A stretch of DNA of 64,000 bases from NCBI RefSeq assembly GCF_000737325.1, contig NZ_CP011125.1:2108001-2172000 (forward strand), written 5' to 3'. Below the pieces are notes generated by a model. That model ran no database searches. It had not been told where the DNA came from and was given only the letters and a program-made list of their open reading frames with translations. Source of the DNA: Sandaracinus amylolyticus (GTDB lineage: Bacteria; Myxococcota_A; Polyangia; Polyangiales; Sandaracinaceae). Below, piece after piece: positions 1 to 64,000 of this stretch. Each line of letters starts with the position of its first letter. The stretch's first letter is position 1. The translations under genes and the position numbers were made by a program.

Positions 1-1219
1 ACAGCCCCGCGCGGGGCGGATCGGCCGGCGCGGTCTGCGACTCGACGGGGACGACGATCTGGCCTTCGCGCGCGGTCGCGGGACGCAGCACGACGCGATC
101 CTCGGGGGCGAGCCCGTCGGTCACGAGCCACGAGCCATCGACGTCCGACTGCGCCGACACGCTGCGCGTGACGACGCGACCCTCGGCGTCGATCACGAGG
201 ATCTCGCCGTTGGGGCGACGCGTCGTCGCGGGCAGACGCAGCGCGGGTCGCGGCGTGCCGACGACGACGCGCGCGCGGACGAGCGCGTTCGCGACGAGGT
301 GCGTGCCCGCGTTGGGCACGAGCACCTCGACGGGCGCGCGGCGCGTCTGCGGATCGAGCGAGCGCACCGCGCTGCGGATCGTCCCGCTCACGCCCTCGTG
401 GCCCTCGATCGACGCGGTCGCGCCGACCTCGAGCGCCTCGAGCTCCGATTGGCTCACCGTCGTGCGCAGCCGCAGCGACGACAGATCCTCGACGCGCACC
501 AGCGTCGTGCCGGGGCCCGCGACCGCGCCGACGCCGTTCGGCACGCGCGTCACCACGCCGTCGAAGGGCGCGCGGAGCACGTGATCCGCGGACTGCGTGG
601 CGAGCTGACGACGGCTCGCCATCGCCTGGCCGAGCTGGGCCTCGGCGACCGCGAGCTGCTGCCGCGCCGTGGTGAGCTCGCGCTCCGGCGACGCACCGCT
701 GCGCACGAGCCCTTCGAGGAGGGTCACGCGATCACGCAGCATGTCGACGTTCGCCTGCGCGACCGCGATGGCGGCCTCGCTCTGCGCGCTCTGCGCGCCG
801 AGGCTGGCGCGATCGAGCGACACCAGCGCCTGACCTGCGCGGACGTGCTCACCGAGCGCCACGTCGACGCGCGACACGCGGCCCGCGACCTCGAACCCGA
901 GGTCCGCAGCCTGCACGGGCTCGAGCGTGCCCTGCAGCACGACGAGCGGCGCGAACGCGGCGGTGGTCGGACGCACCACCTCCACCTCGGGCGCACGGCC
1001 CGCCGCAGCGGCGGCTTCTTCGCGCGCCGTCGCGAACTCCGCCTGCTCCGCGGATGCCTGGCCCAGCCGCTGCGAGAGCGCGACGCCCAATCCCGCGAGG
1101 GTGAGCACCGTGAACAACAGCATCAGGCGCTTGGCGAGCGGCGGCGGGGGGCGGAGCGCCGGAGCCGGGCTCAGCGTCGATGACTGCGACGCGCGCGGTT
1201 CGTGTTCCGCGGTCGACAT
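1..1219 (-). CDS. RND efflux periplasmic adaptor (HlyD/MFP family), partial
   Basis: Membrane fusion protein that would bridge an inner-membrane RND pump to an outer-membrane channel. The start at 1219 (Met-Ser-Thr-Ala-Glu-His) is followed by one N-terminal membrane anchor (about residues 27-45), then the lipoyl/barrel-sandwich half motif (Gly-Arg-Val-Ser-Arg-Val-Asp-Val-Ala-Leu-Gly-Glu-His-Val), a helical hairpin rich in Ala, Gln and Glu, and the second lipoyl half (Leu-Arg-Ala-Pro-Phe-Asp-Gly-Val-Val). A beta-barrel region follows, up to the left edge. No stop is reached, so the C-terminus and any RND pump gene downstream lie outside the window. It diverges from an OsmC-family gene across 132 bp. 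Family assignment is firm; substrate is unknown. Confidence 0.85.
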   Translation of the reverse strand, partial: MSTAEHEPRASQSSTLSPAPALRPPPPLAKRLMLLFTVLTLAGLGVALSQRLGQASAEQAEFATAREEAAAAAGRAPEVEVVRPTTAAFAPLVVLQGTLEPVQAADLGFEVAGRVSRVDVALGEHVRAGQALVSLDRASLGAQSAQSEAAIAVAQANVDMLRDRVTLLEGLVRSGASPERELTTARQQLAVAEAQLGQAMASRRQLATQSADHVLRAPFDGVVTRVPNGVGAVAGPGTTLVRVEDLSSLRLRTTVSQSELEALEVGATASIEGHEGVSGTIRSAVRSLDPQTRRAPVEVLVPNAGTHLVANALVRARVVVGTPRPALRLPATTRRPNGEILVIDAEGRVVTRSVSAQSDVDGSWLVTDGLAPEDRVVLRPATAREGQIVVPVESQTAPADPPRAGL

Positions 1220-1304
1220 GTTCTGACCTCGCGGCGCGGACGACATGGAGAGACGAGTGGGGGTCGTCGCGCGGCGGAGCGACTGTGGTCTCGATCATCT
1301 GGTG

Positions 1305-1320
1305 GGGCAAGCCACTTGCA
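1305..1320 (+). promoter_or_regulatory. candidate sigma-54 (-24/-12) promoter upstream of the OsmC-family gene
   Basis: GGGCAAGCCACTTGCA has GG at 1306-1307, ten bases, then GC at 1318-1319. It matches the TGGCACG-N4-TTGCW consensus at 10 of 12 positions, including the whole TTGCA block. The expected start of transcription would be near 1331, about 20 bases before the ATG at 1352. This is a pattern match only; GG-N10-GC alone is common in GC-rich DNA. Confidence 0.35.
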
Positions 1321-1351
1321 AACGCATTCATCGGCTCGCACGCATCGCGAC

Positions 1352-1801
1352 ATGGCGAGCGAGCACGTGGCGAAGATCGAATGGAGACGCGGAAATCGGG
1401 AGCACTCGTATCCGCAGTACTCGCGCACCCACCGCGTCGAGTACGGCGGGGGCGTGGCGCACGAGATGAGCGCGGCGGCCGCGTATCTCGGGGACGCGGC
1501 GCTGCCGAACCCCGAGGAGCTCCTCGTCGCGGCGCTCGCGAGCTGTCACATGCTGACGTTCCTCGCGCTGTGCGCGCGCAAGGGCATCGTGGTCGACGCG
1601 TACGACGACGACGCGCGGGGGACGCTCGAGCGACGGCCGGGTGAGAAGACGCGCGTGACGCGCGTCGTGCTGCGCCCGCGGATCACGTTCGGTGGAGCAA
1701 CGCCCGACCACGCGATGCTCGCGTCACTGCATCGTCAGGCGCACGACGGCTGCTTCATCGCGAGCTCGGTGACGACGGAGGTGGTCGTCGAGTCGCGGTG
1801 A
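1352..1801 (+). CDS. OsmC family protein (peroxiredoxin-like)
   Basis: About 149 residues, the usual size for OsmC/Ohr-like proteins, which reduce organic hydroperoxides with a cysteine pair. The family core is visible: an N-terminal beta region ending in Glu-Tyr-Gly-Gly-Gly, the segment Asn-Pro-Glu-Glu-Leu-Leu-Val-Ala-Ala-Leu-Ala-Ser-Cys-His (peroxidatic Cys), and a second Cys near the C-terminus in Asp-Gly-Cys-Phe-Ile-Ala. The ATG at 1352 is chosen because upstream in-frame residues do not look like the family. Its last 47 bases overlap the tail of the convergent lipoprotein gene. A sigma-54-like promoter lies about 30 bases upstream. Confidence 0.85.
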   Translation: MASEHVAKIEWRRGNREHSYPQYSRTHRVEYGGGVAHEMSAAAAYLGDAALPNPEELLVAALASCHMLTFLALCARKGIVVDAYDDDARGTLERRPGEKTRVTRVVLRPRITFGGATPDHAMLASLHRQAHDGCFIASSVTTEVVVESR

Positions 1802-3236
1802 TCGACCACTCGGGACACGGATCGAAGATCGTCCACGCCGGGTCACCCGCGTCGCGATGACCGACCACCACGCGGAAACCAGTGCCGACGTGGCCGATCG
1901 CGATCGAGCGCGTCTGGAACGATTGCGTCGGCTGCAACACGACGTGCGCGCTCGGGGTCGTGCTGCCCGGCTCGTAGAGGGCGACGCGCACGCCGGCGTG
2001 GCGCGCCGCGATCGCCACGCGCTCGGTCGCGGGATCGACGGCGGCGCGCTTCGGACCATCGGTGGGGCGGAGGTCGATCTCTCCGTGGGCCTGGATCGTG
2101 CCGTCGGGATGCAGCGTGACCAGCTGCGCGAACGCCGTCGTCTCCTCGACGAGCAGCAGCGTGCGCCCGTCCGGTAGCGGCATCGGCTCGATGCGGTAGG
2201 GCGCGAGCGGCAGCGTCGCGTGCTCGGAGAGCTCGAGCGTCGCGCTGGCGCGCAGGATGCGCGAGTCGAGCCCGACGACCCATCCGCCCGCGTGCTCCGA
2301 CTGGAACGTCATCGTCACTTCGTTGGTCGTGCGGATCGCCGTCCGCTCTCCCGCCAGCGTGTGACGCGTCATCGTGAGCCGACCGCTGAGGAGCGAGATC
2401 ATCGTCCATCCCGAGTCGTCGCCGTGCACGAACGCGGGCCTCACCGGGGAGCTGCGCTGGAGCACCACGCGCTCCTCGGTGCCGTCGTCGCGGAGGCGGA
2501 TCAGCGTCGAGACGCCGAGCGCGTCCTGGAGGAGCACGCGGTGCTCGCCGGCGGTGCGCGTGACCGTCGAAGGGCCCGGCAGATCGGTCATCTCGGTGAT
2601 CGTCGCGCCCGACCCGTCGGTCACGATCAACGAGCCGAGGTGCGCCCCCGCATCGGGCTCGCTCTCGCGGAGCAAGACGATGCGATCGGGCCCGAACGAC
2701 ACGCCGAGCGGCGAGTCCGACGCCGTCCTCCCGACCGTCGCGACGAGGCGCGGCGAGCACGTGCAGCGCTCGTCGATCATGCCGTCGAAGTCATCGTCGT
2801 GGCCGTTGCAATCGTCGGCGACCCGGGCGATGCACGTCCCCGAGCGCCCGTCGCACACGAGCGTGCCCGCCAGCGCGGGCTCGCAGTCGACGTCCGCCAC
2901 GCACGGGTCGCCTGCGGCTTTCGGGCGCGTCTCGTCGCAGATCTGGTGGACCTCCGACGCGAGCAGGCCCTCGGGGCAGCCGCGCTCGCATTCCCACACG
3001 ACCTCGCCGTCGGGACATCGGGTCGTGTCGCACGACACGAGGACGGGCGGCACCTCGATGATCATGCCGCCGCGGCAGCGGAGCCCGCTTCGCGAGCACT
3101 CGTGCATGCACTCGCTCGGCGCGTCGGGCTCGGACGCGTCGGTGATCGACGCGTCGGGGGCCGTTCGGCCTTCTTCCGGCGCGCAAGCGATCGCGAGGAC
3201 GACGAGCCCGAGTGTGATCAGGGCAGCGGCGCGCAT
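1755..3236 (-). CDS. lipoprotein with MopE-like metal-binding motif (paralogue B)
   Basis: About 493 residues of unknown function. The lipoprotein signal ends in Val-Leu-Ala-Ile-Ala-Cys, followed by an Asp/Glu/Ala-rich linker, a cysteine-rich domain (about residues 40-125), a MopE-type motif (Cys-Asn-Gly-His-Asp-Asp-Asp-Phe-Asp-Gly...Asp-Glu-Arg-Cys) and a long beta-rich region that reads like a repeat propeller. It is a paralogue of the gene immediately upstream, with the same order of parts. The start at 3236 is preceded by GGAGG and lies 19 bases inside the upstream gene, suggesting translational coupling. Its tail overlaps the convergent OsmC-family gene by 47 bases. Likely surface or periplasmic; ligand unknown. 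Confidence 0.8.
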   Translation of the reverse strand: MRAAALITLGLVVLAIACAPEEGRTAPDASITDASEPDAPSECMHECSRSGLRCRGGMIIEVPPVLVSCDTTRCPDGEVVWECERGCPEGLLASEVHQICDETRPKAAGDPCVADVDCEPALAGTLVCDGRSGTCIARVADDCNGHDDDFDGMIDERCTCSPRLVATVGRTASDSPLGVSFGPDRIVLLRESEPDAGAHLGSLIVTDGSGATITEMTDLPGPSTVTRTAGEHRVLLQDALGVSTLIRLRDDGTEERVVLQRSSPVRPAFVHGDDSGWTMISLLSGRLTMTRHTLAGERTAIRTTNEVTMTFQSEHAGGWVVGLDSRILRASATLELSEHATLPLAPYRIEPMPLPDGRTLLLVEETTAFAQLVTLHPDGTIQAHGEIDLRPTDGPKRAAVDPATERVAIAARHAGVRVALYEPGSTTPSAHVVLQPTQSFQTRSIAIGHVGTGFRVVVGHRDAGDPAWTIFDPCPEWSITATRRPPPSSPSSR

Positions 3237-4675
3237 GGATCGATGATCCTCCATCGCCCGCCGCCGCTGAAGTCCTCGTCGCCGGTGACGAGCCGCAGCG
3301 CGCCGTCGACGTAGCCGAGAGCGTGCGCGATGTGCGCCGTCCCATCCGCGAGCACCGGGACGTCGAGCGGCTCGCCGGCCTCGTCGTAGCGCGCGATGAT
3401 GATCTCGCCGAACGTCGTGAACGCGATCGCGGTGCGTCCGGTCGCAGGATCGAGCGCGAGCATCGCGCCCTCGACCGGACGGCGCGGAGGAACGAGCGTT
3501 CGCTCCTCGATGACGGTGCCGGTCGCCCCGATGCGCACGATGCGAGGCGAGGCGCGCGGATCGGACGCGAGCACGACGCGCTCTCCATCGCGGTACGCCG
3601 CGTCGATCGTGCCCACGCTGCCGCCCCCGGACGTGATCGCCTGGAGCGCGAGGCGATCGTCGACCGCCGCGATCTGCGGAAGACCGATCTCGTCGGTGTA
3701 CCCGACGAGGCCTCCGCGCCCGTCGCTGCTCGCGTGATGGAGCGCGCGCATCTCCGTCGCGACGCGCAGCGTGCTGCGCTCTCCGGTGAGCGTGTGCCGC
3801 GTCATCGCGAAGCCCCCGGTCGACTGGAGCAGCAGCGTCCAGCCGCGCTCGTCGCCCAGCACGAAGGGCGACGCGCCCGCGGGCGTCCTGTCGAGCGCGA
3901 CCGTCTCGTGCGCGCCGTCTTCGCTCAGGCGGAGGATGCTCGTGCGTCCGCTGGAGGGATCGTGCTGGACGACGACGAGCTCGTCGCCGATCCGCTGGAT
4001 GCGCGCGGCGAGCGGCGCGTCGTCGAGCTCGAGCCTCGTGTTCCCGTCGCGATCGACGACGTGCACGCGCGCCGTCGTTCGGTCCGGCCCCGTGGAGAGC
4101 AGCGCGATGCGATCGTGCGTCATCGCGACCTGCGTCGGGTACATCGAGGGCGCGTCGATCGTCGCGACGACGCGCGACGTGCAGGTGCAGCCTTCGTCGA
4201 CGAGGCTGTCGCGGTCGTCGTCGATGCGATTGCAGAGCTCGGTGCGCGCCTGCGCGCAGAGGCCGACGCTCGTGTCGCACTCGAGCTCGGTGTGCGGCGC
4301 GCTCGGCGTGCAGTCGTCGTCGCTCGCGCAAGGCGTGCCCACCCGCGGCAGCGCGCTCTCGGCGCAGAGCGCGAACGGGTCGTGCGGATCGAAGCTGCCC
4401 TCCGTGCACCCGAGCGCGCAGACGTACGTGACGAGCCCCTCGGGGCACTCCGTCGGCGGCTCGTCGCACGCGAGCAGCACCGTGAGTCGCTCGTGCACGC
4501 GCCCGTCGCGGCACACGTACCCGAAGTCCCGACAGCGGACGCCTGGGCAGCCCGCGTCGTCGACGATCGGGAACCCCGCGTCGGGCGGCTCGGGCCCGAC
4601 GTCGGACCCGCGAGCGGTGCAGCCCGCGATCAGGAGCACGCACGCGACGACGACCCCACCCCGCGCCACCGACAT
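3218..4675 (-). CDS. lipoprotein with MopE-like metal-binding motif (paralogue A)
   Basis: About 485 residues. The signal peptide ends in Leu-Leu-Ile-Ala-Gly-Cys (lipobox). The mature protein has an acidic spacer, about ten cysteines in roughly 120 residues, then the Cys-Asn-Arg-Ile-Asp-Asp-Asp...Val-Asp-Glu-Gly-Cys motif, related to the putative metal-binding motif of MopE-type proteins, and a C-terminal beta-rich region (about residues 165-485). It shares repeated phrases with paralogue B, such as Leu-Thr-Gly-Glu-Arg and Asp-Pro-Ala-Thr-(Gly/Glu)-Arg, so the pair arose by duplication. It lies 38 bases downstream of the hydrolase gene, probably in one transcript. Function not recognised. Confidence 0.8.
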   Translation of the reverse strand: MSVARGGVVVACVLLIAGCTARGSDVGPEPPDAGFPIVDDAGCPGVRCRDFGYVCRDGRVHERLTVLLACDEPPTECPEGLVTYVCALGCTEGSFDPHDPFALCAESALPRVGTPCASDDDCTPSAPHTELECDTSVGLCAQARTELCNRIDDDRDSLVDEGCTCTSRVVATIDAPSMYPTQVAMTHDRIALLSTGPDRTTARVHVVDRDGNTRLELDDAPLAARIQRIGDELVVVQHDPSSGRTSILRLSEDGAHETVALDRTPAGASPFVLGDERGWTLLLQSTGGFAMTRHTLTGERSTLRVATEMRALHHASSDGRGGLVGYTDEIGLPQIAAVDDRLALQAITSGGGSVGTIDAAYRDGERVVLASDPRASPRIVRIGATGTVIEERTLVPPRRPVEGAMLALDPATGRTAIAFTTFGEIIIARYDEAGEPLDVPVLADGTAHIAHALGYVDGALRLVTGDEDFSGGGRWRIIDPCAPLP

Positions 4676-4713
4676 GCTCGGTGGTCGCACGACGCGCGCC
4701 CGTTTTCCAGCCC

Positions 4714-5931
4714 TCAGGGCGCGCTGCGGAGCTCTTCGACGTGCTCGAGGCGCTCCGGGATCGCGGTGATCGCGGCGCTGCGATCGGCGCACCAGAGGAT
4801 CTGCTCGAGCACCGCAGTCGTGATCGCGCGGCCCACGACGCGCGCGTCCTCGGGATCGACGTGATCGGGCTGGCAGTCGAAGAGCATCCCCGCGAACTGC
4901 GCGCCGCAGACGCCGTGCTCCTGCGCGACCGCGAGCAGGTTCTGGCCCTCTTCGTTCTCGAGATCGCAGAGGTCGCTCGGCGCGAGGTGCCCGCTGCCTT
5001 GGATGCCGAGGAACCACTTCGGCTCGGGCGAGCCCTCGTAGGCGCTCAGGGTCGACGAGTACGGCACCACCGCGTCGTCCGTCGCGGCGACGAAGAGCGA
5101 TCCTTCGAGCCCCGGATCTTCGCGCGCCGCGCCGTTCGACGAGAGGCCGATCACGACGCGCACACCGGCGCGGTCGCTCAGGCTCGTGACGATCCCGCCC
5201 GCGCTGTGGCCCGCGAGGCCGATGCGCGCGGGATCGACCCGCCCGGCGAGCCATGCGAGCTCGCCGCTCGTGGCGCGCATCGCGTCGAGCATCGCGTCGA
5301 CGTCCTCCTCGAGCATGCGCGGTCCGGTGCGCGGATCGGCGCAGACGATCGCGAGCAGATCGCCGAGGTAGAGGCCCGGATGATCGGTCGCGACGACGAC
5401 GAAGCCGCGGCTCGCCCAGTGAGTGAGGAACGAGAGCGATTGGGTGCGGAACGCAGCGGTGCCGTGCACGAAGACGACGAGCGGATAGGGCCCGTGCTCC
5501 GCGTCGATCGGCAGATCGCGATGACAGTCGCAGGTCTGGATCGGGGCGTCGGCGTCGGGGATCACCGCGTCGCCACGCTGGCTCTCGGGGAGCCAGTCGC
5601 GCACGTCGTACGTCGCGGGCGCGACGCCGGTCTCGCTGCCGAGCTGCGCGGGATACCAGACGTCGACGGTGAGGCGGCCGACCGTCACGGTGCGCACGCC
5701 GACGGGCCACGGGCCTCGCGCCTCGGGCTCGTCGGGCACGGCGAGCCGCGTCGACGCCTCGCACCCGACGCTCGTCGCGCCCGCGTCGGTGCGCTCGCGT
5801 GGGCCCGCGTCGACGATGGTCGGTGCAGCGTCCACGCCTCCTGCGTCGAGCGGCGCGCTCGCATCGTCGTCGCCACATCCCGTCAGGGAGAGAAGGGCCA
5901 GCGCCCCCGCCCAAGCGCGCATCGTCCGCAT
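4714..5931 (-). CDS. alpha/beta hydrolase lipoprotein (PAF-acetylhydrolase-like)
   Basis: About 405 residues. An N-terminal lipoprotein signal (Leu-Leu-Ser-Leu-Thr-Gly-Cys) leads into an Asp/Ala-rich linker and an alpha/beta hydrolase fold. Visible elements are the Trp-Tyr-Pro-Ala strand typical of platelet-activating-factor acetylhydrolase-like enzymes, the oxyanion segment Val-Phe-Val-His-Gly-Thr, and the nucleophile elbow Gly-His-Ser-Ala-Gly-Gly with Ser near residue 243. The catalytic acid is probably in Ala-Ala-Thr-Asp-Asp-Ala-Val-Val-Pro and the His in Gly-Ser-Gly-His-Leu. It begins 32 bases after murJ ends. Probably an outer-membrane or periplasmic esterase; substrate not predictable. 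Confidence 0.8.
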   Translation of the reverse strand: MRTMRAWAGALALLSLTGCGDDDASAPLDAGGVDAAPTIVDAGPRERTDAGATSVGCEASTRLAVPDEPEARGPWPVGVRTVTVGRLTVDVWYPAQLGSETGVAPATYDVRDWLPESQRGDAVIPDADAPIQTCDCHRDLPIDAEHGPYPLVVFVHGTAAFRTQSLSFLTHWASRGFVVVATDHPGLYLGDLLAIVCADPRTGPRMLEEDVDAMLDAMRATSGELAWLAGRVDPARIGLAGHSAGGIVTSLSDRAGVRVVIGLSSNGAAREDPGLEGSLFVAATDDAVVPYSSTLSAYEGSPEPKWFLGIQGSGHLAPSDLCDLENEEGQNLLAVAQEHGVCGAQFAGMLFDCQPDHVDPEDARVVGRAITTAVLEQILWCADRSAAITAIPERLEHVEELRSAP

Positions 5932-5963
5932 GGCGACGATGCTAGGAGTCGTAAGTCCCACTT

Positions 5964-7589
5964 TCAACGGGCTGCGGTCGCGCGCCCCCGGCGGAACCGC
6001 TTCAGCACGCGACCGAGCACCGCGTCGAGCTCGGGCGCGCGCATCACCCACGCCGCGCCGAGGTACACGATCCCGCCGGCGGCGATCGCGCCCGCGAGCA
6101 CGAGCATGTCGACCACGCTCGCGCCGTCGTCCCAGCGCACCGTTCGCGCGATGCCCCACGACGCGGCCCCCATCGCCGCGCACGCGACGACGATGCGCAG
6201 CGTGCCGGTCGCGACCTCGGAGAGCCCGAGGCGGCCCATCTTCCGGCGCAACAGCGCGAGCAGCATCACGAGCTGCAGCGCGCCGGCCGCGCTGATCGCG
6301 ATCGCGATGCCGACGTGATCGAGCACGCGGCTCAGCGCGATGCCGAGCCCGGCGAAGACCACGAGGTTGACCACGCTCGCGATCACCGGCGTGCGCGTGT
6401 CGCCGTGCGCGTGGAACACGGGCACCACGACGCGCACCGACGCGATCGCCCAGACGCCCGCGGCCTGCCAGAGCAGCGAGCGCGCGGTCTGCACGGTCTC
6501 GTCCCATCCGAAGCGGCCATGCATGTACACCGCGGTGACGAGCGGCTCCGCGAGCACGATCAGGAGCACGCTCGCGGGCAGCGCGACGAAGAGCATCGAG
6601 CGCAGCGCGAACGTGAAGGTGCGTCGCAGCTCGTCGTGCTCGCCGCGCGCGACGAGATCGGAGAGCGTCGGCAGGAGCGCGGTGGCGAACGCGATCGCGA
6701 AGACACCCTGCGGGATCTCGACGAGGCGCGTGCCGAACCAGAGGTACGCCTGCGAGCCCGCCGGCAGCCACGACGCGAGCGAGCGCGAGAGCATCAGGTT
6801 GACCTGATAGACGCCGAGCCCCGCGGCGACCGGGCCGAGCAGCGCGATCGCGCGGCGCACCGCGGGATCGTCGAGCGTCGCGCGCGGGCGCACCCAGAGC
6901 CCGGCGCGCGCGAGCGCGGGCCACTGCGCGATCACCTGGAGCGCGCCGCCGACGAGCGCCCCGATCGCGAGCGCGCCGATCGCCGGCAGGCCCATCGCGA
7001 GCGCGATCGGGATCATCGTGAACGGTGCCGCGATCAGCGCGACGTTGAGCAGCGCGGGGGCGAGGGCGGGCACGGCGAAGCGCCGGTTCGCGTTGAGCGC
7101 GCCCGCCGAGAGCGCGGCCATGCCCATGAAGAAGATGTACGGGAACAGCACGCGCGTGAGCGCGACGGTCTGATCGAAGCGCGCGGGATCCTCGAGGTAG
7201 CCCGACGCGAACGCGACCACGAGCGCGGGCGCCGCGATCACGCCGACGACGCTCAGCACCGCGAGCGCGATCATGAGCACGCCGGCGGCGCGCACGTGGA
7301 ACTCCTTGGCGCGCGCCGCGCCTTCTTTGGCGCGCAGATCCGAGTAGACCGGGACGAACGCCGCCGACGCCGCGCCTTCCGCGAACAGCCCGCGCAGCGT
7401 GTTCGGGATGGTGAACGCGACGACGAAGAGATCGATCAGCGCGGCGTCGAAGCACGCCGCCATCACGGACTCGCGCGCGACGCCGAGCACACGCGACACG
7501 AGCGTGCCCGCCGCCACGATCCCGGCGCGCCCTGCGAGCGCCGCACGTTCGCTCGCCGCACTCGGCGCTCGTTCCTTCTCGTCCGTCAC
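5964..7589 (-). CDS. murJ: lipid II flippase MurJ (MviN family)
   Basis: Integral membrane MOP-superfamily flippase of about 541 residues that moves the peptidoglycan precursor lipid II to the periplasmic face. Family landmarks are the N-terminal Ser-Arg-Val-Leu-Gly-Val-Ala-Arg-Glu, Asp-Leu-Phe-Val-Val-Ala-Phe-Thr-Ile-Pro-Asn, Gly-Ala-Ala-Ser-Ala-Ala-Phe-Val-Pro-Val, and Pro-Gln-Gly-Val-Phe-Ala-Ile-Ala-Phe-Ala-Thr-Ala-Leu-Leu-Pro near the middle, with about 13-14 hydrophobic helices. The start is GTG at 7589, fitting the conserved N-terminus. It is first in the minus-strand run that continues into the hydrolase and lipoprotein genes and is divergent from the Cys-rich protein gene at 7730. Confidence 0.92.
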   Translation of the reverse strand: MTDEKERAPSAASERAALAGRAGIVAAGTLVSRVLGVARESVMAACFDAALIDLFVVAFTIPNTLRGLFAEGAASAAFVPVYSDLRAKEGAARAKEFHVRAAGVLMIALAVLSVVGVIAAPALVVAFASGYLEDPARFDQTVALTRVLFPYIFFMGMAALSAGALNANRRFAVPALAPALLNVALIAAPFTMIPIALAMGLPAIGALAIGALVGGALQVIAQWPALARAGLWVRPRATLDDPAVRRAIALLGPVAAGLGVYQVNLMLSRSLASWLPAGSQAYLWFGTRLVEIPQGVFAIAFATALLPTLSDLVARGEHDELRRTFTFALRSMLFVALPASVLLIVLAEPLVTAVYMHGRFGWDETVQTARSLLWQAAGVWAIASVRVVVPVFHAHGDTRTPVIASVVNLVVFAGLGIALSRVLDHVGIAIAISAAGALQLVMLLALLRRKMGRLGLSEVATGTLRIVVACAAMGAASWGIARTVRWDDGASVVDMLVLAGAIAAGGIVYLGAAWVMRAPELDAVLGRVLKRFRRGRATAAR

Positions 7590-7729
7590 GGGGCCTCGAC
7601 GTTGGGACGACGGAGCCCACCCCCGCAACTTCCCGGCCCAGCGCGGCACATCACGATCCGTGAATTCCGCGCAATTCGGAGGCACACCCGTTGCTGGATG
7701 CCCCCGAGGCGTGGCACTCCGGAGGACGA

Positions 7730-8308
7730 ATGAGTGAGCTCGATCGGCTCGCGCGCGTGGTCGCGCTGGTGATCTTCGGCGTCGCGCTCGCGGGGTGCGG
7801 GCCGGGAGGCGCGTGGATCGCGACGATGGTCGCGGTGCTCGCGCTGGTGCTCGGCGCGTGCAGCGAGTCGCGAGAGGCGACGCGCGATGCGGGCGTCGCG
7901 CAGGACGCGCGCGTGGTCGGCACCGACGCGCGGGTGGGCGAGGACGCCGGTCGTCGCGATGCGGAGGTCGACGCGGGCGGCAGCTGGGACACGTGCTGCA
8001 ACGACGGTCGCGTCGACACGTGCTTCTGCCCGGGCGGCGCGTCGTGCAACTACGGGCTCGGGCTCGTCGTGTGCGCCGACGGTCGATGCACGTACGATCA
8101 CACGGGCGATCCCGAGCTGTTCTGCAGCGCGCCGGACGGCGGGCTCCCCGACGCCGGCGAGCCTGGCGAGTGGGAGCGCTGCTGCAACGCCGAGGGCCGC
8201 GTCGATCTGTGCTTCTGCCCCGCGGGCGCGGTGTGCAATTACGGGCTCTTCGAGGACTGCGGCGAGGGCTACTGCGCGAGCCCGCCGGGCAGCGGCTGTC
8301 CGGGCTGA
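7730..8308 (+). CDS. secreted Cys-rich protein with a duplicated 32-residue module
   Basis: About 192 residues; not a family I recognise. Two hydrophobic stretches at the N-terminus each end in a lipobox-like Cys (Ala-Leu-Ala-Gly-Cys and Val-Leu-Gly-Ala-Cys), then an Asp/Ala/Arg linker. Two near-identical cysteine modules follow, each running Cys-Cys-Asn...Gly-Arg-Val-Asp-X-Cys-Phe-Cys-Pro-X-Gly-Ala-X-Cys-Asn-Tyr-Gly-Leu...Cys...Cys, separated by an Asp/Pro/Gly spacer. A strong GGAGG (7721-7725) precedes the ATG. The stop overlaps the next start as TGATG, so it is translationally coupled to the ferritin-like gene. Repeat Cys spacing suggests disulfides or metal binding. Confidence 0.75.
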   Translation: MSELDRLARVVALVIFGVALAGCGPGGAWIATMVAVLALVLGACSESREATRDAGVAQDARVVGTDARVGEDAGRRDAEVDAGGSWDTCCNDGRVDTCFCPGGASCNYGLGLVVCADGRCTYDHTGDPELFCSAPDGGLPDAGEPGEWERCCNAEGRVDLCFCPAGAVCNYGLFEDCGEGYCASPPGSGCPG

Positions 8309-9114
8309 TGGCGACCCGTCCGATCCGCCACGAGCGCGGGCTCTTCGCGTCGCTGAGCGACGACGTGCTCGGGCCGGTCGTCGAGCTCTCGGATCTACGC
8401 CTCGACGCGCATCCTCCGGCGCGCATCGAGCTCGCGCGTCGCGTATGGGCCGAGCGCGTCCGCACCGAGCTGCGCAGCGTGCAGATCATGAACCGCTTCC
8501 TCGGCGAGGTGATCGCGGCGGGCGATCCGATCGAGGTGTACGCGGGCGCGGCGGATCTCGTCGTCGACGAGCTGCGCCACGTGCGGCTCACGGTCGCGCT
8601 CTGCGAGGCGATCGGCGGCGTGCCGGTGTTCCCCGATCCGATCGAGCTGCGCGAGCCCGACGCGTACCTGCGCGCGCCCGCGGCCGAGCGCGCCCTCCAC
8701 ACCGCGATCGCGATGCTCTGCGTGAACGAGACGCTCTCCGTCGCGTTCATCGAGGACCTGCGCGCGCGCTGCGGCGATCCCGCGGTGAAGCGCGTGCTCG
8801 ACGCGACGCTCGACGACGAGGAGACGCACCACGCGTTCGGCTGGGCGTACGTCGAGAAGGCGCTCGCGCGCTTCCCGGCCAGCACGCGCGCGGACTGGCG
8901 CGAGCTGGTGCGTCGCACGCTCGAGCCGCATCGACGCGCGACGGATCCGATCCTCGCGCAGCTCGACGCCGCCGGGACGACGCTCGCGGATCTGCCGGAG
9001 CCCGACCTCGCGGCGCTCGGCCTATTCAGCAAGGAGCGACAGTCCCTCGTGCTGCGCCGCGCTATCGACGAGACGCTCGCGCCTCGCCTCCGCGCGCTCG
9101 ATCTGCTTCCGTAG
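8308..9114 (+). CDS. ferritin-like diiron domain protein
   Basis: About 268 residues, mostly helical. Two Glu-X-X-His motifs fit a four-helix diiron carboxylate fold: Asp-Glu-Leu-Arg-His (Glu 88, His 91) and Glu-Glu-Thr-His-His (Glu 171, His 174). Between them lies Asn-Glu-Thr-Leu-Ser-Val-Ala-Phe-Ile-Glu, which may supply a bridging Glu. Such soluble proteins store iron or carry out oxidations; the exact reaction cannot be read from the sequence. The start shares bases with the preceding stop (TGATG), linking it to the secreted Cys-rich protein. prmA begins three bases after its stop. Confidence 0.75.
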   Translation: MATRPIRHERGLFASLSDDVLGPVVELSDLRLDAHPPARIELARRVWAERVRTELRSVQIMNRFLGEVIAAGDPIEVYAGAADLVVDELRHVRLTVALCEAIGGVPVFPDPIELREPDAYLRAPAAERALHTAIAMLCVNETLSVAFIEDLRARCGDPAVKRVLDATLDDEETHHAFGWAYVEKALARFPASTRADWRELVRRTLEPHRRATDPILAQLDAAGTTLADLPEPDLAALGLFSKERQSLVLRRAIDETLAPRLRALDLLP

Positions 9115-9117
9115 CGC

Positions 9118-9960
9118 GTGTCGTCGATCGTCGCGATCGTGATCGAGGGGCCCAGCGCGCGGCGCGAGGAGCTCGAGGAGGCGGCGTACGCGCTCGGGGT
9201 GCAGGGCCTCGAGATCGTCGACGAGGACGTGGGCGCGCCGCGCGGCCGCGTGGTCGTGCGGCTCTGGGTCCCTTCGGGCGATGCGCGCCGCGCGGAGCGA
9301 CGGCTGCGCAGTGCGCTGTCGAGCGTGTCGATCGTGATCGAGGAGGTCGCGCCGATGACCAGCGCGCCGCGGCACGTGCCGCTCGGGCGCGGGTTCGTCG
9401 TCGTGACGGACGCGGGCGAGCCCGGTGCGCGATGGCGCGCGCGGACGGCGCTGCACCTCGCGGGATCGGAGGCGTTCGGCGACGGCGCGCACCCCACGAC
9501 CGCGCTCTGCGTCGCGGCGATCGAGCGGTGGCCCGCGCGCGCGCTGCGTCGCGCGTCGGTGCTCGACGTCGGCACCGGGACGGGCGTGCTCGCGATCGTG
9601 TGCGCGCTGCGCGGTGCATCGCGCGTGATCGCGACCGACGTGGACCCGCTCGCGCGTCGTGCTGCGCGCGAAGCAGTGCGCCGGCACGGGCTCGGCGATC
9701 GCGTGATCGTGCGCGCCGGGATGCCGCGCGAGCGCTTCCCGATCGTCGTCGCGAACCTGTATCGCGACGTCCTGATCGCGGAGGCGCGTGGGCTGGCGGC
9801 GCGCGTCGCGCCGGGCGGGCGCCTCGTGATCTCGGGGTTCGCGGCGTCGTCCTCGCGGGAGATCACGGGCGCGTTCGCGACGCACGGGCTGCGCGTCGTG
9901 GCGCGCTCGCGGCGGGGCGGCTGGGGGTGCCAGGAGCTCACGCGCGATCCCGCGCCTTGA
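9118..9960 (+). CDS. prmA: ribosomal protein L11 methyltransferase
   Basis: SAM-dependent enzyme that trimethylates ribosomal protein L11; about 280 residues, near the usual 290. Seen here: Phe-Gly-Asp-Gly-Ala-His-Pro-Thr-Thr, the family signature before the SAM pocket; Val-Leu-Asp-Val-Gly-Thr-Gly-Thr-Gly-Val-Leu (motif I); Ala-Thr-Asp-Val-Asp-Pro-Leu-Ala; and Val-Ala-Asn-Leu-Tyr, the Asn-Leu position of the family. GTG start at 9118. It sits three bases after the ferritin-like gene and ends inside the -35 element proposed for rpsT. Confidence 0.85.
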   Translation: MSSIVAIVIEGPSARREELEEAAYALGVQGLEIVDEDVGAPRGRVVVRLWVPSGDARRAERRLRSALSSVSIVIEEVAPMTSAPRHVPLGRGFVVVTDAGEPGARWRARTALHLAGSEAFGDGAHPTTALCVAAIERWPARALRRASVLDVGTGTGVLAIVCALRGASRVIATDVDPLARRAAREAVRRHGLGDRVIVRAGMPRERFPIVVANLYRDVLIAEARGLAARVAPGGRLVISGFAASSSREITGAFATHGLRVVARSRRGGWGCQELTRDPAP

Positions 9961-9984
9961 CACCCCGGGTCACCCGGCTAATCT
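9957..9984 (+). promoter_or_regulatory. candidate housekeeping promoter for rpsT
   Basis: A perfect -35 TTGACA at 9957-9962 overlaps the prmA stop codon. A 16-bp spacer leads to TAATCT at 9979-9984 as a weak -10. The leader to the ATG at 10014 would be short and contains CCGGAGCC as ribosome binding site. The -35 is convincing; the -10 is poor. Confidence 0.5.
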
Positions 9985-10013
9985 CTGCGCCCTTTCCAGT
10001 TTCCGGAGCCCGA

Positions 10014-10277
10014 ATGGCCAACGTCGAATCGGCGAAGAAGCGCATCCGCCAGACCGAGAAGCGCACCCTGCGCAACCGTCACATCCGCACGACCGTGCGC
10101 ACCCACGTGAAGCGCGTGCGCGAGGCGCTCGCCAAGACCGACAAGGCCGCGGCCCAGACCGCGCTCGCCGAGGCGATCCGCAAGATCGACATGGCGGTGA
10201 GCAAGGGCGTCTACCACCACAAGACGGGCTCGCGTTACATCTCGCGCCTGACCGAGCAGGTCCAGAAGATGGCGTGA
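10014..10277 (+). CDS. rpsT: 30S ribosomal protein S20
   Basis: An 87-residue basic helical protein that binds 16S rRNA in the small subunit. It starts Met-Ala-Asn-Val-Glu-Ser-Ala-Lys-Lys-Arg-Ile-Arg-Gln and ends with the typical Gly-Val-Tyr-His-His-Lys-Thr-Gly-Ser-Arg-Tyr-Ile-Ser-Arg-Leu segment. Length and composition match S20 throughout. Preceded by its own candidate promoter and followed by a strong hairpin, so likely a single-gene transcript. Confidence 0.97.
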   Translation: MANVESAKKRIRQTEKRTLRNRHIRTTVRTHVKRVREALAKTDKAAAQTALAEAIRKIDMAVSKGVYHHKTGSRYISRLTEQVQKMA

Positions 10278-10315
10278 GCCGGTCCTCGCGAGCTGGCCTC
10301 GCGAGACCGCAGCGA

Positions 10316-10349
10316 ACGGCCGCGCCCCAAGCCACGGGGACGCGGCCGT
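10316..10349 (+). terminator. hairpin after rpsT, probable terminator
   Basis: ACGGCCGCG plus CCCC pairs with GGGG and CGCGGCCGT around a 7-base loop, with one bulged base, giving a 13-bp GC stem. No T-run follows, as is common in GC-rich genomes. It begins 38 bases after the rpsT stop. Confidence 0.6.
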
Positions 10350-10405
10350 CGGCGTTCCGTCGACCCGGCTTGCGCCTCCGACTGCGCGGGAACAGCGTGC
10401 TTCCG

Positions 10406-10708
10406 ATGGCATCCGACGATCTCCGCGAGCGTCTCGAGGCCCACCGCGGTCCGGTCCTCTACAGCGACCTCGCCGCGCACCTCAAGCGCGGCGCCGTGTT
10501 CGTCGTCGCGCCCTCGATCGATCTCGTGACGTGCGGCGTCGCGATCGCGACCGACGATCGCGCGAGCGTGGAGCACTGGATCCACAGCGGCGATCTGCGT
10601 CGGCCCACCGCGGACGAGCTCGAGAAGTGGCCGGGCGACGAGGGTCGCACCTGGATCAGCGTGGTCGTGCAGCCGTACGTGCTGCTCCAGGATCCGAAGG
10701 CGGACTAG
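10406..10708 (+). CDS. DUF2288-like small protein
   Basis: A 100-residue soluble protein. Leu-Arg-Glu-Arg-Leu-Glu-Ala...Leu-Ala-Ala-His-Leu-Lys-Arg-Gly-Ala-Val-Phe-Val-Val-Ala-Pro-Ser-Ile-Asp-Leu-Val, then Asp-Asp-Arg-Ala-Ser-Val-Glu-His-Trp and a C-terminal Val-Val-Val-Gln-Pro-Tyr-Val-Leu-Leu-Gln resemble the DUF2288 family from memory; role unknown. It follows the rpsT hairpin. Its TAG stop overlaps the stop of convergent holA: the two stops share the CTAG palindrome. Confidence 0.65.
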   Translation: MASDDLRERLEAHRGPVLYSDLAAHLKRGAVFVVAPSIDLVTCGVAIATDDRASVEHWIHSGDLRRPTADELEKWPGDEGRTWISVVVQPYVLLQDPKAD

Positions 10709-11748
10709 ACCCGGAACTGCCACTCCGAGACGAGCGGCAGATCGCGCCCCGAGCACAGCGCGAGGATCACCTCTTCCATCACGACCTCGGGCGGGCGCTT
10801 GCTGCCCTTGAGCGCGAGGTCCGCCTCGGCGAGCGCGCGGAACGCAGCGCGAAGCGCGTCGTCGTCGAACTTGCGCGCGGCCGCCTCGAGATCGCGCGCC
10901 TTGAACGGCAGCGCCCCTGCGAAGCGCGCCATCTCGGGCCCACGGAGGCCATCCGCGAGCGCCTGCTTCGCCTTCGCGACCATCCGGAGCTGGCGCGCGA
11001 CCATCGCGAGGATGCGCAGCGGCGGCTCGCGATCCGCGAGCAACGAGCCGACCGCTTCCAGCGCGACCGCGCTCTTCCGCGCCGCGACGGCGTCGACGAC
11101 CGTCCAGATCGAGTCCACGCGGATGCGCACGATCGAGGCCTCGACGGCCGCGAGATCGATCGGAGCGCCCTTGCCGACGTACAGCGAGAGCCGCTCGACG
11201 GCGTCGTCGATCGCCGCGAGATCGTTGCCGAGCGCGTCGAGCAGCGCTTGTCCCGCGTCGGGCGAGATCGTGTGCCCGCGTCGCTTCGCCTCGCCGAGCA
11301 CGAAGCGCTCGAGCAGCGGGCCCTTCAGCGGCTCGCACTCGATCCACGCGCCCGCGCTCTTCGCCGCCTTCGAGAGCTTGCTGCGCCCGTCGATCTTCTC
11401 GGCGATCATCACCAGGCACGTGCTCGGCGAAGGCGCCGCGACGTACGCCGCGAGCGCGTCGAGCTCCGCGGCCGGCACGTCCTCGGCGTCGCGGATCAGC
11501 ACGTAGCGCGCCTTCGCCATCATCGGCAGCGTCTTCGCCGTGCCGACGACGCGCGACGCGACGACCTGCGCGCCGTGGAAGAGATCGTCGTTGAAGCCGC
11601 TCGGCCCGTCTCCGACGACCGCCTTCTTGAGCAGCTTCGCCGCGCGCTCTGCGAGGAAGCGCTCGGAGCCGACGAGCAGGACGATCGGCTGCCACTTCCC
11701 CGCGCGTGCGTCGCCGAGGAGGCTCTGGATGTCTCGCTCTTCGCTCAT
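10705..11748 (-). CDS. holA: DNA polymerase III subunit delta
   Basis: Clamp-loader delta subunit, about 347 residues, which opens the beta clamp. It shows the HolA pattern: an N-terminal strand Pro-Ile-Val-Leu-Leu-Val-Gly-Ser-Glu-Arg-Phe-Leu-Ala-Glu, a degenerate nucleotide-binding domain without a Walker A motif, Gly-Asn-Asp-Leu-Ala-Ala-Ile-Asp-Asp-Ala-Val-Glu-Arg-Leu at the domain II/III border, and a C-terminal helical collar (Leu-Arg-Ile-Leu-Ala-Met-Val-Ala-Arg-Gln-Leu-Arg). Stops of holA and the DUF2288-like gene overlap. Upstream hairpin separates it from the secreted-protein gene. Confidence 0.88.
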   Translation of the reverse strand: MSEERDIQSLLGDARAGKWQPIVLLVGSERFLAERAAKLLKKAVVGDGPSGFNDDLFHGAQVVASRVVGTAKTLPMMAKARYVLIRDAEDVPAAELDALAAYVAAPSPSTCLVMIAEKIDGRSKLSKAAKSAGAWIECEPLKGPLLERFVLGEAKRRGHTISPDAGQALLDALGNDLAAIDDAVERLSLYVGKGAPIDLAAVEASIVRIRVDSIWTVVDAVAARKSAVALEAVGSLLADREPPLRILAMVARQLRMVAKAKQALADGLRGPEMARFAGALPFKARDLEAAARKFDDDALRAAFRALAEADLALKGSKRPPEVVMEEVILALCSGRDLPLVSEWQFRV

Positions 11749-11771
11749 GACGTCGGGGCTCCGGAAACGAC

Positions 11772-11795
11772 GACGGACGCCGTGGGGCGTCCGTC
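11772..11795 (-). terminator. hairpin between the secreted-protein gene and holA
   Basis: GACGGACGCC and GGCGTCCGTC form a perfect 10-bp stem with a 4-base loop. On the minus strand it follows the secreted-protein gene (stop at 11819) and is trailed by a short T-containing stretch. It lies 24 bases before the holA start, so it could also act as an attenuator. Confidence 0.5.
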
Positions 11796-11818
11796 ACGAG
11801 AGGCGAGATCGCCGGGGC

Positions 11819-12394
11819 TCACTCCCTGACGCGCGTGTCTTCGACGCTGAAGTCGACCTGACCCGAGCGGCGCGGCTCCTCACCACGCGTCTCGAAGCGC
11901 GTGTTGCCCACCTCGGCGCGTCGCACCGTGATCACGAGCTCGTAGCGCTTGTTGGGCTGGAAGCGCGGGCGCTGCAGATTCAGGCGCTGCACGTACGTCC
12001 GCTGATCGCGGCCGTTGAGGTAGATCGCCATGTCGTCGACGAAGTTCCGCGCGCCGTCCGTCACGTTGTAGAAGAGCGCGTGGTACTCGAGGTCGCCCGG
12101 CGGTGCGTTGAACTGCACGACCATGTTCGCGAGCCAGTGGCGCTGCTCGATCTCGGCCTCGCTGCTCTCGTTCATCGCGCGCGCCTGGTGACCGCGCGCG
12201 AACCCGACGAGCGCCTTCTCGGTCAGGCCGCGCGGGATCGCGGCCTGGGTGACGTACACCGTCGCGCGCAGGCGCTGCGCCTCCGCGTGCGGGACCGCGC
12301 TGCTCGGCAGCACCGCGCCCGCGAGCGCGAACGTGACCGCCGACAGTGATGCGAGCGCGAAAAGGGCGTAGGCGCGCGGCTTCCGAGACGTCAT
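11819..12394 (-). CDS. secreted protein of unknown function
   Basis: About 191 residues. ATG at 12394 is chosen because AAGGAG sits at the right distance and it begins a good signal peptide (Lys-Pro-Arg then Ala-Tyr-Ala-Leu-Phe-Ala-Leu-Ala...), with possible cleavage around Ala-Glu-Ala-Gln. The mature part is beta-rich with Thr-Val-Tyr-Val-Thr-Gln-Ala-Ala-Ile-Pro and Tyr-Glu-Leu-Val-Ile-Thr-Val-Arg-Arg and no cysteines. I do not recognise a domain. It is divergent from the Clp ATPase gene. Confidence 0.7.
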   Translation of the reverse strand: MTSRKPRAYALFALASLSAVTFALAGAVLPSSAVPHAEAQRLRATVYVTQAAIPRGLTEKALVGFARGHQARAMNESSEAEIEQRHWLANMVVQFNAPPGDLEYHALFYNVTDGARNFVDDMAIYLNGRDQRTYVQRLNLQRPRFQPNKRYELVITVRRAEVGNTRFETRGEEPRRSGQVDFSVEDTRVRE

Positions 12395-12552
12395 CGAGGG
12401 CTCCTTCTCGTCACGGCCCGCGAGGCTAGCAGACGCGTGCATCGCCAGTCATCCGCGGCGGCGTGAGGCTCCCGACGGCAGCGAGCAGCGCGCGATTCAC
12501 GCCGACACCGACGCACTCGCGCGCATCCGCGAGGTGCGCGCCTGACGAAAAC

Positions 12553-12573
12553 TGGACGGGCGCGCAGCGTCCA
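12553..12573. promoter_or_regulatory. short inverted repeat upstream of the Clp-type ATPase gene
   Basis: TGGACG and CGTCCA flank nine bases, 35 bases before the ATG at 12608 in a 213-bp divergent region. It could be an operator, but such short GC-rich dyads arise easily by chance. Confidence 0.2.
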
Positions 12574-12607
12574 TGCGATCCGCGGTCCCACACGGAGGAA
12601 CCGCCGG

Positions 12608-15103
12608 ATGACGCACGCGGGAGCGCTCGAAGGACTCATCGGCGTGGCGCGGCGCACGGCGCGCGCGCGACAGCAGCCGGCCAGCACGGCGCACGTGCTG
12701 CTCACGATCCTGCAGAACGATCCCGAGTCCCAGCGGGTGCTCTCGGCGCATCACGTCCGCGAGCAGGATCTCGTGTCGGCGCTGAAGGTCGCGGACGACG
12801 AGCCGGGGAGCGCGCTCGAGGTCGCGATCGAGCGCGCGGCGGCGCTCGCGGCGCGCACCCATGCGGCGCACGTGCGTCCGCTGCACCTCCTTCTCGCGAT
12901 GCTTCGCGAGCCGCGCTCGATGGCGTATCGATGCCTCGAGCACACGGGCGCGAACACCGCGCGGGTGCGCGAGAGCGTCGAGGACGCGCTCGTCGCGACG
13001 ATCGCTCCGATCGCTCCGATCGCGCCGAGCGAGCCCTCGCGCCCGGCGCGCCGCGTCGAAGCGCCGCGCGCCGAGATCGTGCGTGCCGATGCGACGAGCC
13101 GTGCCGACGAGGACGTGCGTCCGGCGCGACCGCGCCCGGCGCCGATCGTTCCGCCGGTGCCGCGCACGCGCGCGTCGGTCGCGCCTCCCTCGAGCAGCAC
13201 GGCACGGCCCGCCAACCGACGTGTCGGGCCGCGCGCGACCACGCCGCCCGAGGCGCCGCGCGCGATCGCGAACGAGCCCGCCGCGAACACCTCGCCGCAC
13301 GAGCTCGATCGGGAGCGCTTCCCGATCCTCTCGGCGATCGGTCGCAACCTCACAGCCCTCGCCGCGTCCGGCGCGATCGATCCGGTCTTCGGTCGCGAGA
13401 AGGAGATCGACGCACTGCTCGACGTGCTCGGGCGTCGTCGCGCGAACAACCCGCTGCTCATCGGGCCGCCGGGTGTGGGCAAGACGGCGATCGTGGAGGG
13501 GCTCGCGCTCGCCATGGCGAGGCCGGGCGCGCCGCTGCCGGGCCTCGAGGGCAAGGTGCTGATCGAGATCAGCGCGGGGTCGCTGGTCTCGGGCACCGGC
13601 GTGCGCGGCGCGCTCGCCGACAAGCTGCGCAAGCTGCGCGAAGAGGTCGCGAAGAGCGAAGGGCGCGTCCTGCTCTTCCTCGACGAGATCCACGCGATCG
13701 CCGGCGGCGAAGGTCCCGACGATCTCGCGAGCGAGCTGAAGAGCGCGCTCGCGCGCGGCGAGCTGCCTTGCATCGGCGCGACCACCGACGCCGAGCACAA
13801 GAAGCACCTCGAGCGCGACCCCGCGCTCGCGCGTCGCTTCACGCGCATCGACGTCGACGCGCCCGATCCCGAGGCCGCGATCCGCATCCTGCGCGACCTC
13901 GCGCCGCGCTACGAGATCCACCACGCGGTCGCGTACGACCCCGCGGCGATCCGCGCGGCGGTCGAGCTCTCGGTGCGCTTCCTCCCCGAGCGACACCTGC
14001 CGGACAAGGCGCTCGGCGCGCTCGATCTCGCGGCGGCGCGCGTGCGCCGTGCCGGTGGGTCGATCGTCGACGTCGAGGCGGTCGCGAAGGTGATCGCGGA
14101 CGAGGCGCACGTGCCGCTCGAGCGCTTGCTGGTGCGCGATGCGGATCGACTGCTCGCGCTCGAGTCGCACCTCGCGTCGCGCGTCGTCGGTCAGCGCGGG
14201 CCGCTCGCGCGTGTCGCGGACGCGCTGCGCAAGGGCGCCGCGGGGTTCCGCGGTCGGCGTCCGCTCGGCACGTTCCTGCTGCTCGGCCCGACCGGCGTCG
14301 GCAAGACCGAGACCGCGAAGGCGATCGCGGAGCTGATGTTCGGGTCCGGCGGGATGTCGCGCTTCGACATGAGCGAGTACGGCGAGCCGCACAGCGTCGC
14401 GCGTCTCTTCGGCGCGCCGCCGGGCTACGTCGGGCACGACGAGGGAGGACAGCTCACGGAGAGCGTGCGCCGTCGTCCGTACCAGCTCGTGCTGCTCGAC
14501 GAGATCGAGAAGGCGCACCCGGACGTGCTGCTCGCGCTGCTGCCGCTGCTCGACGAAGGACGTCTCACCGACGGACGCGGGCGCACCTTCGACTTCACGA
14601 ACACCGTGATCGTGATGACGTCGAACCTCGGCGCGTCGGAGAGCGCGAGCAGCGCGCCGCGCGCGATCGGGTTCGGCGGTGGCGAGGCGAGGACCACCTC
14701 GAGCGCGGCGGATCGCGCGATGGGCGCCGCGCGTCGCGCGATGCCGCCCGAGCTGTGGAACCGCATCGACGAGCCGCTCTTCTTCGCGCCGCTCGGGCAG
14801 GACGACGTCGCGGAGATCGCGCACCGCATGCTGCGCGGCGTGATCGACGTCATGCGCAACGAGCACGCGATCGAGCTCGTGATCGACGAGAGCGCGATCG
14901 CTGCGCTGGTCGCGGGTGGCGGCTTCGACCCCGCGCTCGGTGCGCGTCCGATGCGGCGCACGGTGGGACGCCTCGTGGAAGCGCCGCTCGCGTCGCTGGT
15001 GCTCTCGGGCGGCGTGCGGCGCGGGGATCGCATCGTGGCGCGCGGCGCGGGCGGGCTGGTGCGCTTCGATCGCGTCGAGCCCGAGGACGTCGCCGCCGAG
15101 TGA
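12608..15103 (+). CDS. ClpA-like AAA+ unfoldase with long disordered linker
   Basis: About 831 residues. It has two Clp N repeats (about residues 1-130), then a Pro/Arg/Ala-rich linker (about 131-230). The first AAA+ domain has Walker A Gly-Pro-Pro-Gly-Val-Gly-Lys-Thr near 287-294 and Walker B Leu-Leu-Phe-Leu-Asp-Glu-Ile-His. The second has Walker A Gly-Pro-Thr-Gly-Val-Gly-Lys-Thr near 560-567 and Walker B Leu-Val-Leu-Leu-Asp-Glu-Ile-Glu. No ClpB-type coiled-coil middle domain separates them, as in ClpA. An Ile-Gly-Phe tripeptide near 687 is at about the place of the ClpP-docking loop, so ClpP partnership is plausible. No clpS or clpP is adjacent. GGAGG lies 10 bases before the start. Confidence 0.85.
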   Translation: MTHAGALEGLIGVARRTARARQQPASTAHVLLTILQNDPESQRVLSAHHVREQDLVSALKVADDEPGSALEVAIERAAALAARTHAAHVRPLHLLLAMLREPRSMAYRCLEHTGANTARVRESVEDALVATIAPIAPIAPSEPSRPARRVEAPRAEIVRADATSRADEDVRPARPRPAPIVPPVPRTRASVAPPSSSTARPANRRVGPRATTPPEAPRAIANEPAANTSPHELDRERFPILSAIGRNLTALAASGAIDPVFGREKEIDALLDVLGRRRANNPLLIGPPGVGKTAIVEGLALAMARPGAPLPGLEGKVLIEISAGSLVSGTGVRGALADKLRKLREEVAKSEGRVLLFLDEIHAIAGGEGPDDLASELKSALARGELPCIGATTDAEHKKHLERDPALARRFTRIDVDAPDPEAAIRILRDLAPRYEIHHAVAYDPAAIRAAVELSVRFLPERHLPDKALGALDLAAARVRRAGGSIVDVEAVAKVIADEAHVPLERLLVRDADRLLALESHLASRVVGQRGPLARVADALRKGAAGFRGRRPLGTFLLLGPTGVGKTETAKAIAELMFGSGGMSRFDMSEYGEPHSVARLFGAPPGYVGHDEGGQLTESVRRRPYQLVLLDEIEKAHPDVLLALLPLLDEGRLTDGRGRTFDFTNTVIVMTSNLGASESASSAPRAIGFGGGEARTTSSAADRAMGAARRAMPPELWNRIDEPLFFAPLGQDDVAEIAHRMLRGVIDVMRNEHAIELVIDESAIAALVAGGGFDPALGARPMRRTVGRLVEAPLASLVLSGGVRRGDRIVARGAGGLVRFDRVEPEDVAAE

Positions 15104-15116
15104 GGCTCGCGCATGT

Positions 15117-15153
15117 GCAGACGTCTGGACGCGCGTGCGCAGACGTCTGGACG
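15117..15153. promoter_or_regulatory. tandem palindromes CAGACGTCTG, 22-bp spacing
   Basis: GCAGACGTCTGGACG occurs twice exactly (15117-15131 and 15139-15153), each holding the perfect 10-bp palindrome CAGACGTCTG. The 22-bp period puts both on the same helical face, as expected for a pair of dimeric regulator sites. It starts 14 bases after the Clp gene and lies about 60 bases upstream of the membrane-protein gene at 15212. Alternatively the two copies could pair as an RNA hairpin ending the Clp transcript. Confidence 0.5.
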
Positions 15154-15211
15154 TGGAGCATGCGGGAGGCGTGCGTGATCGCGCCGCGGCGGTAGTCTCC
15201 GCCGCCCGACC

Positions 15212-15724
15212 ATGCACGAGCTCGACGAGACCTGTCTCGACACGCCGGCGGCGCTGCTGCTCGACGGCGCGAACGGGGCGTGCGGCGAGGCCCGGCTCGG
15301 GGCCGGCACGGGCCACGTCGCGCACGTCGCGCTCGTGCTCGTCGTCGCGATCGGGATCGCGGCGTGGCTCGTCACGCGTCGGGTCTCGAGCGCGGCCCGC
15401 CGCGCGGGTGTGGTCGCGATCGCGCTGATCGGCGCGATGCCCGGCGCGTACGCGCTGCTCGCGCTGCGCGGAGATCGGCCGACCTCGGTGCGCGACACCG
15501 CGCGCGCCTCGACGGCGCTGCACGATCGGATGCGCGCGTTCGCGCTGCGTCACGGCTGCGCGCACGTGGAGGACGATGCGTGCGACGAGTGCTTGCCCGC
15601 GGTGCGGCTCGCGCTCGCGGGGCTGCGCTGCGATGCGCCCGCCACGATCGTGCTGCGCGCGGGCGCGCTCGACGCGCGCTGCGAGGAGCAGGGCGATCGG
15701 CTCGTGTGTGGGCCGTCGCGATGA
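15212..15724 (+). CDS. small membrane protein with Cys-rich C-terminal domain
   Basis: About 170 residues, unrecognised. Two predicted membrane helices (about 35-55 and 65-85) are followed by a roughly 85-residue domain with five or six cysteines (His-Gly-Cys-Ala-His-Val...Cys-Asp-Glu-Cys-Leu-Pro-Ala...Arg-Cys...Cys-Glu-Glu), probably outside the cytoplasm. The stop overlaps the next start (ATGA), so it is likely made together with the GT-C-type protein. Operator-like tandem palindromes lie upstream. Confidence 0.65.
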   Translation: MHELDETCLDTPAALLLDGANGACGEARLGAGTGHVAHVALVLVVAIGIAAWLVTRRVSSAARRAGVVAIALIGAMPGAYALLALRGDRPTSVRDTARASTALHDRMRAFALRHGCAHVEDDACDECLPAVRLALAGLRCDAPATIVLRAGALDARCEEQGDRLVCGPSR

Positions 15725-16977
15725 TCGTCCCGCTGTGGGTCTCGATCCCCGCGCTCCTCGGCGCGGCCGCGCTGGGATGGGCGATCGATCGCGCGCTGCG
15801 ATGGGAGCTCGATCGTGCAGGCGCGCTCGGGTGGGCGATCCGGATCGCGACCGGCGCGAGCTTGGTCCTCGCCGCGATCGTGCATCCGCTGATCGCGCTC
15901 GCGCTCGGGGCGCTCGTGCTCGTCGAGCGTCGGTGGGCGCGCGCCGATGCGCCGGGCGCGCCGGCGGAGCCCGCGCGCGCCGGGCTGGTGGTGCTCGGCG
16001 CGGCGGCGGCGATCGTCGCATCGCGCGCGCCGGTGCCGCTCTACTGGGACGAGCACGTGTGGCTCGCGAAGGTGCGGATGGGCGCGCTCGCGCTGCGTCA
16101 AGCGGCGCTCGATCCCGCCGCCGATCTCATCCCGCGCGGCTATCCGATCGTGGGCTCGCTCGCCGAGATCGCGTTCGCGATGGGTCGCGACGACGTGCCC
16201 TCGATGATCGCCGGCGCGGCGACGCTGCTCCTGCTCTGCCTCGCGCTCGCGCTCTCGACGATGCGCGCCGATCGTCGCGTCGCGTGGGCGCTCGCGATCG
16301 TGCTGGTGCCGCTCGTGTGGGTGCACGCGCGCAGCGCGTACCTCGATCTGCCGATCGGGCTGCTCGCGCTGGCGATCGCCGCGGGCCTCGCGCGCGCCGA
16401 GCGATGGGCGACCTGCGCGGCGATGATCGCTGCGTTCCTGCTCGCCGGCTGCAAGGACGAGGGCGTGGTGCACGCGCTCGCGATCGCCTCGGCGCACGTC
16501 GTCGCGTCGCGCGATCGTCGCCGCGACGCGGCGCGCGATTCCGCGCTGGTGATCGCGGCCGCGCTCGTCGCGACCCTCGGCTGGCGCGTCCTGCTCGTCA
16601 CGCACGGCGTCGCGAACCGCGATCACGCGCTCGAGGGCGCAGGGCTCTCACAGGCGGGAGCGCTCGCGCTCGAGCTCGCGCGTGCGATGTGCGACGTGCG
16701 CTCGTGGGGGCTCGCGTGGCCGATCGCGATCGGCGCGGCGATGGCGTCGCGTCTCGTCTCGCCACGCGCGAGCGCGCTCGCGATCGCCTTCGTCGCGCAG
16801 ATCTCCGCGCTCTTCGTCGCGCTGCTCGTCGGCGGCGAGCGCCTCACCGCGTTCGCGCTCGGCGGCACGCTCGCGAACCGCTGGTGGATGCAGGTGCTGC
16901 CGCTCGCAGCGCTGCTCGTCGTCGAGACGATCGCGCATCGGCAGGGCTCGGTCGGCCCAGACGAGCCTTCACGGTGA
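15721..16977 (+). CDS. multi-pass membrane glycosyltransferase-like protein (GT-C type)
   Basis: About 418 residues with roughly ten hydrophobic helices. Tyr-Trp-Asp-Glu-His-Val-Trp-Leu-Ala-Lys in the first large loop resembles the acidic catalytic motif of GT-C/ArnT-PMT-like transferases, which use polyprenyl-phosphate sugars on the periplasmic side. Another loop has His-Ala-Arg-Ser-Ala-Tyr-Leu-Asp-Leu-Pro, also typical. The start overlaps the previous gene by ATGA. Its tail overlaps the convergent GT-C gene by nine bases. Confidence 0.65.
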   Translation: MIVPLWVSIPALLGAAALGWAIDRALRWELDRAGALGWAIRIATGASLVLAAIVHPLIALALGALVLVERRWARADAPGAPAEPARAGLVVLGAAAAIVASRAPVPLYWDEHVWLAKVRMGALALRQAALDPAADLIPRGYPIVGSLAEIAFAMGRDDVPSMIAGAATLLLLCLALALSTMRADRRVAWALAIVLVPLVWVHARSAYLDLPIGLLALAIAAGLARAERWATCAAMIAAFLLAGCKDEGVVHALAIASAHVVASRDRRRDAARDSALVIAAALVATLGWRVLLVTHGVANRDHALEGAGLSQAGALALELARAMCDVRSWGLAWPIAIGAAMASRLVSPRASALAIAFVAQISALFVALLVGGERLTAFALGGTLANRWWMQVLPLAALLVVETIAHRQGSVGPDEPSR

Positions 16978-18843
16978 CGCGTCGAGGATCTCGAACACCG
17001 CCGAGGGCTGCCACTGCGGATACCGCGAGCGGAAGAGCTCGCGGAAGCGATCCGGATGCGCACGGGCGGTGTCGGCCGCGCCGGTCGGGCCCTCGCCCAG
17101 CACCATCACGCGCACGCGATGCTCCGCGCACCACGCCAGCAGCTCGTCCACGCTCGGCGTGGTGCGCTCGAGGTACACGACGCGCCCACGTCCGTCGCTT
17201 CGCCACAAGCGCCCCGGCAGGTTGAAGCTCGGGTCGTACCCGAACGCCTCGCCGGGCCGCACCAGCGCGCGCGCCTGCTGCCAGTCGCGCTCCTGTGCGT
17301 CGACGGCCTGCGCCGCGTGCCGCTCTTCGGCCGGGCGCGACATCAGCGCGAACAAGCTCGGCGCGGTGTCCTCGGTGAATCCGCGCCACGAGAGCGCGAT
17401 CCCGAGCAGCGCGAGCGCGACCGCCGCGCCCTCCGCGACGCGACCCCATCGCCGCGGCAGCACGTGCGCCACCGCGATCGCGAGCGCGAGCATCGCGCCG
17501 GGGATCGCGAGCGTGTAGCGCGCCCAGAACGCGCCCGGGCTGATCAGCGTCGCCATCGCGAGCAGGAGCGCAGGCACGCCGACGCTCCGCGCCACCGCGC
17601 GCAGCCGCGTCGATCGCAGCGCGCCGATCGGCACCGCGATCGCGAGCGGCAGCAGAAGCAGCGTGAAGAGCGGCCCGAAGCCGCCGATGCGCATGTCGTA
17701 GACCCACACGTCGGGCCACGCGGTCCACGACGCGAGCACGCGCTCGGCCCAGCTCATCGAGAGGTAGGGCTCACGCATTCCCACGAGCGCGAGCTCCGAC
17801 GTGCTCGCCTTGCCGGGCAGCAGCGCGTGCCCCGCGACCTCGACGTGCGCAGGCCAGATCGGGTTGTGCCACTCGACGACGTTCTCGACGAACTTGCCCG
17901 CGCCGATCGCCAGCGCGATCGCGCAGCCCGCCATCGCGACACCGAGCTGCTGCCGGCTGCGCGCGCCCGTCACGAGCAGCGCCATCATCGCGATCGCCGC
18001 GATCGGCGGCGCGGACGGCTTGCTCCCGAGCATGAGCCCGATCGCGATCCCCGCGACGACGACCGTCCCGCGGCGCGGCGGCAGCGTCGCGAGCGCGAAC
18101 GCGAGCAGGCCGAGCGCGCCGACCGCGACGTCGACGTACGCCGCGGCGAGCTCGAGCATCGTCACGGGCACCGCGAGCCAGAGGCAGCCCAGCGCGAGGC
18201 CTCGCCACGCGGGCACCCCCACGCGCTCGGCGAGCGCCGCGATGCCGACCACGCCGCCGAGCGCGATCGGCAGCTGCCCGAGCTCGATCCACGTGTCGTC
18301 CGCGAGCGAGAGCCGCCACGCGATGAAGAACACGTCGACGAGGCGCGGGTACACGTTCACGTAGACCACGCTCGTCGGCACGCGCCGCAGCGTCCCGGTC
18401 TGCAGCGCGTCGTGGACGATCGGCAGGTGATAGCCGAGCGAGTCCCACGCCCACGGCGCGAGCAGATACGTCGAGAGCGCGGCGAGGGAGACCCCGATCA
18501 ACGCCGCGACCATCGCGCCCCACGCCGGGATCGCATCGCGCCCCGCGCCGCGCATCGCGCGCAGCCCGTCGCGGATCGCGATGCCGTCGCTCCACAGCAC
18601 GGCCCACGCCGCGGGCCCACCGATCATCACCGCCGCGAGCGCGCACACGAGCGTCGCCGCGACCCACGCGCCCGTGGTGATCGCTCCGACCGCACCGAGC
18701 ACGTACACCACGCCGATCGCCAGCGCGTACGTGAGCACCGCGGTCGCGCAGGCCCTCGAAAGCCGCGTCGCCTCCGGCGCGAGCCGGGCCGCGAGGAGCG
18801 CGGCCGCGAGCGTCAGGGCGCCGAAGGCGACGGGTACGAGCAC
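16969..18843 (-). CDS. large multi-pass membrane protein, GT-C-like
   Basis: About 624 residues, at least twelve hydrophobic helices and a soluble C-terminal part (about 495-624). The loop Pro-Trp-Ala-Trp-Asp-Ser-Leu-Gly-Tyr-His-Leu-Pro sits where GT-C transferases carry their acidic motif, and Tyr-Val-Asp-Val-Ala-Val-Gly-Ala-Leu matches the second conserved loop. It begins with GTG 16 bases after the hyaluronan-synthase-like gene ends, so the two are likely an operon for polysaccharide or lipid glycosylation. Acceptor unknown. Confidence 0.6.
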   Translation of the reverse strand: MLVPVAFGALTLAAALLAARLAPEATRLSRACATAVLTYALAIGVVYVLGAVGAITTGAWVAATLVCALAAVMIGGPAAWAVLWSDGIAIRDGLRAMRGAGRDAIPAWGAMVAALIGVSLAALSTYLLAPWAWDSLGYHLPIVHDALQTGTLRRVPTSVVYVNVYPRLVDVFFIAWRLSLADDTWIELGQLPIALGGVVGIAALAERVGVPAWRGLALGCLWLAVPVTMLELAAAYVDVAVGALGLLAFALATLPPRRGTVVVAGIAIGLMLGSKPSAPPIAAIAMMALLVTGARSRQQLGVAMAGCAIALAIGAGKFVENVVEWHNPIWPAHVEVAGHALLPGKASTSELALVGMREPYLSMSWAERVLASWTAWPDVWVYDMRIGGFGPLFTLLLLPLAIAVPIGALRSTRLRAVARSVGVPALLLAMATLISPGAFWARYTLAIPGAMLALAIAVAHVLPRRWGRVAEGAAVALALLGIALSWRGFTEDTAPSLFALMSRPAEERHAAQAVDAQERDWQQARALVRPGEAFGYDPSFNLPGRLWRSDGRGRVVYLERTTPSVDELLAWCAEHRVRVMVLGEGPTGAADTARAHPDRFRELFRSRYPQWQPSAVFEILDASP

Positions 18844-18859
18844 GAGATCGAGGAACGTC

Positions 18860-20467
18860 TCAGCGCGTCAGCCAGCGGCCGTCGCGCACCGTCACGAGCG
18901 AGTACGGGAAGACCCACCACAAGCCGACGAACGCGAAGAGCGCGTAGCCCACGCCGAAGAAGAAGTCCGCGCCACGACGGCTGCGGAGCGTGTAGAGCGT
19001 CTGCACGACCGCGCCGAGCAGCACGACGCCGGCGATCGTCAGCAGCGCCTCGGGCTGCGCGATCACGCGCGCCGCGAGCAGCGTGAGGCCGATGTACGCG
19101 AGCGGGTACTGCACCAGCTCGAACACGATCTCGAACGTCGGCCACCACTGGTCGCGCGAGCGCCAGCGCGTCGCGAGCACCGGCAGCATCACGATGTCCT
19201 CGCGGATGTTGCCGCGCTCCCAGCGGATCAGCATGCGCGCCATGCGCTTGAGGTCCGTCGGCATGATCGTCTCGACCACCGCGGTGCGCTGGTAGACCGA
19301 GCGATAGCCCTCGCGCAGCAGCCACGTGGTGAGCGCGCGATCCTCCGCGATGGTGCACGGCTGACCCATGAAGGTCTGCGCCGACCAGCGCTCCACGACC
19401 TTGCGCACGGCGTCCATGCGGTACGCGCTGAGCGCGCCCGGCGTGCAGAGCACCGCGCCGTACGCCGACTGCGCGGCGCGCGCGAGATCGAACGTGATGA
19501 AGAAGCGCGCCGAGAGCAGGCGCGTCAGCAGGTTGTCCTCGCGGTTCAGCACGAGCACGCGGCCCGCGACCGCCGCGACCTCGGGGTCCGCCATCATCGG
19601 CGCCACGATCGCGCGCAGCGCCGTGCGCTCGAGCTTCGAGTCCGAGTCGACGGTGACGACGAGATCGCCGTCGGCGCGCGCGAAGCCGGTGACGAGCGCC
19701 TCGCGCTTGCCCGCGTTCTTCGGCTGCTTGATCGCGAGCACGCGGCCCGGGTGCGCCGCCGCGACCGCCTCGATGTGCGACCACGTGTCGTCCTTCGACC
19801 CGTCGTCGATCGCGATGATCTGCAGCTTGTCCGCGGGGTAGTCGTTCGCGAGCGCCGACTCGAGCGCCACACGCACCGCCGCGCCCTCGTTGTACGCGGG
19901 CACGATCACGGTGAGGCGCGGCAGCGCCGCGTCCGAGAACGACGGCGTCGCGCGGTACCGCAGCGCGTGCCACACGGTCATCGCGAAGTACCAGGTCGCC
20001 ACCGCGCCCGACACGGTGAGCACGATCGCCAGCGCCGACGCGCCAGGCGCGAGCAGCACCGAGGCCGCACCGTGCGCGAGGACGGCGACGAACGCCGCGA
20101 TCACCGCGACGGCGACACCGAGGCGCCACGTCAGCTGTCCGTTCGTGAGCGCCGCGTCCGACGCGATGCTCTCGGCCTGGCTCGCACTGCCCGTCTGGCT
20201 CGCACCGCGCGGCGCGACCGCGCTCTCGGCGGGGCGCGACTTGCGACGACGCACGCGCCGCATGTGCGATCCGCGCGCGCTGAGCTCGGCGTGCTCACGC
20301 GCACCGAGATCGAGCTCGGCGTCGTCGTACGCCTCGAGCTCGTCGTTCGCCGCGGGGCCGTCGCTCATCTCGATCTCTTCGAGCTCCTGGCTGCTGATCA
20401 CTGCGAGGCCTGGGCTCGAGGCACGCGGACGAGCTCGCTCCGCGAGCGTATTCCTCTTCGAGGGCAT
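18860..20467 (-). CDS. processive GT2 glycosyltransferase (hyaluronan/cellulose synthase-like)
   Basis: About 535 residues. An unusual charged cytoplasmic N-terminal extension (about 1-110, acidic then Arg-rich) precedes two helices (about 115-168), a GT2 catalytic domain (about 183-420) and several C-terminal helices. Motifs: Val-Pro-Ala-Tyr-Asn-Glu, Asp-Asp-Gly-Ser-Lys-Asp-Asp-Thr, Asp-Ser-Asp-Ser (DXD position), Glu-Asp-Arg-Ala-Leu-Thr, and Arg-Trp-Glu-Arg-Gly in the QXXRW position (Gln replaced by Leu-Ile context). The ATG at 20467 is preferred because GGAG is five bases ahead; an ATG at 20500 is possible. Likely makes and exports a polysaccharide. Confidence 0.8.
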   Translation of the reverse strand: MPSKRNTLAERARPRASSPGLAVISSQELEEIEMSDGPAANDELEAYDDAELDLGAREHAELSARGSHMRRVRRRKSRPAESAVAPRGASQTGSASQAESIASDAALTNGQLTWRLGVAVAVIAAFVAVLAHGAASVLLAPGASALAIVLTVSGAVATWYFAMTVWHALRYRATPSFSDAALPRLTVIVPAYNEGAAVRVALESALANDYPADKLQIIAIDDGSKDDTWSHIEAVAAAHPGRVLAIKQPKNAGKREALVTGFARADGDLVVTVDSDSKLERTALRAIVAPMMADPEVAAVAGRVLVLNREDNLLTRLLSARFFITFDLARAAQSAYGAVLCTPGALSAYRMDAVRKVVERWSAQTFMGQPCTIAEDRALTTWLLREGYRSVYQRTAVVETIMPTDLKRMARMLIRWERGNIREDIVMLPVLATRWRSRDQWWPTFEIVFELVQYPLAYIGLTLLAARVIAQPEALLTIAGVVLLGAVVQTLYTLRSRRGADFFFGVGYALFAFVGLWWVFPYSLVTVRDGRWLTR

Positions 20468-20970
20468 CCTGTCTCCGTCGGACCGGCTCACGTGGGTCAC
20501 ACGCGGCGCGGGGTTGTAGCGCGGGCGCTGGGGGTGCGCCGCTCTTCAGGCGAAGGCTCGGCGGGTCGGTTCGAAGGTGCGGCGTTGGACGGCGCGCCGA
20601 TCATCTCATTCGCTAGTTTCTGCTCGCCGATTCCTTCGGGCATCGTCGATGGTCGCTCGGACGTGGGCGTCCTTCCGGCATCCTCGCTCCCCCACGTCGC
20701 GACGCGCTCCGGAGCAAACACCGTGCGCGCTGCGCCGGGCACCGGTGAGTGTTTGTAGTTCCTCGTGTTTTCACGGGGTTCCGTGATGCGCGGGCGCGCC
20801 ACGGGGTCGTGCTCGGCGTGCGCTGGCTGGTGTCGGATGGCCGCATCCGGCGTCGGAGGAGGCCACTGTGCTGGCCGTCGCGCAGCGACACGGTGGTGCA
20901 TGGCCGCCGCGCCGCGGGCCCATCGCACGTCGCGAACGGGATCGACGTTCAGGTCGGCCGAGGTGTGTGC
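20468..20970. other. 503-bp intergenic region, no supported gene
   Basis: Lies between the start of the GT2 gene and the stop of the PIG-L gene, both minus strand. The stretch around 20600-20780 is visibly less GC-rich than its surroundings. Open frames exist on the minus strand but show no recognisable domain, ribosome binding site or strong codon bias. Most likely the promoter and leader region of the GT2 operon; I could not assign -35/-10 boxes. Confidence 0.5.
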
Positions 20971-22287
20971 TCAGCGCGGCTCCGACACGATCGCGACGCC
21001 CTCGACCTCGCCGCGCGCGAGCGTGCCGGTGATCGGGCGGAACGGCGCGGGGCCGATCACGACGGCGAGCAGCGCGCCTTCACGACGCAGCTCGAGCTCG
21101 ACCACGTGGCCCTCGTCGGGACGCGGATCGATGCGCAGCTCCCATCGGTGCTCCGCGTGCCGTGCGGCATCGTCGGGGATGTGCACGCGTCGCAGCACGC
21201 GCTCGCCGGACCGCACCGCGACTTCGCGGTCGCCGACAATCTCGAGCGTGTAGCTCGCATCGTCGTCGTGGCCCGACGAGAGGCGCACCGTCGCGGTGGC
21301 GTCCGCCGCGACGCGCGCGTCGAACGACACGCGCTGCGGTGACGCGCCCTCCGCGGGCTCGCGCACGAGCCGCTCGGGGTGCATCGGATCGCGCACGAGC
21401 GACTCGACCCAGAAGATCGACTCGCCGCGCGCGAAGTCGCCGAGCCAGTCGTGCTCGACGTCGACGTGGAGCTGCGAGCGGTACTCGGCGATCGCGCGTC
21501 GCGCGAGCGCGCCGCCGTCGGGCACCGGGATGCGCTCGCTCGGCACGTAGCGCGCGAGCGTTCCGGGCAGCGGCGGGTAGGGCGCGCCGCGCGACTCGCC
21601 CGCAGGGCCGCAGGGCTCGTGAGGCTCGCTGCCGTTGGGCCAGCAACCGCCGGCGTGCACGAGCGCGCGGTGCACGCGCGGTGGTGCGTCGATCATCGCG
21701 CGCTCGATCGCGCGCCGGAGCAGGACGTAGGTCGTCGCGTGATCGGGGTGATCGTCGAACGGGTGCGAGACGTAGACGTCGCTCGGGCGATCGCGCGCGA
21801 GGAGCGTCGCGAGATCGCCGATCGCGTTCTCCGCGACGTACACGCCGGGGCGGCCCTCGAGCGCGGTGTGCACGTCGTGCGCGTAGGTCGTCGCGCCGGT
21901 GCCGCACGTGCCGTCCTCCAGACGTCGCTCGCGCGGCGGGAGCGGGACCACGCCGAGCGCGTCGAGGAATCCGTCGGGGTACGAGAGGAAGCGGACGCGC
22001 TCCGGCGCGACACCGAGCACGCGCATCGCCGCGAGCGTCTCGCGCTGTCGCTGCCATCCGTCGCGCTCGCATCCGAGATCGCCGTTCGTCATCAGGTGCA
22101 CGAACGTGCGCGACGCGTCGCGCGCGATGAGGTGCGCGGCCATGAGCGCTTCGTCGTCGGGATGCGGCGCGACGATCCAGATCGGCGCCTCGTCCTGCTC
22201 GCTCTCGCTCTCGCTGTCGCGCGAGCTCTCTCCGCACCCGATGCTCGCGGCCATCGCGAGCGCGATCCACGTCCGACGAATCCTCAC
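20971..22287 (-). CDS. PIG-L family deacetylase, lipoprotein
   Basis: About 438 residues. GTG start; lipoprotein signal ending Ala-Ala-Ser-Ile-Gly-Cys, then a Ser-Glu repeat. The N-terminal half is a PIG-L/LmbE domain: zinc motif Ala-Pro-His-Pro-Asp-Asp-Glu (about 40-46) and the later His-Pro-Phe-Asp-Asp-His-Pro-Asp-His. Such enzymes remove N-acetyl groups from GlcNAc-containing substrates. The C-terminal 160 residues are beta-rich and unassigned. Lipid anchoring suggests periplasmic or surface substrates, consistent with nearby polysaccharide genes, but this link is inference. Confidence 0.85.
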   Translation of the reverse strand: MRIRRTWIALAMAASIGCGESSRDSESESEQDEAPIWIVAPHPDDEALMAAHLIARDASRTFVHLMTNGDLGCERDGWQRQRETLAAMRVLGVAPERVRFLSYPDGFLDALGVVPLPPRERRLEDGTCGTGATTYAHDVHTALEGRPGVYVAENAIGDLATLLARDRPSDVYVSHPFDDHPDHATTYVLLRRAIERAMIDAPPRVHRALVHAGGCWPNGSEPHEPCGPAGESRGAPYPPLPGTLARYVPSERIPVPDGGALARRAIAEYRSQLHVDVEHDWLGDFARGESIFWVESLVRDPMHPERLVREPAEGASPQRVSFDARVAADATATVRLSSGHDDDASYTLEIVGDREVAVRSGERVLRRVHIPDDAARHAEHRWELRIDPRPDEGHVVELELRREGALLAVVIGPAPFRPITGTLARGEVEGVAIVSEPR

Positions 22288-22346
22288 GGCGGCGACTGGT
22301 ACACGCGCTCGCGTCGTGTGTCACGCGCACACGAGCCGCGGATCCC

Positions 22347-23714
22347 TCACCACGAGATCGCGCGCTCGCTCTCGCACACGAAGGGCAGCGCGGTGTCGCA
22401 CGTGCGATCGTCGATCGTCCCGTCGGCGCCGAGCGCGGCGCAGTTCGCGGCGCCGACCGCGAGCGCATCGGTGTTCGAGGGCTCACCGATCGCCCACGGC
22501 GCATGGAGCCACGGCTCGTCGTCGACCCACGCGAACGCGCACCCTTCGGCCGGCGCGACGGAGAGGTTGCACTCCGGCACGTCCTCGCGCGCGTCGAAGC
22601 CTCCGGTCCACTGCACCGCGCCCGCCTGCAGATAGATCGCGACGGCGGCCTCGTCGGCCGAGGCGAGCGTCACGAGGTGCGCGCCGCGCGCTTCGCAGTC
22701 GGCGCGCGCGTCGTCCCACGAGAGCGGCGTGCGGATCGCGACGTAGCAGTGCTGTCCGTCGGGGCTCGGCGCGCCGCCCTCGCACTCGATGGTCCGCGGC
22801 GCGCACGCACCGTCGCGACAGATCGGCGCGCGCCACACGGTCGCCGAGGGAACCGGCGACCACTGCGCGCCCTGCGTGACGAAGAACAGCTCGCGGGTGC
22901 GCACGTCGACGTGAGGGAAGATGCCGAGCACGCCGAGCAGCACCGGCGCGGCGAACGTGCCGCTCGCGAGGCGATCCGCGCTCGCGAGCGCGCCGTTCAT
23001 CGACACGAAGAGCGTGCGGCCGTCGTCGGAGAGCGAGGGCGTGAGCTGGTTCGTCGTGCCGTCGCTGACGAGCGCGAGCTCCGCGGGACCGAAGGGCTCG
23101 CCGCGCGCGCTGCGCACGGCGCGCTGCACGACGAAGAGCCCGCTCGCGTCGCCGGTGACGAAGAAGAGCTCGCGACCGTCGCGCGAGATCGACGGATGAT
23201 GATGCGGCGGCGCGACCGTGAGCGTGATCGGCTCGAGCGGACCGAACGCGTCGTCGCGCGAGGCGCGCCTCGCGCGCGCGAGCGCGGCGGTCGGCGTCGA
23301 GACGATCACCTCGAGCTCGTCGCTGCCGAGCGTCGCCGCGACCACCGGCACGTCGGTCCATCGCGCGACGAGCACCGGCGCGCCGAAGCGCGAGTCGCGG
23401 CTGCGCCGATGCGCGACGACGATCTCGCCGGTGTCGGACCTCACGAGGTAGAGGCGCAGCTTGTCGGGGCTGAGCCACGGCGAGAGCAACGGCGAGGCCG
23501 TGCGGTGCACCTCGGAGAGCGGGATCGGCGTGCCCACGGCCAGCGCACAGCCCTCGTCGATCGCGCCGTCGAGATCGTCGTCGAAGCCGGTCGCGCCCGC
23601 GCCCTGCGCGGTGCAGTGCTCGATCAGCGCGACCGAGCCGTCACGGCGATCCGCGTCGCGCGGCGTGGTGCACGCGAGCATCGCGAGCGCGAAGATCAGA
23701 GACGACCGGCGCAC
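22347..23714 (-). CDS. lipoprotein with MopE-like motif, PD40-like repeats and C-type lectin domain
   Basis: About 455 residues. GTG at 23714 gives a lipoprotein signal (Ala-Leu-Ala-Met-Leu-Ala-Cys). Next is Asp-Asp-Asp-Leu-Asp-Gly-Ala-Ile-Asp-Glu-Gly-Cys, as in MopE-type motifs, then beta-rich repeats with Pro-Ser-Ile-Ser-Arg-Asp-Gly-Arg-Glu-Leu and Pro-Ser-Leu-Ser-Asp-Asp-Gly-Arg-Thr-Leu (TolB/PD40-like). The last 135 residues fit a C-type lectin domain: Cys-Tyr, Ser-Trp-Asp-Asp-Ala-Arg-Ala-Asp-Cys, Ala-His-Leu-Val-Thr-Leu, Trp-Thr-Gly-Gly, Cys-Ala-Ala-Leu, and terminal Pro-Phe-Val-Cys-Glu. The start lies 19 bases inside the upstream gene. Probably a surface sugar- or protein-binding lipoprotein. 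Confidence 0.75.
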   Translation of the reverse strand: MRRSSLIFALAMLACTTPRDADRRDGSVALIEHCTAQGAGATGFDDDLDGAIDEGCALAVGTPIPLSEVHRTASPLLSPWLSPDKLRLYLVRSDTGEIVVAHRRSRDSRFGAPVLVARWTDVPVVAATLGSDELEVIVSTPTAALARARRASRDDAFGPLEPITLTVAPPHHHPSISRDGRELFFVTGDASGLFVVQRAVRSARGEPFGPAELALVSDGTTNQLTPSLSDDGRTLFVSMNGALASADRLASGTFAAPVLLGVLGIFPHVDVRTRELFFVTQGAQWSPVPSATVWRAPICRDGACAPRTIECEGGAPSPDGQHCYVAIRTPLSWDDARADCEARGAHLVTLASADEAAVAIYLQAGAVQWTGGFDAREDVPECNLSVAPAEGCAFAWVDDEPWLHAPWAIGEPSNTDALAVGAANCAALGADGTIDDRTCDTALPFVCESERAISW

Positions 23715-24685
23715 GTGATCGTGATCTCCGAAGTCGAGAACGAGGGCGCGCACAGCGCGGCGACGGGCGGCGCTTCGGACGACACTGCAGGCGCGAGCAG
23801 CCACAGGATCACCGCCGTGCCTGCGAGGACGCCCGCCGTGGTCCACGTCGCGATCGCGGCGCCGGTGCTCACGTCGATGTCCGCGCGCAGCTCGGGGCAA
23901 GCGTCGCGGCGCGTGCCCCACGTCGTCGGCGCGCACGACTCGCCGTGATACCGCGCGACCTGATCCTCGCGCACGACCGTCGCCGCGATCGCGCCGCCGA
24001 GCACGACGGCCGCGGCGCTCGTCGTCACGATCGCCGCGAGCCGGTGAGGCTCCCCGAGATCGAGCCCGGGGGACGAGCGCGGGCCCAGCGCGACGCGACG
24101 TGTCTCGCGACCACCGGCCGCGAGCACCACGTCGAAGGTCTCGCTCCCCACGCCGTCCGCGCTCACCTCGACGCGGTGCGTGCCCGACGCGACGTCGAGC
24201 ACGATCGGGCTCTCGCCGGTCACGTCGAAGCCGTCGACGCGCACGTGCGCGTCGGGCGGATCGATCTCCAGCACCAGCGTCCCGCCGCGCTCCGCGAGCG
24301 CGCGTCGCATCGACTCGATCCACGCGCGCGCCTGAGTGCGCGGCACCTCGTCGAACGACGCATCGGCGATCTCGAGGAAGCGCTCGAGCGCGGCGATCGC
24401 CTCTTCGTCGCGCCGCAGCTCGCGCAGCGCGACCCCGAGGTTGAAGAGCGTGCTCGGTCGCTCGACGAGCGCGAGCGAGCGCTGGAAGCGATCGACCGCG
24501 GACTCGTAGTCGCCGCGATCCGAGAGCGCGACGCCCTCCTCGAAGAGCGCGCGCGCTTCCGAGGCCTCGACCGGCTGCGCGCTCGCGCGACCGATCGCGA
24601 GCGCCGACGCGATCACCAACGTCGCCGTCGCGAGGACGTGCAGCGCGACGCCTCTGGGCCTCACGAGAGCGACCCTATCCGGCAC
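23696..24685 (-). CDS. TPR and PEGA domain membrane protein
   Basis: About 329 residues. GTG start, signal peptide/anchor (about 14-36), TPR repeats (Ala-Leu-Phe-Glu-Glu-Gly-Val-Ala-Leu...Tyr-Glu-Ser-Ala-Val-Asp-Arg-Phe, to about 120), a PEGA-like beta domain (Pro-Pro-Asp-Ala-His-Val-Arg-Val-Asp-Gly-Phe, about 140-200), then two helices. PEGA domains are often found in bacterial surface and kinase-linked proteins. It starts 21 bases after the kinase gene stops and overlaps the lectin-domain lipoprotein, so it likely works in the same pathway; partner unknown. Confidence 0.75.
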   Translation of the reverse strand: MPDRVALVRPRGVALHVLATATLVIASALAIGRASAQPVEASEARALFEEGVALSDRGDYESAVDRFQRSLALVERPSTLFNLGVALRELRRDEEAIAALERFLEIADASFDEVPRTQARAWIESMRRALAERGGTLVLEIDPPDAHVRVDGFDVTGESPIVLDVASGTHRVEVSADGVGSETFDVVLAAGGRETRRVALGPRSSPGLDLGEPHRLAAIVTTSAAAVVLGGAIAATVVREDQVARYHGESCAPTTWGTRRDACPELRADIDVSTGAAIATWTTAGVLAGTAVILWLLAPAVSSEAPPVAALCAPSFSTSEITITCAGRL

Positions 24686-24706
24686 GCTCTCGCGTGGTCA
24701 ATCGAA

Positions 24707-26242
24707 TCACCACTGCCGCACGAGCGGATCGCGCACGCGCGGCGCGCTCGGCCGTGCGGGCCTGCGCGTCGTCGGCGACGTCGCGCGCGGGCGGCGCGAG
24801 GGCTCGGGAAGCACCGCGAGCTCGACCGTGATCACCCGATCGACGTCGCCGCGCACCTCGAGCGCGCGCGGCTCGTGACCGTCCGCGCGGAGCTCGACGA
24901 CGTGCAACGCTCCGTCGCGGGGCAGCGTGATCACGCGGCCTTCGATCGCCGCGCCGTCGACGAGCACGATCGCGTCCTCGGGCGTGACGTCGAGCCGCAC
25001 GTCGACCGTCGTCGGCGTGGGCACCGGTGGCGGTGGGGGCGGCGCGCGCAGCGGCTCGGGCGGCGCGGGCGGAAGCGTCGCGACCACCATCTCGGGCTCC
25101 GGCGCGCGCGCGAGGTACACGATCACCGCGAGCAGCGCGCACGACGCGAGCACGCCCGCGACGATCCACGACGTGGCCGCGGACGAGATGCGCACGCCCT
25201 TCGACGGATGCTCGACCACCGTCGGCTCGACGCGGATCGGCACCGCGCTCGGCGGAGGCGCGCTCACGCGCGTGCGACCGCCCGCGATCTCGCGCAGCGA
25301 CATCGCGAGCTCCGCCGCGCTCTTCGGACGCTCCTCGGGGCGCTTGCGCAGCAGGCGATCGACGAGCTCGTCGAGCACTTCGGGGATGTCGAGATCCGGA
25401 CGACGGTCGCGCATGCGCGGCGGGCGCATCTCGAGGTGCCGGCTCATCACGAGCACCGGCTCGCGGTCGTCGAACGGCGTCTTGCCCGTGATCGTCTCGA
25501 AGAGGATCACGCCGAGCGAGTAGAGATCCGCGGCCGGGCTGATCGGACCGCGACGGCACGCCTCCGGGCTCATGTAGAGCGGCGTGCCGACGACGAGATC
25601 GGTGCTCGTGAGGTGCGCTTCGCTCGGGCCGAGATCACCGCTCGTGATCCGAGCGATGCCGAAGTCGAGCACCTTCACGTGACCGGCGCCGGTGTCGTCG
25701 GCGACGAGGAAGATGTTGTCGGGCTTGAGGTCGCGATGGACCACGCCGGCGGCGTGCGCGACCTGCAGCGCGCGCGCGATCTGCAGCGCGATCGCGACCG
25801 ACTCGTGCACCGAGAGCGCGCCGACGCGGAGGATGCGCTGCGCGAGGCTCTCGCCCGAGAGCAGCTCCATCGCGAGGTAGAGCAGCCCGTGCTCGCCGTG
25901 GCCGAAGTCGTGGATCGTGACGACGTGCGGGCTCGTGATGCGCGACGCCGCGAGCGCCTCGCGCTCGAAGCGCAGTCGCGCCTCGGTCGCGCCCTCGGGC
26001 GCGTGGATGACCTTGAGCGCGACCTCGCGACGCACCGCGATCTGCTCGGCGCGGTACACGTGGCCCATGCCGCCCTGGCCGATCAGCGCGTGCACGCGAT
26101 AGCGCTCGGCGACGACGGTCCCCGGCGCGAGCGAGGGCGACCCGACGAGCGGGCGCGTGCTCGCGTGACGGCGCAGACCGCTCCGTCCGCGATCCTCCTC
26201 GGCGCGGTCTCCCGGTGACTCGATGCCGGGACGGGTCGTCAT
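24707..26242 (-). CDS. transmembrane Ser/Thr protein kinase with PEGA tail (Pkn family)
   Basis: About 511 residues. A Hanks-type kinase domain (about 47-320) carries Gly-Gln-Gly-Gly-Met-Gly (55-60), the ATP lysine in Ala-Leu-Lys (about 77), catalytic His-Arg-Asp-Leu-Lys-Pro-Asp-Asn (169-176), Asp-Phe-Gly (193-195) and Gly-Thr-Pro-Leu-Tyr-Met-Ser-Pro-Glu. All catalytic residues are present. One membrane helix (about 358-378), a Pro-rich linker and a PEGA-type domain (about 413-475) place a sensor portion outside. Phosphorylation targets cannot be told from sequence; the TPR-PEGA and lectin-domain lipoproteins downstream are candidate partners. Confidence 0.9.
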   Translation of the reverse strand: MTTRPGIESPGDRAEEDRGRSGLRRHASTRPLVGSPSLAPGTVVAERYRVHALIGQGGMGHVYRAEQIAVRREVALKVIHAPEGATEARLRFEREALAASRITSPHVVTIHDFGHGEHGLLYLAMELLSGESLAQRILRVGALSVHESVAIALQIARALQVAHAAGVVHRDLKPDNIFLVADDTGAGHVKVLDFGIARITSGDLGPSEAHLTSTDLVVGTPLYMSPEACRRGPISPAADLYSLGVILFETITGKTPFDDREPVLVMSRHLEMRPPRMRDRRPDLDIPEVLDELVDRLLRKRPEERPKSAAELAMSLREIAGGRTRVSAPPPSAVPIRVEPTVVEHPSKGVRISSAATSWIVAGVLASCALLAVIVYLARAPEPEMVVATLPPAPPEPLRAPPPPPPVPTPTTVDVRLDVTPEDAIVLVDGAAIEGRVITLPRDGALHVVELRADGHEPRALEVRGDVDRVITVELAVLPEPSRRPRATSPTTRRPARPSAPRVRDPLVRQW

Positions 26243-26255
26243 CCAGGCTGTGATG

Positions 26256-26948
26256 TTACACGCCCGGCGGTTCGCCCGTCGACCGCGGAGGCTCGCCGAG
26301 CGCGGCGTACGCCGCGTCGCGGTCGCGCAGGATGTCGTCCATCGACGCGCGCACGCGCTCGATCGTGAGCCGCTGCACCGTCGCGTGGTTCGCCTCCGCG
26401 ATGCGCTCGTGGATCGGACGCGGCGCGGGCGAGCGCAAGAGCTCCTCGAAGCTCATCCGCGACGGATCGAAGAACGCGGTCCCCGACGGCGTCGCGCGTC
26501 GCACGCGATCGAGCACTGCGTGGCGCACCAGCTGGATCGTCGGATCGGGAGTGCGCCGCACGAACGGTACGAGGCGCTCGGGCGCGCGCACGTCCGCGTC
26601 GGCGTCGGGGTGGAACCCCTCCATCGCCATCACGAGCCCGCCGGGCGCGGCCTGGTGTGCGCTGCGCAGTCGCTCGACGAAGCGCGCGAGGTCGAGCCGC
26701 GTGCACCGCACGCGCGGCCAGATCATCAGCGCGACCTCGACGTGCGTGTCCGCGGCGAGCGGCGCGACCTCGGCGAGCGCGCGCTCCAGATCGAGCTCGC
26801 GCGCGAGCACCACGACCTCGCGGGTGCGTCCTTCTTCGCGACAGCGCGCGGCGTACGGACAGAAGTCGAGCGTCTCGACGATCTCGACGGCATAGCGTCG
26901 ATAGACGCGCAGACACTCGCGCACCAGCGCGTCGTCGTTCGCGCTCAC
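26256..26948 (-). CDS. DUF1415-like protein
   Basis: About 230 residues, soluble. Glu-Thr-Leu-Asp-Phe-Cys-Pro-Tyr-Ala near the start, Val-Ala-Leu-Met-Ile-Trp-Pro in the middle, then Glu-Gly-Phe-His-Pro-Asp and Phe-Val-Arg-Arg-Thr-Pro-Asp-Pro-Thr-Ile-Gln-Leu-Val-Arg resemble DUF1415 (Leu-Cys-Pro-Phe-Ala, Phe-His-Pro, Asn-Arg-Ser-Pro-Tyr-Pro-Ile-Leu-His-Leu-Leu). Function of the family is unknown. GTG start overlaps the upstream stop as GTGA. The kinase gene begins 13 bases after it ends. Confidence 0.65.
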   Translation of the reverse strand: MSANDDALVRECLRVYRRYAVEIVETLDFCPYAARCREEGRTREVVVLARELDLERALAEVAPLAADTHVEVALMIWPRVRCTRLDLARFVERLRSAHQAAPGGLVMAMEGFHPDADADVRAPERLVPFVRRTPDPTIQLVRHAVLDRVRRATPSGTAFFDPSRMSFEELLRSPAPRPIHERIAEANHATVQRLTIERVRASMDDILRDRDAAYAALGEPPRSTGEPPGV

Positions 26949-27172
26949 TTCGTCCTCAGCGTTCCGAGGCGCTGCAGTGTGCGCTGGAGCTCGTCGACCG
27001 AGATGTCGACGTGCTCGACCACGCGCCCGTAGAGCATCGCCGTGGGCACGTCTCGGCCGCCGCGCTCCTTCTGCAGCTCGGCGATCTGCCAGAGCACGAC
27101 GCGCTCGATGCGGGTGAGCCCGTCGCGCGCATCGGGCGTGCGATCGAGCTGCTTGTCGCGATGATTTCGCAT
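26945..27172 (-). CDS. small helical protein, unknown
   Basis: 75 residues, charged and mainly helical: Leu-Thr-Arg-Ile-Glu-Arg-Val-Val-Leu-Trp-Gln-Ile-Ala-Glu-Leu-Gln then Ile-Ser-Val-Asp-Glu-Leu-Gln-Arg-Thr-Leu-Gln-Arg-Leu. It could be a small winged-helix-like fold, but this is a guess. First gene of the minus-strand run into the DUF1415-like and kinase genes, coupled by GTGA. Divergent from the oxidoreductase across 71 bp. Confidence 0.55.
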   Translation of the reverse strand: MRNHRDKQLDRTPDARDGLTRIERVVLWQIAELQKERGGRDVPTAMLYGRVVEHVDISVDELQRTLQRLGTLRTK

Positions 27173-27243
27173 CGGTGCGGCCTCGATGAAGAAGGATGAA
27201 CCCGTCTTGCGGTGCAGTCAGCATCGCAGTAGTCCCGGCCTCC

Positions 27244-28263
27244 ATGCGAGCGGTGTGGATCCGGAAGCACGGGGGCCCGGAGGTCCTCGAGGTGCGCGAG
27301 ACGCCCGACCCCGAGCCGCAGGCCGGCGAGGTGCGCGTCCGCGCGAAAGCGGTGGGGCTCAACTTCGCGGAGGTCACGGCGCGACAGGGGCTCTATCCAG
27401 ACGCGCCGAAGCCACCCTGCGTGGTCGGCTACGAAGGGGCGGGCGTCGTCGACGCGCTCGGGCCGGGCGTGACGTCGCTGCGCGTGGGTCAACGCGTGGT
27501 CTTCATGAAGCGCTTCGGCGCGCACGCCGACGTCGTGTGCGTGCCCGAGATCCAGGCCGTGCCGATGCCGGAGTCGATGAGCTTCGAAGAGGGCGCGGCG
27601 ATCCCGGTCAACTACCTGACCGCCTATCACATGCTCTTCCGCATCTCGCGGGTGCGCAGCGGGGACTCGGTGCTCGTGCACATGGTCGCCGGCGGAGTCG
27701 GCACTGCGGCGATGCAGCTCTGTCGCACCGTCGACGGACTGACCACCTTCGGCACGTGCTCGGCGAGCAAGCACGACTACGCGCGGAGCCACGGGTGCCA
27801 GCATCCGATCGACTACCGCACCAAGGACTACGTCGAGGAAGTGCGACGGATCCAGGGCGGGCGCGGCGTCGACTACGTGTTCGATCCGCTCGGCGGGCCC
27901 GACTGGAAGAAGGGCTATTCGCTGCTGAACGAGTCGGGGATGATGGTGTGCTTCGGGATGGCCAACGTGCAGGTCCCGGGCAAGCGTCGATTGCTGCACG
28001 CGCTCGGGCAGGTGCTGCAGATCCCGAAGTTCGATCCGATGAAGATGATGGGCGACAACAAGGGCGTCGCCGGGCTCAACGTCGGGCACCTCTGGCATCG
28101 CCTCGACATGCTCCGCCCCGAGATGGACGAGCTGGTGCGGCTCTACGAGCGCGGCATCGTGAAGCCGCACCTCGACTCGGTGCATCCGTTCGAGAAGGCC
28201 GCCGACGCCTTCGCGCGCATCGAGCACGGCAAGAACGTCGGCAAGGTGATCATGGTCCCGTGA
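27244..28263 (+). CDS. VAT-1/quinone-oxidoreductase-like MDR enzyme
   Basis: About 339 residues of the zinc-independent medium-chain dehydrogenase/reductase family. It has an N-terminal GroES-like domain (Gly-Leu-Asn-Phe-Ala-Glu, Val-Gly-Tyr-Glu-Gly-Ala-Gly-Val-Val) and a Rossmann domain with Ala-Gly-Gly-Val-Gly-Thr-Ala-Ala for NAD(P)H. Asp-Tyr-Val-Phe-Asp-Pro-Leu-Gly-Gly is a variant of the typical Asp-Val-Val-Leu-Asp motif. No structural zinc cysteine cluster is visible. Met-Arg-Ala-Val-Trp-Ile at 27244 is the family start, although upstream codons remain open. Substrate not predictable. Confidence 0.85.
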   Translation: MRAVWIRKHGGPEVLEVRETPDPEPQAGEVRVRAKAVGLNFAEVTARQGLYPDAPKPPCVVGYEGAGVVDALGPGVTSLRVGQRVVFMKRFGAHADVVCVPEIQAVPMPESMSFEEGAAIPVNYLTAYHMLFRISRVRSGDSVLVHMVAGGVGTAAMQLCRTVDGLTTFGTCSASKHDYARSHGCQHPIDYRTKDYVEEVRRIQGGRGVDYVFDPLGGPDWKKGYSLLNESGMMVCFGMANVQVPGKRRLLHALGQVLQIPKFDPMKMMGDNKGVAGLNVGHLWHRLDMLRPEMDELVRLYERGIVKPHLDSVHPFEKAADAFARIEHGKNVGKVIMVP

Positions 28264-28634
28264 GGCTCGGGACGCGGCGATCGTCCGGCGCGCGGCGTCG
28301 GACGCGCCGCGACTGTCGCGCTCGATAGCGTCGCTCGCGAGACCCGATCCGCAGTCGGACTGACACTCTTCGAGGCAGTCGTGGAGTCGGTTGCGGAGAG
28401 CGCGGCGCGCTCTCGGTGAGCGCACTCCGCGCGCGCATCGACGGCGACGGTCGACCCCACCTCGCGCGAAGGAGCGCGTCGAGCGCCGCTTCGCAGTGCG
28501 CGAAACGCATACGTTCCTCGGCGCTCCTGCGATCGCACGCCGGCGATGCGCCAGGTGGAGCGTGCGCTGCTCCGACCCGTGATCGACCTCGGTACACGCG
28601 TTGCTGAAGGCCGCGGCCCGGGAGGACGATGACG
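28264..28634. other. 371-bp intergenic region
   Basis: Between the oxidoreductase stop and the lipoprotein start. I see no gene with supporting evidence. A minus-strand frame contains Leu-His-Asp-Cys-Leu-Glu-Glu-Cys-Gln-Ser-Asp-Cys-Gly-Ser-Gly, reminiscent of Cys-rich lipoproteins here, but it has no stop until deep in the oxidoreductase gene and no ribosome binding site. It probably holds the lipoprotein promoter. Confidence 0.4.
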
Positions 28635-29174
28635 ATGCGGATTTCCTTTGGACGATTCACCACCACGCTCGCGGTCAGTGCCTTTGCAGTCCTCGCGGGC
28701 TGTCAGAGCGCACCGAGCGATCTCGAGACGACCTCGGACGAGCTGCGCGTTCGCGGCTGCATCCGGCCGTTCATCGCGTGCGTGCGCGGCGCGAGCTCGT
28801 CCGAAGAGGTCGATCTCTGCCGCGATCAGCTGCGCTCGTGCATCGAGTCGCAGCTCCGTCCGGACGACCGCGAGGACGACGCGGGCGTCGGCGAGCCGCC
28901 GCCTCCGGACGACGGAGACGCGGGCGAGCCGAGCGATCCCGGCGACCCCGCGGATCCCGGCGATCCGACCGATCCCGGTGATCCCGCGCCGGGCGGCGAA
29001 GTGACCGCGTGCATCACGTCGCTCACCGTCGACGATCTCACTCGCTCCGTGAGCTGCCGGACCAACGCGACCGGCACCAGCTGCAACTGCTTCGACGGCC
29101 GCGACGCGACCCGCTGCACGCAGGAGACCGCGGACTGCTCGTTCGAGACGAGCTGCTGCGCCGGCGAGCTCTGA
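28635..29174 (+). CDS. lipoprotein with Gly-Asp-Pro repeats and Cys-rich ends
   Basis: About 179 residues. The lipobox Val-Leu-Ala-Gly-Cys follows a short signal. The mature protein has a Cys-containing helical segment (Cys-Ile-Arg-Pro-Phe-Ile-Ala-Cys...Cys-Arg-Asp-Gln-Leu-Arg-Ser-Cys), a Gly-Asp-Pro tandem repeat spacer, and a C-terminal part with eight cysteines. Start at 28635 preferred: GGAGG is nine bases ahead, versus three for the ATG at 28629. A very strong hairpin follows the stop. Function unknown; likely cell-surface. Confidence 0.7.
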   Translation: MRISFGRFTTTLAVSAFAVLAGCQSAPSDLETTSDELRVRGCIRPFIACVRGASSSEEVDLCRDQLRSCIESQLRPDDREDDAGVGEPPPPDDGDAGEPSDPGDPADPGDPTDPGDPAPGGEVTACITSLTVDDLTRSVSCRTNATGTSCNCFDGRDATRCTQETADCSFETSCCAGEL

Positions 29175-29187
29175 TCGACGTCACGCG

Positions 29188-29229
29188 GAACGAACGATCC
29201 CGGCGACTCGTCGCCGGGATCGTTCGTTC
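29188..29229. terminator. strong bidirectional terminator hairpin
   Basis: A perfect 19-bp inverted repeat starting GAACGAACGATCC, with a CTCG tetraloop, lies between the convergent lipoprotein gene (stop 29174) and beta-helix gene (stop 29233). TTCGTTCGTCT on one side and its equivalent on the other give partial T-richness. It is the cleanest terminator in the window. Confidence 0.85.
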
Positions 29230-29232
29230 GTC

Positions 29233-30312
29233 TCAGCGCTCCGCGACGTAGGGACGGAACGGATGACGCTCGTTGTGCTCGACGATCCAACCCTCGCGCA
29301 CGCGCGGGTACGGATAGAACGTGTCCCACCGATCGGTGTAGACGACGTTGTCGCGCAGCACGAGCCGGCGGATCGCGCCCTCGTCGATCTCCAACATGCT
29401 CGGCTCCTCGAGGTGGAGCGTGTTGCGCTCGAGCACGACGGTGCCCACGGCGTCGCCCGGCTGATTGCCGATCATGATCCCGGTGCGCAGCAGCACGTTG
29501 CGCGCGGCGTACGCGAGATCCGAGCGACCGTGCACGCGATAGTCGTGCTTGCGCCCGTTCGAGAGCACGTTGTCGACGACCACGCTGCGCACGACGTCGT
29601 GGATGCGCAGCGTCGCCTCCGGGCCCGCCGAGCGGAACGTGTTGCCGGCGACGATCAGATCCGCCCCGTCGAGCGGGCCGGTGTCTCCCGCCCAGAGCGA
29701 GTAGCGCTCGGCGCGCACGTCGCTGTCGACGATGGCCACGCGACGCCCGCGGATCACGAACGCGCTGTCGCTCGCCTCGGCGCGCACGTGATCGACGAGG
29801 ACGTCGCTGATCATCAGCGCCTCGTCGTACGTCGGCTCGGGGTCCCACCGCGCCGGCGGTGAGAGCTCGATGCCGTCGATCGTCCCGCCCGACAGGTGCA
29901 CGCGCTGCGTGCCCGGCACGACCGTGATGCGACCGAGCCGCGCGCCGTCGTCCATCAGGATCTCGACGTCGCTCGCGTGCACCACGATCGCGTCCGGGAT
30001 CGATCCGTGGACGCGCACGCACGTGCCCGGCGCGTCGACGGCGCGCTGGAGCGACGCCGCGTCGTGTGCGCCGACGGTGCGCGTGATGCGCGGCGGCTCG
30101 GGCCATCGCAGCGCGGCGAGCTCGCTCGGCAGCGGTCCGAGCTCGCGGCGCGCCGGTGCGGGTGTGTCGGCGTGCACCGGCGGCGGTGCGTGGTCGCGCG
30201 GCGTCACGCGCTCTTCACGGACGGCGACCGGCGCACGCGGCCGCGGCGATGGATCGCGATGACTGCAGGCCGCGATCGCGATCGCGGCGATCCCCACGAC
30301 GATTCCGCGCAT
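29233..30312 (-). CDS. right-handed beta-helix lipoprotein
   Basis: About 359 residues. Lipoprotein signal (Ile-Ala-Ile-Ala-Ala-Cys), a Pro/Arg/Ala spacer (about 20-65), then repeats of short strands typical of parallel beta-helix proteins: Val-Val-His-Ala-Ser-Asp-Val-Glu-Ile, Val-His-Leu-Ser-Gly-Gly-Thr-Ile-Asp-Gly, Leu-Ile-Val-Ala-Gly-Asn-Thr-Phe, Val-Val-Leu-Glu-Arg-Asn-Thr-Leu, Leu-Val-Leu-Arg-Asp-Asn-Val-Val. Such folds occur in polysaccharide-active enzymes and surface proteins. No catalytic residues can be assigned. Divergent from the flippase gene, sharing a dyad-containing region, so it may belong to the polysaccharide locus. Confidence 0.75.
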   Translation of the reverse strand: MRGIVVGIAAIAIAACSHRDPSPRPRAPVAVREERVTPRDHAPPPVHADTPAPARRELGPLPSELAALRWPEPPRITRTVGAHDAASLQRAVDAPGTCVRVHGSIPDAIVVHASDVEILMDDGARLGRITVVPGTQRVHLSGGTIDGIELSPPARWDPEPTYDEALMISDVLVDHVRAEASDSAFVIRGRRVAIVDSDVRAERYSLWAGDTGPLDGADLIVAGNTFRSAGPEATLRIHDVVRSVVVDNVLSNGRKHDYRVHGRSDLAYAARNVLLRTGIMIGNQPGDAVGTVVLERNTLHLEEPSMLEIDEGAIRRLVLRDNVVYTDRWDTFYPYPRVREGWIVEHNERHPFRPYVAER

Positions 30313-30321
30313 CGCGCGGGC

Positions 30322-30379
30322 ACATGAGCACGACGCGTCGCGCGACACGGGCTCGCGTGCAGGGAACGCGTGCTCATGT
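30322..30379. promoter_or_regulatory. inverted repeat in divergent region of the polysaccharide locus
   Basis: ACATGAGCACG (30322-30332) and CGTGCTCATGT (30369-30379) are exact inverted copies 36 bases apart, lying between the beta-helix gene (start 30312) and the flippase gene (start 30430). Both lie in the 117-bp divergent promoter region, so a dimeric or looping regulator is possible. A long-loop RNA hairpin is the alternative. Confidence 0.4.
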
Positions 30380-30429
30380 ACGTAGCCACGTGCGGCCGCG
30401 CCTTCCGCGCGCACGCGTCGCGCGTCCGA

Positions 30430-31926
30430 ATGAACGAACCTGCTCCGAACGAAACGCCGTCGTCCGAGGGATCCGATCTCGGGCAACGTGCCCGCCGCGG
30501 TGCGATCTTGTCGGTGCTCGGGTACGGCGGCGGGCGCTTGCTCGCGCTGATCTCGAACCCGCTGATCTCCTACTTCATCGTGCCCGCGGTCCGCGGCTTG
30601 ATGGAGCTGGTCAATCCACTCGTCATCGGCTTCGAGCTGCTGAGCGATCTCGGGCTCGGCCCGGCGATCGTGCAGAACAAGCGCGGCGCCGACGCCGACT
30701 TCACCGACGTCGCGTGGACGATCCAGGTGATCCGCGGGCTCACGCTCTGGGTCGCGGTCTGCATCGGCGCCGTGCCCTACGCGATGGCGATGGGGCACGA
30801 AGAGCTCGTGTACGTGCTCCCCGTGGCCGGCCTCGCCGCGGTCGCGACCGGCTTCACCTCGACGAAGGTCTACACCGCGAGCCGCGAGCTCGTGCTCGGT
30901 CGCCTCACCGCGATCGAGCTCGGCTCGCAGGTCGCGGGGTTCGTCGTGAAGGTCGTGTGGGCGTGGCTCAGCCCGACGGTGTGGTCGCTCGTGATGGGCG
31001 GCCTCGCGATCCAGTTCGCGAAGATGATCCTCAGCCACGTCGCGCTGCCCGGTCGTGTGAACCGCCTGCGCTGGGATCCGCTCGTCGCGAAGGAGCTCGT
31101 GCGCTTCGGGCGCTGGGTGTTCCTCAGCACGCTCCTCACGTTCCTCACGGGCTACGCGGATCGCTGGATCTTCGGCGCGATGATCCCGCTCGCGGTGCTC
31201 GGTCTCTACGGCAACGCGGTCGTGCTCGCGTCGCTCCCGATGGAAGCGCTCTCGCACGTCTCGCGTCAGGTCGTGTTCCCGCTCTACGCGCGCGTGGTCC
31301 ACGCGGGCGACGATCTGCGTCCGGTGTTCCGCCGCGCGCGCCTGCCGATCCAGATCCTCGGCGGCTGGGCGCTCTGCGGGCTCATCGCGGGCGGTCCCAC
31401 TGCGATGCGCCTCCTCTGGGAGGAGTCGTGGTGGGGCTCCGGATGGATGATCCAGATCCTCGCGGCGTCGTCGTGGTTCCTCGTGTGCGAAGCGACGAAC
31501 GGCGCGGCGATGCTCGCGCGCGGAGAGCCGCAGTGGGTCGCCGCGGGCTCGTTCGCGAAGCTCCTCGCGATGATCGTGCTGATCCCCGTGGGCTACGCGA
31601 TCGCGGGGTTCCCCGGCGCGCTCGTCGCGTTCGCGGGCACGGAGCTCTTCCGCTACGCGATCTCGCTCTGGGGCGTGTCGCGCGTCGGGCTCGACGCGAA
31701 GGGGCTCGACGCGCTGCTCACGCTCGTCGTCGGCGTCGTCGGCGTGGTCGTGTGGCAGGTCGCGGAGCGCCTGCGCGAGTGGGGCATCCCGGTGGGCATC
31801 GAGGCCGCGGTCGTGGCGATCCTCGTCACGCTCTGCTGGGCGCCGGTCGCGTGGAAGCCGATGTCGCGCATGTTGCGCTCGCGCCGCGGCGAGGCCGCGA
31901 GCACCACGCTCGCGCCTGCCGAGTGA
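30430..31926 (+). CDS. Wzx-like polysaccharide flippase
   Basis: About 498 residues, twelve or more hydrophobic helices, of the MOP superfamily polysaccharide exporter type. Features: Ala-Arg-Arg-Gly-Ala-Ile-Leu-Ser-Val-Leu-Gly at the start of helix 1, Asp-Leu-Gly-Leu-Gly-Pro-Ala-Ile-Val-Gln near helix 2, and Tyr-Ala-Asp-Arg-Trp-Ile-Phe-Gly in the second half, as in Wzx and related flippases. It would move lipid-linked repeat units across the inner membrane. ATG at 30430 is chosen; upstream codons would add a non-family N-terminus. First plus-strand gene of the polysaccharide locus. Confidence 0.8.
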   Translation: MNEPAPNETPSSEGSDLGQRARRGAILSVLGYGGGRLLALISNPLISYFIVPAVRGLMELVNPLVIGFELLSDLGLGPAIVQNKRGADADFTDVAWTIQVIRGLTLWVAVCIGAVPYAMAMGHEELVYVLPVAGLAAVATGFTSTKVYTASRELVLGRLTAIELGSQVAGFVVKVVWAWLSPTVWSLVMGGLAIQFAKMILSHVALPGRVNRLRWDPLVAKELVRFGRWVFLSTLLTFLTGYADRWIFGAMIPLAVLGLYGNAVVLASLPMEALSHVSRQVVFPLYARVVHAGDDLRPVFRRARLPIQILGGWALCGLIAGGPTAMRLLWEESWWGSGWMIQILAASSWFLVCEATNGAAMLARGEPQWVAAGSFAKLLAMIVLIPVGYAIAGFPGALVAFAGTELFRYAISLWGVSRVGLDAKGLDALLTLVVGVVGVVVWQVAERLREWGIPVGIEAAVVAILVTLCWAPVAWKPMSRMLRSRRGEAASTTLAPAE

Positions 31927-32202
31927 GACGCGAGCGCGACGACTGGCGCGCTCCGCGACACCACGTACGGCGTCCCTCCGAGGCAACCTGCGCCCATCGA
32001 GGCGCGGCTGACGCGTCGCGCGAGCGCGCGCTGTGGCGCGCTGGATCGCGCGGATTTCATGCGGAGATCCGGCACGCGTCGTGATCCTGTCGCGGGCGCG
32101 AGCCCGAGCGTCGTCCCTCCACACGCGCTCGAGCCGTGGCTCCTCGTCCCTCCCTCCTGATTCGTCCCGCGCGCACGCCGCGCGGGCGCGAGGCACACAT
32201 CC

Positions 32203-33288
32203 ATGCGCATCACGTTCGTCGTCGCGGCGGCCGATCTGTCGGGCGGCTGCCGAGTCATCGCGATCCACGCGCGCCGGCTGCGCGAGCGCGGCCACGAGGT
32301 CCGCGTCGTCGCTCCGGCGCCGCGCCGCCCGACGATGCGCGAGTACGCGCGCGCGATCGTGAAGCGCCATCCATGGCCGCGCCGTCCGAGCACGCAGTCG
32401 CACTTCGACGTGCAGGGCGTGCCGCTGACGCGGCTCCGCGAGCACCGTCCGATCACCGAGCACGATCTCCCCGACGCCGACGTCATCGTCGCGACGTGGT
32501 GGGAGACCGCGAAGTGGATCCGCGATCTCCCGCGGCGCAAAGGCGCGAAGGCCTATTTCGTCCAGGGGTGGGAGCGCTTCATCGAAGGTCAGCCGGGCGA
32601 CGACGTCGATGCCACGCTCTCGCTGCCGTACCACAAGATCGTCATCTCGCGCTTCCTCGGGGACGTGGTGCGGCGCGTCTCGGGCGACGAGGACGTCACG
32701 CTCGCGCGCAACGCGATCGACGGATCGCAATTCGACGCGCCGCCGCGCGGCAGGCAGTCGCGCCCCACGCTCGGGTTCGTCTACTCGCCCTCGCACTGGA
32801 AGGGCTTCGACGTCACGCGCGAGGCGATCGCGCGCGTGCGTCGTGAGGTGCCGGAGCTCGCCGTGATCGGGTTCGGCGCAGAGCACGAGCTGCCGAGCCA
32901 GCCGCTGCCGCCCGAGTCGACGTTCGAGCTGCGCCCGCCGCAGTCGCGCATCCCCGAGCTCTACGCGAGCGCCGACGTGTGGATGTCGTCGAGCCGCATC
33001 GAGGGCTTCGGCCTTCCCGCGCTCGAGGCGATGGCGTGTCGCACGCCGCTCGTCGCCACGCGCTACGGAGGGACGCCCGATCTCGTGACGCCCGGCGAGA
33101 GTGGCTATCTCGTCGACGTCGACGACGCCGAGACGCTCGCGATGCGCGCGCTCGACGTGCTCTCGATGCGAGAGCGCGAGTGGTCTCGCATGAGCGAGGC
33201 GGCACACCGCGCTGCGCACTCTCATACGTGGGCCGATGCGTCGTGCGCGTTCGAGTCCGGGCTGCGCCGCGCGATCGAGAAGGCGTGA
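32203..33288 (+). CDS. GT4 family glycosyltransferase
   Basis: About 361 residues with the two Rossmann-domain GT-B layout. N-terminal Met-Arg-Ile-Thr-Phe-Val-Val...Gly-Gly-Cys-Arg-Val-Ile, a hinge Leu-Gly-Phe-Val-Tyr-Ser-Pro-Ser-His-Trp-Lys-Gly, and the C-terminal donor site Ser-Arg-Ile-Glu-Gly-Phe-Gly-Leu-Pro-Ala-Leu-Glu-Ala-Met-Ala (E-X7-E). It would add a sugar from a nucleotide donor to a lipid-linked intermediate. The 276-bp gap to the flippase gene holds no evident gene. Confidence 0.88.
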   Translation: MRITFVVAAADLSGGCRVIAIHARRLRERGHEVRVVAPAPRRPTMREYARAIVKRHPWPRRPSTQSHFDVQGVPLTRLREHRPITEHDLPDADVIVATWWETAKWIRDLPRRKGAKAYFVQGWERFIEGQPGDDVDATLSLPYHKIVISRFLGDVVRRVSGDEDVTLARNAIDGSQFDAPPRGRQSRPTLGFVYSPSHWKGFDVTREAIARVRREVPELAVIGFGAEHELPSQPLPPESTFELRPPQSRIPELYASADVWMSSSRIEGFGLPALEAMACRTPLVATRYGGTPDLVTPGESGYLVDVDDAETLAMRALDVLSMREREWSRMSEAAHRAAHSHTWADASCAFESGLRRAIEKA

Positions 33289-33298
33289 ATCGAATCTG

Positions 33299-33326
33299 GC
33301 ACCTCGCGTGCTGACTTCCGAGGTGC
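33299..33326 (+). promoter_or_regulatory. small dyad between GT4 and amidotransferase genes
   Basis: GCACCTCG and CGAGGTGC form an 8-bp stem with a 12-base loop, 10 bases after the GT4 stop and 34 bases before the next start. It could be a weak terminator or attenuator; no T-run is present. Confidence 0.3.
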
Positions 33327-33360
33327 GTCGGGCGGACGCGAAGGGGAGGTCGAGAGAGCC

Positions 33361-35289
33361 ATGTGCGGCATCGCAGGAGCGGTGGGCGTCGTCGACGAGC
33401 GAGTGCGCGAAGCGCTCGTGCGCATGCACGGGGCGCAAGTGCATCGCGGTCCCGACGCCGACGGAGAGTGGGCGCGCGTCGAGCGCGATCGCGGCGTCGC
33501 GTTCGCGCATCGCCGCCTCTCGATCCTCGACGTGTCGCCGCTCGGCAAACAACCGATGGAGCACGCGGACGGTCACGTCATCTGCTTCAACGGCGAGATC
33601 TACAACTACCGCGAGCTGCGCGGAGAGCTCGAGCAGAGAGGCGCGCGCTTCCGCTCGACGAGCGACACGGAGATCGTGCTCGAGGCCTACGCGCAGTGGG
33701 GCGAGCACGCGATCGAGCGCCTGCGCGGGATGTTCGCGATCGCGATCTACGACGCGCGCCGGAACGAGGTGCTGCTCGCCCGTGATCGCGTGGGGATCAA
33801 GCCGCTCTACTGGGCGAGCGTCGAGCGCGCGCGCGCGGGTCGCACGCTGATCTTCGCGAGCGAGCTGCGCGCGGTCCTCGCGAGCGGCCTCGTGCCGCGG
33901 AAGCTCGATCCCAGCGGGCTCTCGACGTTCCTCTGGAACGGCGTGGTCGCATCGCCGCGCACGATCGTGAAGGACGTCTCGCTCCTGCCCGAAGGCACGC
34001 TCGCGTGGGTGGGCGCCGACGGAACGCTCGGCGCGCAGCGTCGCTACTGGTCGCTGCCGCCGTCGCGACCGCGCGAGGAGGGCGCATCGGTGCGCGCGGT
34101 GTCGCACGCGCTGCGCGAAGCGATCTCGCAGCACCTCGTCAGCGACGTGCCGCTCGGCGTCTTCCTCTCGGGCGGCATCGACTCGAGCGCGATCGCCGCG
34201 CTCGCGCGCGAGGTCAGCTCCGCGCCGGTGCGCACGTTCAACGTCGGCTTCGAGGAAGCGGAGTACGACGAGTCGACGCACGCGCGCGCGGTCGCGACGG
34301 TGCTCGGCACCGATCACGTCGACGTGCGCCTCACGCAGCGGGACTTCGAGGAAGGCCTCGAGGACGCGCTGCGCGCGATCGATCAGCCGACGTTCGACGG
34401 GATCAACACGTGGCTCGTGAGCCGCGCGGTGCGCCGCGCCGGGATCACGGTCGCGCTCGCCGGCACCGGCGGCGACGAGCTCTTCGGCGGGTACGCGAGC
34501 TTCCGCGACATCCCGCTGGCGCGCGAGGCCGCGTCGGTCGGCGCGGTGTTCCCCGATCGCGCGCGCTCGATGCTCGCGCAGCTCGTGACGCGCGTGGCGA
34601 CCGGCGAGCCCGGCGAGGTGAGGCCGCAGACACGCTGGGGCAAGCTCGAGGATCTGCTCGCGACGGGCGGGGAGATGCTCGAGGCCTATCAGGTCTCGTA
34701 CGCGCTCTACACGCGCTCGTTCCTCGCGGAGCTCACGCGACATCGCAGCGACGACAACGAGTGGGGCCTTCCGCCGGAGCGCGCCGCGTACCTGCGCGAG
34801 CTCGTCGGAGGTCAGCCCGACCTGCACGCGATCTCGATGCTCGAGCTCTCGGGGTTCCTCGGCGAGCGCCTGCTGCGCGACACCGATGCGGCGAGCATGG
34901 CGGTCTCGCTCGAGGTGCGCGTGCCGCTGCTCGATCACGTCCTGATCGAGCGCCTCGCCGAAGTGCCGATCGCGCGCCGCTTCCTGCCGGCGCAGCGCAA
35001 GCAGCTCCTGCGAGATCTCGCGCTCTCGAGGCTGCCTCCGTCGCTCTTCGAGCGACCGAAGCGCGGCTTCGAGCTGCCGCTCGCCGCGTGGACGCGACAG
35101 CGCCTCGCGGGCGAGATCGAGCACACGCTGACCGACGTCGTGCTCTGCCATCGAGTGGGGCTCGACGGTGAAGCCGTCGCGCGCGCATGGCGCGCGTATC
35201 GCGACGGCGCGCCCGGGATCTACTGGTCGCGGATCTGGGCTCTCTACGTCCTCTTGCGATGGTGTCGAACGCATGAGCTCGACCTCTGA
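33361..35289 (+). CDS. asnB: glutamine-hydrolysing asparagine-synthetase-type amidotransferase
   Basis: About 642 residues. It begins Met-Cys-Gly-Ile-Ala-Gly, so Cys2 is the glutaminase nucleophile; Asn-Gly-Glu-Ile-Tyr-Asn follows. The synthetase domain has the ATP pyrophosphatase loop Leu-Ser-Gly-Gly-Ile-Asp-Ser-Ser (Ser near 270) and Gly-Thr-Gly-Gly-Asp-Glu-Leu-Phe-Gly-Gly. AsnB-like proteins in polysaccharide loci often amidate sugar acids instead of making asparagine, which fits its neighbours. Overlaps the GT2 gene by 17 bases. Confidence 0.88.
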   Translation: MCGIAGAVGVVDERVREALVRMHGAQVHRGPDADGEWARVERDRGVAFAHRRLSILDVSPLGKQPMEHADGHVICFNGEIYNYRELRGELEQRGARFRSTSDTEIVLEAYAQWGEHAIERLRGMFAIAIYDARRNEVLLARDRVGIKPLYWASVERARAGRTLIFASELRAVLASGLVPRKLDPSGLSTFLWNGVVASPRTIVKDVSLLPEGTLAWVGADGTLGAQRRYWSLPPSRPREEGASVRAVSHALREAISQHLVSDVPLGVFLSGGIDSSAIAALAREVSSAPVRTFNVGFEEAEYDESTHARAVATVLGTDHVDVRLTQRDFEEGLEDALRAIDQPTFDGINTWLVSRAVRRAGITVALAGTGGDELFGGYASFRDIPLAREAASVGAVFPDRARSMLAQLVTRVATGEPGEVRPQTRWGKLEDLLATGGEMLEAYQVSYALYTRSFLAELTRHRSDDNEWGLPPERAAYLRELVGGQPDLHAISMLELSGFLGERLLRDTDAASMAVSLEVRVPLLDHVLIERLAEVPIARRFLPAQRKQLLRDLALSRLPPSLFERPKRGFELPLAAWTRQRLAGEIEHTLTDVVLCHRVGLDGEAVARAWRAYRDGAPGIYWSRIWALYVLLRWCRTHELDL

Positions 35290-36310
35290 ATCGATGATCG
35301 AGACGCTGCGCACGACGATGGAGCGCGAGAGCTCGCGCGTCGTGCGTCTGCCGAGGCCCGACGTGCCGCCCGCGGGACGTCGCTATCTCCTGATCACGCC
35401 GTGTCGCAACGAGGCCGCGCACCTGCGCACCACGCTCGACACGACGCTCGCGCAGACGATCCCGCCCGCGCGGTGGGTGATCGTCGACGACGGATCGACC
35501 GACGAGACGCCGCACATCCTCGCGGAGTACGCGGCGAAGCACGACGTCATCCGCGTCGTGACGCGCGGTGATCGCGGCAAACGCGCGGTCGGGCCCGGCG
35601 TGATCGAGGCGTTCTACGAGGGGCTGCGCACCGAGAACCTCGACGACTACGACTACGTCTGCAAGTACGACGCGGACCTCGAGATGCCGCCGCGCTACTT
35701 CGAGCGCGCGATGGAGCGGATGGAGTCCGAGCCGCACCTCGGCAACCTCAGCGGCAAGATGATGGAGCGTCAGCCCGACGGGTCGCTGAAGACGTTCTTC
35801 ATGGGCGACGAGAACGCGATCGGCGCGATCAAGTTCTATCGCGTGCCGTGCTTCCGCGAGATCGGCGGGTTCGTGCGCGAGGTCGCGTGGGACGGCATCG
35901 ACGGACACCTCTGCCGCATGCACGGATGGATCGCGGCGAGCATCGACGATCCCGAGATGCGCTTCGTGCACCTGCGCCCGATGGGCTCGAGCCAGGGCGA
36001 CATCCTGGTCGGCCGCCGTCGCTGGGGGCGCGGCAAGTACTTCATGGGCTCGGCCTGGTACTACGTGCTCGCGGCGAGCGTGTTCCGCATGAAGGACCGG
36101 CCGCGCGTGCGCGGCGGCGTCGAGATCCTGCGCGGATATCTGAAGAGCGCGTGGGACCGTGATCAGCGCTACGACAACCCGCGTTATCTGAAGTACCTGC
36201 GCCGATTCGAGCTCTTCCAGCTCGTCGTCGGGAAGAAGTACGGAGTGCGCATCGTGAATCGGCGCATCCGTCGCAGGCCGCCGCGCCTGCTCGACGCAGC
36301 GAACCCTTAG
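35273..36310 (+). CDS. GT2 family glycosyltransferase
   Basis: About 345 residues, soluble or peripheral. GT-A fold motifs: Ile-Thr-Pro-Cys-Arg-Asn-Glu, Val-Asp-Asp-Gly-Ser-Thr-Asp-Glu-Thr, and Lys-Tyr-Asp-Ala-Asp-Leu (DXD metal site). The C-terminal third is basic (Arg-Arg-Arg-Trp-Gly-Arg-Gly). The ATG at 35273 overlaps asnB by 17 bases; an alternative ATG at 35294, just past the asnB stop, is possible. Ends four bases into the convergent peptidase gene. Probably a sugar transferase of the polysaccharide locus. Confidence 0.85.
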   Translation: MSSTSESMIETLRTTMERESSRVVRLPRPDVPPAGRRYLLITPCRNEAAHLRTTLDTTLAQTIPPARWVIVDDGSTDETPHILAEYAAKHDVIRVVTRGDRGKRAVGPGVIEAFYEGLRTENLDDYDYVCKYDADLEMPPRYFERAMERMESEPHLGNLSGKMMERQPDGSLKTFFMGDENAIGAIKFYRVPCFREIGGFVREVAWDGIDGHLCRMHGWIAASIDDPEMRFVHLRPMGSSQGDILVGRRRWGRGKYFMGSAWYYVLAASVFRMKDRPRVRGGVEILRGYLKSAWDRDQRYDNPRYLKYLRRFELFQLVVGKKYGVRIVNRRIRRRPPRLLDAANP

Positions 36311-37824
36311 TCGGCGAGGAACCCGAGGAGCCGCGCGCCGTCGAGCTCCGGTGCGAGCCGCGCGAGCAGCTCCTCGGGGCTCGTCCCGCGATCGATCTCG
36401 GCGATCGCGTTCGCGATCGCGCGCTCCCCGCGCGTGGCCTCGAGGTAGCGCACCATCGCGAGGCTCTGGTGATACGCGAGGCGCGCGTCGGTCGGATCGT
36501 CGATGTCGAGGAACGAGCCCGCGATCGAGTCCATCGGGATCCACATGCGCGAGCGCACCATCGTCGCCCAGCTGCGATGGTGCTCCGCGCTCTCCTCGCC
36601 CGAGAAGCGCTGCGCCATGCCCTCGTCGAGCCAGTAGGGCGCGCGGCGCGCGCCGCCCGGACGTGCGTGGAGCTGCGCGTGGAGCGACTCGTGCCGCAGC
36701 GCGATGCGCGCGCGCGCCTCGGGGCCGCCGAGCGTCGCGGCGTCGACGTGCAGCGAGCCGTCGAAGAGCGCACCGCTCCACGTCGGGGCGCACGTCGCGG
36801 CCCGCATCGCGACCGCATCCGGGTGCACCACGACGAGCAGCTCGCTCGCGCGCGTCGTGCGCGTCCATCGCGCGGCGTCGTCGAGCGCCTCGTCGACGGT
36901 CGCGAGCGCACGATCGATCACCGCCGCGTCGAGCCCGGACGGAGCGCGCACCACGACCCCGCGCCGCAGGCGCCGCGTCGTCCCGCGCAGCACGATCGCG
37001 AGCTGTCGCGCGCGCGCACGCATCCGTCCTGCGCGCACGTCCTCGGGATACTCCGCGAGGTAGACGTCGAGCGCGCGCAGCGCGAGCTCCACGTCCTCGC
37101 TGCGCGCGGTGCGCGTCGCGAGCGCCCAGGCCACGCCCGGATCTTCGGGGTCGCGCTCGAACGCTTCGCGCAGCGCCTCGCGTGCACGCGCTTCGTCGTC
37201 GCTCCGGAACGCGACCAGCGCCTCGAGCACCGGGCCCGCGGGATCTTCCCGCGCGAGGGACGAGGCGCGACGCGCCCAGCGCTCGGCGTCTCGCAGCCGT
37301 CCCTCGGAGAACGCGGCGATCCCGAGGTGCAGCGCCGCCGCGGCGGCGTGATCGAACCCGGACACGCGGCGATCCGGCGCGCTCGCGATCCGGGCGATCC
37401 CGCGCTCCGCGTCGCCCCCCGTCACGATCGTGCGCAGCCCCTCGAGCAGCTCGCTCGAGGCCCCGGTCGCGCGCACGCGCGCGGCGAGCTCGCTCTGCCG
37501 CGCGTCGAGCACCTGCGTGATCGACGGCCGTTCGGTCACGTCGTCGCCGTCGTCCTGCGCGCAGGGATCGTCGCTCCCGGCGCGGCGCGCACGCTCTCGC
37601 GGGATCGGCGCGGCGATCGGCTCCTGCGGCGCAGCGGGCGCGAGGGCCTCGAGCGGCGCGGGCGCTTCGAGCGGTGCCGGCGCTTCGAGCGGCGGCGGCT
37701 CCGGCACGTCCTCGACGTCGCCTCGGGTCGCGCGCGGCTCCGGCGCACGCAGCGAGCGCGTGGCCGCGATCGCCACGCACAGGGCGATCACCACGATCAC
37801 GAGCGCACGCAGACCACGCCTCAC
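36307..37824 (-). CDS. MA-family metallopeptidase with TPR-like region
   Basis: About 505 residues, GTG start. One N-terminal membrane anchor (about 5-24), a Pro-Leu-Glu-Ala-Pro-Ala repeat, a helical TPR-like region (about 150-290), then a gluzincin-type peptidase domain: His-Glu-Ser-Leu-His (His378, Glu379, His382) matching HEXXH, with Trp-Leu-Asp-Glu-Gly-Met-Ala (Glu401) as third zinc ligand. This arrangement fits the peptidase_MA-like family. Active zinc site appears intact. The only minus-strand gene between GT2 and radical SAM genes, so its part in the locus is uncertain. Confidence 0.75.
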   Translation of the reverse strand: MRRGLRALVIVVIALCVAIAATRSLRAPEPRATRGDVEDVPEPPPLEAPAPLEAPAPLEALAPAAPQEPIAAPIPRERARRAGSDDPCAQDDGDDVTERPSITQVLDARQSELAARVRATGASSELLEGLRTIVTGGDAERGIARIASAPDRRVSGFDHAAAAALHLGIAAFSEGRLRDAERWARRASSLAREDPAGPVLEALVAFRSDDEARAREALREAFERDPEDPGVAWALATRTARSEDVELALRALDVYLAEYPEDVRAGRMRARARQLAIVLRGTTRRLRRGVVVRAPSGLDAAVIDRALATVDEALDDAARWTRTTRASELLVVVHPDAVAMRAATCAPTWSGALFDGSLHVDAATLGGPEARARIALRHESLHAQLHARPGGARRAPYWLDEGMAQRFSGEESAEHHRSWATMVRSRMWIPMDSIAGSFLDIDDPTDARLAYHQSLAMVRYLEATRGERAIANAIAEIDRGTSPEELLARLAPELDGARLLGFLAD

Positions 37825-37898
37825 GTCGCTGCAGCGTCCGAGGTGAACGCGCGCGCGTCCAGCCGACCGCGCCCGCGGCTCTGGTACATTCGACGCGG

Positions 37899-39251
37899 AT
37901 GTCCGCGGTCGCGCGCAACCTCGCGACGGTCGAGCCGCTCGTGCGCCGGCTCCCGTTCGCGATCTCGTCGCTCGAGGCGAGCGAGACGGAGCCCGCGGTC
38001 GATCTCCGTCTCGACACCCCGGGCGGCACCGTGAAGGTGCGCGTCGGCTCGCGCGAGGGCGGCACGAAGGCGCTCGCGTACACGCGCAGCTTCGCGATCT
38101 CCTATCTGCCGAGCGCCGGCGATCCGCTCTCGCGCGCCGCGCTCGACGGCGTCGTCTCCTTCGCGCGCAAGCTCGCGGCGCTCGATCCCGGCGGCCTCGC
38201 GCTGCTCGTGCCGACGCCGACGGAGCCCGCGCCGCGCCGGCTTCCCGTGGTCCCTCGCATCGCGAGCGGCTCGTGGTCGCGCGCCACGTTCGATCGCGGC
38301 ATCGACGCGGTGCGCGCGAAGGGACGTCGCATCGACCGCGCGGTGCTCGTGGTCACGCAGTCGTGCGAGATGGCGTGCACCTTCTGCCCCTCTCGCGACA
38401 AGCAGCACGAGGTGCATCCCGACGTCGACGAGCGCACGTACTTCGACGACCTCGTGCACCAGATGCGCGCGGCGCGCTCGCTCGGCGCGCGCGTGCTCGA
38501 GGTCGGCGGCAACGACGTGCTCCGCTTCTCGCGCGCGGCGGAGCTCTTCGAGCGCGCCGGGGCGCTCGGCTTCGAGGAGATCATCGCCCAGTCCCCCGGG
38601 CAGCGCCTCGCCGACGAAGCGTTCGCGCGCACGATCGCGTCGGGCCCGCTCACGCGCGTCGAGATCCCGCTCTACGGTGCGCGCGCCGAGGTGCACGACG
38701 CAGTGACCGGCGCGCCCGGCAGCTTCGACACGCTGTGCCGCGCGCTCGACGTCGCGCTCGCGCTCGGCCGTCCCCGCGTCGTCCTGCGCACGCTCGCGCT
38801 CCGCAGCACACTCGCGCACCTCGGCGACCTCTTCGAGTTCGCGGATCGACGCTTCGGCCTGCGCCTCACGGTGCGCATGCTCTGGCCCAACCGCCTCGGC
38901 GAGCGCGAGCACCTCGTCGACGCCGTCCCGTTCCCCGAGCTCGACGACGTGATGCGCCGTCACGCCGATCGCTTCGATCCCGATCTCCCGCTCTGCGTCT
39001 TTCCCGGCGCGCACGCCGGCACCGCGCTGCGCGCGCTCGAGTCGATCGCGGGGATCGCGCGCGTGCACCTCTGGGATCTCGGCATCGTCGACGGCTCGGA
39101 GGACGCGCGCCAGAAGCGCGATCGCGAGCACCTGCACGTCGCTGCGTGCGACGCATGCGCCGTGCGCGACACGTGCGTCGGCGTCCTGCGCGCGCACCTC
39201 GACGCGTTCGGCGACGCGGGGCTGCGACCGTTCGCGTCGCGCCCCGCGTGA
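37899..39251 (+). CDS. radical SAM protein
   Basis: About 450 residues. Cys-Glu-Met-Ala-Cys-Thr-Phe-Cys (Cys156, 160, 163) is the CX3CX2C iron-sulfur site that binds SAM. An N-terminal 130-residue extension is not typical of small radical SAM enzymes. Near the C-terminus Cys-Asp-Ala-Cys...Asp-Thr-Cys may bind an auxiliary cluster, SPASM/Twitch-like. Val-Gly-Gly-Asn-Asp occupies the SAM-contacting glycine-rich strand position. No RiPP precursor is visible nearby. In this locus it could modify a sugar or a peptide, but no substrate can be assigned. Confidence 0.8.
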   Translation: MSAVARNLATVEPLVRRLPFAISSLEASETEPAVDLRLDTPGGTVKVRVGSREGGTKALAYTRSFAISYLPSAGDPLSRAALDGVVSFARKLAALDPGGLALLVPTPTEPAPRRLPVVPRIASGSWSRATFDRGIDAVRAKGRRIDRAVLVVTQSCEMACTFCPSRDKQHEVHPDVDERTYFDDLVHQMRAARSLGARVLEVGGNDVLRFSRAAELFERAGALGFEEIIAQSPGQRLADEAFARTIASGPLTRVEIPLYGARAEVHDAVTGAPGSFDTLCRALDVALALGRPRVVLRTLALRSTLAHLGDLFEFADRRFGLRLTVRMLWPNRLGEREHLVDAVPFPELDDVMRRHADRFDPDLPLCVFPGAHAGTALRALESIAGIARVHLWDLGIVDGSEDARQKRDREHLHVAACDACAVRDTCVGVLRAHLDAFGDAGLRPFASRPA

Positions 39252-39252
39252 G

Positions 39253-40392
39253 TCACAGCCCCATCGGGCCGTGACCGTCCATGTTCGACACGAAGAAGCG
39301 CTCGCGCGTCTTCTCGAGCGGCGCGAGCGCCTCCGCGAGCGGCGGCGCCGCGCAGAAGAGGCGCTTGCCCTCGAGCTTCACGAACCCGTTGTCCTCGAAG
39401 GCGCGCACCCAGCGCGGATCGGCCTGGTTCGCGATCACGAGCTCCGCGCCCCGATCGCGCAGGAAGTCGAACGCCGCGTGCACGACCTCGCCCGCGTGCG
39501 CGACCGGCGCGAGGTAGTCGACCACCGTGCCCACGCGACAGTCGCCGTAGCGATGGTGCCCCTTCATCTCGCGCACGCACACGACGGCCCAGCCGAGATC
39601 CTCGCCCTTCGCGTCGCGCACGCGCAGCCGGATCTGCTCCGACCACTCGGGCTGCGTCTCGCCCGGCGGAAGCAGCGTGTTCATCACGCGCGCGTCGCGC
39701 ACCGCGATCGCGTCGTAGTCGTTCTTCGCGCGCTCCCACAGCGCGTCGGCCCACGCGCCGAAGCTCGGCACCACCTCGGCCTGCGAGGTGAAGCGCCGCA
39801 TCGAGCGCAGCCGCAGCACCGAGTGCAGCGCGCGCCCACCGATCGACGCGGCGCCCGTGAACGCCGCGATGTCGAGCGCGAGGCGCGTGCGCGGCTGCTC
39901 GCGCAGGTACTTGTTCTTCCGCGCGAAGTGGAACGGCCGCACGACGCGCAGCAGGAACGGCGTCGGGATCATCGTCCACTTCAGCTTGTTCAGCAGCTGC
40001 AGCACCGGCGCGTCGTCGCCGCCGTGGCCCCACGAGAAGAGCAGCGGCTGCTTCTTCAGCATGTCGCGGAACAAGCGCAGCCCGAGCGCGCCGTAGCGGT
40101 TGTCGTACGCGCCCTCCGAGAAGGGCCCCTGCCAGTCCGCGACCATCTTGGTCTCGCCGCGGATCCACCACGCCTGCGGCTTGAGCGCGTACCCCGCGCG
40201 CACGTGCTCGCCGTCCTCGACCGCGAGCCAGTACTCGCGCCACACCGGCTGGTCCGCGCTGCGCTTCGGCAGCCACACCGGGAGCGCGTCGACATAGAAG
40301 CCGTACTGCGATCCGCCCTCGCGCATGCGCGTGTTGAACGCGTCCACGCGCATCTTCCACTGCGGATCGTGCGGAACGATGTGAATCGGCAT
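39253..40392 (-). CDS. GNAT/FemAB-like acyltransferase (tentative)
   Basis: About 379 residues, cytoplasmic. The sequence has an acyl-CoA N-acyltransferase-like pattern: a domain with Ala-Val-Glu-Asp-Gly-Glu-His-Val-Arg-Ala-Gly-Tyr-Ala-Leu and a second domain with Gly-Trp-Ala-Val-Val-Cys-Val-Arg-Glu-Met...Tyr-Gly-Asp-Cys-Arg-Val-Gly-Thr-Val-Val-Asp-Tyr, then Ala-Phe-Glu-Asp-Asn-Gly-Phe-Val-Lys-Leu. Relatives appear in polysaccharide loci. ATG at 40392 is chosen as a clean start; an upstream-open frame reaches 40518. Begins opposite the O-antigen ligase-like gene. Confidence 0.55.
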   Translation of the reverse strand: MPIHIVPHDPQWKMRVDAFNTRMREGGSQYGFYVDALPVWLPKRSADQPVWREYWLAVEDGEHVRAGYALKPQAWWIRGETKMVADWQGPFSEGAYDNRYGALGLRLFRDMLKKQPLLFSWGHGGDDAPVLQLLNKLKWTMIPTPFLLRVVRPFHFARKNKYLREQPRTRLALDIAAFTGAASIGGRALHSVLRLRSMRRFTSQAEVVPSFGAWADALWERAKNDYDAIAVRDARVMNTLLPPGETQPEWSEQIRLRVRDAKGEDLGWAVVCVREMKGHHRYGDCRVGTVVDYLAPVAHAGEVVHAAFDFLRDRGAELVIANQADPRWVRAFEDNGFVKLEGKRLFCAAPPLAEALAPLEKTRERFFVSNMDGHGPMGL

Positions 40393-40580
40393 GTCGGAGT
40401 CGCGGATGGTGGAGGACCCCGTCGCGCAGCGCAACGGCGTCCGGTCACGTGCCGGCGACCCCTCCATGAGCACCGTGGGCGCGACGACCAGGGTGTGGTC
40501 GGCGGCTCGCGCGCTCATGTCACGCGTCAGGGGCCGGAACGCGCGAGGTGACTTCTCGCGATGGGGCTCGGGGCGCTGCG

Positions 40581-42011
40581 ATGGATGGAAGTCCGAATTG
40601 GTTCTCGTGGACGGCGCTGGTCCTGTTCGCGCCGCTCGTGATGGTGCTCTTCGCGAGGCTCCAGCCGGTCCTCGCGACGGTCGTCACGATGCTCGGCGCG
40701 GTGATGTTCCTCCCAGAGGTCATCCGCTTCGACCCGCCGCTGCTGCCGCCGATCGACAAGCAGACCCTCGCGACGTTCTGGGTCTTCATCGGCTGCTTGT
40801 GGCGCGCGCGTGATCGCGTCCGCTCCGCGAAGGTGATGCGCGGCGTCGACTCGTTCTTCTGGCTCGTGCTGATCGGCAGCATCGGCACCGCGCTGACGAA
40901 CCCCGACGACGTCGTGACCGGGCCCGTCGTGCGCCAGGGCCTCACGACCTACGACGCGTTCGCCGGCGTCGTGAAGGACGTGCTCTTCGTCTTCCTGCCC
41001 TTCTTCATCGGGCGCGCGATGTTCCGCACGCCCGACGATCTGCGCGTCTTCCTCAAGGCGCTCGTCGTCGCGGGGCTCGTCTACTCGCTCTTCGCGCTCT
41101 TCGAGATCCGCATGAGCCCGCAGACGCACTGGCAGATCTACGGCTATCACCCCGCGAGCTTCGAGATGATGATGCGCGGCGGCGGATACCGTCCGACCAT
41201 CTGCATGATCACCGGCCTCGCGGTCGCGATGTTCTTCCTGAGCTCGATCATGGCGTCGATCGCGCGCACGAAGACCGGCGAGTCGAAGTGGTACGTGCCG
41301 ACGTACCTCACGACCGTGTTCGTGCTCTGCAAGAGCACCGGCGCGATCGTCTACGGGCTCTTCCTGATCCCGCTGATGTCGTTCGTGCGGAGGCCGAAGC
41401 TGTGGCTCCCGCTCGTGCTCGCGGGCCTCGTGTTCACGTTCCCGCTGCTGCGCCACGCCGACCTGTTCCCCACGCGGCAGATCACCGACTTCTTCATGGG
41501 CATCAGCGAGGACCGCGCGCTCTCGCTCTGGTTCCGCTTCGAGAACGAGGATCAGCTCCTCGATCGCGCGCGCGAGCGGCTCTGGTTCGGGTGGGGCGGG
41601 TACAGCCGCCAGCGCGTGTACGACCCGATGACCGGCGAGGATCTCTCGGTGACCGACGGGCACTGGATCATCCAGCTCGGCGAGCGCGGGATGGTCGGCT
41701 ACGTCGGCATGTTCGGGCTGCTGCTCTGGCCGATCGTCAGCGCGTTCCGCGCGCGCAAGCGCATCGTCGACGAGCACGATCGGCACATGGTCGCGGCGCT
41801 CGCGCTGATCGTCGCGATCAACGCGGTCGACCTCTTGCCCAACGGGCTCTTCTCGTACTTGCCGTACTTCTACTCGGGCGTGCTCGCGGGCGTGCTCCCG
41901 GCGTTCGTCGCCGCGCGCACGAGCGCGCCGGGGAGAGGCCCGGCCGCGCGCGCCGCGGCTCGTCGCACCGCGCCTCCGCCGCGCCGCAGCGTCGCCCCGG
42001 CGATGGCCTGA
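40581..42011 (+). CDS. O-antigen ligase/polymerase-like membrane protein
   Basis: About 476 residues, ten or more hydrophobic helices with one large periplasmic loop (about 250-370) holding Arg-Ala-Arg-Glu-Arg-Leu-Trp-Phe-Gly-Trp-Gly-Gly-Tyr-Ser and Asp-Gly-His-Trp-Ile-Ile-Gln-Leu-Gly-Glu-Arg-Gly-Met-Val-Gly, the His/Gly-rich pattern of Wzy/WaaL-type proteins. It would polymerise or ligate repeat units after export by the flippase. ATG at 40581 is favoured over upstream starts because Met-Asp-Gly-Ser-Pro precedes the first helix directly. Confidence 0.75.
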   Translation: MDGSPNWFSWTALVLFAPLVMVLFARLQPVLATVVTMLGAVMFLPEVIRFDPPLLPPIDKQTLATFWVFIGCLWRARDRVRSAKVMRGVDSFFWLVLIGSIGTALTNPDDVVTGPVVRQGLTTYDAFAGVVKDVLFVFLPFFIGRAMFRTPDDLRVFLKALVVAGLVYSLFALFEIRMSPQTHWQIYGYHPASFEMMMRGGGYRPTICMITGLAVAMFFLSSIMASIARTKTGESKWYVPTYLTTVFVLCKSTGAIVYGLFLIPLMSFVRRPKLWLPLVLAGLVFTFPLLRHADLFPTRQITDFFMGISEDRALSLWFRFENEDQLLDRARERLWFGWGGYSRQRVYDPMTGEDLSVTDGHWIIQLGERGMVGYVGMFGLLLWPIVSAFRARKRIVDEHDRHMVAALALIVAINAVDLLPNGLFSYLPYFYSGVLAGVLPAFVAARTSAPGRGPAARAAARRTAPPPRRSVAPAMA

Positions 42012-42137
42012 CGCCGCGAGCACATTCACATCGAAAAGTCAATGGTAGTCCGCTATTGGTGACGCGTTCCGCTGCTGCCTGACGCGCACCCTCGGTCCCT
42101 TGTATCGTACTCGATTCATCGGCTACTCACGCCGCCG

Positions 42138-43232
42138 ATGAATTCCAAGCAGTTGATTCTCACCGCGCTCGCCGCCGCGCTCTTCGTCGGCTGCGATGGC
42201 GCGACGACCTCCAGCCCGGCGGGCCTCGATCCGCGCGATCCTTCGAGCGACGAGCCGATCGCTCCGGGCACCGACATCGGTGGTGATGCAGGCGTGCCCG
42301 CGACCTCCGACGACGACGACGCGGGCACCGCGACCGAGCCGGTCGAGCCGACCGAGCCCACCACGCCCGCCGCCGACGCGGGCACGACGACGCCGCCGTC
42401 CACCCCGACGCCGCCGCCGGCGACGCCGCCCACGACCGAGCCGCCGAGCGCGTGCGTGGGCGAAGGCTGCACGTGCGTCCGCGCGCGCGAGCTCTGGGCC
42501 GACGACTTCGAGACCGGCGACAACTCCGCGTGGACCGGCCAGGGCTACGGCGATCCGTGGGGCGATGCCTGCCAGAGCACCGCGGTCAGCACCGTGCACC
42601 CGCACAGCGGCCGCTACGCGCAGCGCTCGGAGATCGTGTGCCCCTCGTCGTCGCCCGACGGCGTGCACCGCGGGTACGGCGGTCTGCAGTTCAGCGGCGA
42701 AGACGTGCTCCCGAACCACACGAACGTCGGCACCGGCCTCGACGCGCCGAACGGCATCGTCTCGACGTTCCACACGTGGCTCGAGCCGGGCTACCAGTTC
42801 GGCAACGGCCGGTGGGTCAGCCTCTTCACGATCAACCCGACGTGCGGCTACACGGAGCGCGTGATCACGCTCGGCCTCGACAACCCCGACGGGATCCTGC
42901 GCCCGGCGCACCACTGGCCCGAGGGCACGCTCACGATCGAGCCGGACGCGCAGCCGATGCCGCTCGGTCGCTGGGTGCGCATCACGGTCTACGTGAACTT
43001 CCACTCGGGTGAGATGCACGTCTGGCAGGACGGCCAGAGCATCGAGCACGTCACGGGCATCACGCGCGCGACGAAGCAGATGTGCCAGTGGCACTGGGGC
43101 CTCTACGCGAGCGGCGACAACACGGACATCGTCATGTTCGAGGACGACATGAGCATCTGGAAGCTCGACGAGGCGTGGAGCGACTGGTCGCGCGAGCCGT
43201 GGCTCGGCGAGACGCAGTCGGTCTGCGACTGA
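42138..43232 (+). CDS. lipoprotein, possible polysaccharide-lyase or lectin-like fold
   Basis: About 364 residues. Signal with lipobox Leu-Phe-Val-Gly-Cys, a Thr/Pro/Glu/Asp linker (about 20-115), then a beta-rich domain starting Asp-Asp-Phe-Glu-Thr-Gly-Asp and containing Tyr-Ala-Gln-Arg-Ser-Glu, Trp-Val-Ser-Leu-Phe-Thr, Gly-Arg-Trp-Val-Arg-Ile-Thr-Val-Tyr-Val-Asn-Phe and Met-His-Val-Trp-Gln-Asp-Gly. This resembles the concanavalin-like folds of polysaccharide lyases such as heparin-lyase-type proteins. Catalysis cannot be shown. The 126 bp upstream are clearly lower in GC, marking a promoter region. Last plus-strand gene of the locus. Confidence 0.6.
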   Translation: MNSKQLILTALAAALFVGCDGATTSSPAGLDPRDPSSDEPIAPGTDIGGDAGVPATSDDDDAGTATEPVEPTEPTTPAADAGTTTPPSTPTPPPATPPTTEPPSACVGEGCTCVRARELWADDFETGDNSAWTGQGYGDPWGDACQSTAVSTVHPHSGRYAQRSEIVCPSSSPDGVHRGYGGLQFSGEDVLPNHTNVGTGLDAPNGIVSTFHTWLEPGYQFGNGRWVSLFTINPTCGYTERVITLGLDNPDGILRPAHHWPEGTLTIEPDAQPMPLGRWVRITVYVNFHSGEMHVWQDGQSIEHVTGITRATKQMCQWHWGLYASGDNTDIVMFEDDMSIWKLDEAWSDWSREPWLGETQSVCD

Positions 43233-43252
43233 AGCCGGCGTGAATCGAGCGA

Positions 43253-43285
43253 GCGGCGCGCGGTCCTTCGAGGATCGCGCGCCGC
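43253..43285 (+). terminator. terminator at end of the polysaccharide locus
   Basis: GCGGCGCGCG pairs with CGCGCGCCGC; inside, GTCCT and AGGAT extend it (one G-U pair) around a TCG loop, giving a 15-bp stem, followed by GCGCGTTTC. It starts 20 bases after the lipoprotein stop and lies in the gap before a convergent gene. Confidence 0.7.
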
Positions 43286-43356
43286 GCGCGTTTCAGGCGA
43301 TCTCGACCGCGCGCTCGAGCTCGTCGACGCGGGCGGTACCGCGCGACCCGCTCCCG

Positions 43357-44208
43357 TCAGCGCACCGCCAAGACGCGCGCGACCGCGCGCGCATCGAGCT
43401 CGCGGCCCTCGAGCGCGGTCTCCATCACGTCGCGCAGCAGGTCGTCGGCGGTGTCGGTGAGCGCGACACGCACCTTCGCGCGCAGCGGCTCGGGCGCGCG
43501 CGAGAGCGAGGCTGCCGCGCCGATGCGCTGGGCGCGCGGCGCCGTCGGCGCGACCGCGATCGCGATCAGACGCTCCGCGCTCACCGCGCCCGCGCGATAC
43601 GTGCCGGCACCGGCGCGCAGCAGGCGCTTCACGTCGGTGATCCACGTGCGCACGTCGCGTCCGTTCGGCTCGAGATCGACCACACGCTCGACCGTCGCAG
43701 CGCGATAGGCGTCGAGCGCGCGCTGCGCGTCGTCCGCGAGCTCCGCGGAGTCCTCGACGAAGAAGCGGATCGCCGCGTCGTCGCGCAGCACGAGCACGAG
43801 CGTGCCGAGCTCGTCCTCGAGCGTCGGCTCCTCGTCGACGCGCTCGACCTCGGACCACGGCACGAAGCAGTCGCCGCGCTCCCGCGACGACCACCGCACG
43901 CCGTCCGCGCCGATCGCGAGCGCCCCCGCGTCCTCGCGCAGACGGCCCGCGGCGTTCCACGACTGCGCGGCGTGGCGGCCCACGCCGATCGCGGTCGCGA
44001 GCCCCACGAGGATCCCTCCGACGATGCTCGCTTCCGCGAACGTCGGATCGAGGCCGAGTGTCTGCGTCAGCGCGACGCCGGCCATGATCGTCAGCACGCT
44101 CGTGCAGCCGATCAGCGGCGCCCCGAGCGTCGGGACCGAGAGCGCGACACCGGCGCGGGCGAGCCATGTCGCCGCTCTGCGGGGCCGGACGATGGCGCGC
44201 AGGCGCAT
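43357..44208 (-). CDS. membrane protein of unknown function
   Basis: About 283 residues. Two hydrophobic helices (about 13-45 and 60-75) are followed by a PH-like beta domain (Leu-Ala-Ile-Gly-Ala-Asp-Gly-Val-Arg-Trp...Val-Pro-Trp-Ser-Glu-Val-Glu-Arg-Val) and a helical C-terminus. The Trp-Ser-Glu-Val phrase is common in bacterial PH-domain membrane proteins. Stands alone, convergent with the lipoprotein gene and downstream of the Cys-rich lipoprotein. Confidence 0.6.
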   Translation of the reverse strand: MRLRAIVRPRRAATWLARAGVALSVPTLGAPLIGCTSVLTIMAGVALTQTLGLDPTFAEASIVGGILVGLATAIGVGRHAAQSWNAAGRLREDAGALAIGADGVRWSSRERGDCFVPWSEVERVDEEPTLEDELGTLVLVLRDDAAIRFFVEDSAELADDAQRALDAYRAATVERVVDLEPNGRDVRTWITDVKRLLRAGAGTYRAGAVSAERLIAIAVAPTAPRAQRIGAAASLSRAPEPLRAKVRVALTDTADDLLRDVMETALEGRELDARAVARVLAVR

Positions 44209-44281
44209 CGCCCTAAACGTGGTCCACGACGCGCGGGTCGCCAAATCGGACCGGCTCTGCCTCCGAAAAACGCGTGGACGA

Positions 44282-44689
44282 TCAGAGACAACCGGCGGCG
44301 TAGACGCGCTCCGCGCAGCGACGGCTCGCGGTGTAGGCCTCCTGGAACTCCGTCGAGGTCTCGCCGAGGCACGTCGCTGCACAGTCGCAGTCGTCCCTCG
44401 AGAGCGTCACACCGCCGCGCACGCACGTCGCGCCCGTCGGGCAGTCGATCGTGCACTCGAAGTACGCGTCGCGATCCGCGCCGAGCGCCTCGACCGCCGC
44501 GTTCTCGCTCGCGCACTCGCTCTCGATGGCGTCCAACGTCGCGAAGCACGCGTCGGAGCAGTTGTTTGGGCTCGCCTCGAAGGCCTCGCAGATCTCGAGC
44601 GCGCTCGCTCCCCCGCCTTCGTCGTCGCCCCCGCACGCCGCCAGGAGCATCGCGCCCACGATCATCCAGCCCGTCGCGATCTTCTTCAT
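44282..44689 (-). CDS. small Cys-rich lipoprotein
   Basis: 135 residues. Signal ends Met-Leu-Leu-Ala-Ala-Cys; about ten cysteines follow, including Cys-Glu-Ala-Phe, Cys-Ser-Asp-Ala-Cys, Cys-Thr-Ile-Asp-Cys and Cys-Asp-Cys. ATG at 44689 overlaps the carboxylase stop (ATGA), with GGAGG inside the carboxylase tail. It is thus coupled to the biotin carboxylase gene, although no functional link is evident. Disulfide-stabilised, likely outer-membrane-anchored; role unknown. Confidence 0.75.
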   Translation of the reverse strand: MKKIATGWMIVGAMLLAACGGDDEGGGASALEICEAFEASPNNCSDACFATLDAIESECASENAAVEALGADRDAYFECTIDCPTGATCVRGGVTLSRDDCDCAATCLGETSTEFQEAYTASRRCAERVYAAGCL

Positions 44690-46713
44690 CCGCTTCCTCC
44701 GTTCTCGCTCACCACGGCGATCAGCACGCCGCCTTCGACCTGATCGCCCACCCGGGCGCGCAGCTCGGTGATCACACCTTCGTGCGGCGCCTTGACCGCG
44801 TGCTCCATCTTCATCGCCTCCATCACGACGATCGTGTCGCCCGCCGCGACGTGCTGGCCCTCGGAGACGAGCACCTGGAGGATCTTCCCGGGCATCGGGG
44901 CGACGCATCCGTCGGCTGCGGCGTCGGCGTCGCGATCGCGGAAGCGCGGCTGCTCGCGCACGACGATCGACACGCCGTCGGCGTGCACGTACCAGCGCTC
45001 GTCGTGCTCGATCACGCGTGCTCGCACGCGATGACCGTCGGGGAGCTCGAGCGCGATCTCGGGCCCGTCGACGCTGCGCCGCACGCGTCCGTCGAGCGCC
45101 CCCGCGTCGCCCGTGACCTTCACGTCGAACGCGCCGCCGCCGCGATCGACGTACTCGACGTGGACCGTCCCGACGCCCTCGATGTCGTGCGCGACGCGCT
45201 CGCCGTGCAGCCGGCTCAGGCGGAAGCCGGTGATCGGGAGGCTCGGAAGGATCGTGCGCGACGCGGCGCGCGTGTGCTGCGCGAAGAACGTCGCCGCGAG
45301 CGCCGCGATGCGCGCGCGCGCGGGCTCGATCGTGTCGGCGAGCGCGCCCTGCATGCGCGTCTCGATGAAGTGCGTGTCGAAGTCGCCCGCGTGGAAGTCG
45401 GGGTGATCGATCACGCGCAGCAGGAACGCGCGGTTCGTCACGAGGCCCTGCACCGAGAGCGCGGAGAGCGCGCGGCGCAGCCGCTGGATCGCGTCGGCGC
45501 GCGTCGGTCCCTTGGTGATGATCTTCGCGATCATCGAGTCGTAGTGGACCGGCACTTCGTCGCCGCTCTCCACCGACGACTCGATGCGCAGCCAGTCCTG
45601 CGCGAGCAGCTCCGCGGGAACGTGGAATTCGAGCACGGGCCCGGTCTGCGGGAGGAACCCGCTCGCGGGATCTTCGGCGCAGAGGCGCACCTCGATCGAC
45701 GCGCCACGCCACCGCGACGCGAGATCGTCTTGCGTGAAGCGAAGGCGCTCGCCGCGCGCGACGCGGATCTGCTCCTCCACGAGATCGAGCCCCTCGATCA
45801 CGCCCTCGGTGACCGGGTGCTCGACCTGGAGGCGCGTGTTCACTTCGAGGAAGTAGTAGTGGCCCTTCGGGTCGAGCACGAACTCGACGGTGCCCGCGTT
45901 CGAGTAGCCGATCGCGCCGCAGAGCTTCACCGCGTCCGCGCCCATGCGCGCGCGCACTTCGGGGGTGAGCACGGGCGAGGGCGCTTCTTCGACGACCTTC
46001 TGGTGGCGGCGCTGGATCGAGCACTCGCGCTCGAAGAGGTGCACGAGGTTGCCGTGCTCGTCACCGAGCACCTGGATCTCCACGTGGCGCGGCTGCTCGA
46101 CGTACTTCTCGACGATCAGCGTGCCGTCGCCGAACGAGCTCTCCGCCTCGCGTCGCGCGCTCTCGATCGCGTCGATCAGCGCGGCGTCGCTGCGCACGAC
46201 GCGCATGCCCTTTCCGCCGCCGCCCGCCGATGCTTTGAGCAAGAGCGGATATCCGATCGACTTCGCCTCGCGCGCGATCGCGTCGGTCGACTGCTCGGCG
46301 CCGCCGTAGCCCGGCACCACCGGCACCCCGGCCCTCTGCGCGGTGACCTTCGCCTCGCGCTTGAGGCCCATCGCGCGGATCGCCGCGGGCGTCGGGCCGA
46401 CGAAGATCAGCCCCGCGTCGCGCACCGCCTGCGCGAACTCCGCGTTCTCGGCGAGGAATCCGAAGCCCGGATGGATCGCGTCCGCGCCCGTCGCTCTCGC
46501 CGCCGCGAGGATGCGATCGACGCGCAGGTACGACTCGCGGCTCGGCGCGGGCCCCAGGCGGAACGCTTCGTCGGCCTCGCGCACGAACAGCGCGCGCTCG
46601 TCGGCGTCGGAGAACACCGCGACGGTCGCGATCCCCATCTTCGCGCAGGTGCGCATGACGCGGATGGCGATCTCGCCTCGATTCGCGATGAGGAGCTTTC
46701 GGATGGTGCGCAT
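44686..46713 (-). CDS. acyl-CoA carboxylase alpha subunit (biotin carboxylase + BCCP)
   Basis: About 675 residues. An ATP-grasp biotin carboxylase domain (about 1-450) has Ile-Ala-Asn-Arg-Gly-Glu-Ile-Ala, Ala-Gly-Gly-Gly-Gly-Lys-Gly-Met and Glu-Val-Asn-Thr-Arg-Leu-Gln-Val-Glu-His. A C-terminal biotinyl domain holds Glu-Ala-Met-Lys-Met-Glu-His with biotin lysine 635. The arrangement fits 3-methylcrotonyl-CoA or geranyl-CoA carboxylase alpha chains. It would carboxylate biotin for the beta subunit encoded upstream. The carboxyltransferase gene ends 178 bases before, with an unusual repeat region between. Confidence 0.88.
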   Translation of the reverse strand: MRTIRKLLIANRGEIAIRVMRTCAKMGIATVAVFSDADERALFVREADEAFRLGPAPSRESYLRVDRILAAARATGADAIHPGFGFLAENAEFAQAVRDAGLIFVGPTPAAIRAMGLKREAKVTAQRAGVPVVPGYGGAEQSTDAIAREAKSIGYPLLLKASAGGGGKGMRVVRSDAALIDAIESARREAESSFGDGTLIVEKYVEQPRHVEIQVLGDEHGNLVHLFERECSIQRRHQKVVEEAPSPVLTPEVRARMGADAVKLCGAIGYSNAGTVEFVLDPKGHYYFLEVNTRLQVEHPVTEGVIEGLDLVEEQIRVARGERLRFTQDDLASRWRGASIEVRLCAEDPASGFLPQTGPVLEFHVPAELLAQDWLRIESSVESGDEVPVHYDSMIAKIITKGPTRADAIQRLRRALSALSVQGLVTNRAFLLRVIDHPDFHAGDFDTHFIETRMQGALADTIEPARARIAALAATFFAQHTRAASRTILPSLPITGFRLSRLHGERVAHDIEGVGTVHVEYVDRGGGAFDVKVTGDAGALDGRVRRSVDGPEIALELPDGHRVRARVIEHDERWYVHADGVSIVVREQPRFRDRDADAAADGCVAPMPGKILQVLVSEGQHVAAGDTIVVMEAMKMEHAVKAPHEGVITELRARVGDQVEGGVLIAVVSENGGSG

Positions 46714-46740
46714 CTCTCGCCTTCTCGAGAAGAGCCTCTG

Positions 46741-46864
46741 AGGAGAGCAGGAATCCAGGGAAAGAAAAGTCGGGGGATTTCTGAGGAAGCCAGCAGGGAA
46801 GGAGGGAAGGAGTTGAAGCAGAAAATCGAGCTTCCTCCTGCTCTCCTATCTCTCCTGCTCTCCT
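46741..46864. repeat. polypurine region with three copies of a 12-mer
   Basis: In the 178-bp gap between the carboxylase genes, TCCTGCTCTCCT occurs at 46836-46847 and 46853-46864 (17-bp period) and its inverse AGGAGAGCAGGA at 46741-46752. The intervening strand is purine-rich on one side and less GC-rich than neighbours. In RNA the single inverted copy can pair with either direct copy, giving mutually exclusive stems. The copies contain AGGAG, a ribosome-binding-site-like core. Confidence 0.6.
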
Positions 46865-46891
46865 GAGAAATGCAGCCCTTCGGTTTGCGGA

Positions 46892-48514
46892 TCAGTGCCG
46901 GAACACGCCCCAGCTGGTCGTGCCCTGGACCGGCTTGGTGTGCGTGATCGACAGGCACATCCCGACGACGCTGCGGGTGTCGCGCGGATCGATGATTCCG
47001 TCGTCCCACACGCGCGCCGTCGCGAAGAACGGATCGCTCTCCTGATCGATCAGTCCCTCGGTCATCTGCTTCATGACACCGAGGCGCTGCTCGTCGACGG
47101 TCTCGCCCTTCTTCGCCGCGGCCTCGCGCTGGATGATGTCGAGCACGCCCGCGAGCTGCTTTCCGCCCATCACCGCGATGCGGTGGTTCGGCCACGTGAA
47201 CAGGAAGTTCGGCTTGTACGCGCGGCCCGCCATCGCGTAGTTCCCCGCGCCGTAGCTCGCGCCGATCATGATCGTGATCGACGGGACGGTGCTGTTCGAC
47301 ACCGCGTTGATCATCTTGGCGCCCGCCTTGATGATCCCCTCTTCCTCGTATTTCCGGCCGACCATGAAGCCGACGATGTTCTGCAGATAGAGCAGCGGGA
47401 CGTTGCTCTGATTGCAGAGCTGGATGAACTGAGCGCCCTTGTTCGCGCAGCTCGTGAACAGGATTCCATTGTTCGCGAGGATGCCCACCGGGTGCCCGTG
47501 CACGTGCGCCCAGCCGCACACCAATTCGGGCCCGTAGAGCGGCTTGAACTCGCTGAAGCGCGAGCCGTCGACGACGCGCGCGATCACCTCGCGCGCGTCG
47601 AACGGGATGCGCACGTCCGCGCTCGCGATGCCGAGCAGATCCTCGCTCGAATAGAGCGGTTCCTCGACGTGCGAGGAGGGCGGCGGTCCGCCCTTCTTCC
47701 AGTTGAGGTGCGCGACGATCTCGCGCCCGATGCGGATCGCGTCCTCTTCGTCCTCGGCGAGGAAATCACTCACGCCCGACACGCGCGAGTGCATCTCCGC
47801 GCCGCCGAGCTCCTCGTGCGTCGTCTCTTCGCCGGTCGCCATCTTCACGAGCGGCGGGCCGCCCAGATAGACCTGCGCCTGCTTCTTCACCATGACGACG
47901 TAGTCGCTCATCCCGGGGATGTAGGCGCCTCCCGCGGTCGAGCTTCCGAACACCAGGCACACCGTCGGCGTGCGCTCTTCGCTGCGCTTCGTGAGATCGC
48001 GGAAGCCGCGCCCGCCGGGCACGAAGATCTTCGACTGGTTCGGCAGATCCGCGCCCGCGCTCTCGATCAGCGAGATCGACGGCAGTCCGTTCTGCTCGGC
48101 GACGTCGGAGAGGCGCCCCGACTTGATCACCGAGTACTCGCTCATGGCGCCGCCCTTCACGGTCGCCTCGCTCGCGGTGATCATGCACTCGACGCCGCTG
48201 ACGACGCCGATGCCGCCGACGACGCTCGCGCCCGGCGCGTGCCCCTGGATGTCGAGCCCCGCGAGCGGCGCGAGCTCGAGGAACCATCCGTCGCGATCGA
48301 GGAGCCGCTCCACGCGCTCGCGTGGCAGCAGCTTGCCCGCTTCGACGTGGCGGGCGTTGTACTTCTCGCCGCCGCCTTCGCGCGACTTCGCGAGGGACTT
48401 CTCGAGCTTCGCGAGCGACGCGAGGTTCGCCTCGCGGTTCTTCTGCGCGATCTCGGAGCGCAGGTCGGCGCGCGAGCGCAGCACGGGGTAGGCCTGCGTG
48501 AGCTTGCCTTGCAT
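46892..48514 (-). CDS. acyl-CoA carboxylase beta (carboxyltransferase) subunit
   Basis: About 540 residues, crotonase-like carboxyltransferase. Motifs: Ser-Leu-Ile-Glu-Ser-Ala-Gly-Ala-Asp, [10 protein letters not shown] (oxyanion region of the first half), [11 protein letters not shown], and [11 protein letters not shown] in the second half. Transfers carboxyl from biotin to an acyl-CoA. 3-Methylcrotonyl-CoA is one candidate, but the Phe-Val-Pro-Gly-Gly-Arg-Gly segment is atypical, so the substrate is left open. No other leucine-degradation gene is in the window. Confidence 0.85.
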
Positions 48515-48575
48515 GCGCGGAGGCTAATCAACGCGGGCACGCCGCGTCAATGAATGGCGATTCAGTGACCCTGGG

Positions 48576-49169
48576 TCACAAGACGCCGCGCGCCCGGAGC
48601 GCGGCGCGCAATCCGTCCGCCCCGTCGAACACGATCGTGTCCATCCCGAGGGCGCGCGCCGCGTCGCAGTTGCTCGCGCGATCGTCGACGAAGAGCGCTT
48701 CGCCGGGCGTGAGGCCCAGCGAGCGGCACGGCCCGAGGTACGCCTCGGGATCCGGCTTGCGCACGCCGAGCTCGTACGAGACGAACGCCGAGTCGAGGCG
48801 CGCCGCGAGCCCGCACTGCTCGTCGATCCACCGGTACCACGGCGGATAGTTGGAGAGCGCGTGCAGCGTCGGGCGCGGCGAGCGCGCGCGGAGCTCGTCG
48901 AGCAGCTCGCGCATGCCGGGCAACCACGCGTACGCGGCGCGCACGCACGCGCGGAACGCGTCGCGATCCCACTCGCGATCCCCCATGAAGATCGCGAGGA
49001 ACGTCGGCTCGTCGATGTGTCCGAGCTCGAAGTCGACCCACGCGGTCGGGTGCTTCGTCGCGATCAGCTCGCGCTTCGTGACGCCGAAGAACGCGGGCAT
49101 CTCCTCGTGGAAGGGATCGCGCACGAGGGTGTCCATCACGTCGAAGAGGATCGCGCGGGGAGGGCTCAT
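48576..49169 (-). CDS. HAD superfamily hydrolase
   Basis: About 197 residues with all four HAD motifs: Phe-Asp-Val-Met-Asp-Thr-Leu (I, nucleophile Asp; the usual Phe-Asp-X-Asp-Gly is Phe-Asp-Val-Met-Asp here), Ala-Leu-Ser-Asn-Tyr (II), Gly-Val-Arg-Lys-Pro-Asp (III), Phe-Val-Asp-Asp (IV). Subfamily IA. Substrate unknown. ATGA overlap with the reductase gene stop shows coupling. Confidence 0.8.
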   Translation of the reverse strand: MSPPRAILFDVMDTLVRDPFHEEMPAFFGVTKRELIATKHPTAWVDFELGHIDEPTFLAIFMGDREWDRDAFRACVRAAYAWLPGMRELLDELRARSPRPTLHALSNYPPWYRWIDEQCGLAARLDSAFVSYELGVRKPDPEAYLGPCRSLGLTPGEALFVDDRASNCDAARALGMDTIVFDGADGLRAALRARGVL

Positions 49170-50161
49170 CGCGGCGACGATCGTGAGGCGTCTCCCGTCG
49201 CGAGTCGATGGTCGAGGGATGCGCGCAGGGCGTGGATCGGCGCGGGGTCGATCCCGCGCGAGCGCGCGTCGTCCTCCGCCTCCGCGAGCAGCACGCGCGT
49301 CTGCGTGCCGACCTTCGAGAAGTGCACCTCGAGGTAGCGCTCGAGATCGAACGGCGCGATCGCGGGGACGATCGCGACCAGCGGCGCGAGCAGCGGAGCG
49401 CGGAGCGGCGACGCGATCCACGGCGGCCGCGACCCCGTCGCGAGCGCGAGCAGCGCGCGCGATCCTGCGAGCGCGCGGGAGAGCCCGGGCCCGCGACGCA
49501 GCGCGCGCAGGGACCAACCGCTCGCCTCGAGCGCGGCGACGAGCGGCAGGATGATCGCCGACGACTTCGCGAGCTCGAGCGACGCGTCGCGGACCACGCG
49601 CGCAGGACAACCGCCCGCGCGGAGCGCGCGCGCGACCTCGTCCGCGCGCGCGTGCTCGTCCGACGAGAACATCGTCGCCTGCAGCGGCGGGAGCCAGTAC
49701 GCGGTCGCGTCGTGCGCCCCGACCTCGCGCCGATCGCGCGATCCGTCGAGCGGGCTCGCCCACGCGACCACGCCGATCGCGCCCGACACCAGGTGCCGCG
49801 CCCGACCGAGCCGCTCGCGCACGTGCGCGCCGGGCTGGAGCGACACCAGCGTCGCATCGCCGACCGCGTCGATCAGCGCGTCGACCCACGGCTCGTCGAG
49901 CGCGTTCGTCGGCAGCCCGAGCCACACCTGATCGAAGCGCCGCGTCGCGAGCTCGCGCACGTCGGTGAGCACGTCGGCCGGCACGAAGCGCGCGTCGCGC
50001 CGCGCGCCGATCATCGGCACGCGACGCACGCTCACGCCTCCGCGCAGCTCGTCGACGTGGCGCGGCCGCACCAGCACCGAGACGCGCGCGCCACCGGCCG
50101 CGAGGCAGTGCCCGTAGACGCGTCCGATCGCGCCCGCGCCGACGATCAGGATCTCGCTCAA
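49166..50161 (-). CDS. 2-dehydropantoate 2-reductase-like protein (KPR family)
   Basis: About 331 residues. Begins Leu-Ser-Glu-Ile-Leu-Ile-Val-Gly-Ala-Gly-Ala-Ile-Gly, the NADPH-binding Rossmann motif, and has the ketopantoate reductase C-terminal helical domain. A Lys in Leu-Ala-Lys-Ser-Ser-Ala-Ile could be the catalytic Lys, but the Asn that usually follows is not seen, so it may not act on ketopantoate. Start is TTG at 50161, in the TTGA overlap with the methyltransferase stop; no nearer ATG keeps the nucleotide-binding motif. Confidence 0.65.
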   Translation of the reverse strand: MSEILIVGAGAIGRVYGHCLAAGGARVSVLVRPRHVDELRGGVSVRRVPMIGARRDARFVPADVLTDVRELATRRFDQVWLGLPTNALDEPWVDALIDAVGDATLVSLQPGAHVRERLGRARHLVSGAIGVVAWASPLDGSRDRREVGAHDATAYWLPPLQATMFSSDEHARADEVARALRAGGCPARVVRDASLELAKSSAIILPLVAALEASGWSLRALRRGPGLSRALAGSRALLALATGSRPPWIASPLRAPLLAPLVAIVPAIAPFDLERYLEVHFSKVGTQTRVLLAEAEDDARSRGIDPAPIHALRASLDHRLATGDASRSSPR

Positions 50162-51045
50162 CGCGCCTTCTTCTTCGCGGCCTTCTGCGCGTCGGGGCTG
50201 CCCGGCAGCGGCTCGCTCTTCTTCGCGACGAGGTACGCGTTCCACCCCGGATCGTTGGTCGTCTTCGTCACGCGATGGAACGTGCCGGTGCCCTGACCCT
50301 CGTCGTCCTCGCCCTCCCAGTACGCGTCGACCGCGACGAAGCCCGCCTCGAGCAGCAGCTCGCGCAGCTCGGCGAGCTGCCACAGGCGCCAGTCGTACGT
50401 GAACGCGCGCTCGAGCTTCGAGCCGTCCTTGAACTCGTAGGTGATGTGACAGACGAAGTGATTCGAGATCGGGTCGTACTCCGCCTGCTCCCACACGTAC
50501 GTGAATCCGTCGCAGAGACGGCGCTCCGTGAGCACCTGTTGCGACTCCCACCCTCCGATCGCGTCGAGCACGAAGAGCCCGTCGTCGGTGAGCGACTTCC
50601 GCGCTGCCTCGAAATAGCGGCGCAGCAGCTCGCGCGTGTGGAAGATCTGATAGCTGTAGTTGTACGCGCCGATCACCTCGGCCTTGCGGCGCGTCGGGAC
50701 CATCACGTCCTGCTCGAGCAGCGTCACGCGCTTCGCTGCGTCGCCGATCGGCGCGAGGTTGTGCGCGATGCCCCAGTCGAGCGTCGGACGATCGATGTCC
50801 AGGCCGAGCGCGGTGCGCGTGGGATCGCTCTTCACCCACTTCGAGCAGAGCAGCGCCGTGCCGCAGAAGTCCTCGCGGAGGTGCAGAGGCTTGCGCCCGG
50901 TGTGCCGCTTGAACGCTAGGTTCAGGAACCGGATCTCGTACTCCGGCGCTTGCACGCTGCGCTGATAGAGATCGTGCTTGTCGGCAGTGCGCGCATCGAG
51001 GCGCGCGCTCGCGCCCGACTTCTTCTTCTGGCGGGGACGGCTCAT
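50158..51045 (-). CDS. class I SAM-dependent methyltransferase
   Basis: About 295 residues. Lysine-rich ends; core Leu-Arg-Glu-Asp-Phe-Cys-Gly-Thr-Ala and Gly-Leu-Asp-Ile-Asp-Arg-Pro-Thr as SAM-pocket strands, then Val-Ile-Gly-Ala-Tyr-Asn-Tyr-Ser-Tyr-Gln and Leu-Asp-Ala-Ile-Gly-Gly. The C-terminal Ala-Phe-Thr-Tyr-Asp-Trp-Arg-Leu-Trp resembles methyltransferases that act on small molecules or macromolecules, not identified. First gene of a three-gene coupled run (methyltransferase, reductase, HAD). Confidence 0.78.
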   Translation of the reverse strand: MSRPRQKKKSGASARLDARTADKHDLYQRSVQAPEYEIRFLNLAFKRHTGRKPLHLREDFCGTALLCSKWVKSDPTRTALGLDIDRPTLDWGIAHNLAPIGDAAKRVTLLEQDVMVPTRRKAEVIGAYNYSYQIFHTRELLRRYFEAARKSLTDDGLFVLDAIGGWESQQVLTERRLCDGFTYVWEQAEYDPISNHFVCHITYEFKDGSKLERAFTYDWRLWQLAELRELLLEAGFVAVDAYWEGEDDEGQGTGTFHRVTKTTNDPGWNAYLVAKKSEPLPGSPDAQKAAKKKAR

Positions 51046-51236
51046 CGGCGCGCCTTCTACTCCGGCGCGGGCGTGACGAAAAGCCCGTCGTGCAGCAACC
51101 CGTCGCGAAATGTCCCGCGCTCGCGCGAAGGTTGCGACGCCGGTCGCTGCGCGTACTTCGCGTCCCGCTGGCGCGCGGATCGCATGAAGGGCGCCATCCT
51201 GCACGCGCCATCGCGCGCCTTGCTCGGAGGAAGGCT

Positions 51237-51605
51237 ATGACCGACACGACGACGAAGAAGAGCCTGGATCGTCTCGCGGAGCGCATGGAGCGCATCGGCG
51301 AGGAGCTGCGCGTCCGCGTCCACCTCGCCGGGCTCGACGCGAAGGACTCGTGGGATCGCACGAACCTCGATCGCATCGGGGACGAGCTCGCCGAGATCCG
51401 CGACGAGCTCCGCGTGCAGCTCCACCTCGCGAGCCTCGACGCGAAGGACGCGTGGAACCGCATCGAGAAGAAGATCGATCTCCTCGGCAGCACCCCCGGC
51501 GTGCACGGCGACGAGATCGTGCGCGACGTCGCGAGCAACCTCGCGGAGGTCGCGCGCTCGTTCCGCGAGCAGCTCTCGTCGCGCGACAGCGCCGAGCGCC
51601 GGTGA
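51237..51605 (+). CDS. small charged helical protein with two internal repeats
   Basis: 122 residues, no recognised domain. Two units of roughly 30 residues follow each other, each carrying (Glu/Asp)-Glu-Leu-Arg-Val-X-(Val/Leu)-His-Leu-Ala-X-Leu-Asp-Ala-Lys-Asp-X-Trp. Mostly heptad-like helices, so a coiled coil is likely. GGAGGAAGG sits at a good distance from the ATG. The stop overlaps the next start (GTG at 51602). Confidence 0.7.
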   Translation: MTDTTTKKSLDRLAERMERIGEELRVRVHLAGLDAKDSWDRTNLDRIGDELAEIRDELRVQLHLASLDAKDAWNRIEKKIDLLGSTPGVHGDEIVRDVASNLAEVARSFREQLSSRDSAERR

Positions 51606-52639
51606 GCGAAGGGCGAACGACCGTTCGCCTCCCATCGGGCGAGCACGCGATCTGGGCGTACGCCGCGGGCTATTTCCTCGCGTACGTGCCCTACGGGCTC
51701 GTGACGAAGGCGCTCTCGGAGGGGCGCCTGCCCGGCGCGCCCGAGCGCGTCGCCGGGCTCGCGCTGCTCCCGATCTCGACCGCGGTGTCGGCGATCGGGA
51801 TGCTCGTCTTCCTCGGCGCGAGCGGGCTCTGGAAGCTCGCGCCGAGCGTGCGCGTCGCCGGCATCACGATCCCGGTGCCTCGCCGCGCGACGCTGCTCTC
51901 GGGCGTGTGCACCGCCGCGATCGTGCTGACGACGACGCTCGCCTACACGTTCGAGGGCACGAGCATCGTCGCGATGATGCTGATGATGCGCGGCGGCGTG
52001 CTCGTGATCGCGCCGATCGTCGATCTCGTCAGCCGCCGCCGCGTCCGCTGGTACTCGTGGATCGGTCTCGGGCTGAGCGCGCTCGCGCTCGGCGACGCGC
52101 TCCTCGGCGCGCTCGACGCGCGCATCGCGCCGCCCGCGCTGCTCGACGTCGCGGTCTATCTCGGCGCGTACTTCGTCCGGCTGCGCCTGATGAGCCGCCT
52201 CGCGAAGAGCGAGCCCGACGCGAGCCATCGCTATTTCGTCGAGGAGCAGCTCGTCGCGACGCCGATCGCGCTCGCCGTGATCGTCGCCGTCGCGCTGCTC
52301 GATCGTGGTGCGGTCGGCGCGACGCTCGCCCACGGTCTCGTCGACCTGCCGCGGAGCGGCGCGCTCGGGTGGGTCGTGCTGATCGGCCTCTGCTCGCAGG
52401 CGACCGGGATCTTCGGCGCGCTCGTGCTGCTCGACGCGCGCGAGAACACGTTCAGCGTTCCGGTGAACCGCGCCTCGAGCATCCTCGCGGGCGTGCTCGC
52501 GACCGCGCTCCTCGCGTGGCTGCTCGGCGGTGCGACGCCCGATCGCGGCGAGCTGATCGGCGCCGCGCTGGTGGTGCTCGCGATCGTCGTGCTCGCGCTC
52601 GGGCCGCGGATCGATCAGCGCCGCGCCGCGAGCACGTGA
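51602..52639 (+). CDS. 10-TM drug/metabolite-transporter-like membrane protein
   Basis: About 345 residues, roughly ten hydrophobic helices, resembling EamA/DMT-type transporters in length and layout, but I cannot assign motifs with confidence. Phe-Glu-Gly-Thr-Ser-Ile-Val-Ala-Met-Met-Leu-Met-Met-Arg-Gly and Asn-Thr-Phe-Ser-Val-Pro-Val-Asn-Arg are recognisable loops. GTG start overlaps the preceding gene by four bases, so the coiled-coil protein and this one are made together. Tail overlaps the convergent sigma-54 regulator gene by 25 bases. Confidence 0.65.
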   Translation: MSEGRTTVRLPSGEHAIWAYAAGYFLAYVPYGLVTKALSEGRLPGAPERVAGLALLPISTAVSAIGMLVFLGASGLWKLAPSVRVAGITIPVPRRATLLSGVCTAAIVLTTTLAYTFEGTSIVAMMLMMRGGVLVIAPIVDLVSRRRVRWYSWIGLGLSALALGDALLGALDARIAPPALLDVAVYLGAYFVRLRLMSRLAKSEPDASHRYFVEEQLVATPIALAVIVAVALLDRGAVGATLAHGLVDLPRSGALGWVVLIGLCSQATGIFGALVLLDARENTFSVPVNRASSILAGVLATALLAWLLGGATPDRGELIGAALVVLAIVVLALGPRIDQRRAAST

Positions 52640-54096
52640 CGCTTCACGGTGCGTCGATCGAGCCCCACGCGCTCCGCGACCGCCTCGTACGTGCCGAGCC
52701 GCGCGTGCAGCGCGGCGCAGTAGCGCGCGATCAGCTCCTCGGCTCTCCATCCGCCGCCGCCCGACGCCGCGAGCAGCGCATCCTCCGCGTCCTCGGCGAC
52801 CGCGCTGCGCGCGAGCTCGGGCACGTAGCGCCGCGTCAGCAGCACGCGCCGCACGCACTGCGCGAGCTCGCGCACGTTTCCCGGCCAGCGATACGCCTCG
52901 CCCACGTCGCGCGCGATCGCCTCGCGCACCAGCGCGATCAGATCGCGCGGCTGCTCACCGAGCATCTGCTCGAGGATCGCGGCGATCAGCACGTCGAGCT
53001 CGCCGGGATCTTCGTCGAGGCGCTGCCGCAGCGTCGGCATCTCGATCACGTCGGCGGAGAGTCGATACCAGAGATCGTCGCGGAACGTGCCATCGCGCCG
53101 CAGCGCCGCGATGGTGCGGTTCGTCGCGGCGATCACACGTCCTTCGAAGCGCCGCGGCGCGCGCGAGCCGACCGGTCGGAACGTCCGCTCCTGCAGCACG
53201 TGGAGCAGCTTCACCTGCACGGCTTGCGAGACCTCGCCGATCTCGTCGAGGAAGATCGCGCCGTGTGCCTTCGCGCGCGCGAACACACCGGCGTGCTCCG
53301 CGATCGCGCCGGTGAACGCGCCCTTCTCGTGCCCGAAGAGCTCGCTCTCGACCAGCGTCTCGGGGAACTCCGCGAGGTTGATCGCGAGGAACGCGTCGAC
53401 GAACGACGACGCGAAGCGCTCGCGCTTGGCGTCGTACGGGATGAACCCGGAGCGACCGATCGCCGCGGCCGCGGTGCCCTTGCCGGTGCCGGTCTCGCCC
53501 GCGAGGAACGTGGAGAAGTCCTCCATGCGCCGCCAGAGCAAGCGCGCGTAGAGTCGAAGATCCGCGGTGAAGAGGTCGTTCCACAGCGACTGGCGCAGGC
53601 GCCACATCGAGGGGCTCGTGCCGGGCAGCGACGTCTCGACGAAGAAGAACGCGCGCCGCATCTGCCAGAAGATCGCGAGGTAGTGCAGCGCCTGCGGCTC
53701 GTCGATGCCGCGCGACGCGAGCTCCGCGAGCGCGTCGCGCGCGAACCCCACGGTCCCGCGCTCGCCCGCGATCTCGCGCCGGATGCGCTCGTCGAGCGCG
53801 TCGGCGATGCGATGGAACACCGCGAAGAGGAGCCCTGCTTCGACGAGATCGCGATCCTCGCCAGTGAACCGGCGCAGATCGAGAGGACGCCCGCGCGCGA
53901 TGCCCTCGAGGCGCGCGTCGAGCTTCGCGAGCATGCGGCCGAGCACCTCGGCGCGCGGAACGTCGGCGTCCGCGCCGACGACCGCGCGATCGATCTCGAG
54001 GCGCTCCTCGCCGAACGGGTTCGCGGCGATCGCTGCGGCGACCCGCGCGAGGAAGTCGCGTTCGCGCGGGGCGAGGCGCTCGATGGGACTTGCCAT
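52615..54096 (-). CDS. sigma-54 interacting transcriptional activator (bEBP)
   Basis: About 493 residues. An unrecognised N-terminal domain (about 1-195) contains no response-regulator receiver. AAA+ domain: Walker A Gly-Glu-Thr-Gly-Thr-Gly-Lys-Gly (about 200-207), Gly-Ala-Phe-Thr-Gly-Ala (about 259-264, contacts sigma-54), Walker B Ile-Phe-Leu-Asp-Glu-Ile-Gly-Glu, and an arginine-containing Arg-Asp-Asp-Leu-Trp-Tyr-Arg-Leu. C-terminal HTH Gly-Thr-Tyr-Glu-Ala-Val-Ala-Glu-Arg-Val-Gly-Leu-Asp-Arg-Arg-Thr-Val. ATG at 54096 chosen. Divergent from a YiaA/B gene with a -24/-12-like promoter; likely its target. Confidence 0.88.
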   Translation of the reverse strand: MASPIERLAPRERDFLARVAAAIAANPFGEERLEIDRAVVGADADVPRAEVLGRMLAKLDARLEGIARGRPLDLRRFTGEDRDLVEAGLLFAVFHRIADALDERIRREIAGERGTVGFARDALAELASRGIDEPQALHYLAIFWQMRRAFFFVETSLPGTSPSMWRLRQSLWNDLFTADLRLYARLLWRRMEDFSTFLAGETGTGKGTAAAAIGRSGFIPYDAKRERFASSFVDAFLAINLAEFPETLVESELFGHEKGAFTGAIAEHAGVFARAKAHGAIFLDEIGEVSQAVQVKLLHVLQERTFRPVGSRAPRRFEGRVIAATNRTIAALRRDGTFRDDLWYRLSADVIEMPTLRQRLDEDPGELDVLIAAILEQMLGEQPRDLIALVREAIARDVGEAYRWPGNVRELAQCVRRVLLTRRYVPELARSAVAEDAEDALLAASGGGGWRAEELIARYCAALHARLGTYEAVAERVGLDRRTVKRHVLAARR

Positions 54097-54104
54097 TCGC
54101 CGCG

Positions 54105-54131
54105 TGTACACGGGATGTACATCCGTGTGCA
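54105..54131. promoter_or_regulatory. imperfect dyad, candidate activator binding site
   Basis: The perfect core GGATGTACATCC is flanked by TGTACACG and CGTGTGCA arms that pair with one bulged base, giving a 27-bp dyad. It lies 9 bases upstream of the activator start and about 104 bases upstream of the projected transcription start of the YiaA/B gene, the usual distance for a bEBP binding site. It could also autoregulate the activator. Confidence 0.5.
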
Positions 54132-54195
54132 AGGGATGCGCGCGCCGAATGTCATGGAATCGTGGCGATTTCGGTTTCCGCGTGCATTCCGTGCG

Positions 54196-54211
54196 CGGCA
54201 CGTCCGCTGCT
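54196..54211 (+). promoter_or_regulatory. candidate sigma-54 promoter for the YiaA/B gene
   Basis: CGGCACGTCCGCTGCT carries GG (54197-54198), ten bases, then GC (54209-54210), matching TGGCACG-N4-TTGCW at 10 of 12 positions. Start of transcription would be near 54222, just ahead of GGAAGGAG (54228) and the ATG at 54246. Next to a divergent sigma-54 activator gene, which raises its credibility above the similar element at 1305. Confidence 0.6.
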
Positions 54212-54245
54212 GACGGCTCGGCTCGAGGGAAGGAGACCTCGAGAG

Positions 54246-54572
54246 ATGACCCACGACGTTCCGCGCGACACCGCTGCTTGGCGCTTCCAGGTCTGGGCCT
54301 CGTTCGTGCTCGCGTTCGGCACGACGCTGATCGGCATCGCGTACCTCCCGATCGATCCGTGGATGAAGGGCTATCTCGCGATGGGCGTGCTCTTCACCAC
54401 GGGCTCCGCGTTCACGCTGAGCAAGACGATCCGCGACGAGCACGAGGCGCAGCGCTTCCTCAGCCGCATCAGCGAGGCGAAGGCGGAGCGCATCCTCCGC
54501 GAGTACGAGCTGAACGATGGGCGCGCGCAGGCGAGCGCACAGGGCCAAGGGGCCGCGCGCGTCGCGTCGTGA
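54246..54572 (+). CDS. YiaA/YiaB-type two-helix inner membrane protein
   Basis: 108 residues. Two membrane helices (about 15-35 and 42-62) with Pro-Ile-Asp-Pro-Trp-Met-Lys-Gly-Tyr-Leu-Ala-Met-Gly and Ser-Ala-Phe-Thr-Leu-Ser-Lys-Thr-Ile-Arg-Asp-Glu-His-Glu match the YiaAB domain. A charged C-terminal helix follows. Function of YiaA/B is poorly known; a link with envelope stress is possible but inferred. Sigma-54-like promoter and activator gene upstream. Confidence 0.8.
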   Translation: MTHDVPRDTAAWRFQVWASFVLAFGTTLIGIAYLPIDPWMKGYLAMGVLFTTGSAFTLSKTIRDEHEAQRFLSRISEAKAERILREYELNDGRAQASAQGQGAARVAS

Positions 54573-54646
54573 GCGCGCGACCCGCGCAGCGAATGAAACG
54601 GGGCTGCCTTTCCCCGGTCACGCGCACCGGGGTAGGGTGATCGACC

Positions 54647-55573
54647 GTGCGTTCCACCTACCGAGCCCTCCTCGCGATCGTGTGCGCGCTGAGCAGTCTC
54701 GTGCCCGCGATCGCATCCGCCGATCCACCGGTGCGCGACGACGTGCGAGCGCTCAGCGCGCACCTGCGATCGCACCCCAGCGACGTCGCCGCGCTGATCG
54801 AGCGCAGCGAGCTCTACCGCCGCGAGGGCAACGCGGAGGGCGCGCTCGCGGACCTGCGCGTCGCGGCGGCGCTCGCGCCGGACGAGCCACGGGTCCACGC
54901 GCAGCGCGCGGTCGTGCTGCACGCGATGGGACGCCACGAAGAGGCGCTCGCGGAGCTCGACGCGTACGTCGAGCGCGCGCTCGGTCCGGGGCCGGATCTG
55001 CTCGCGCTGCGCGCGCGGATCCTGGTGCGCATGGAGCGCCTCGAGGACGCGCTCGCCGACTACGACGCGGCGCTCGCGCTGCGCGAAGAGGTCGAGCTCT
55101 ACCTCGAGCGCGGGCGACTGCTCGAACAGCTCGGGCGCGTGGAGGACGCGGCGCGCGGGTACGACGAGGGACTGCGCGCGACCGACGCGGCGGTGCTGCG
55201 CGTCGAGAGCGTCGAGCTGGATCTGCGCACCTCGCGCGCGGATCGCGCGCTCGTCCGGGTGGACGAGGTGCTCGCGCACGCTCCGGCGCGCGCACGATGG
55301 CTGCTGCTGCGCGCACGCGCGCTCGATGCGCTCGCTCGCGGCGACGAGGCGCGCGCTGCGCGGCACGAGGCGCTCTCCGAGACCGAGCGACGATTGGTGC
55401 GACGACCGACGCCCGCGCTGCACGTCGAGCGCGGCGAGGCGCTGCTCGCGCTCGGTCGCGCGCACGATGCGCTCGCCGCCGCGACGCGCGCGCGCTCGCT
55501 CGCGCCGCGGCTCGGCGATGCGATCGATCTCGAGCTCCGCGCGCGCCGCGCGATCGAAGGCGGTGAGCGATGA
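54647..55573 (+). CDS. secreted TPR protein
   Basis: About 308 residues. GTG start and signal peptide (Leu-Leu-Ala-Ile-Val-Cys-Ala-Leu-Ser...Ala-Ser-Ala), then six to eight TPR-like units with Asn-Ala-Glu-Gly-Ala-Leu-Ala-Asp-Leu, Arg-His-Glu-Glu-Ala-Leu-Ala-Glu-Leu and Arg-Leu-Glu-Asp-Ala-Leu-Ala-Asp-Tyr. Likely a periplasmic scaffold. It shares ATGA with the metallophosphatase start. Confidence 0.75.
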   Translation: MRSTYRALLAIVCALSSLVPAIASADPPVRDDVRALSAHLRSHPSDVAALIERSELYRREGNAEGALADLRVAAALAPDEPRVHAQRAVVLHAMGRHEEALAELDAYVERALGPGPDLLALRARILVRMERLEDALADYDAALALREEVELYLERGRLLEQLGRVEDAARGYDEGLRATDAAVLRVESVELDLRTSRADRALVRVDEVLAHAPARARWLLLRARALDALARGDEARAARHEALSETERRLVRRPTPALHVERGEALLALGRAHDALAAATRARSLAPRLGDAIDLELRARRAIEGGER

Positions 55574-57825
55574 GACTCCGCACCTCGATGCTCGCGATCG
55601 CGATCACGCTGCTCGCGTCCACCGCGCACGCGCAGCGCACGCCCTACCTGCAGAGCCCGACCGAGACGTCGATCATCGTGCGGTGGCGCAGCGCGAGCGC
55701 GCAGCCGTCGTCGGTGTGCTGGGGCACGTCGCCGAGCGCGCTCACGAACCGCGCGGGCAGCGGCAGCGCGACCGATCACACGGTGCGCATCACCGGCCTC
55801 ACGCCCGACACGCAGTACTACTACGCGACCGCGCAGAGCACGTGCCCGCCCGCGAGCGCCGCCGACGCGCGCGACACGTTCCGCACCGCGCCGCGCCGCG
55901 GCAGCACGCGCCCGTTCCGCATGTGGGTCGTCGGCGACTCCGGGACGGGCGGAAGCGATCAGCGCGCGGTGCGCGACGCGATGCTCGGCGCGACGACTGG
56001 GCGTCGTCCCGATCTGTTCCTGCACATGGGCGACATGGCGTACAGCTCGGGCACGACGAGCGAGTTCGACTCGCGCTTCTTCGCGATGTACTCGGACATC
56101 CTCCGCCAGACGCCGTGCTGGCCGACGATGGGCAACCACGAGGGCTCGAGCTCCGACTCCGCGACGCAGAGCGGTCCCTACTACGACGCGTACACGCTGC
56201 CGACCGACGGCAGCGCGGGTGGTCTGCCGAGCGGCACCGAGGCCTACTACGCGTTCGACTGGGGCAACGTGCACTTCGTCGTGCTCGACTCGCACGAGAG
56301 CCCGCGCGGCACCACGGGCGCGATGCTGCGCTGGCTCGACGAGGACCTCGCCGCGACCGACGCGACGTGGGTGATCGCGTACTTCCATCACCCTCCGTAC
56401 ACCGACGGAACGCACGACTCCGACACCGAGCGCCAGCACATCGACATGCGCCAGAACGCGCTGCCGATCCTCGAGGCGCACGGCGTCGATCTCGTGCTCG
56501 GCGGTCACTCGCACATCTACGAGCGCAGCTATCTCGTGCGCGGCGCGTTCGACACGCCGACCACCGCGGGCGGTCATCTCGTCGACACCGGCGACGGTCA
56601 GCTCGATGGCGACGGGCCCTATCGCAGCGGCACCGAGGGCACGCTCTACGTCGTCGCGGGGCACGGCGGCGCGAGCGTCGGCGGTGACGCGTCGCATCCC
56701 GTGATGTTCTTCAGCGAGACGGAGCACGGCAGCTGCATCATCGACGTGGACGGAGAGCAGCTCACGCTGCGCAACGTCCGCAGCGACGGCGCGGAGACCG
56801 ATCACGTCACGCTGATGAAGCGCGACGGTCTCTTCCTCGCGCGCCCGAGCGGCGGGGAGCGCTACCTCGCGGGGAGCGTGGTGCCGATCGCGTGGGCGAG
56901 CGTGGGCGAGGTCGGGCCCTTGACGATCGAGATCTCGCTCGACGGCGGCGCGAGCTGGTCGACGCTGGTCGAGCGCACCGAGAATGACGGGATGCACGAT
57001 TGGGCGACCCCGCGTCGCGAGAGCGACCACGTGCGGGTGCGCATCCGCGAGAGCGACGACGCGACCAACGTCGACGAGAGCGAGGACTTCGTCCTCGCCG
57101 CGTCGGCGCGCGACACCGTGATCGCGTTCGGCGACGTCTGGCAGTACTCCGACGACGACACCGCGCACGGCGACGGATGGCGGACCGGCGCGGGCGGCAC
57201 GTGGCCCGAAGGGCGCGGCGAGCTCGGCTACGGCGACGGCGACGAAGCGACCGAGCTGCACGACGCGACGCCGAACTTCCCGACCGTGTACTTCCGGCGG
57301 CGCATCGAGCTCGCGAGCGAGGTCGACTTCGCGCGGGTGCGCGCGGTCTACGACGACGGCGTCGCGATCTTCGTGAACGGCACGCAGGTCGCGTCGGCGC
57401 TGGTCGACGATCTCGCGCACGAGGCATGGTCGACCAGCGGCGCAGGCGAGGAGGCGACGCTCGATGCGACGCTCGATCTCGCGGCGGGCAATCCATTCGT
57501 GGTGGGCGAGAACTGGATCGCGGCGGTCGTGAAGCAGTCGAACGGGACGTCGAGCGATCTCTCGTTCGACCTCGAGCTCGAGCTCGGGCTGCGCGTGGAG
57601 ATCGACCCCGAGATGGACGGCGGGATCGTCTCGGGTGAGGACGCGGGCGCGATCGACGGTGCGATCGATCGCGTCGATGGATCGAACCGGGTCGATGGCG
57701 CGACGACGGTCGAGCCGGCGTCGAGTGGGTGCGGGTGTCGCGCGGCCGGCCGCGGCGAAGGGCCTGGTGCGATCGCGCTCGGGGTGCTCGCGCTGCTCGC
57801 GCTGGTCGTGCGACGCCGGCGCTGA
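55570..57825 (+). CDS. purple-acid-phosphatase-like metallophosphoesterase with MYXO-CTERM tail
   Basis: About 751 residues. Signal peptide (about 1-21), fibronectin-like N-domain (about 25-108), and a dinuclear metallophosphatase domain (about 116-420): Gly-Asp-Ser-Gly, Gly-Asp-Met-Ala-Tyr, Gly-Asn-His-Glu, Phe-His-His-Pro-Pro, Gly-Gly-His-Ser-His-Ile-Tyr. Beta modules follow (about 440-690), then Asp/Gly linker and Gly-Cys-Gly-Cys...hydrophobic helix...Arg-Arg-Arg-Arg, the MYXO-CTERM pattern, so it is likely surface-exposed. TPR gene overlaps at the start. Confidence 0.88.
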   Translation: MRLRTSMLAIAITLLASTAHAQRTPYLQSPTETSIIVRWRSASAQPSSVCWGTSPSALTNRAGSGSATDHTVRITGLTPDTQYYYATAQSTCPPASAADARDTFRTAPRRGSTRPFRMWVVGDSGTGGSDQRAVRDAMLGATTGRRPDLFLHMGDMAYSSGTTSEFDSRFFAMYSDILRQTPCWPTMGNHEGSSSDSATQSGPYYDAYTLPTDGSAGGLPSGTEAYYAFDWGNVHFVVLDSHESPRGTTGAMLRWLDEDLAATDATWVIAYFHHPPYTDGTHDSDTERQHIDMRQNALPILEAHGVDLVLGGHSHIYERSYLVRGAFDTPTTAGGHLVDTGDGQLDGDGPYRSGTEGTLYVVAGHGGASVGGDASHPVMFFSETEHGSCIIDVDGEQLTLRNVRSDGAETDHVTLMKRDGLFLARPSGGERYLAGSVVPIAWASVGEVGPLTIEISLDGGASWSTLVERTENDGMHDWATPRRESDHVRVRIRESDDATNVDESEDFVLAASARDTVIAFGDVWQYSDDDTAHGDGWRTGAGGTWPEGRGELGYGDGDEATELHDATPNFPTVYFRRRIELASEVDFARVRAVYDDGVAIFVNGTQVASALVDDLAHEAWSTSGAGEEATLDATLDLAAGNPFVVGENWIAAVVKQSNGTSSDLSFDLELELGLRVEIDPEMDGGIVSGEDAGAIDGAIDRVDGSNRVDGATTVEPASSGCGCRAAGRGEGPGAIALGVLALLALVVRRRR

Positions 57826-58470
57826 TCATCCGAGGTGCGTCGAGAGCAGCCGGGCGAGCCAGGCGCGGAAGCGCTTGGCAGCGCCCGGATCGCCGGCGAG
57901 CCCCGCGCTCCTGCGCGTCGGCTCGCCCGCGATGCCGTCGGCGTACGCCGCGAGGCTCGCGAGGATCATCGTGAAGAGCGTGTCCTCGAAGGGCGGCTTC
58001 TTCCCGTTCGCGCCCGCCGGCCGCAGCGCGTGCGCCGCACGCGCCACGTCGAGCAGGTAGCGCTCGTCGACGTTCACGTCGATCCCGGTGAGGCGCAGCC
58101 AGCTCAGCATGCGCGCCTGACCGCCGCCGAACGCCTCGAACACGCGCTCGAGCATCGCCGCGGGATCGCGCGCGTCCTCGCCCGCCGCGAACGACGTGAG
58201 CATGTCGCTCGTGAGGCGCTCCATCGCGCGTTTCACGACCGCCTCGAGCAGCGCCTCGCGGCTGCCGAAGTGGTGCAGCACCGTCGAGTGCGACATCCCG
58301 ACCGCGCGCGCGACGTCCTGTAGCCGGATCGAGTCGGGCCCGCGCTCCGCGAGGCGCACCTCGGCCGCGTCGAGGATCGCGCGCTGCGCGTCCTCCGCCG
58401 ATCGACGCACCCGCGGCGGCGCGACGCTCTCCTTCTTGCTCGCGCGCTTCTTCGTCGTCCTGCTCGTCAC
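57826..58470 (-). CDS. TetR family transcriptional regulator
   Basis: About 214 residues. N-terminal basic arm (Lys-Lys-Arg-Ala-Ser-Lys-Lys), HTH region Leu-Gln-Asp-Val-Ala-Arg-Ala-Val-Gly-Met-Ser-His-Ser-Thr-Val-Leu-His-His-Phe-Gly-Ser-Arg (about 52-73), variable helical ligand domain. GTG at 58470; an in-frame TTG at 58479 would extend it by three residues. Divergent from the COQ4-family gene with two operator-like sites between, so it likely represses both. Ends directly at the phosphatase stop region. Confidence 0.88.
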   Translation of the reverse strand: MTSRTTKKRASKKESVAPPRVRRSAEDAQRAILDAAEVRLAERGPDSIRLQDVARAVGMSHSTVLHHFGSREALLEAVVKRAMERLTSDMLTSFAAGEDARDPAAMLERVFEAFGGGQARMLSWLRLTGIDVNVDERYLLDVARAAHALRPAGANGKKPPFEDTLFTMILASLAAYADGIAGEPTRRSAGLAGDPGAAKRFRAWLARLLSTHLG

Positions 58471-58474
58471 TGTT

Positions 58475-58508
58475 GACAATCCTGTCGGTAGCTATCAACA
58501 ATCGTGTC
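58475..58508. promoter_or_regulatory. two TetR-type operator sites, 22-bp spacing
   Basis: GACAATCCTGTC (58475-58486) and AACAATCGTGTC (58497-58508) each follow the (G/A)ACA-N4-TGTC pattern, 22 bp apart. TTGACA at 58473-58478 with AACAAT 18 bases on (58497-58502) forms a plausible promoter for the COQ4 gene, and both elements are covered by the two sites. This is the expected layout of repression by the divergent TetR protein. Confidence 0.65.
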
Positions 58509-58529
58509 GACAGCGAGAGGAGCACGACG

Positions 58530-59294
58530 ATGCACGACACGCCAAGCGCACACAAGAAGCTGCGGCCCTGGCACGCCGCGCCCGCGATGTGGCGTCTGCT
58601 GCGCGATCCCGACGACACGCGCCACGTCTTCACGATCATCGAGGCGCTCTCCTTCCGCGAGCTCGAGCGCACGCGTGATCGCATGCGCGCGAGCGCCGAC
58701 GGCCGCCGCATCCTGCGCGAGCGCCCGGATCTCCTCGCGTCGCTGCGTGATCGCGACGCGCTCGCGGCGATGCCCGAAGGCAGCCTCGGGCGCGCATACC
58801 TCGAGTTCCTGCGCGCCGAGGGCATCACCGCGGACGGGCTCGTCGCGGCGAGCATCGAAGGCTCGACCGACGTCGCGCCGATGAACGCCGACGAGCTCGA
58901 GCTGCTCTACGTCGGCGATCGCCTGCGCGACGCGCACGACCTCTGGCACGTCGTCACCGGCTATCACGGTGATCTCCTCGGTGAGGCCTCGCTGCTCGCG
59001 TTCTCGTTCGCGCAGACGGGCACGCCGGGCGTCGGTTTCATCGCCGCGATCGGCTGGCTCAAGGCCGCCGCGATCGACGCGCGCGACCTGATCGCCGGTG
59101 GCTATCACCGCGGGCGCACCGCGGCGTGGCTCCCCGATCAACACTGGGAGACGATGCTCGCGCGCCCGCTGTCCGAGGTGCGCGCGCGCCTCCGCATCGC
59201 GCCTCCGCCGCCCTACGAGCCGCTCCGCACCCGCGACATCGCGCCGGGCAGCCTCGCGCGGTGGGAGCGCACGGAGCGCCCGCTCGCCGCGTGA
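58530..59294 (+). CDS. COQ4 family protein
   Basis: About 254 residues. Leu-Arg-Asp-Ala-His-Asp-Leu-Trp-His-Val-Val-Thr-Gly then Glu matches the HDXXHX11E zinc motif of COQ4 (His136, Asp137, His140, Glu152), the ubiquinone-biosynthesis scaffold/enzyme. GAGAGGAG precedes the ATG. Under the control of operators adjoining the divergent TetR gene. Ubiquinone itself is not assured in this organism: regulated COQ4-like proteins may act on another quinone or lipid. Confidence 0.82.
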   Translation: MHDTPSAHKKLRPWHAAPAMWRLLRDPDDTRHVFTIIEALSFRELERTRDRMRASADGRRILRERPDLLASLRDRDALAAMPEGSLGRAYLEFLRAEGITADGLVAASIEGSTDVAPMNADELELLYVGDRLRDAHDLWHVVTGYHGDLLGEASLLAFSFAQTGTPGVGFIAAIGWLKAAAIDARDLIAGGYHRGRTAAWLPDQHWETMLARPLSEVRARLRIAPPPPYEPLRTRDIAPGSLARWERTERPLAA

Positions 59295-61016
59295 TCAGCG
59301 CAGCGTCGCCTCGGCCTCGCGGGTGCGCGCCGCGATCGCCTCGCGCGCCTCGGTGATCGCCGCGCGCAGCGCCTCGTCCTCGCCGTCCCACGCGTCGATC
59401 GATCGCAGCGCCTCGTCGTACCAGTCGCCCCACGCGCCGATCACGAGGCGCTCGGTGGTGAGCGCGCCGCCCGACGCGATCTCCTCGCGCGACGCGTGCT
59501 CCGCCCACGCGAGCCGCTCGAGCCCGGCTGCGCGCACCACCGCGATCATCTCCTCGCGATCGCCGCGCTCGCCCGACGCCATCGAGAGCGCCGCGCCACC
59601 GAGCACCGCCGCGACGCGCCGCATCTCCGCGCCGCTCACGCGATCGAGGCGATCACGCGTCGTGTGGTACGCGTCGTCGGTGAAGTGCCACGCGAGCACC
59701 GCGGGCAGCCCCCGCTCGAGGAACGCGACGTGATCGCTGCCGCCTTCGAACGGATGCGCGCGCGCCGGGAACGCCGCGCCCTCGACGCCCTGCACGCTCG
59801 CGATCGACGCGCGGAGCCAGTCGTTCAAGAAGTGCCCGCGCAGCCGCGCGGGATCGACCTCGCTCTGTCCCCACTCGCTGTGCTCGTCGGGCGCGCGCAG
59901 CCACACCGCGCCGGGATCGGGCATGCGCTCGATGAGGAACGGCGCGCCCACGACGGTCGGATCCTGTCCGACCATGTCGAGCACGAGCCCCGCGCTCACC
60001 GGCATCACCTCGCGCTCGAGCCACTCGCGCGCGACCTCGATCTCCTGACCCCACAGGAACACCAGCGTGCGCGTCGGAGGACGCACCGCGCCCTCTTCGA
60101 TCGCGCGGCGCAGCGCCACGGCGAGCTCCGCGAGCGCGCCCACACCGCTCGCGTTGTCGTTCGCGCCGGGCTCGTCGACGTGCGCGACGAAGACGATCGC
60201 GCCCGCGTCGGGCTCCGTGCCCTCGATGCGCGCTTCGAGCGCGGTCGCCGCCGATCGACCGCTGCGCACCGCGATCTCCACGCGCACCCGCGCGATGCCG
60301 CGCTCGGTCGCCGCTCGGAGCGCGCGCCAGTCTTCCTCGGAGAGCGAGAAGCCGATCCCGAGCTGACCCTCGTGCGCGGGCAGATACCCGAACTGCGCCG
60401 CATCGTCGCCGCGGTGATAGGGCGCGAGGTTCTTCACGAGCACGCCGACCGCGCCGCGCGACGCGAGCTCACGGAAGAGCGGACGCGGCTCGCCCTCGGC
60501 GAGCACGAGACGACCGCGCGCGCTCGTCCCCGCGCGCACCGCCTCGATGCGCACGACCTCGAGCTCCACGGGCGCCATCGCGTCGCTCCCGACGAGCAGC
60601 GCGGCGCGGTCGCGCTCGCTCTCGTCGGCGAACGCGACGAGCTCGGTCTCGCTCCCACCATCGCCGATCAACGCGAGCCGCGCGCGGCGTGGCGTCCACG
60701 TCGCGCGCTCCTCGCCGAGCTGCACGAGGCGCATCGACGCGAGGTCGAAGCCCTGCGCGGCCAGACTGGTCTGCACGTGACGCAGCGAGCTCTGGTAGCC
60801 CTCGTTCCCGCGCACCCGGAAGAAGCGGTCGACGTACGCGACCGTCGCGAGCGCGCGCTCGGGATCGAAGTGCGCGTGCACCGCGCGTGCGTTGGCCGCG
60901 AGGCGCGGCGTGGGCGGTGGGAACGCGGGCGCGACCTCACGCGCGCCCTGTGCGCCTCCACAACCGATCGCGAGAAGAAGAAGGAAGACCGACGCGAGAT
61001 CACGCACCGCGAGCAT
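59295..61016 (-). CDS. M28-type metallopeptidase, lipoprotein
   Basis: About 573 residues. Lipobox in Leu-Ala-Ile-Gly-Cys; a PA-like insertion precedes the peptidase. Zinc-binding pattern: Ala-His-Val-Asp-Glu...Asn-Asp-Asn-Ala-Ser-Gly, Trp-Gly-Gln-Glu-Ile-Glu (Glu base/ligand), Leu-Asp-Met-Val-Gly, Gly-Ser-Asp-His-Val-Ala-Phe and His-Thr-Thr. Resembles aminopeptidase/glutaminyl-cyclase-like M28 proteins. A further 100-residue helical tail follows. Convergent with the COQ4 gene; stop and stop are adjacent. Confidence 0.82.
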   Translation of the reverse strand: MLAVRDLASVFLLLLAIGCGGAQGAREVAPAFPPPTPRLAANARAVHAHFDPERALATVAYVDRFFRVRGNEGYQSSLRHVQTSLAAQGFDLASMRLVQLGEERATWTPRRARLALIGDGGSETELVAFADESERDRAALLVGSDAMAPVELEVVRIEAVRAGTSARGRLVLAEGEPRPLFRELASRGAVGVLVKNLAPYHRGDDAAQFGYLPAHEGQLGIGFSLSEEDWRALRAATERGIARVRVEIAVRSGRSAATALEARIEGTEPDAGAIVFVAHVDEPGANDNASGVGALAELAVALRRAIEEGAVRPPTRTLVFLWGQEIEVAREWLEREVMPVSAGLVLDMVGQDPTVVGAPFLIERMPDPGAVWLRAPDEHSEWGQSEVDPARLRGHFLNDWLRASIASVQGVEGAAFPARAHPFEGGSDHVAFLERGLPAVLAWHFTDDAYHTTRDRLDRVSGAEMRRVAAVLGGAALSMASGERGDREEMIAVVRAAGLERLAWAEHASREEIASGGALTTERLVIGAWGDWYDEALRSIDAWDGEDEALRAAITEAREAIAARTREAEATLR

Positions 61017-61077
61017 GTGAGCGCGAGCGTACCCCACTTGACGGAAAACCAGGGCTCTCCCAGGTTTCGCGGTCTTC

Positions 61078-62496
61078 ATGGCGGCCGATCGCACCATCCA
61101 TTTCGTCTCGCTGGGATGCCCGAAGAACCGCGTCGACACCGAGGTCATGCTCGGCGTCAGCGGCCTCGAGGGGTATCGCCACGTCGACGACGCGACCGAC
61201 GCCGACGTCATCGTCGTCAACACCTGCGGCTTCATCGGGCCCGCCAAGGAAGAGTCGATCGACACGATCCTCGGCATGTCGCAGCTGAAGGAGAGCGGCT
61301 CGTGCAAGACGCTCGTCGTCGCGGGCTGTCTCTCGCAGCGCTATCCCGAGCAGCTCGCGGCCGAGATGCCCGAGGTCGATCACTTCCTCGGCAGCTCCGA
61401 CATGCTGAAGCTGAAGGACGTGCTCGATGCGCCGGGCCGCGCGCCGCGCATGCTCGTCGGCAACCCGGCCGATCACACGATCCGCGCGACCGATCCGCGC
61501 CTGCCCTCGCTCGGCGCGCACTCCGTCTACGTGAAGATCGCCGAGGGCTGCAACCGCAGCTGCTCGTTCTGCGCGATCCCCACGTTCCGCGGAAAGCAGC
61601 GCAGCCGTCCGATCGACGACGTCGTGCGCGAGTGCGAGATGCTGATCGATCGCGGCGCGACCGAGCTCAATCTGATCTCGCAGGACACGATCAGCTACGG
61701 GCGCGATCTCAAGGACGGCACCGAGCTCGCCGCGCTCGTGCAGCGCGTCGCGGACCTGCCGGGCGCGAAGTGGGTGCGCCTGTTTTATCTGTACCCCGAG
61801 ACGCTCAAGCCCCACCTCGTCGACCTGATCGCGAACCACCCGAAGGTCCTGCCCTACGTCGACATGCCGCTGCAGCACGCGTCGGATCGCATGCTGAAGA
61901 TCATGCGCCGCGGGCACGGGCTCGACCGCCAGCGGAAGGTCGTCGAGACGCTGCGCAAGAACGTGCCGAACCTCGTGATGCGCACCGCGTTCATCGTCGG
62001 TCATCCCGGCGAGACCGACGCGGACTTCGCGGAGCTCTGCGACTTCGTCACGTGGGCCGAGTTCGATCGCGTCGGTGTGTTCCGCTACTCGCCCGAGGAG
62101 GACACGCGCAGCCACGCGATGGAGGACGACGTGCCCGCGAAGGTGAGCAACGCGCGCGCGCGCAAGCTCGTCGCGCTGCAGCGCCCGATCTCGCGCCGCA
62201 AGACGAAGGCGATGATCGGCCAGGAGGTCGAGGTCCTCGTCGAGGGCGGCAGCGAGGAGAGCGAGTTCCTCCTGCGCGGCCGGTGGTGGGGCCAGGCGCC
62301 CGAGATCGACGGCGAGGTGCACCTCGCGAACGGCACCGCGAAGGTCGGCGAGCTGCGCAAGGCGCTGATCACGGCCGCGGCGGATCACGATCTCGTCGCG
62401 GATCTCGCGGACGAGCACGGCGAGCTCCCCGAGCCCCCGGACGGCCCGCGCCGCGCGCCGCGGAAGCCGCGGATCTCGCTGCGCACGATCGCTTGA
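61078..62496 (+). CDS. rimO: ribosomal protein S12 methylthiotransferase
   Basis: About 472 residues. Radical SAM enzyme adding a methylthio group to Asp of ribosomal protein S12. N-terminal UPF0004 domain with Ser-Leu-Gly-Cys-Pro-Lys-Asn, Val-Asn-Thr-Cys-Gly-Phe and Ala-Gly-Cys-Leu (three cluster Cys), radical SAM cluster Cys158, Cys162, Cys165 in Gly-Cys-Asn-Arg-Ser-Cys-Ser-Phe-Cys, C-terminal TRAM-like domain. Long charged tail beyond the TRAM is unusual. Divergent from the M28 peptidase gene by 61 bp. Confidence 0.93.
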   Translation: MAADRTIHFVSLGCPKNRVDTEVMLGVSGLEGYRHVDDATDADVIVVNTCGFIGPAKEESIDTILGMSQLKESGSCKTLVVAGCLSQRYPEQLAAEMPEVDHFLGSSDMLKLKDVLDAPGRAPRMLVGNPADHTIRATDPRLPSLGAHSVYVKIAEGCNRSCSFCAIPTFRGKQRSRPIDDVVRECEMLIDRGATELNLISQDTISYGRDLKDGTELAALVQRVADLPGAKWVRLFYLYPETLKPHLVDLIANHPKVLPYVDMPLQHASDRMLKIMRRGHGLDRQRKVVETLRKNVPNLVMRTAFIVGHPGETDADFAELCDFVTWAEFDRVGVFRYSPEEDTRSHAMEDDVPAKVSNARARKLVALQRPISRRKTKAMIGQEVEVLVEGGSEESEFLLRGRWWGQAPEIDGEVHLANGTAKVGELRKALITAAADHDLVADLADEHGELPEPPDGPRRAPRKPRISLRTIA

Positions 62497-62583
62497 TTCC
62501 ACAAAGGAATCTGCGGGAATTTCGTCTTTGACGACCCGGGAGGCGGGCTCCATACTCGCCGCCGTCCGAGGAGCCAGCTTTCG

Positions 62584-62889
62584 ATGGCAACCCACATCAC
62601 GAGCGACTGCATCAACTGCGGGGCCTGCGAGCCCGAGTGCCCCAACCAAGCGATCAGCGAGGGCACCGACATCTACGTGATCGACCCGAACCTCTGCACC
62701 GAGTGCGTGGGCTTCTACGATCACGAGGCGTGTCAGGCGGTGTGCCCGGTCGAGTGTTGTCTCCCCGACCCGAATCGCCCCGAGAGCGAGGACGTGCTGA
62801 TCGAGCGCGCGGTGCACCTGCACCCCGAGGACGAGCAGCTCAAGTCGCGCGCGAGCGCGAACGACTACCCCTCGCGCTTCCGCAAGTAG
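62584..62889 (+). CDS. YfhL-like 2[4Fe-4S] ferredoxin
   Basis: 101 residues. Cys-Ile-Asn-Cys-Gly-Ala-Cys-Glu-Pro-Glu-Cys-Pro and a second set Cys-Thr-Glu-Cys-Val-Gly...Cys-Gln-Ala-Val-Cys-Pro-Val-Glu-Cys carry two 4Fe-4S clusters. The eight-residue insert within the second motif is typical of YfhL/Alvin-type ferredoxins. C-terminal 30 residues are charged. GAGGAG precedes the ATG. Electron donor role; partner unknown. Confidence 0.9.
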   Translation: MATHITSDCINCGACEPECPNQAISEGTDIYVIDPNLCTECVGFYDHEACQAVCPVECCLPDPNRPESEDVLIERAVHLHPEDEQLKSRASANDYPSRFRK

Positions 62890-62900
62890 TCGGAGCGAGC

Positions 62901-63692
62901 GTGGGGCTGCGCCCGCAGGATCCACGCGGTTCCTCCCGTCGCCGGCGTTCGCCTGTTCGTGCGAGCGCCGGCGCGCTCGTCTTCGCGATCGTGATCGCGG
63001 CGGGATGCGCGGCGCCGCAGCCGATGATGCTCGGCGGTCGCACCACACCGCGTGATCGTGTCGACCTCGGCGTCGGTGGCGCGGCGCGGATCCCGCTCGG
63101 CGATCTGCAGCCGCCCGAGACGCCCGACGGCGACGAGCAGGTGCTGCACTACGCGGAGAGCGGCGGCATCGCGCCGATCGCGTGGGGCCGCTGGGGGCTC
63201 GCGGACGACTGGGATCTCGGGCTGTTCGTGTCGGGCTCGGTGGTGCGCCTCGAGACGCTCGGCGAGCTGCGCCTCTCGCCGTTCCTGCGCTTGATCGGCG
63301 GCGTGATGCCGTACGGCGGTTATGCGCGCGCCGACGTGCCCGAGCCGGCGACGATGTCGACGCGCACGAGCGAAGGATGGCGCGTCGGTGCGCTCGCGCC
63401 GATCGCGATCGGGATCGAAGCGGGCGGTGTGTTCGAGGGATGGCTCGGCGCGCGCGTCGGGTTCGAGCACGCCGATGGATCGTTCGGGCCTGCGGAGATG
63501 CGCACGTCGGGCGCGCTCACCGCGTTCCGCGGCGGGCTCGTGCTCGGCCTCGGCCTCGGGCTGCGGCGCGTGCACGTGCTGATCGAGCTCGCCGCGGACT
63601 ACGAGTATTGGCGCGGCGGCATCGGTGAGGACGACATCGAGCGACACGGCGTCGCCCTCACGCCCGGCTTCGCGCTGCGGCTGAGGCTCTGA
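62901..63692 (+). CDS. lipoprotein, possible outer-membrane beta-barrel-like
   Basis: About 263 residues from the GTG at 62901, chosen because GGAG lies five bases ahead and it supplies the lipoprotein signal (Phe-Ala-Ile-Val-Ile-Ala-Ala-Gly-Cys). The rest alternates short beta segments with Gly turns: Asp-Leu-Gly-Val-Gly-Gly-Ala-Ala-Arg-Ile, Trp-Asp-Leu-Gly-Leu-Phe-Val-Ser-Gly-Ser, Leu-Val-Leu-Gly-Leu-Gly-Leu-Gly, as in outer-membrane beta-barrels. No cysteines beyond the lipobox. Family not recognised. Confidence 0.6.
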   Translation: MGLRPQDPRGSSRRRRSPVRASAGALVFAIVIAAGCAAPQPMMLGGRTTPRDRVDLGVGGAARIPLGDLQPPETPDGDEQVLHYAESGGIAPIAWGRWGLADDWDLGLFVSGSVVRLETLGELRLSPFLRLIGGVMPYGGYARADVPEPATMSTRTSEGWRVGALAPIAIGIEAGGVFEGWLGARVGFEHADGSFGPAEMRTSGALTAFRGGLVLGLGLGLRRVHVLIELAADYEYWRGGIGEDDIERHGVALTPGFALRLRL

Positions 63693-63708
63693 ACGAGCCG
63701 CCGCCCAG

Positions 63709-63738
63709 GACCACGTTCGCGTGGGCGTGAACGTGGTC
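63709..63738. terminator. hairpin between convergent genes
   Basis: GACCACGTTC and GAACGTGGTC pair perfectly (10 bp) around a 10-base loop between the lipoprotein stop at 63692 and the thioredoxin stop at 63756. Likely a bidirectional terminator; no T-run. Confidence 0.55.
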
Positions 63739-63755
63739 GCGGTCGTGCACGATCG

Positions 63756-64000
63756 TCACGCCGCGAGCGCGGGCTCGATCATCCGTCGCACGATCGTCTC
63801 GGGCGTCAGCCCGGTCTGACGCGCGATCTCGCGACCGCCCGCGAAGAGCATGATCGTCGGCGTGCCGCGGATGCCGAGGCGCACCGTCGTCACCGGCGCC
63901 TGCTCGATGTCGAGCAGCACCACGCGCACGCGCCCCGCGAGCTGCGCCGCGATGCGCTCGAGGATCACGTGCTGCGCGCGGCACGGCCCACACCAGCGCG
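63756..64000 (-). CDS. thioredoxin family protein, partial
   Basis: The visible C-terminal 81 residues contain Trp-Cys-Gly-Pro-Cys right at the window edge, then Leu-Asp-Ile-Glu-Gln-Ala-Pro and Gly-Ile-Arg-Gly-Thr-Pro-Thr-Ile-Met-Leu-Phe with the cis-Pro typical of thioredoxins. Redox-active site intact. The N-terminal strand is beyond the right edge. Confidence 0.88.
   Translation of the reverse strand, partial: RWCGPCRAQHVILERIAAQLAGRVRVVLLDIEQAPVTTVRLGIRGTPTIMLFAGGREIARQTGLTPETIVRRMIEPALAA

Follow-up and report, generated by a model that had tools for sequence, protein, structure and literature searches.

The closest described system is the phage-shock circuit of Escherichia coli, in which the sigma-54 activator PspF is divergent from the membrane-protective gene pspA. 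The locus analysed here resembles it. A sigma-54 activator (bEBP) is divergent from a predicted sigma-54 target, the YiaAB gene, with a regulatory region in common; the predicted enhancer lies beside the activator's own start, and PspA is the target in some genomes. PspF consists of an AAA+ domain and a helix-turn-helix (HTH) only and has no N-terminal regulatory domain (PMC11237479). Unlike PspF, the activator family of this locus has a conserved helical N-terminal domain of 197 residues, its targets include YiaAB, DUF2339 and LplT-Aas, and its enhancer is an 11-bp TGTACA array. The activator scores 155 bits against the PspF equivalog model TIGR02974 (cut-off 443.55), which is below most of the genome's 69 matches. 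Judged by sequence, the circuit is PspF-like by architecture and the activator is neither a PspF ortholog nor a PspF by descent.

Activators of the NorR, RtcR and PrpR type share with this one an N-terminal domain, an AAA+ domain, a C-terminal HTH (putative in this activator) and a divergent target, but its N-terminal domain belongs to no Pfam family. In Desulfovibrio vulgaris the orphan bEBPs DVU0151 and DVUA0100 are also single-component proteins, and their long N-terminal regions have no known role; DVU0151 is divergent from a sigma-54 operon, and the two proteins, which bear GAFSEA and GVATGV, are assigned to transport and type III secretion (PMC4641369). The family described here bears GAFTGA; DVU0151 was set aside as a relative because of its GAFSEA motif.

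The window, that is the whole stretch of 64,000 nucleotides that was analysed, comes from a genome consisting of a single contig of 10,327,335 bases. The divergent pair and its intergenic elements are listed in Table 1. Very long open frames antisense to real genes at 49166-52858 are not genes themselves; they result from the high GC content.

Table 1. Features of the activator/YiaAB locus, in window coordinates.
Feature	Position	Strand	Basis
Sigma-54 activator (bEBP), 493 aa	52615-54096	-	ORF and translation; PF00158, 150.7 bits; full-length orthologs in 10 other genomes, 51-96%
Activator N-terminal domain, residues 1-197, presumed sensor	53506-54096	-	Alignments of 17 and 67 relatives; AlphaFold2 model
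Activator AAA+ sigma-54 interaction domain and lid, residues 192-421	52834-53523	-	PF00158; invariant columns
GAFTGA of activator, residues 259-264	53305-53322	-	Invariant columns
Activator putative C-terminal helix-turn-helix, residues 458-486	52639-52725	-	Weak PF13384 match; conserved motif
Predicted enhancer array, three repeats at 11-bp steps	54105-54132	-	Direct reading; periodicity; register
Array units TTGCAC, TGTACA and TGTACA	54132-54127, 54121-54116 and 54110-54105	-	
Presumed -35 position of the activator's own promoter (TTGCAC here)	54127-54132	-	For the window, inferred from TTGACA of distant orthologs
-24/-12 sigma-54 promoter CGGCACGTCCGCTGCT, 10/12	54196-54211	+	Consensus score; shuffles; conservation with G002
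Ribosome binding site AAGGAGA	54230-54236	+	Direct reading
YiaA/B two-helix membrane protein, 108 aa	54246-54572	+	ORF; PF05360

The preliminary description of this DNA had read an activator with GAFTGA and a divergent YiaA/B gene, and both readings hold. The reading frame of the activator carries conserved GETGTGK (Walker A) and GAFTGA motifs in its AAA+ domain, as expected of a bEBP, while the product of the YiaAB gene matches PF05360 with 80.2 bits (cut-off 26.6), the sole match to that family in the genome. The AAA_lid_14 match of the activator falls just below the Pfam cut-off. At the C-terminus PF13384 reaches only 14.9 bits, which is under the cut-off, and a G-Y...DRRT motif is found in all orthologs. 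RpoN is encoded in the same genome (PF04552, 222.9 bits), and the sigma-54 activator model has 69 matches there, in about 67 proteins.

The N-terminal region of about 195 residues, which had earlier been noted but not assigned, is real. It has no Pfam family and no sequence match to a solved structure; Pfam matches among 67 members with this domain were scattered and inconsistent and were dismissed, and the NCBIfam matches of the activator cover the AAA+ and C-terminal parts alone, far below the cut-offs. Invariant residues in the alignments of 17 and 67 relatives are N26, P27, F28, Q145, R148, G159 and W172, with N26, P27, F28, Q145, R148 and W172 common to the 67. The structure prediction proposed in the preliminary description gave an all-helical AlphaFold2 model (pLDDT 87.2, pTM 0.84), and the all-helical fold is confidently predicted. 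Fold searches with the model gave no convincing match to a solved structure: Foldseek returned nothing at E under 0.001, and the best VIA Z, 4.7, may reflect just a common helical arrangement. The failed match does not in itself make the predicted fold a new one.

The intergenic element had been described as a 27-bp dyad about 104 bases upstream of the projected YiaAB transcription start (approximately 54222, from the -24/-12 site). The element and the distance are correct, but the element is palindromic only if a one-base bulge is allowed and is better read, on the activator strand, as TTGCAC-N5-TGTACA-N5-TGTACA, three TGTACA-like direct repeats at exact 11-bp steps. Tandem copies resemble one dyad because each unit is itself palindromic; a simple dyad as operator was dropped, since the 11-bp periodicity favours direct repeats. 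Pairs of TGTACA spaced by 11 bp occur in 49 of 96 activator upstream regions, compared with at most 8 at any spacing other than 11 or 22 and 5 in the reversed control. No repeats were found at the start of three orthologs of the same family (L035-L037).

The array of the window stands at -36/-25/-14 from the activator ATG, the commonest register among distant orthologs, in which the starts were picked mechanically, with errors that would blur a register and not create it. TTGACA is present in 25 of 80 distant upstream regions (1-4 for control words), most often exactly 36 bases before the ATG, and is followed by TGTACA-like units at 11-bp steps; the window holds the same register with TTGCAC at -36. 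In sequence the arrangement resembles an array into which a -35 element is woven, ahead of a leaderless or nearly leaderless message, and the array probably serves the activator's own promoter too. In Thermodesulfobacteriota and other groups (L148-L227), TTGACA stands exactly 36 bases ahead of the ATG of many activator genes, suggesting leaderless messages.

The element CGGCACG-TCCG-CTGCT facing YiaAB agrees with 10 of 12 consensus positions, as first reported. When the 300 bp ahead of YiaAB are dinucleotide-shuffled, such a site arises with p of about 0.01, and five with GG and GC kept are present across the whole 64-kb window. Between the window's genome and G002, a genome of the same genus, identity is 94% in the promoter, 81% in the repeats and 77% in the spacer. 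Sites of 10/12 or better face the divergent gene at 24 of 78 activator loci and face the activator itself at 0 of 78, where shuffles gave 0.5 and 0.7; these shuffle figures are not probabilities over independent events because the loci are related. The majority of the distant activator loci have no -24/-12 site at 10/12 or better.

Activator orthologs at 51-55% identity are found throughout the family and order, but G002 and a Labilithrix MAG are the only relatives in which YiaAB adjoins the activator. The dyad and the -24/-12 element, whose conservation the preliminary description had proposed as a check, are not both lost in relatives. Both repeats and promoter are kept in G002, and the Labilithrix pair is likewise divergent with a 10/12 promoter and weak repeats (8/12, p 0.07). 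Among eight unlinked YiaAB genes, repeats beyond shuffles (p<0.05) are kept in seven and a 10-11/12 promoter in three (L053, L054 and L057); four others have 9/12, and one copy (L059) has neither repeats nor promoter. Linkage is thus separated from regulation, as YiaAB adjoins the activator in two relatives only, yet unlinked copies keep the elements. In G042 the LplT-Aas and YiaAB genes diverge from an intergenic region that holds one array, and each of the two genes has an 11/12 promoter (TGGCCCGGGCCTTGCT and TGGCACGGACGCTGCA). In the literature searched, no assigned role for YiaA/B proteins and no link of YiaAB with PspA or membrane stress was found.

The resemblance to pspF/pspA, already pointed out in the preliminary description, is borne out by one other clade of the same order. 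In five genomes of this clade the gene divergent from the activator encodes PspA/IM30; four of the proteins score 37-43 bits (cut-off 33.9), and the fifth, at 23 bits, falls under the cut-off. These loci have 11/12 sites such as TGGCACG-GCCC-CTGCT and the same repeats, in arrays such as TGTACATATGGTGTACAATCTATGTACATG that run into the activator start codon. In the phylogenetic tree the PspA-linked activators form a clade of their own with strong support; the tree gives no settled relation between the Labilithrix and window activators. PspA as a general target was rejected, being divergent in this clade only: a profile search found none in 80 distant activator loci, 27 other PspA loci have no repeats, and the other PspA genes of those genomes have neither array nor promoter.

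A scan of the window's genome for TGTRCAN5TGTRCA with up to one mismatch gave 23 matches, the same number as the reversed control, so single matches carry no meaning. Multi-copy arrays are found in the window and at genome positions 3467910, 7099191-7099228 and 9899514-9899552. Downstream of the array at 3467910 come TGGCACGACCGCTGCT and the gene of a DUF2339 membrane protein (201.9 bits in Pfam); the array at 7099191-7099228 is followed by TGGCACGTGGCTCGCT and the gene of a membrane protein that has no Pfam family. Both promoters are 11/12 sites at 40-100 bp from the arrays and the sole ones in the 101 kb examined, a background that contains the array loci themselves. The circuit is therefore not self-contained, contrary to what had tentatively been suggested. 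The array at 9899514-9899552 is flanked by the gene of a small CxxC protein and a VOC-like gene (named by eye), and no recognisable -24/-12 site accompanies it. Neither array nor promoter was seen at this genome's LplT homolog.

DUF2339 genes with 10-11/12 promoters are also found in four other genomes, with repeats clear in G002 and G008 and degenerate in G007 and G025. Arrays also precede fatty-acid hydroxylase genes, in G042 with an 11/12 promoter and in G012 without a good one. Array-linked targets overall include PspA, the LplT-Aas phospholipid acyltransferase, DUF2339, fatty-acid hydroxylase and VIT-vWA proteins. Two candidates in G016 (L138, C83:17497; L147, C478:5364) are not arrays; they are perfect TGTACAGCWGCTGTACA palindromes near unrelated genes, probably sites of another regulator. 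A further match (L146) lies inside coding DNA and is not an array.

The N-terminal domain was scanned against one genome per species with an alignment of 7 rows, the 17-row alignment being too diverse. The scan gave 173 relatives, of which 80 were kept, in Thermodesulfobacteriota, Planctomycetota, Kiritimatiellae, Acidobacteriota, Nitrospirota and other groups. Sequence motifs identify 22 VIT-vWA proteins and 12 LplT/Aas among the divergent genes at 78 loci, one of each checked against NCBIfam; the majority of the distant targets were read as the nearest divergent frame. The VIT-vWA proteins (L166, L153, L160 and others), the commonest divergent partners, are related to TIGR03788, a marine sortase-target family, well under its cut-off. 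The plasmid collection contained no activator ortholog at E 1e-60.

From what the sequences show, namely the genes, their conserved repeats and promoters and the targets that recur, we infer a one-component sigma-54 enhancer-binding protein that would bind the TGTACA repeats and, with the DNA between looped out, touch sigma-54 polymerase at the -24/-12 site and switch on YiaAB. Binding to the array would also repress the activator gene through overlap with its own promoter, an autoregulation as in PspF that is expected because the repeats abut the activator's own gene start. In trans the activator would control a small membrane-gene regulon. In this genome its members would be DUF2339 and another membrane protein; relatives would add PspA, LplT-Aas, fatty-acid hydroxylase and VIT-vWA proteins. 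Membrane damage or an altered lipid state probably acts through the helical N-terminal domain as a gate on the ATPase, and the target list points to envelope stress as the likely inducer. This PspF-like model is the most parsimonious, and we regard it as probable as a whole.

A real regulon that answers a metabolic signal, lipid supply or phospholipid turnover, and not envelope damage is a distinctly less probable but serious possibility. It is suggested by the LplT-Aas acyltransferase and fatty-acid hydroxylase among the targets, but in five genomes the activator diverges from PspA as its target, and none of YiaAB, DUF2339 and the VIT-vWA proteins is a lipid enzyme. It is unlikely that the repeats are the operator of another regulator or only the autoregulatory site of the activator, with YiaAB constitutive or under another sigma-54 activator. 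The repeats do lie nearest to the start of the activator gene, and with about 67 sigma-54 activators encoded in the genome a different one could act at the -24/-12 site; yet several genomes have these repeats ahead of unlinked targets that possess sigma-54 promoters, and the repeats accompany this activator family across phyla. Chance matches of promoter and dyad in a GC-rich intergenic region, conceivable from the shuffle result for a 10/12 site, are very improbable, since the elements are conserved in relatives, the period is exactly 11 bp and the promoter sites are biased in orientation.

On the PspF-like model, a little-described activator family appears, from sequence comparison, to switch on membrane-maintenance genes through a conserved DNA repeat. 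Only tentatively can it be proposed that the helical N-terminal domain senses membrane or lipid state directly, as a sensor of a new kind, and that the family, in Myxococcota, Thermodesulfobacteriota, Planctomycetota, Acidobacteriota and other phyla, is a widespread PspF alternative with a membrane-repair regulon under its control. YiaAB and DUF2339, which share their type of enhancer and sigma-54 promoter with PspA and LplT-Aas, obtain a testable role in membrane maintenance. An activator family of many phyla gains a predicted binding site, regulon and sensor domain, and a PspF-type circuit can, it appears, rest on an activator other than PspF.
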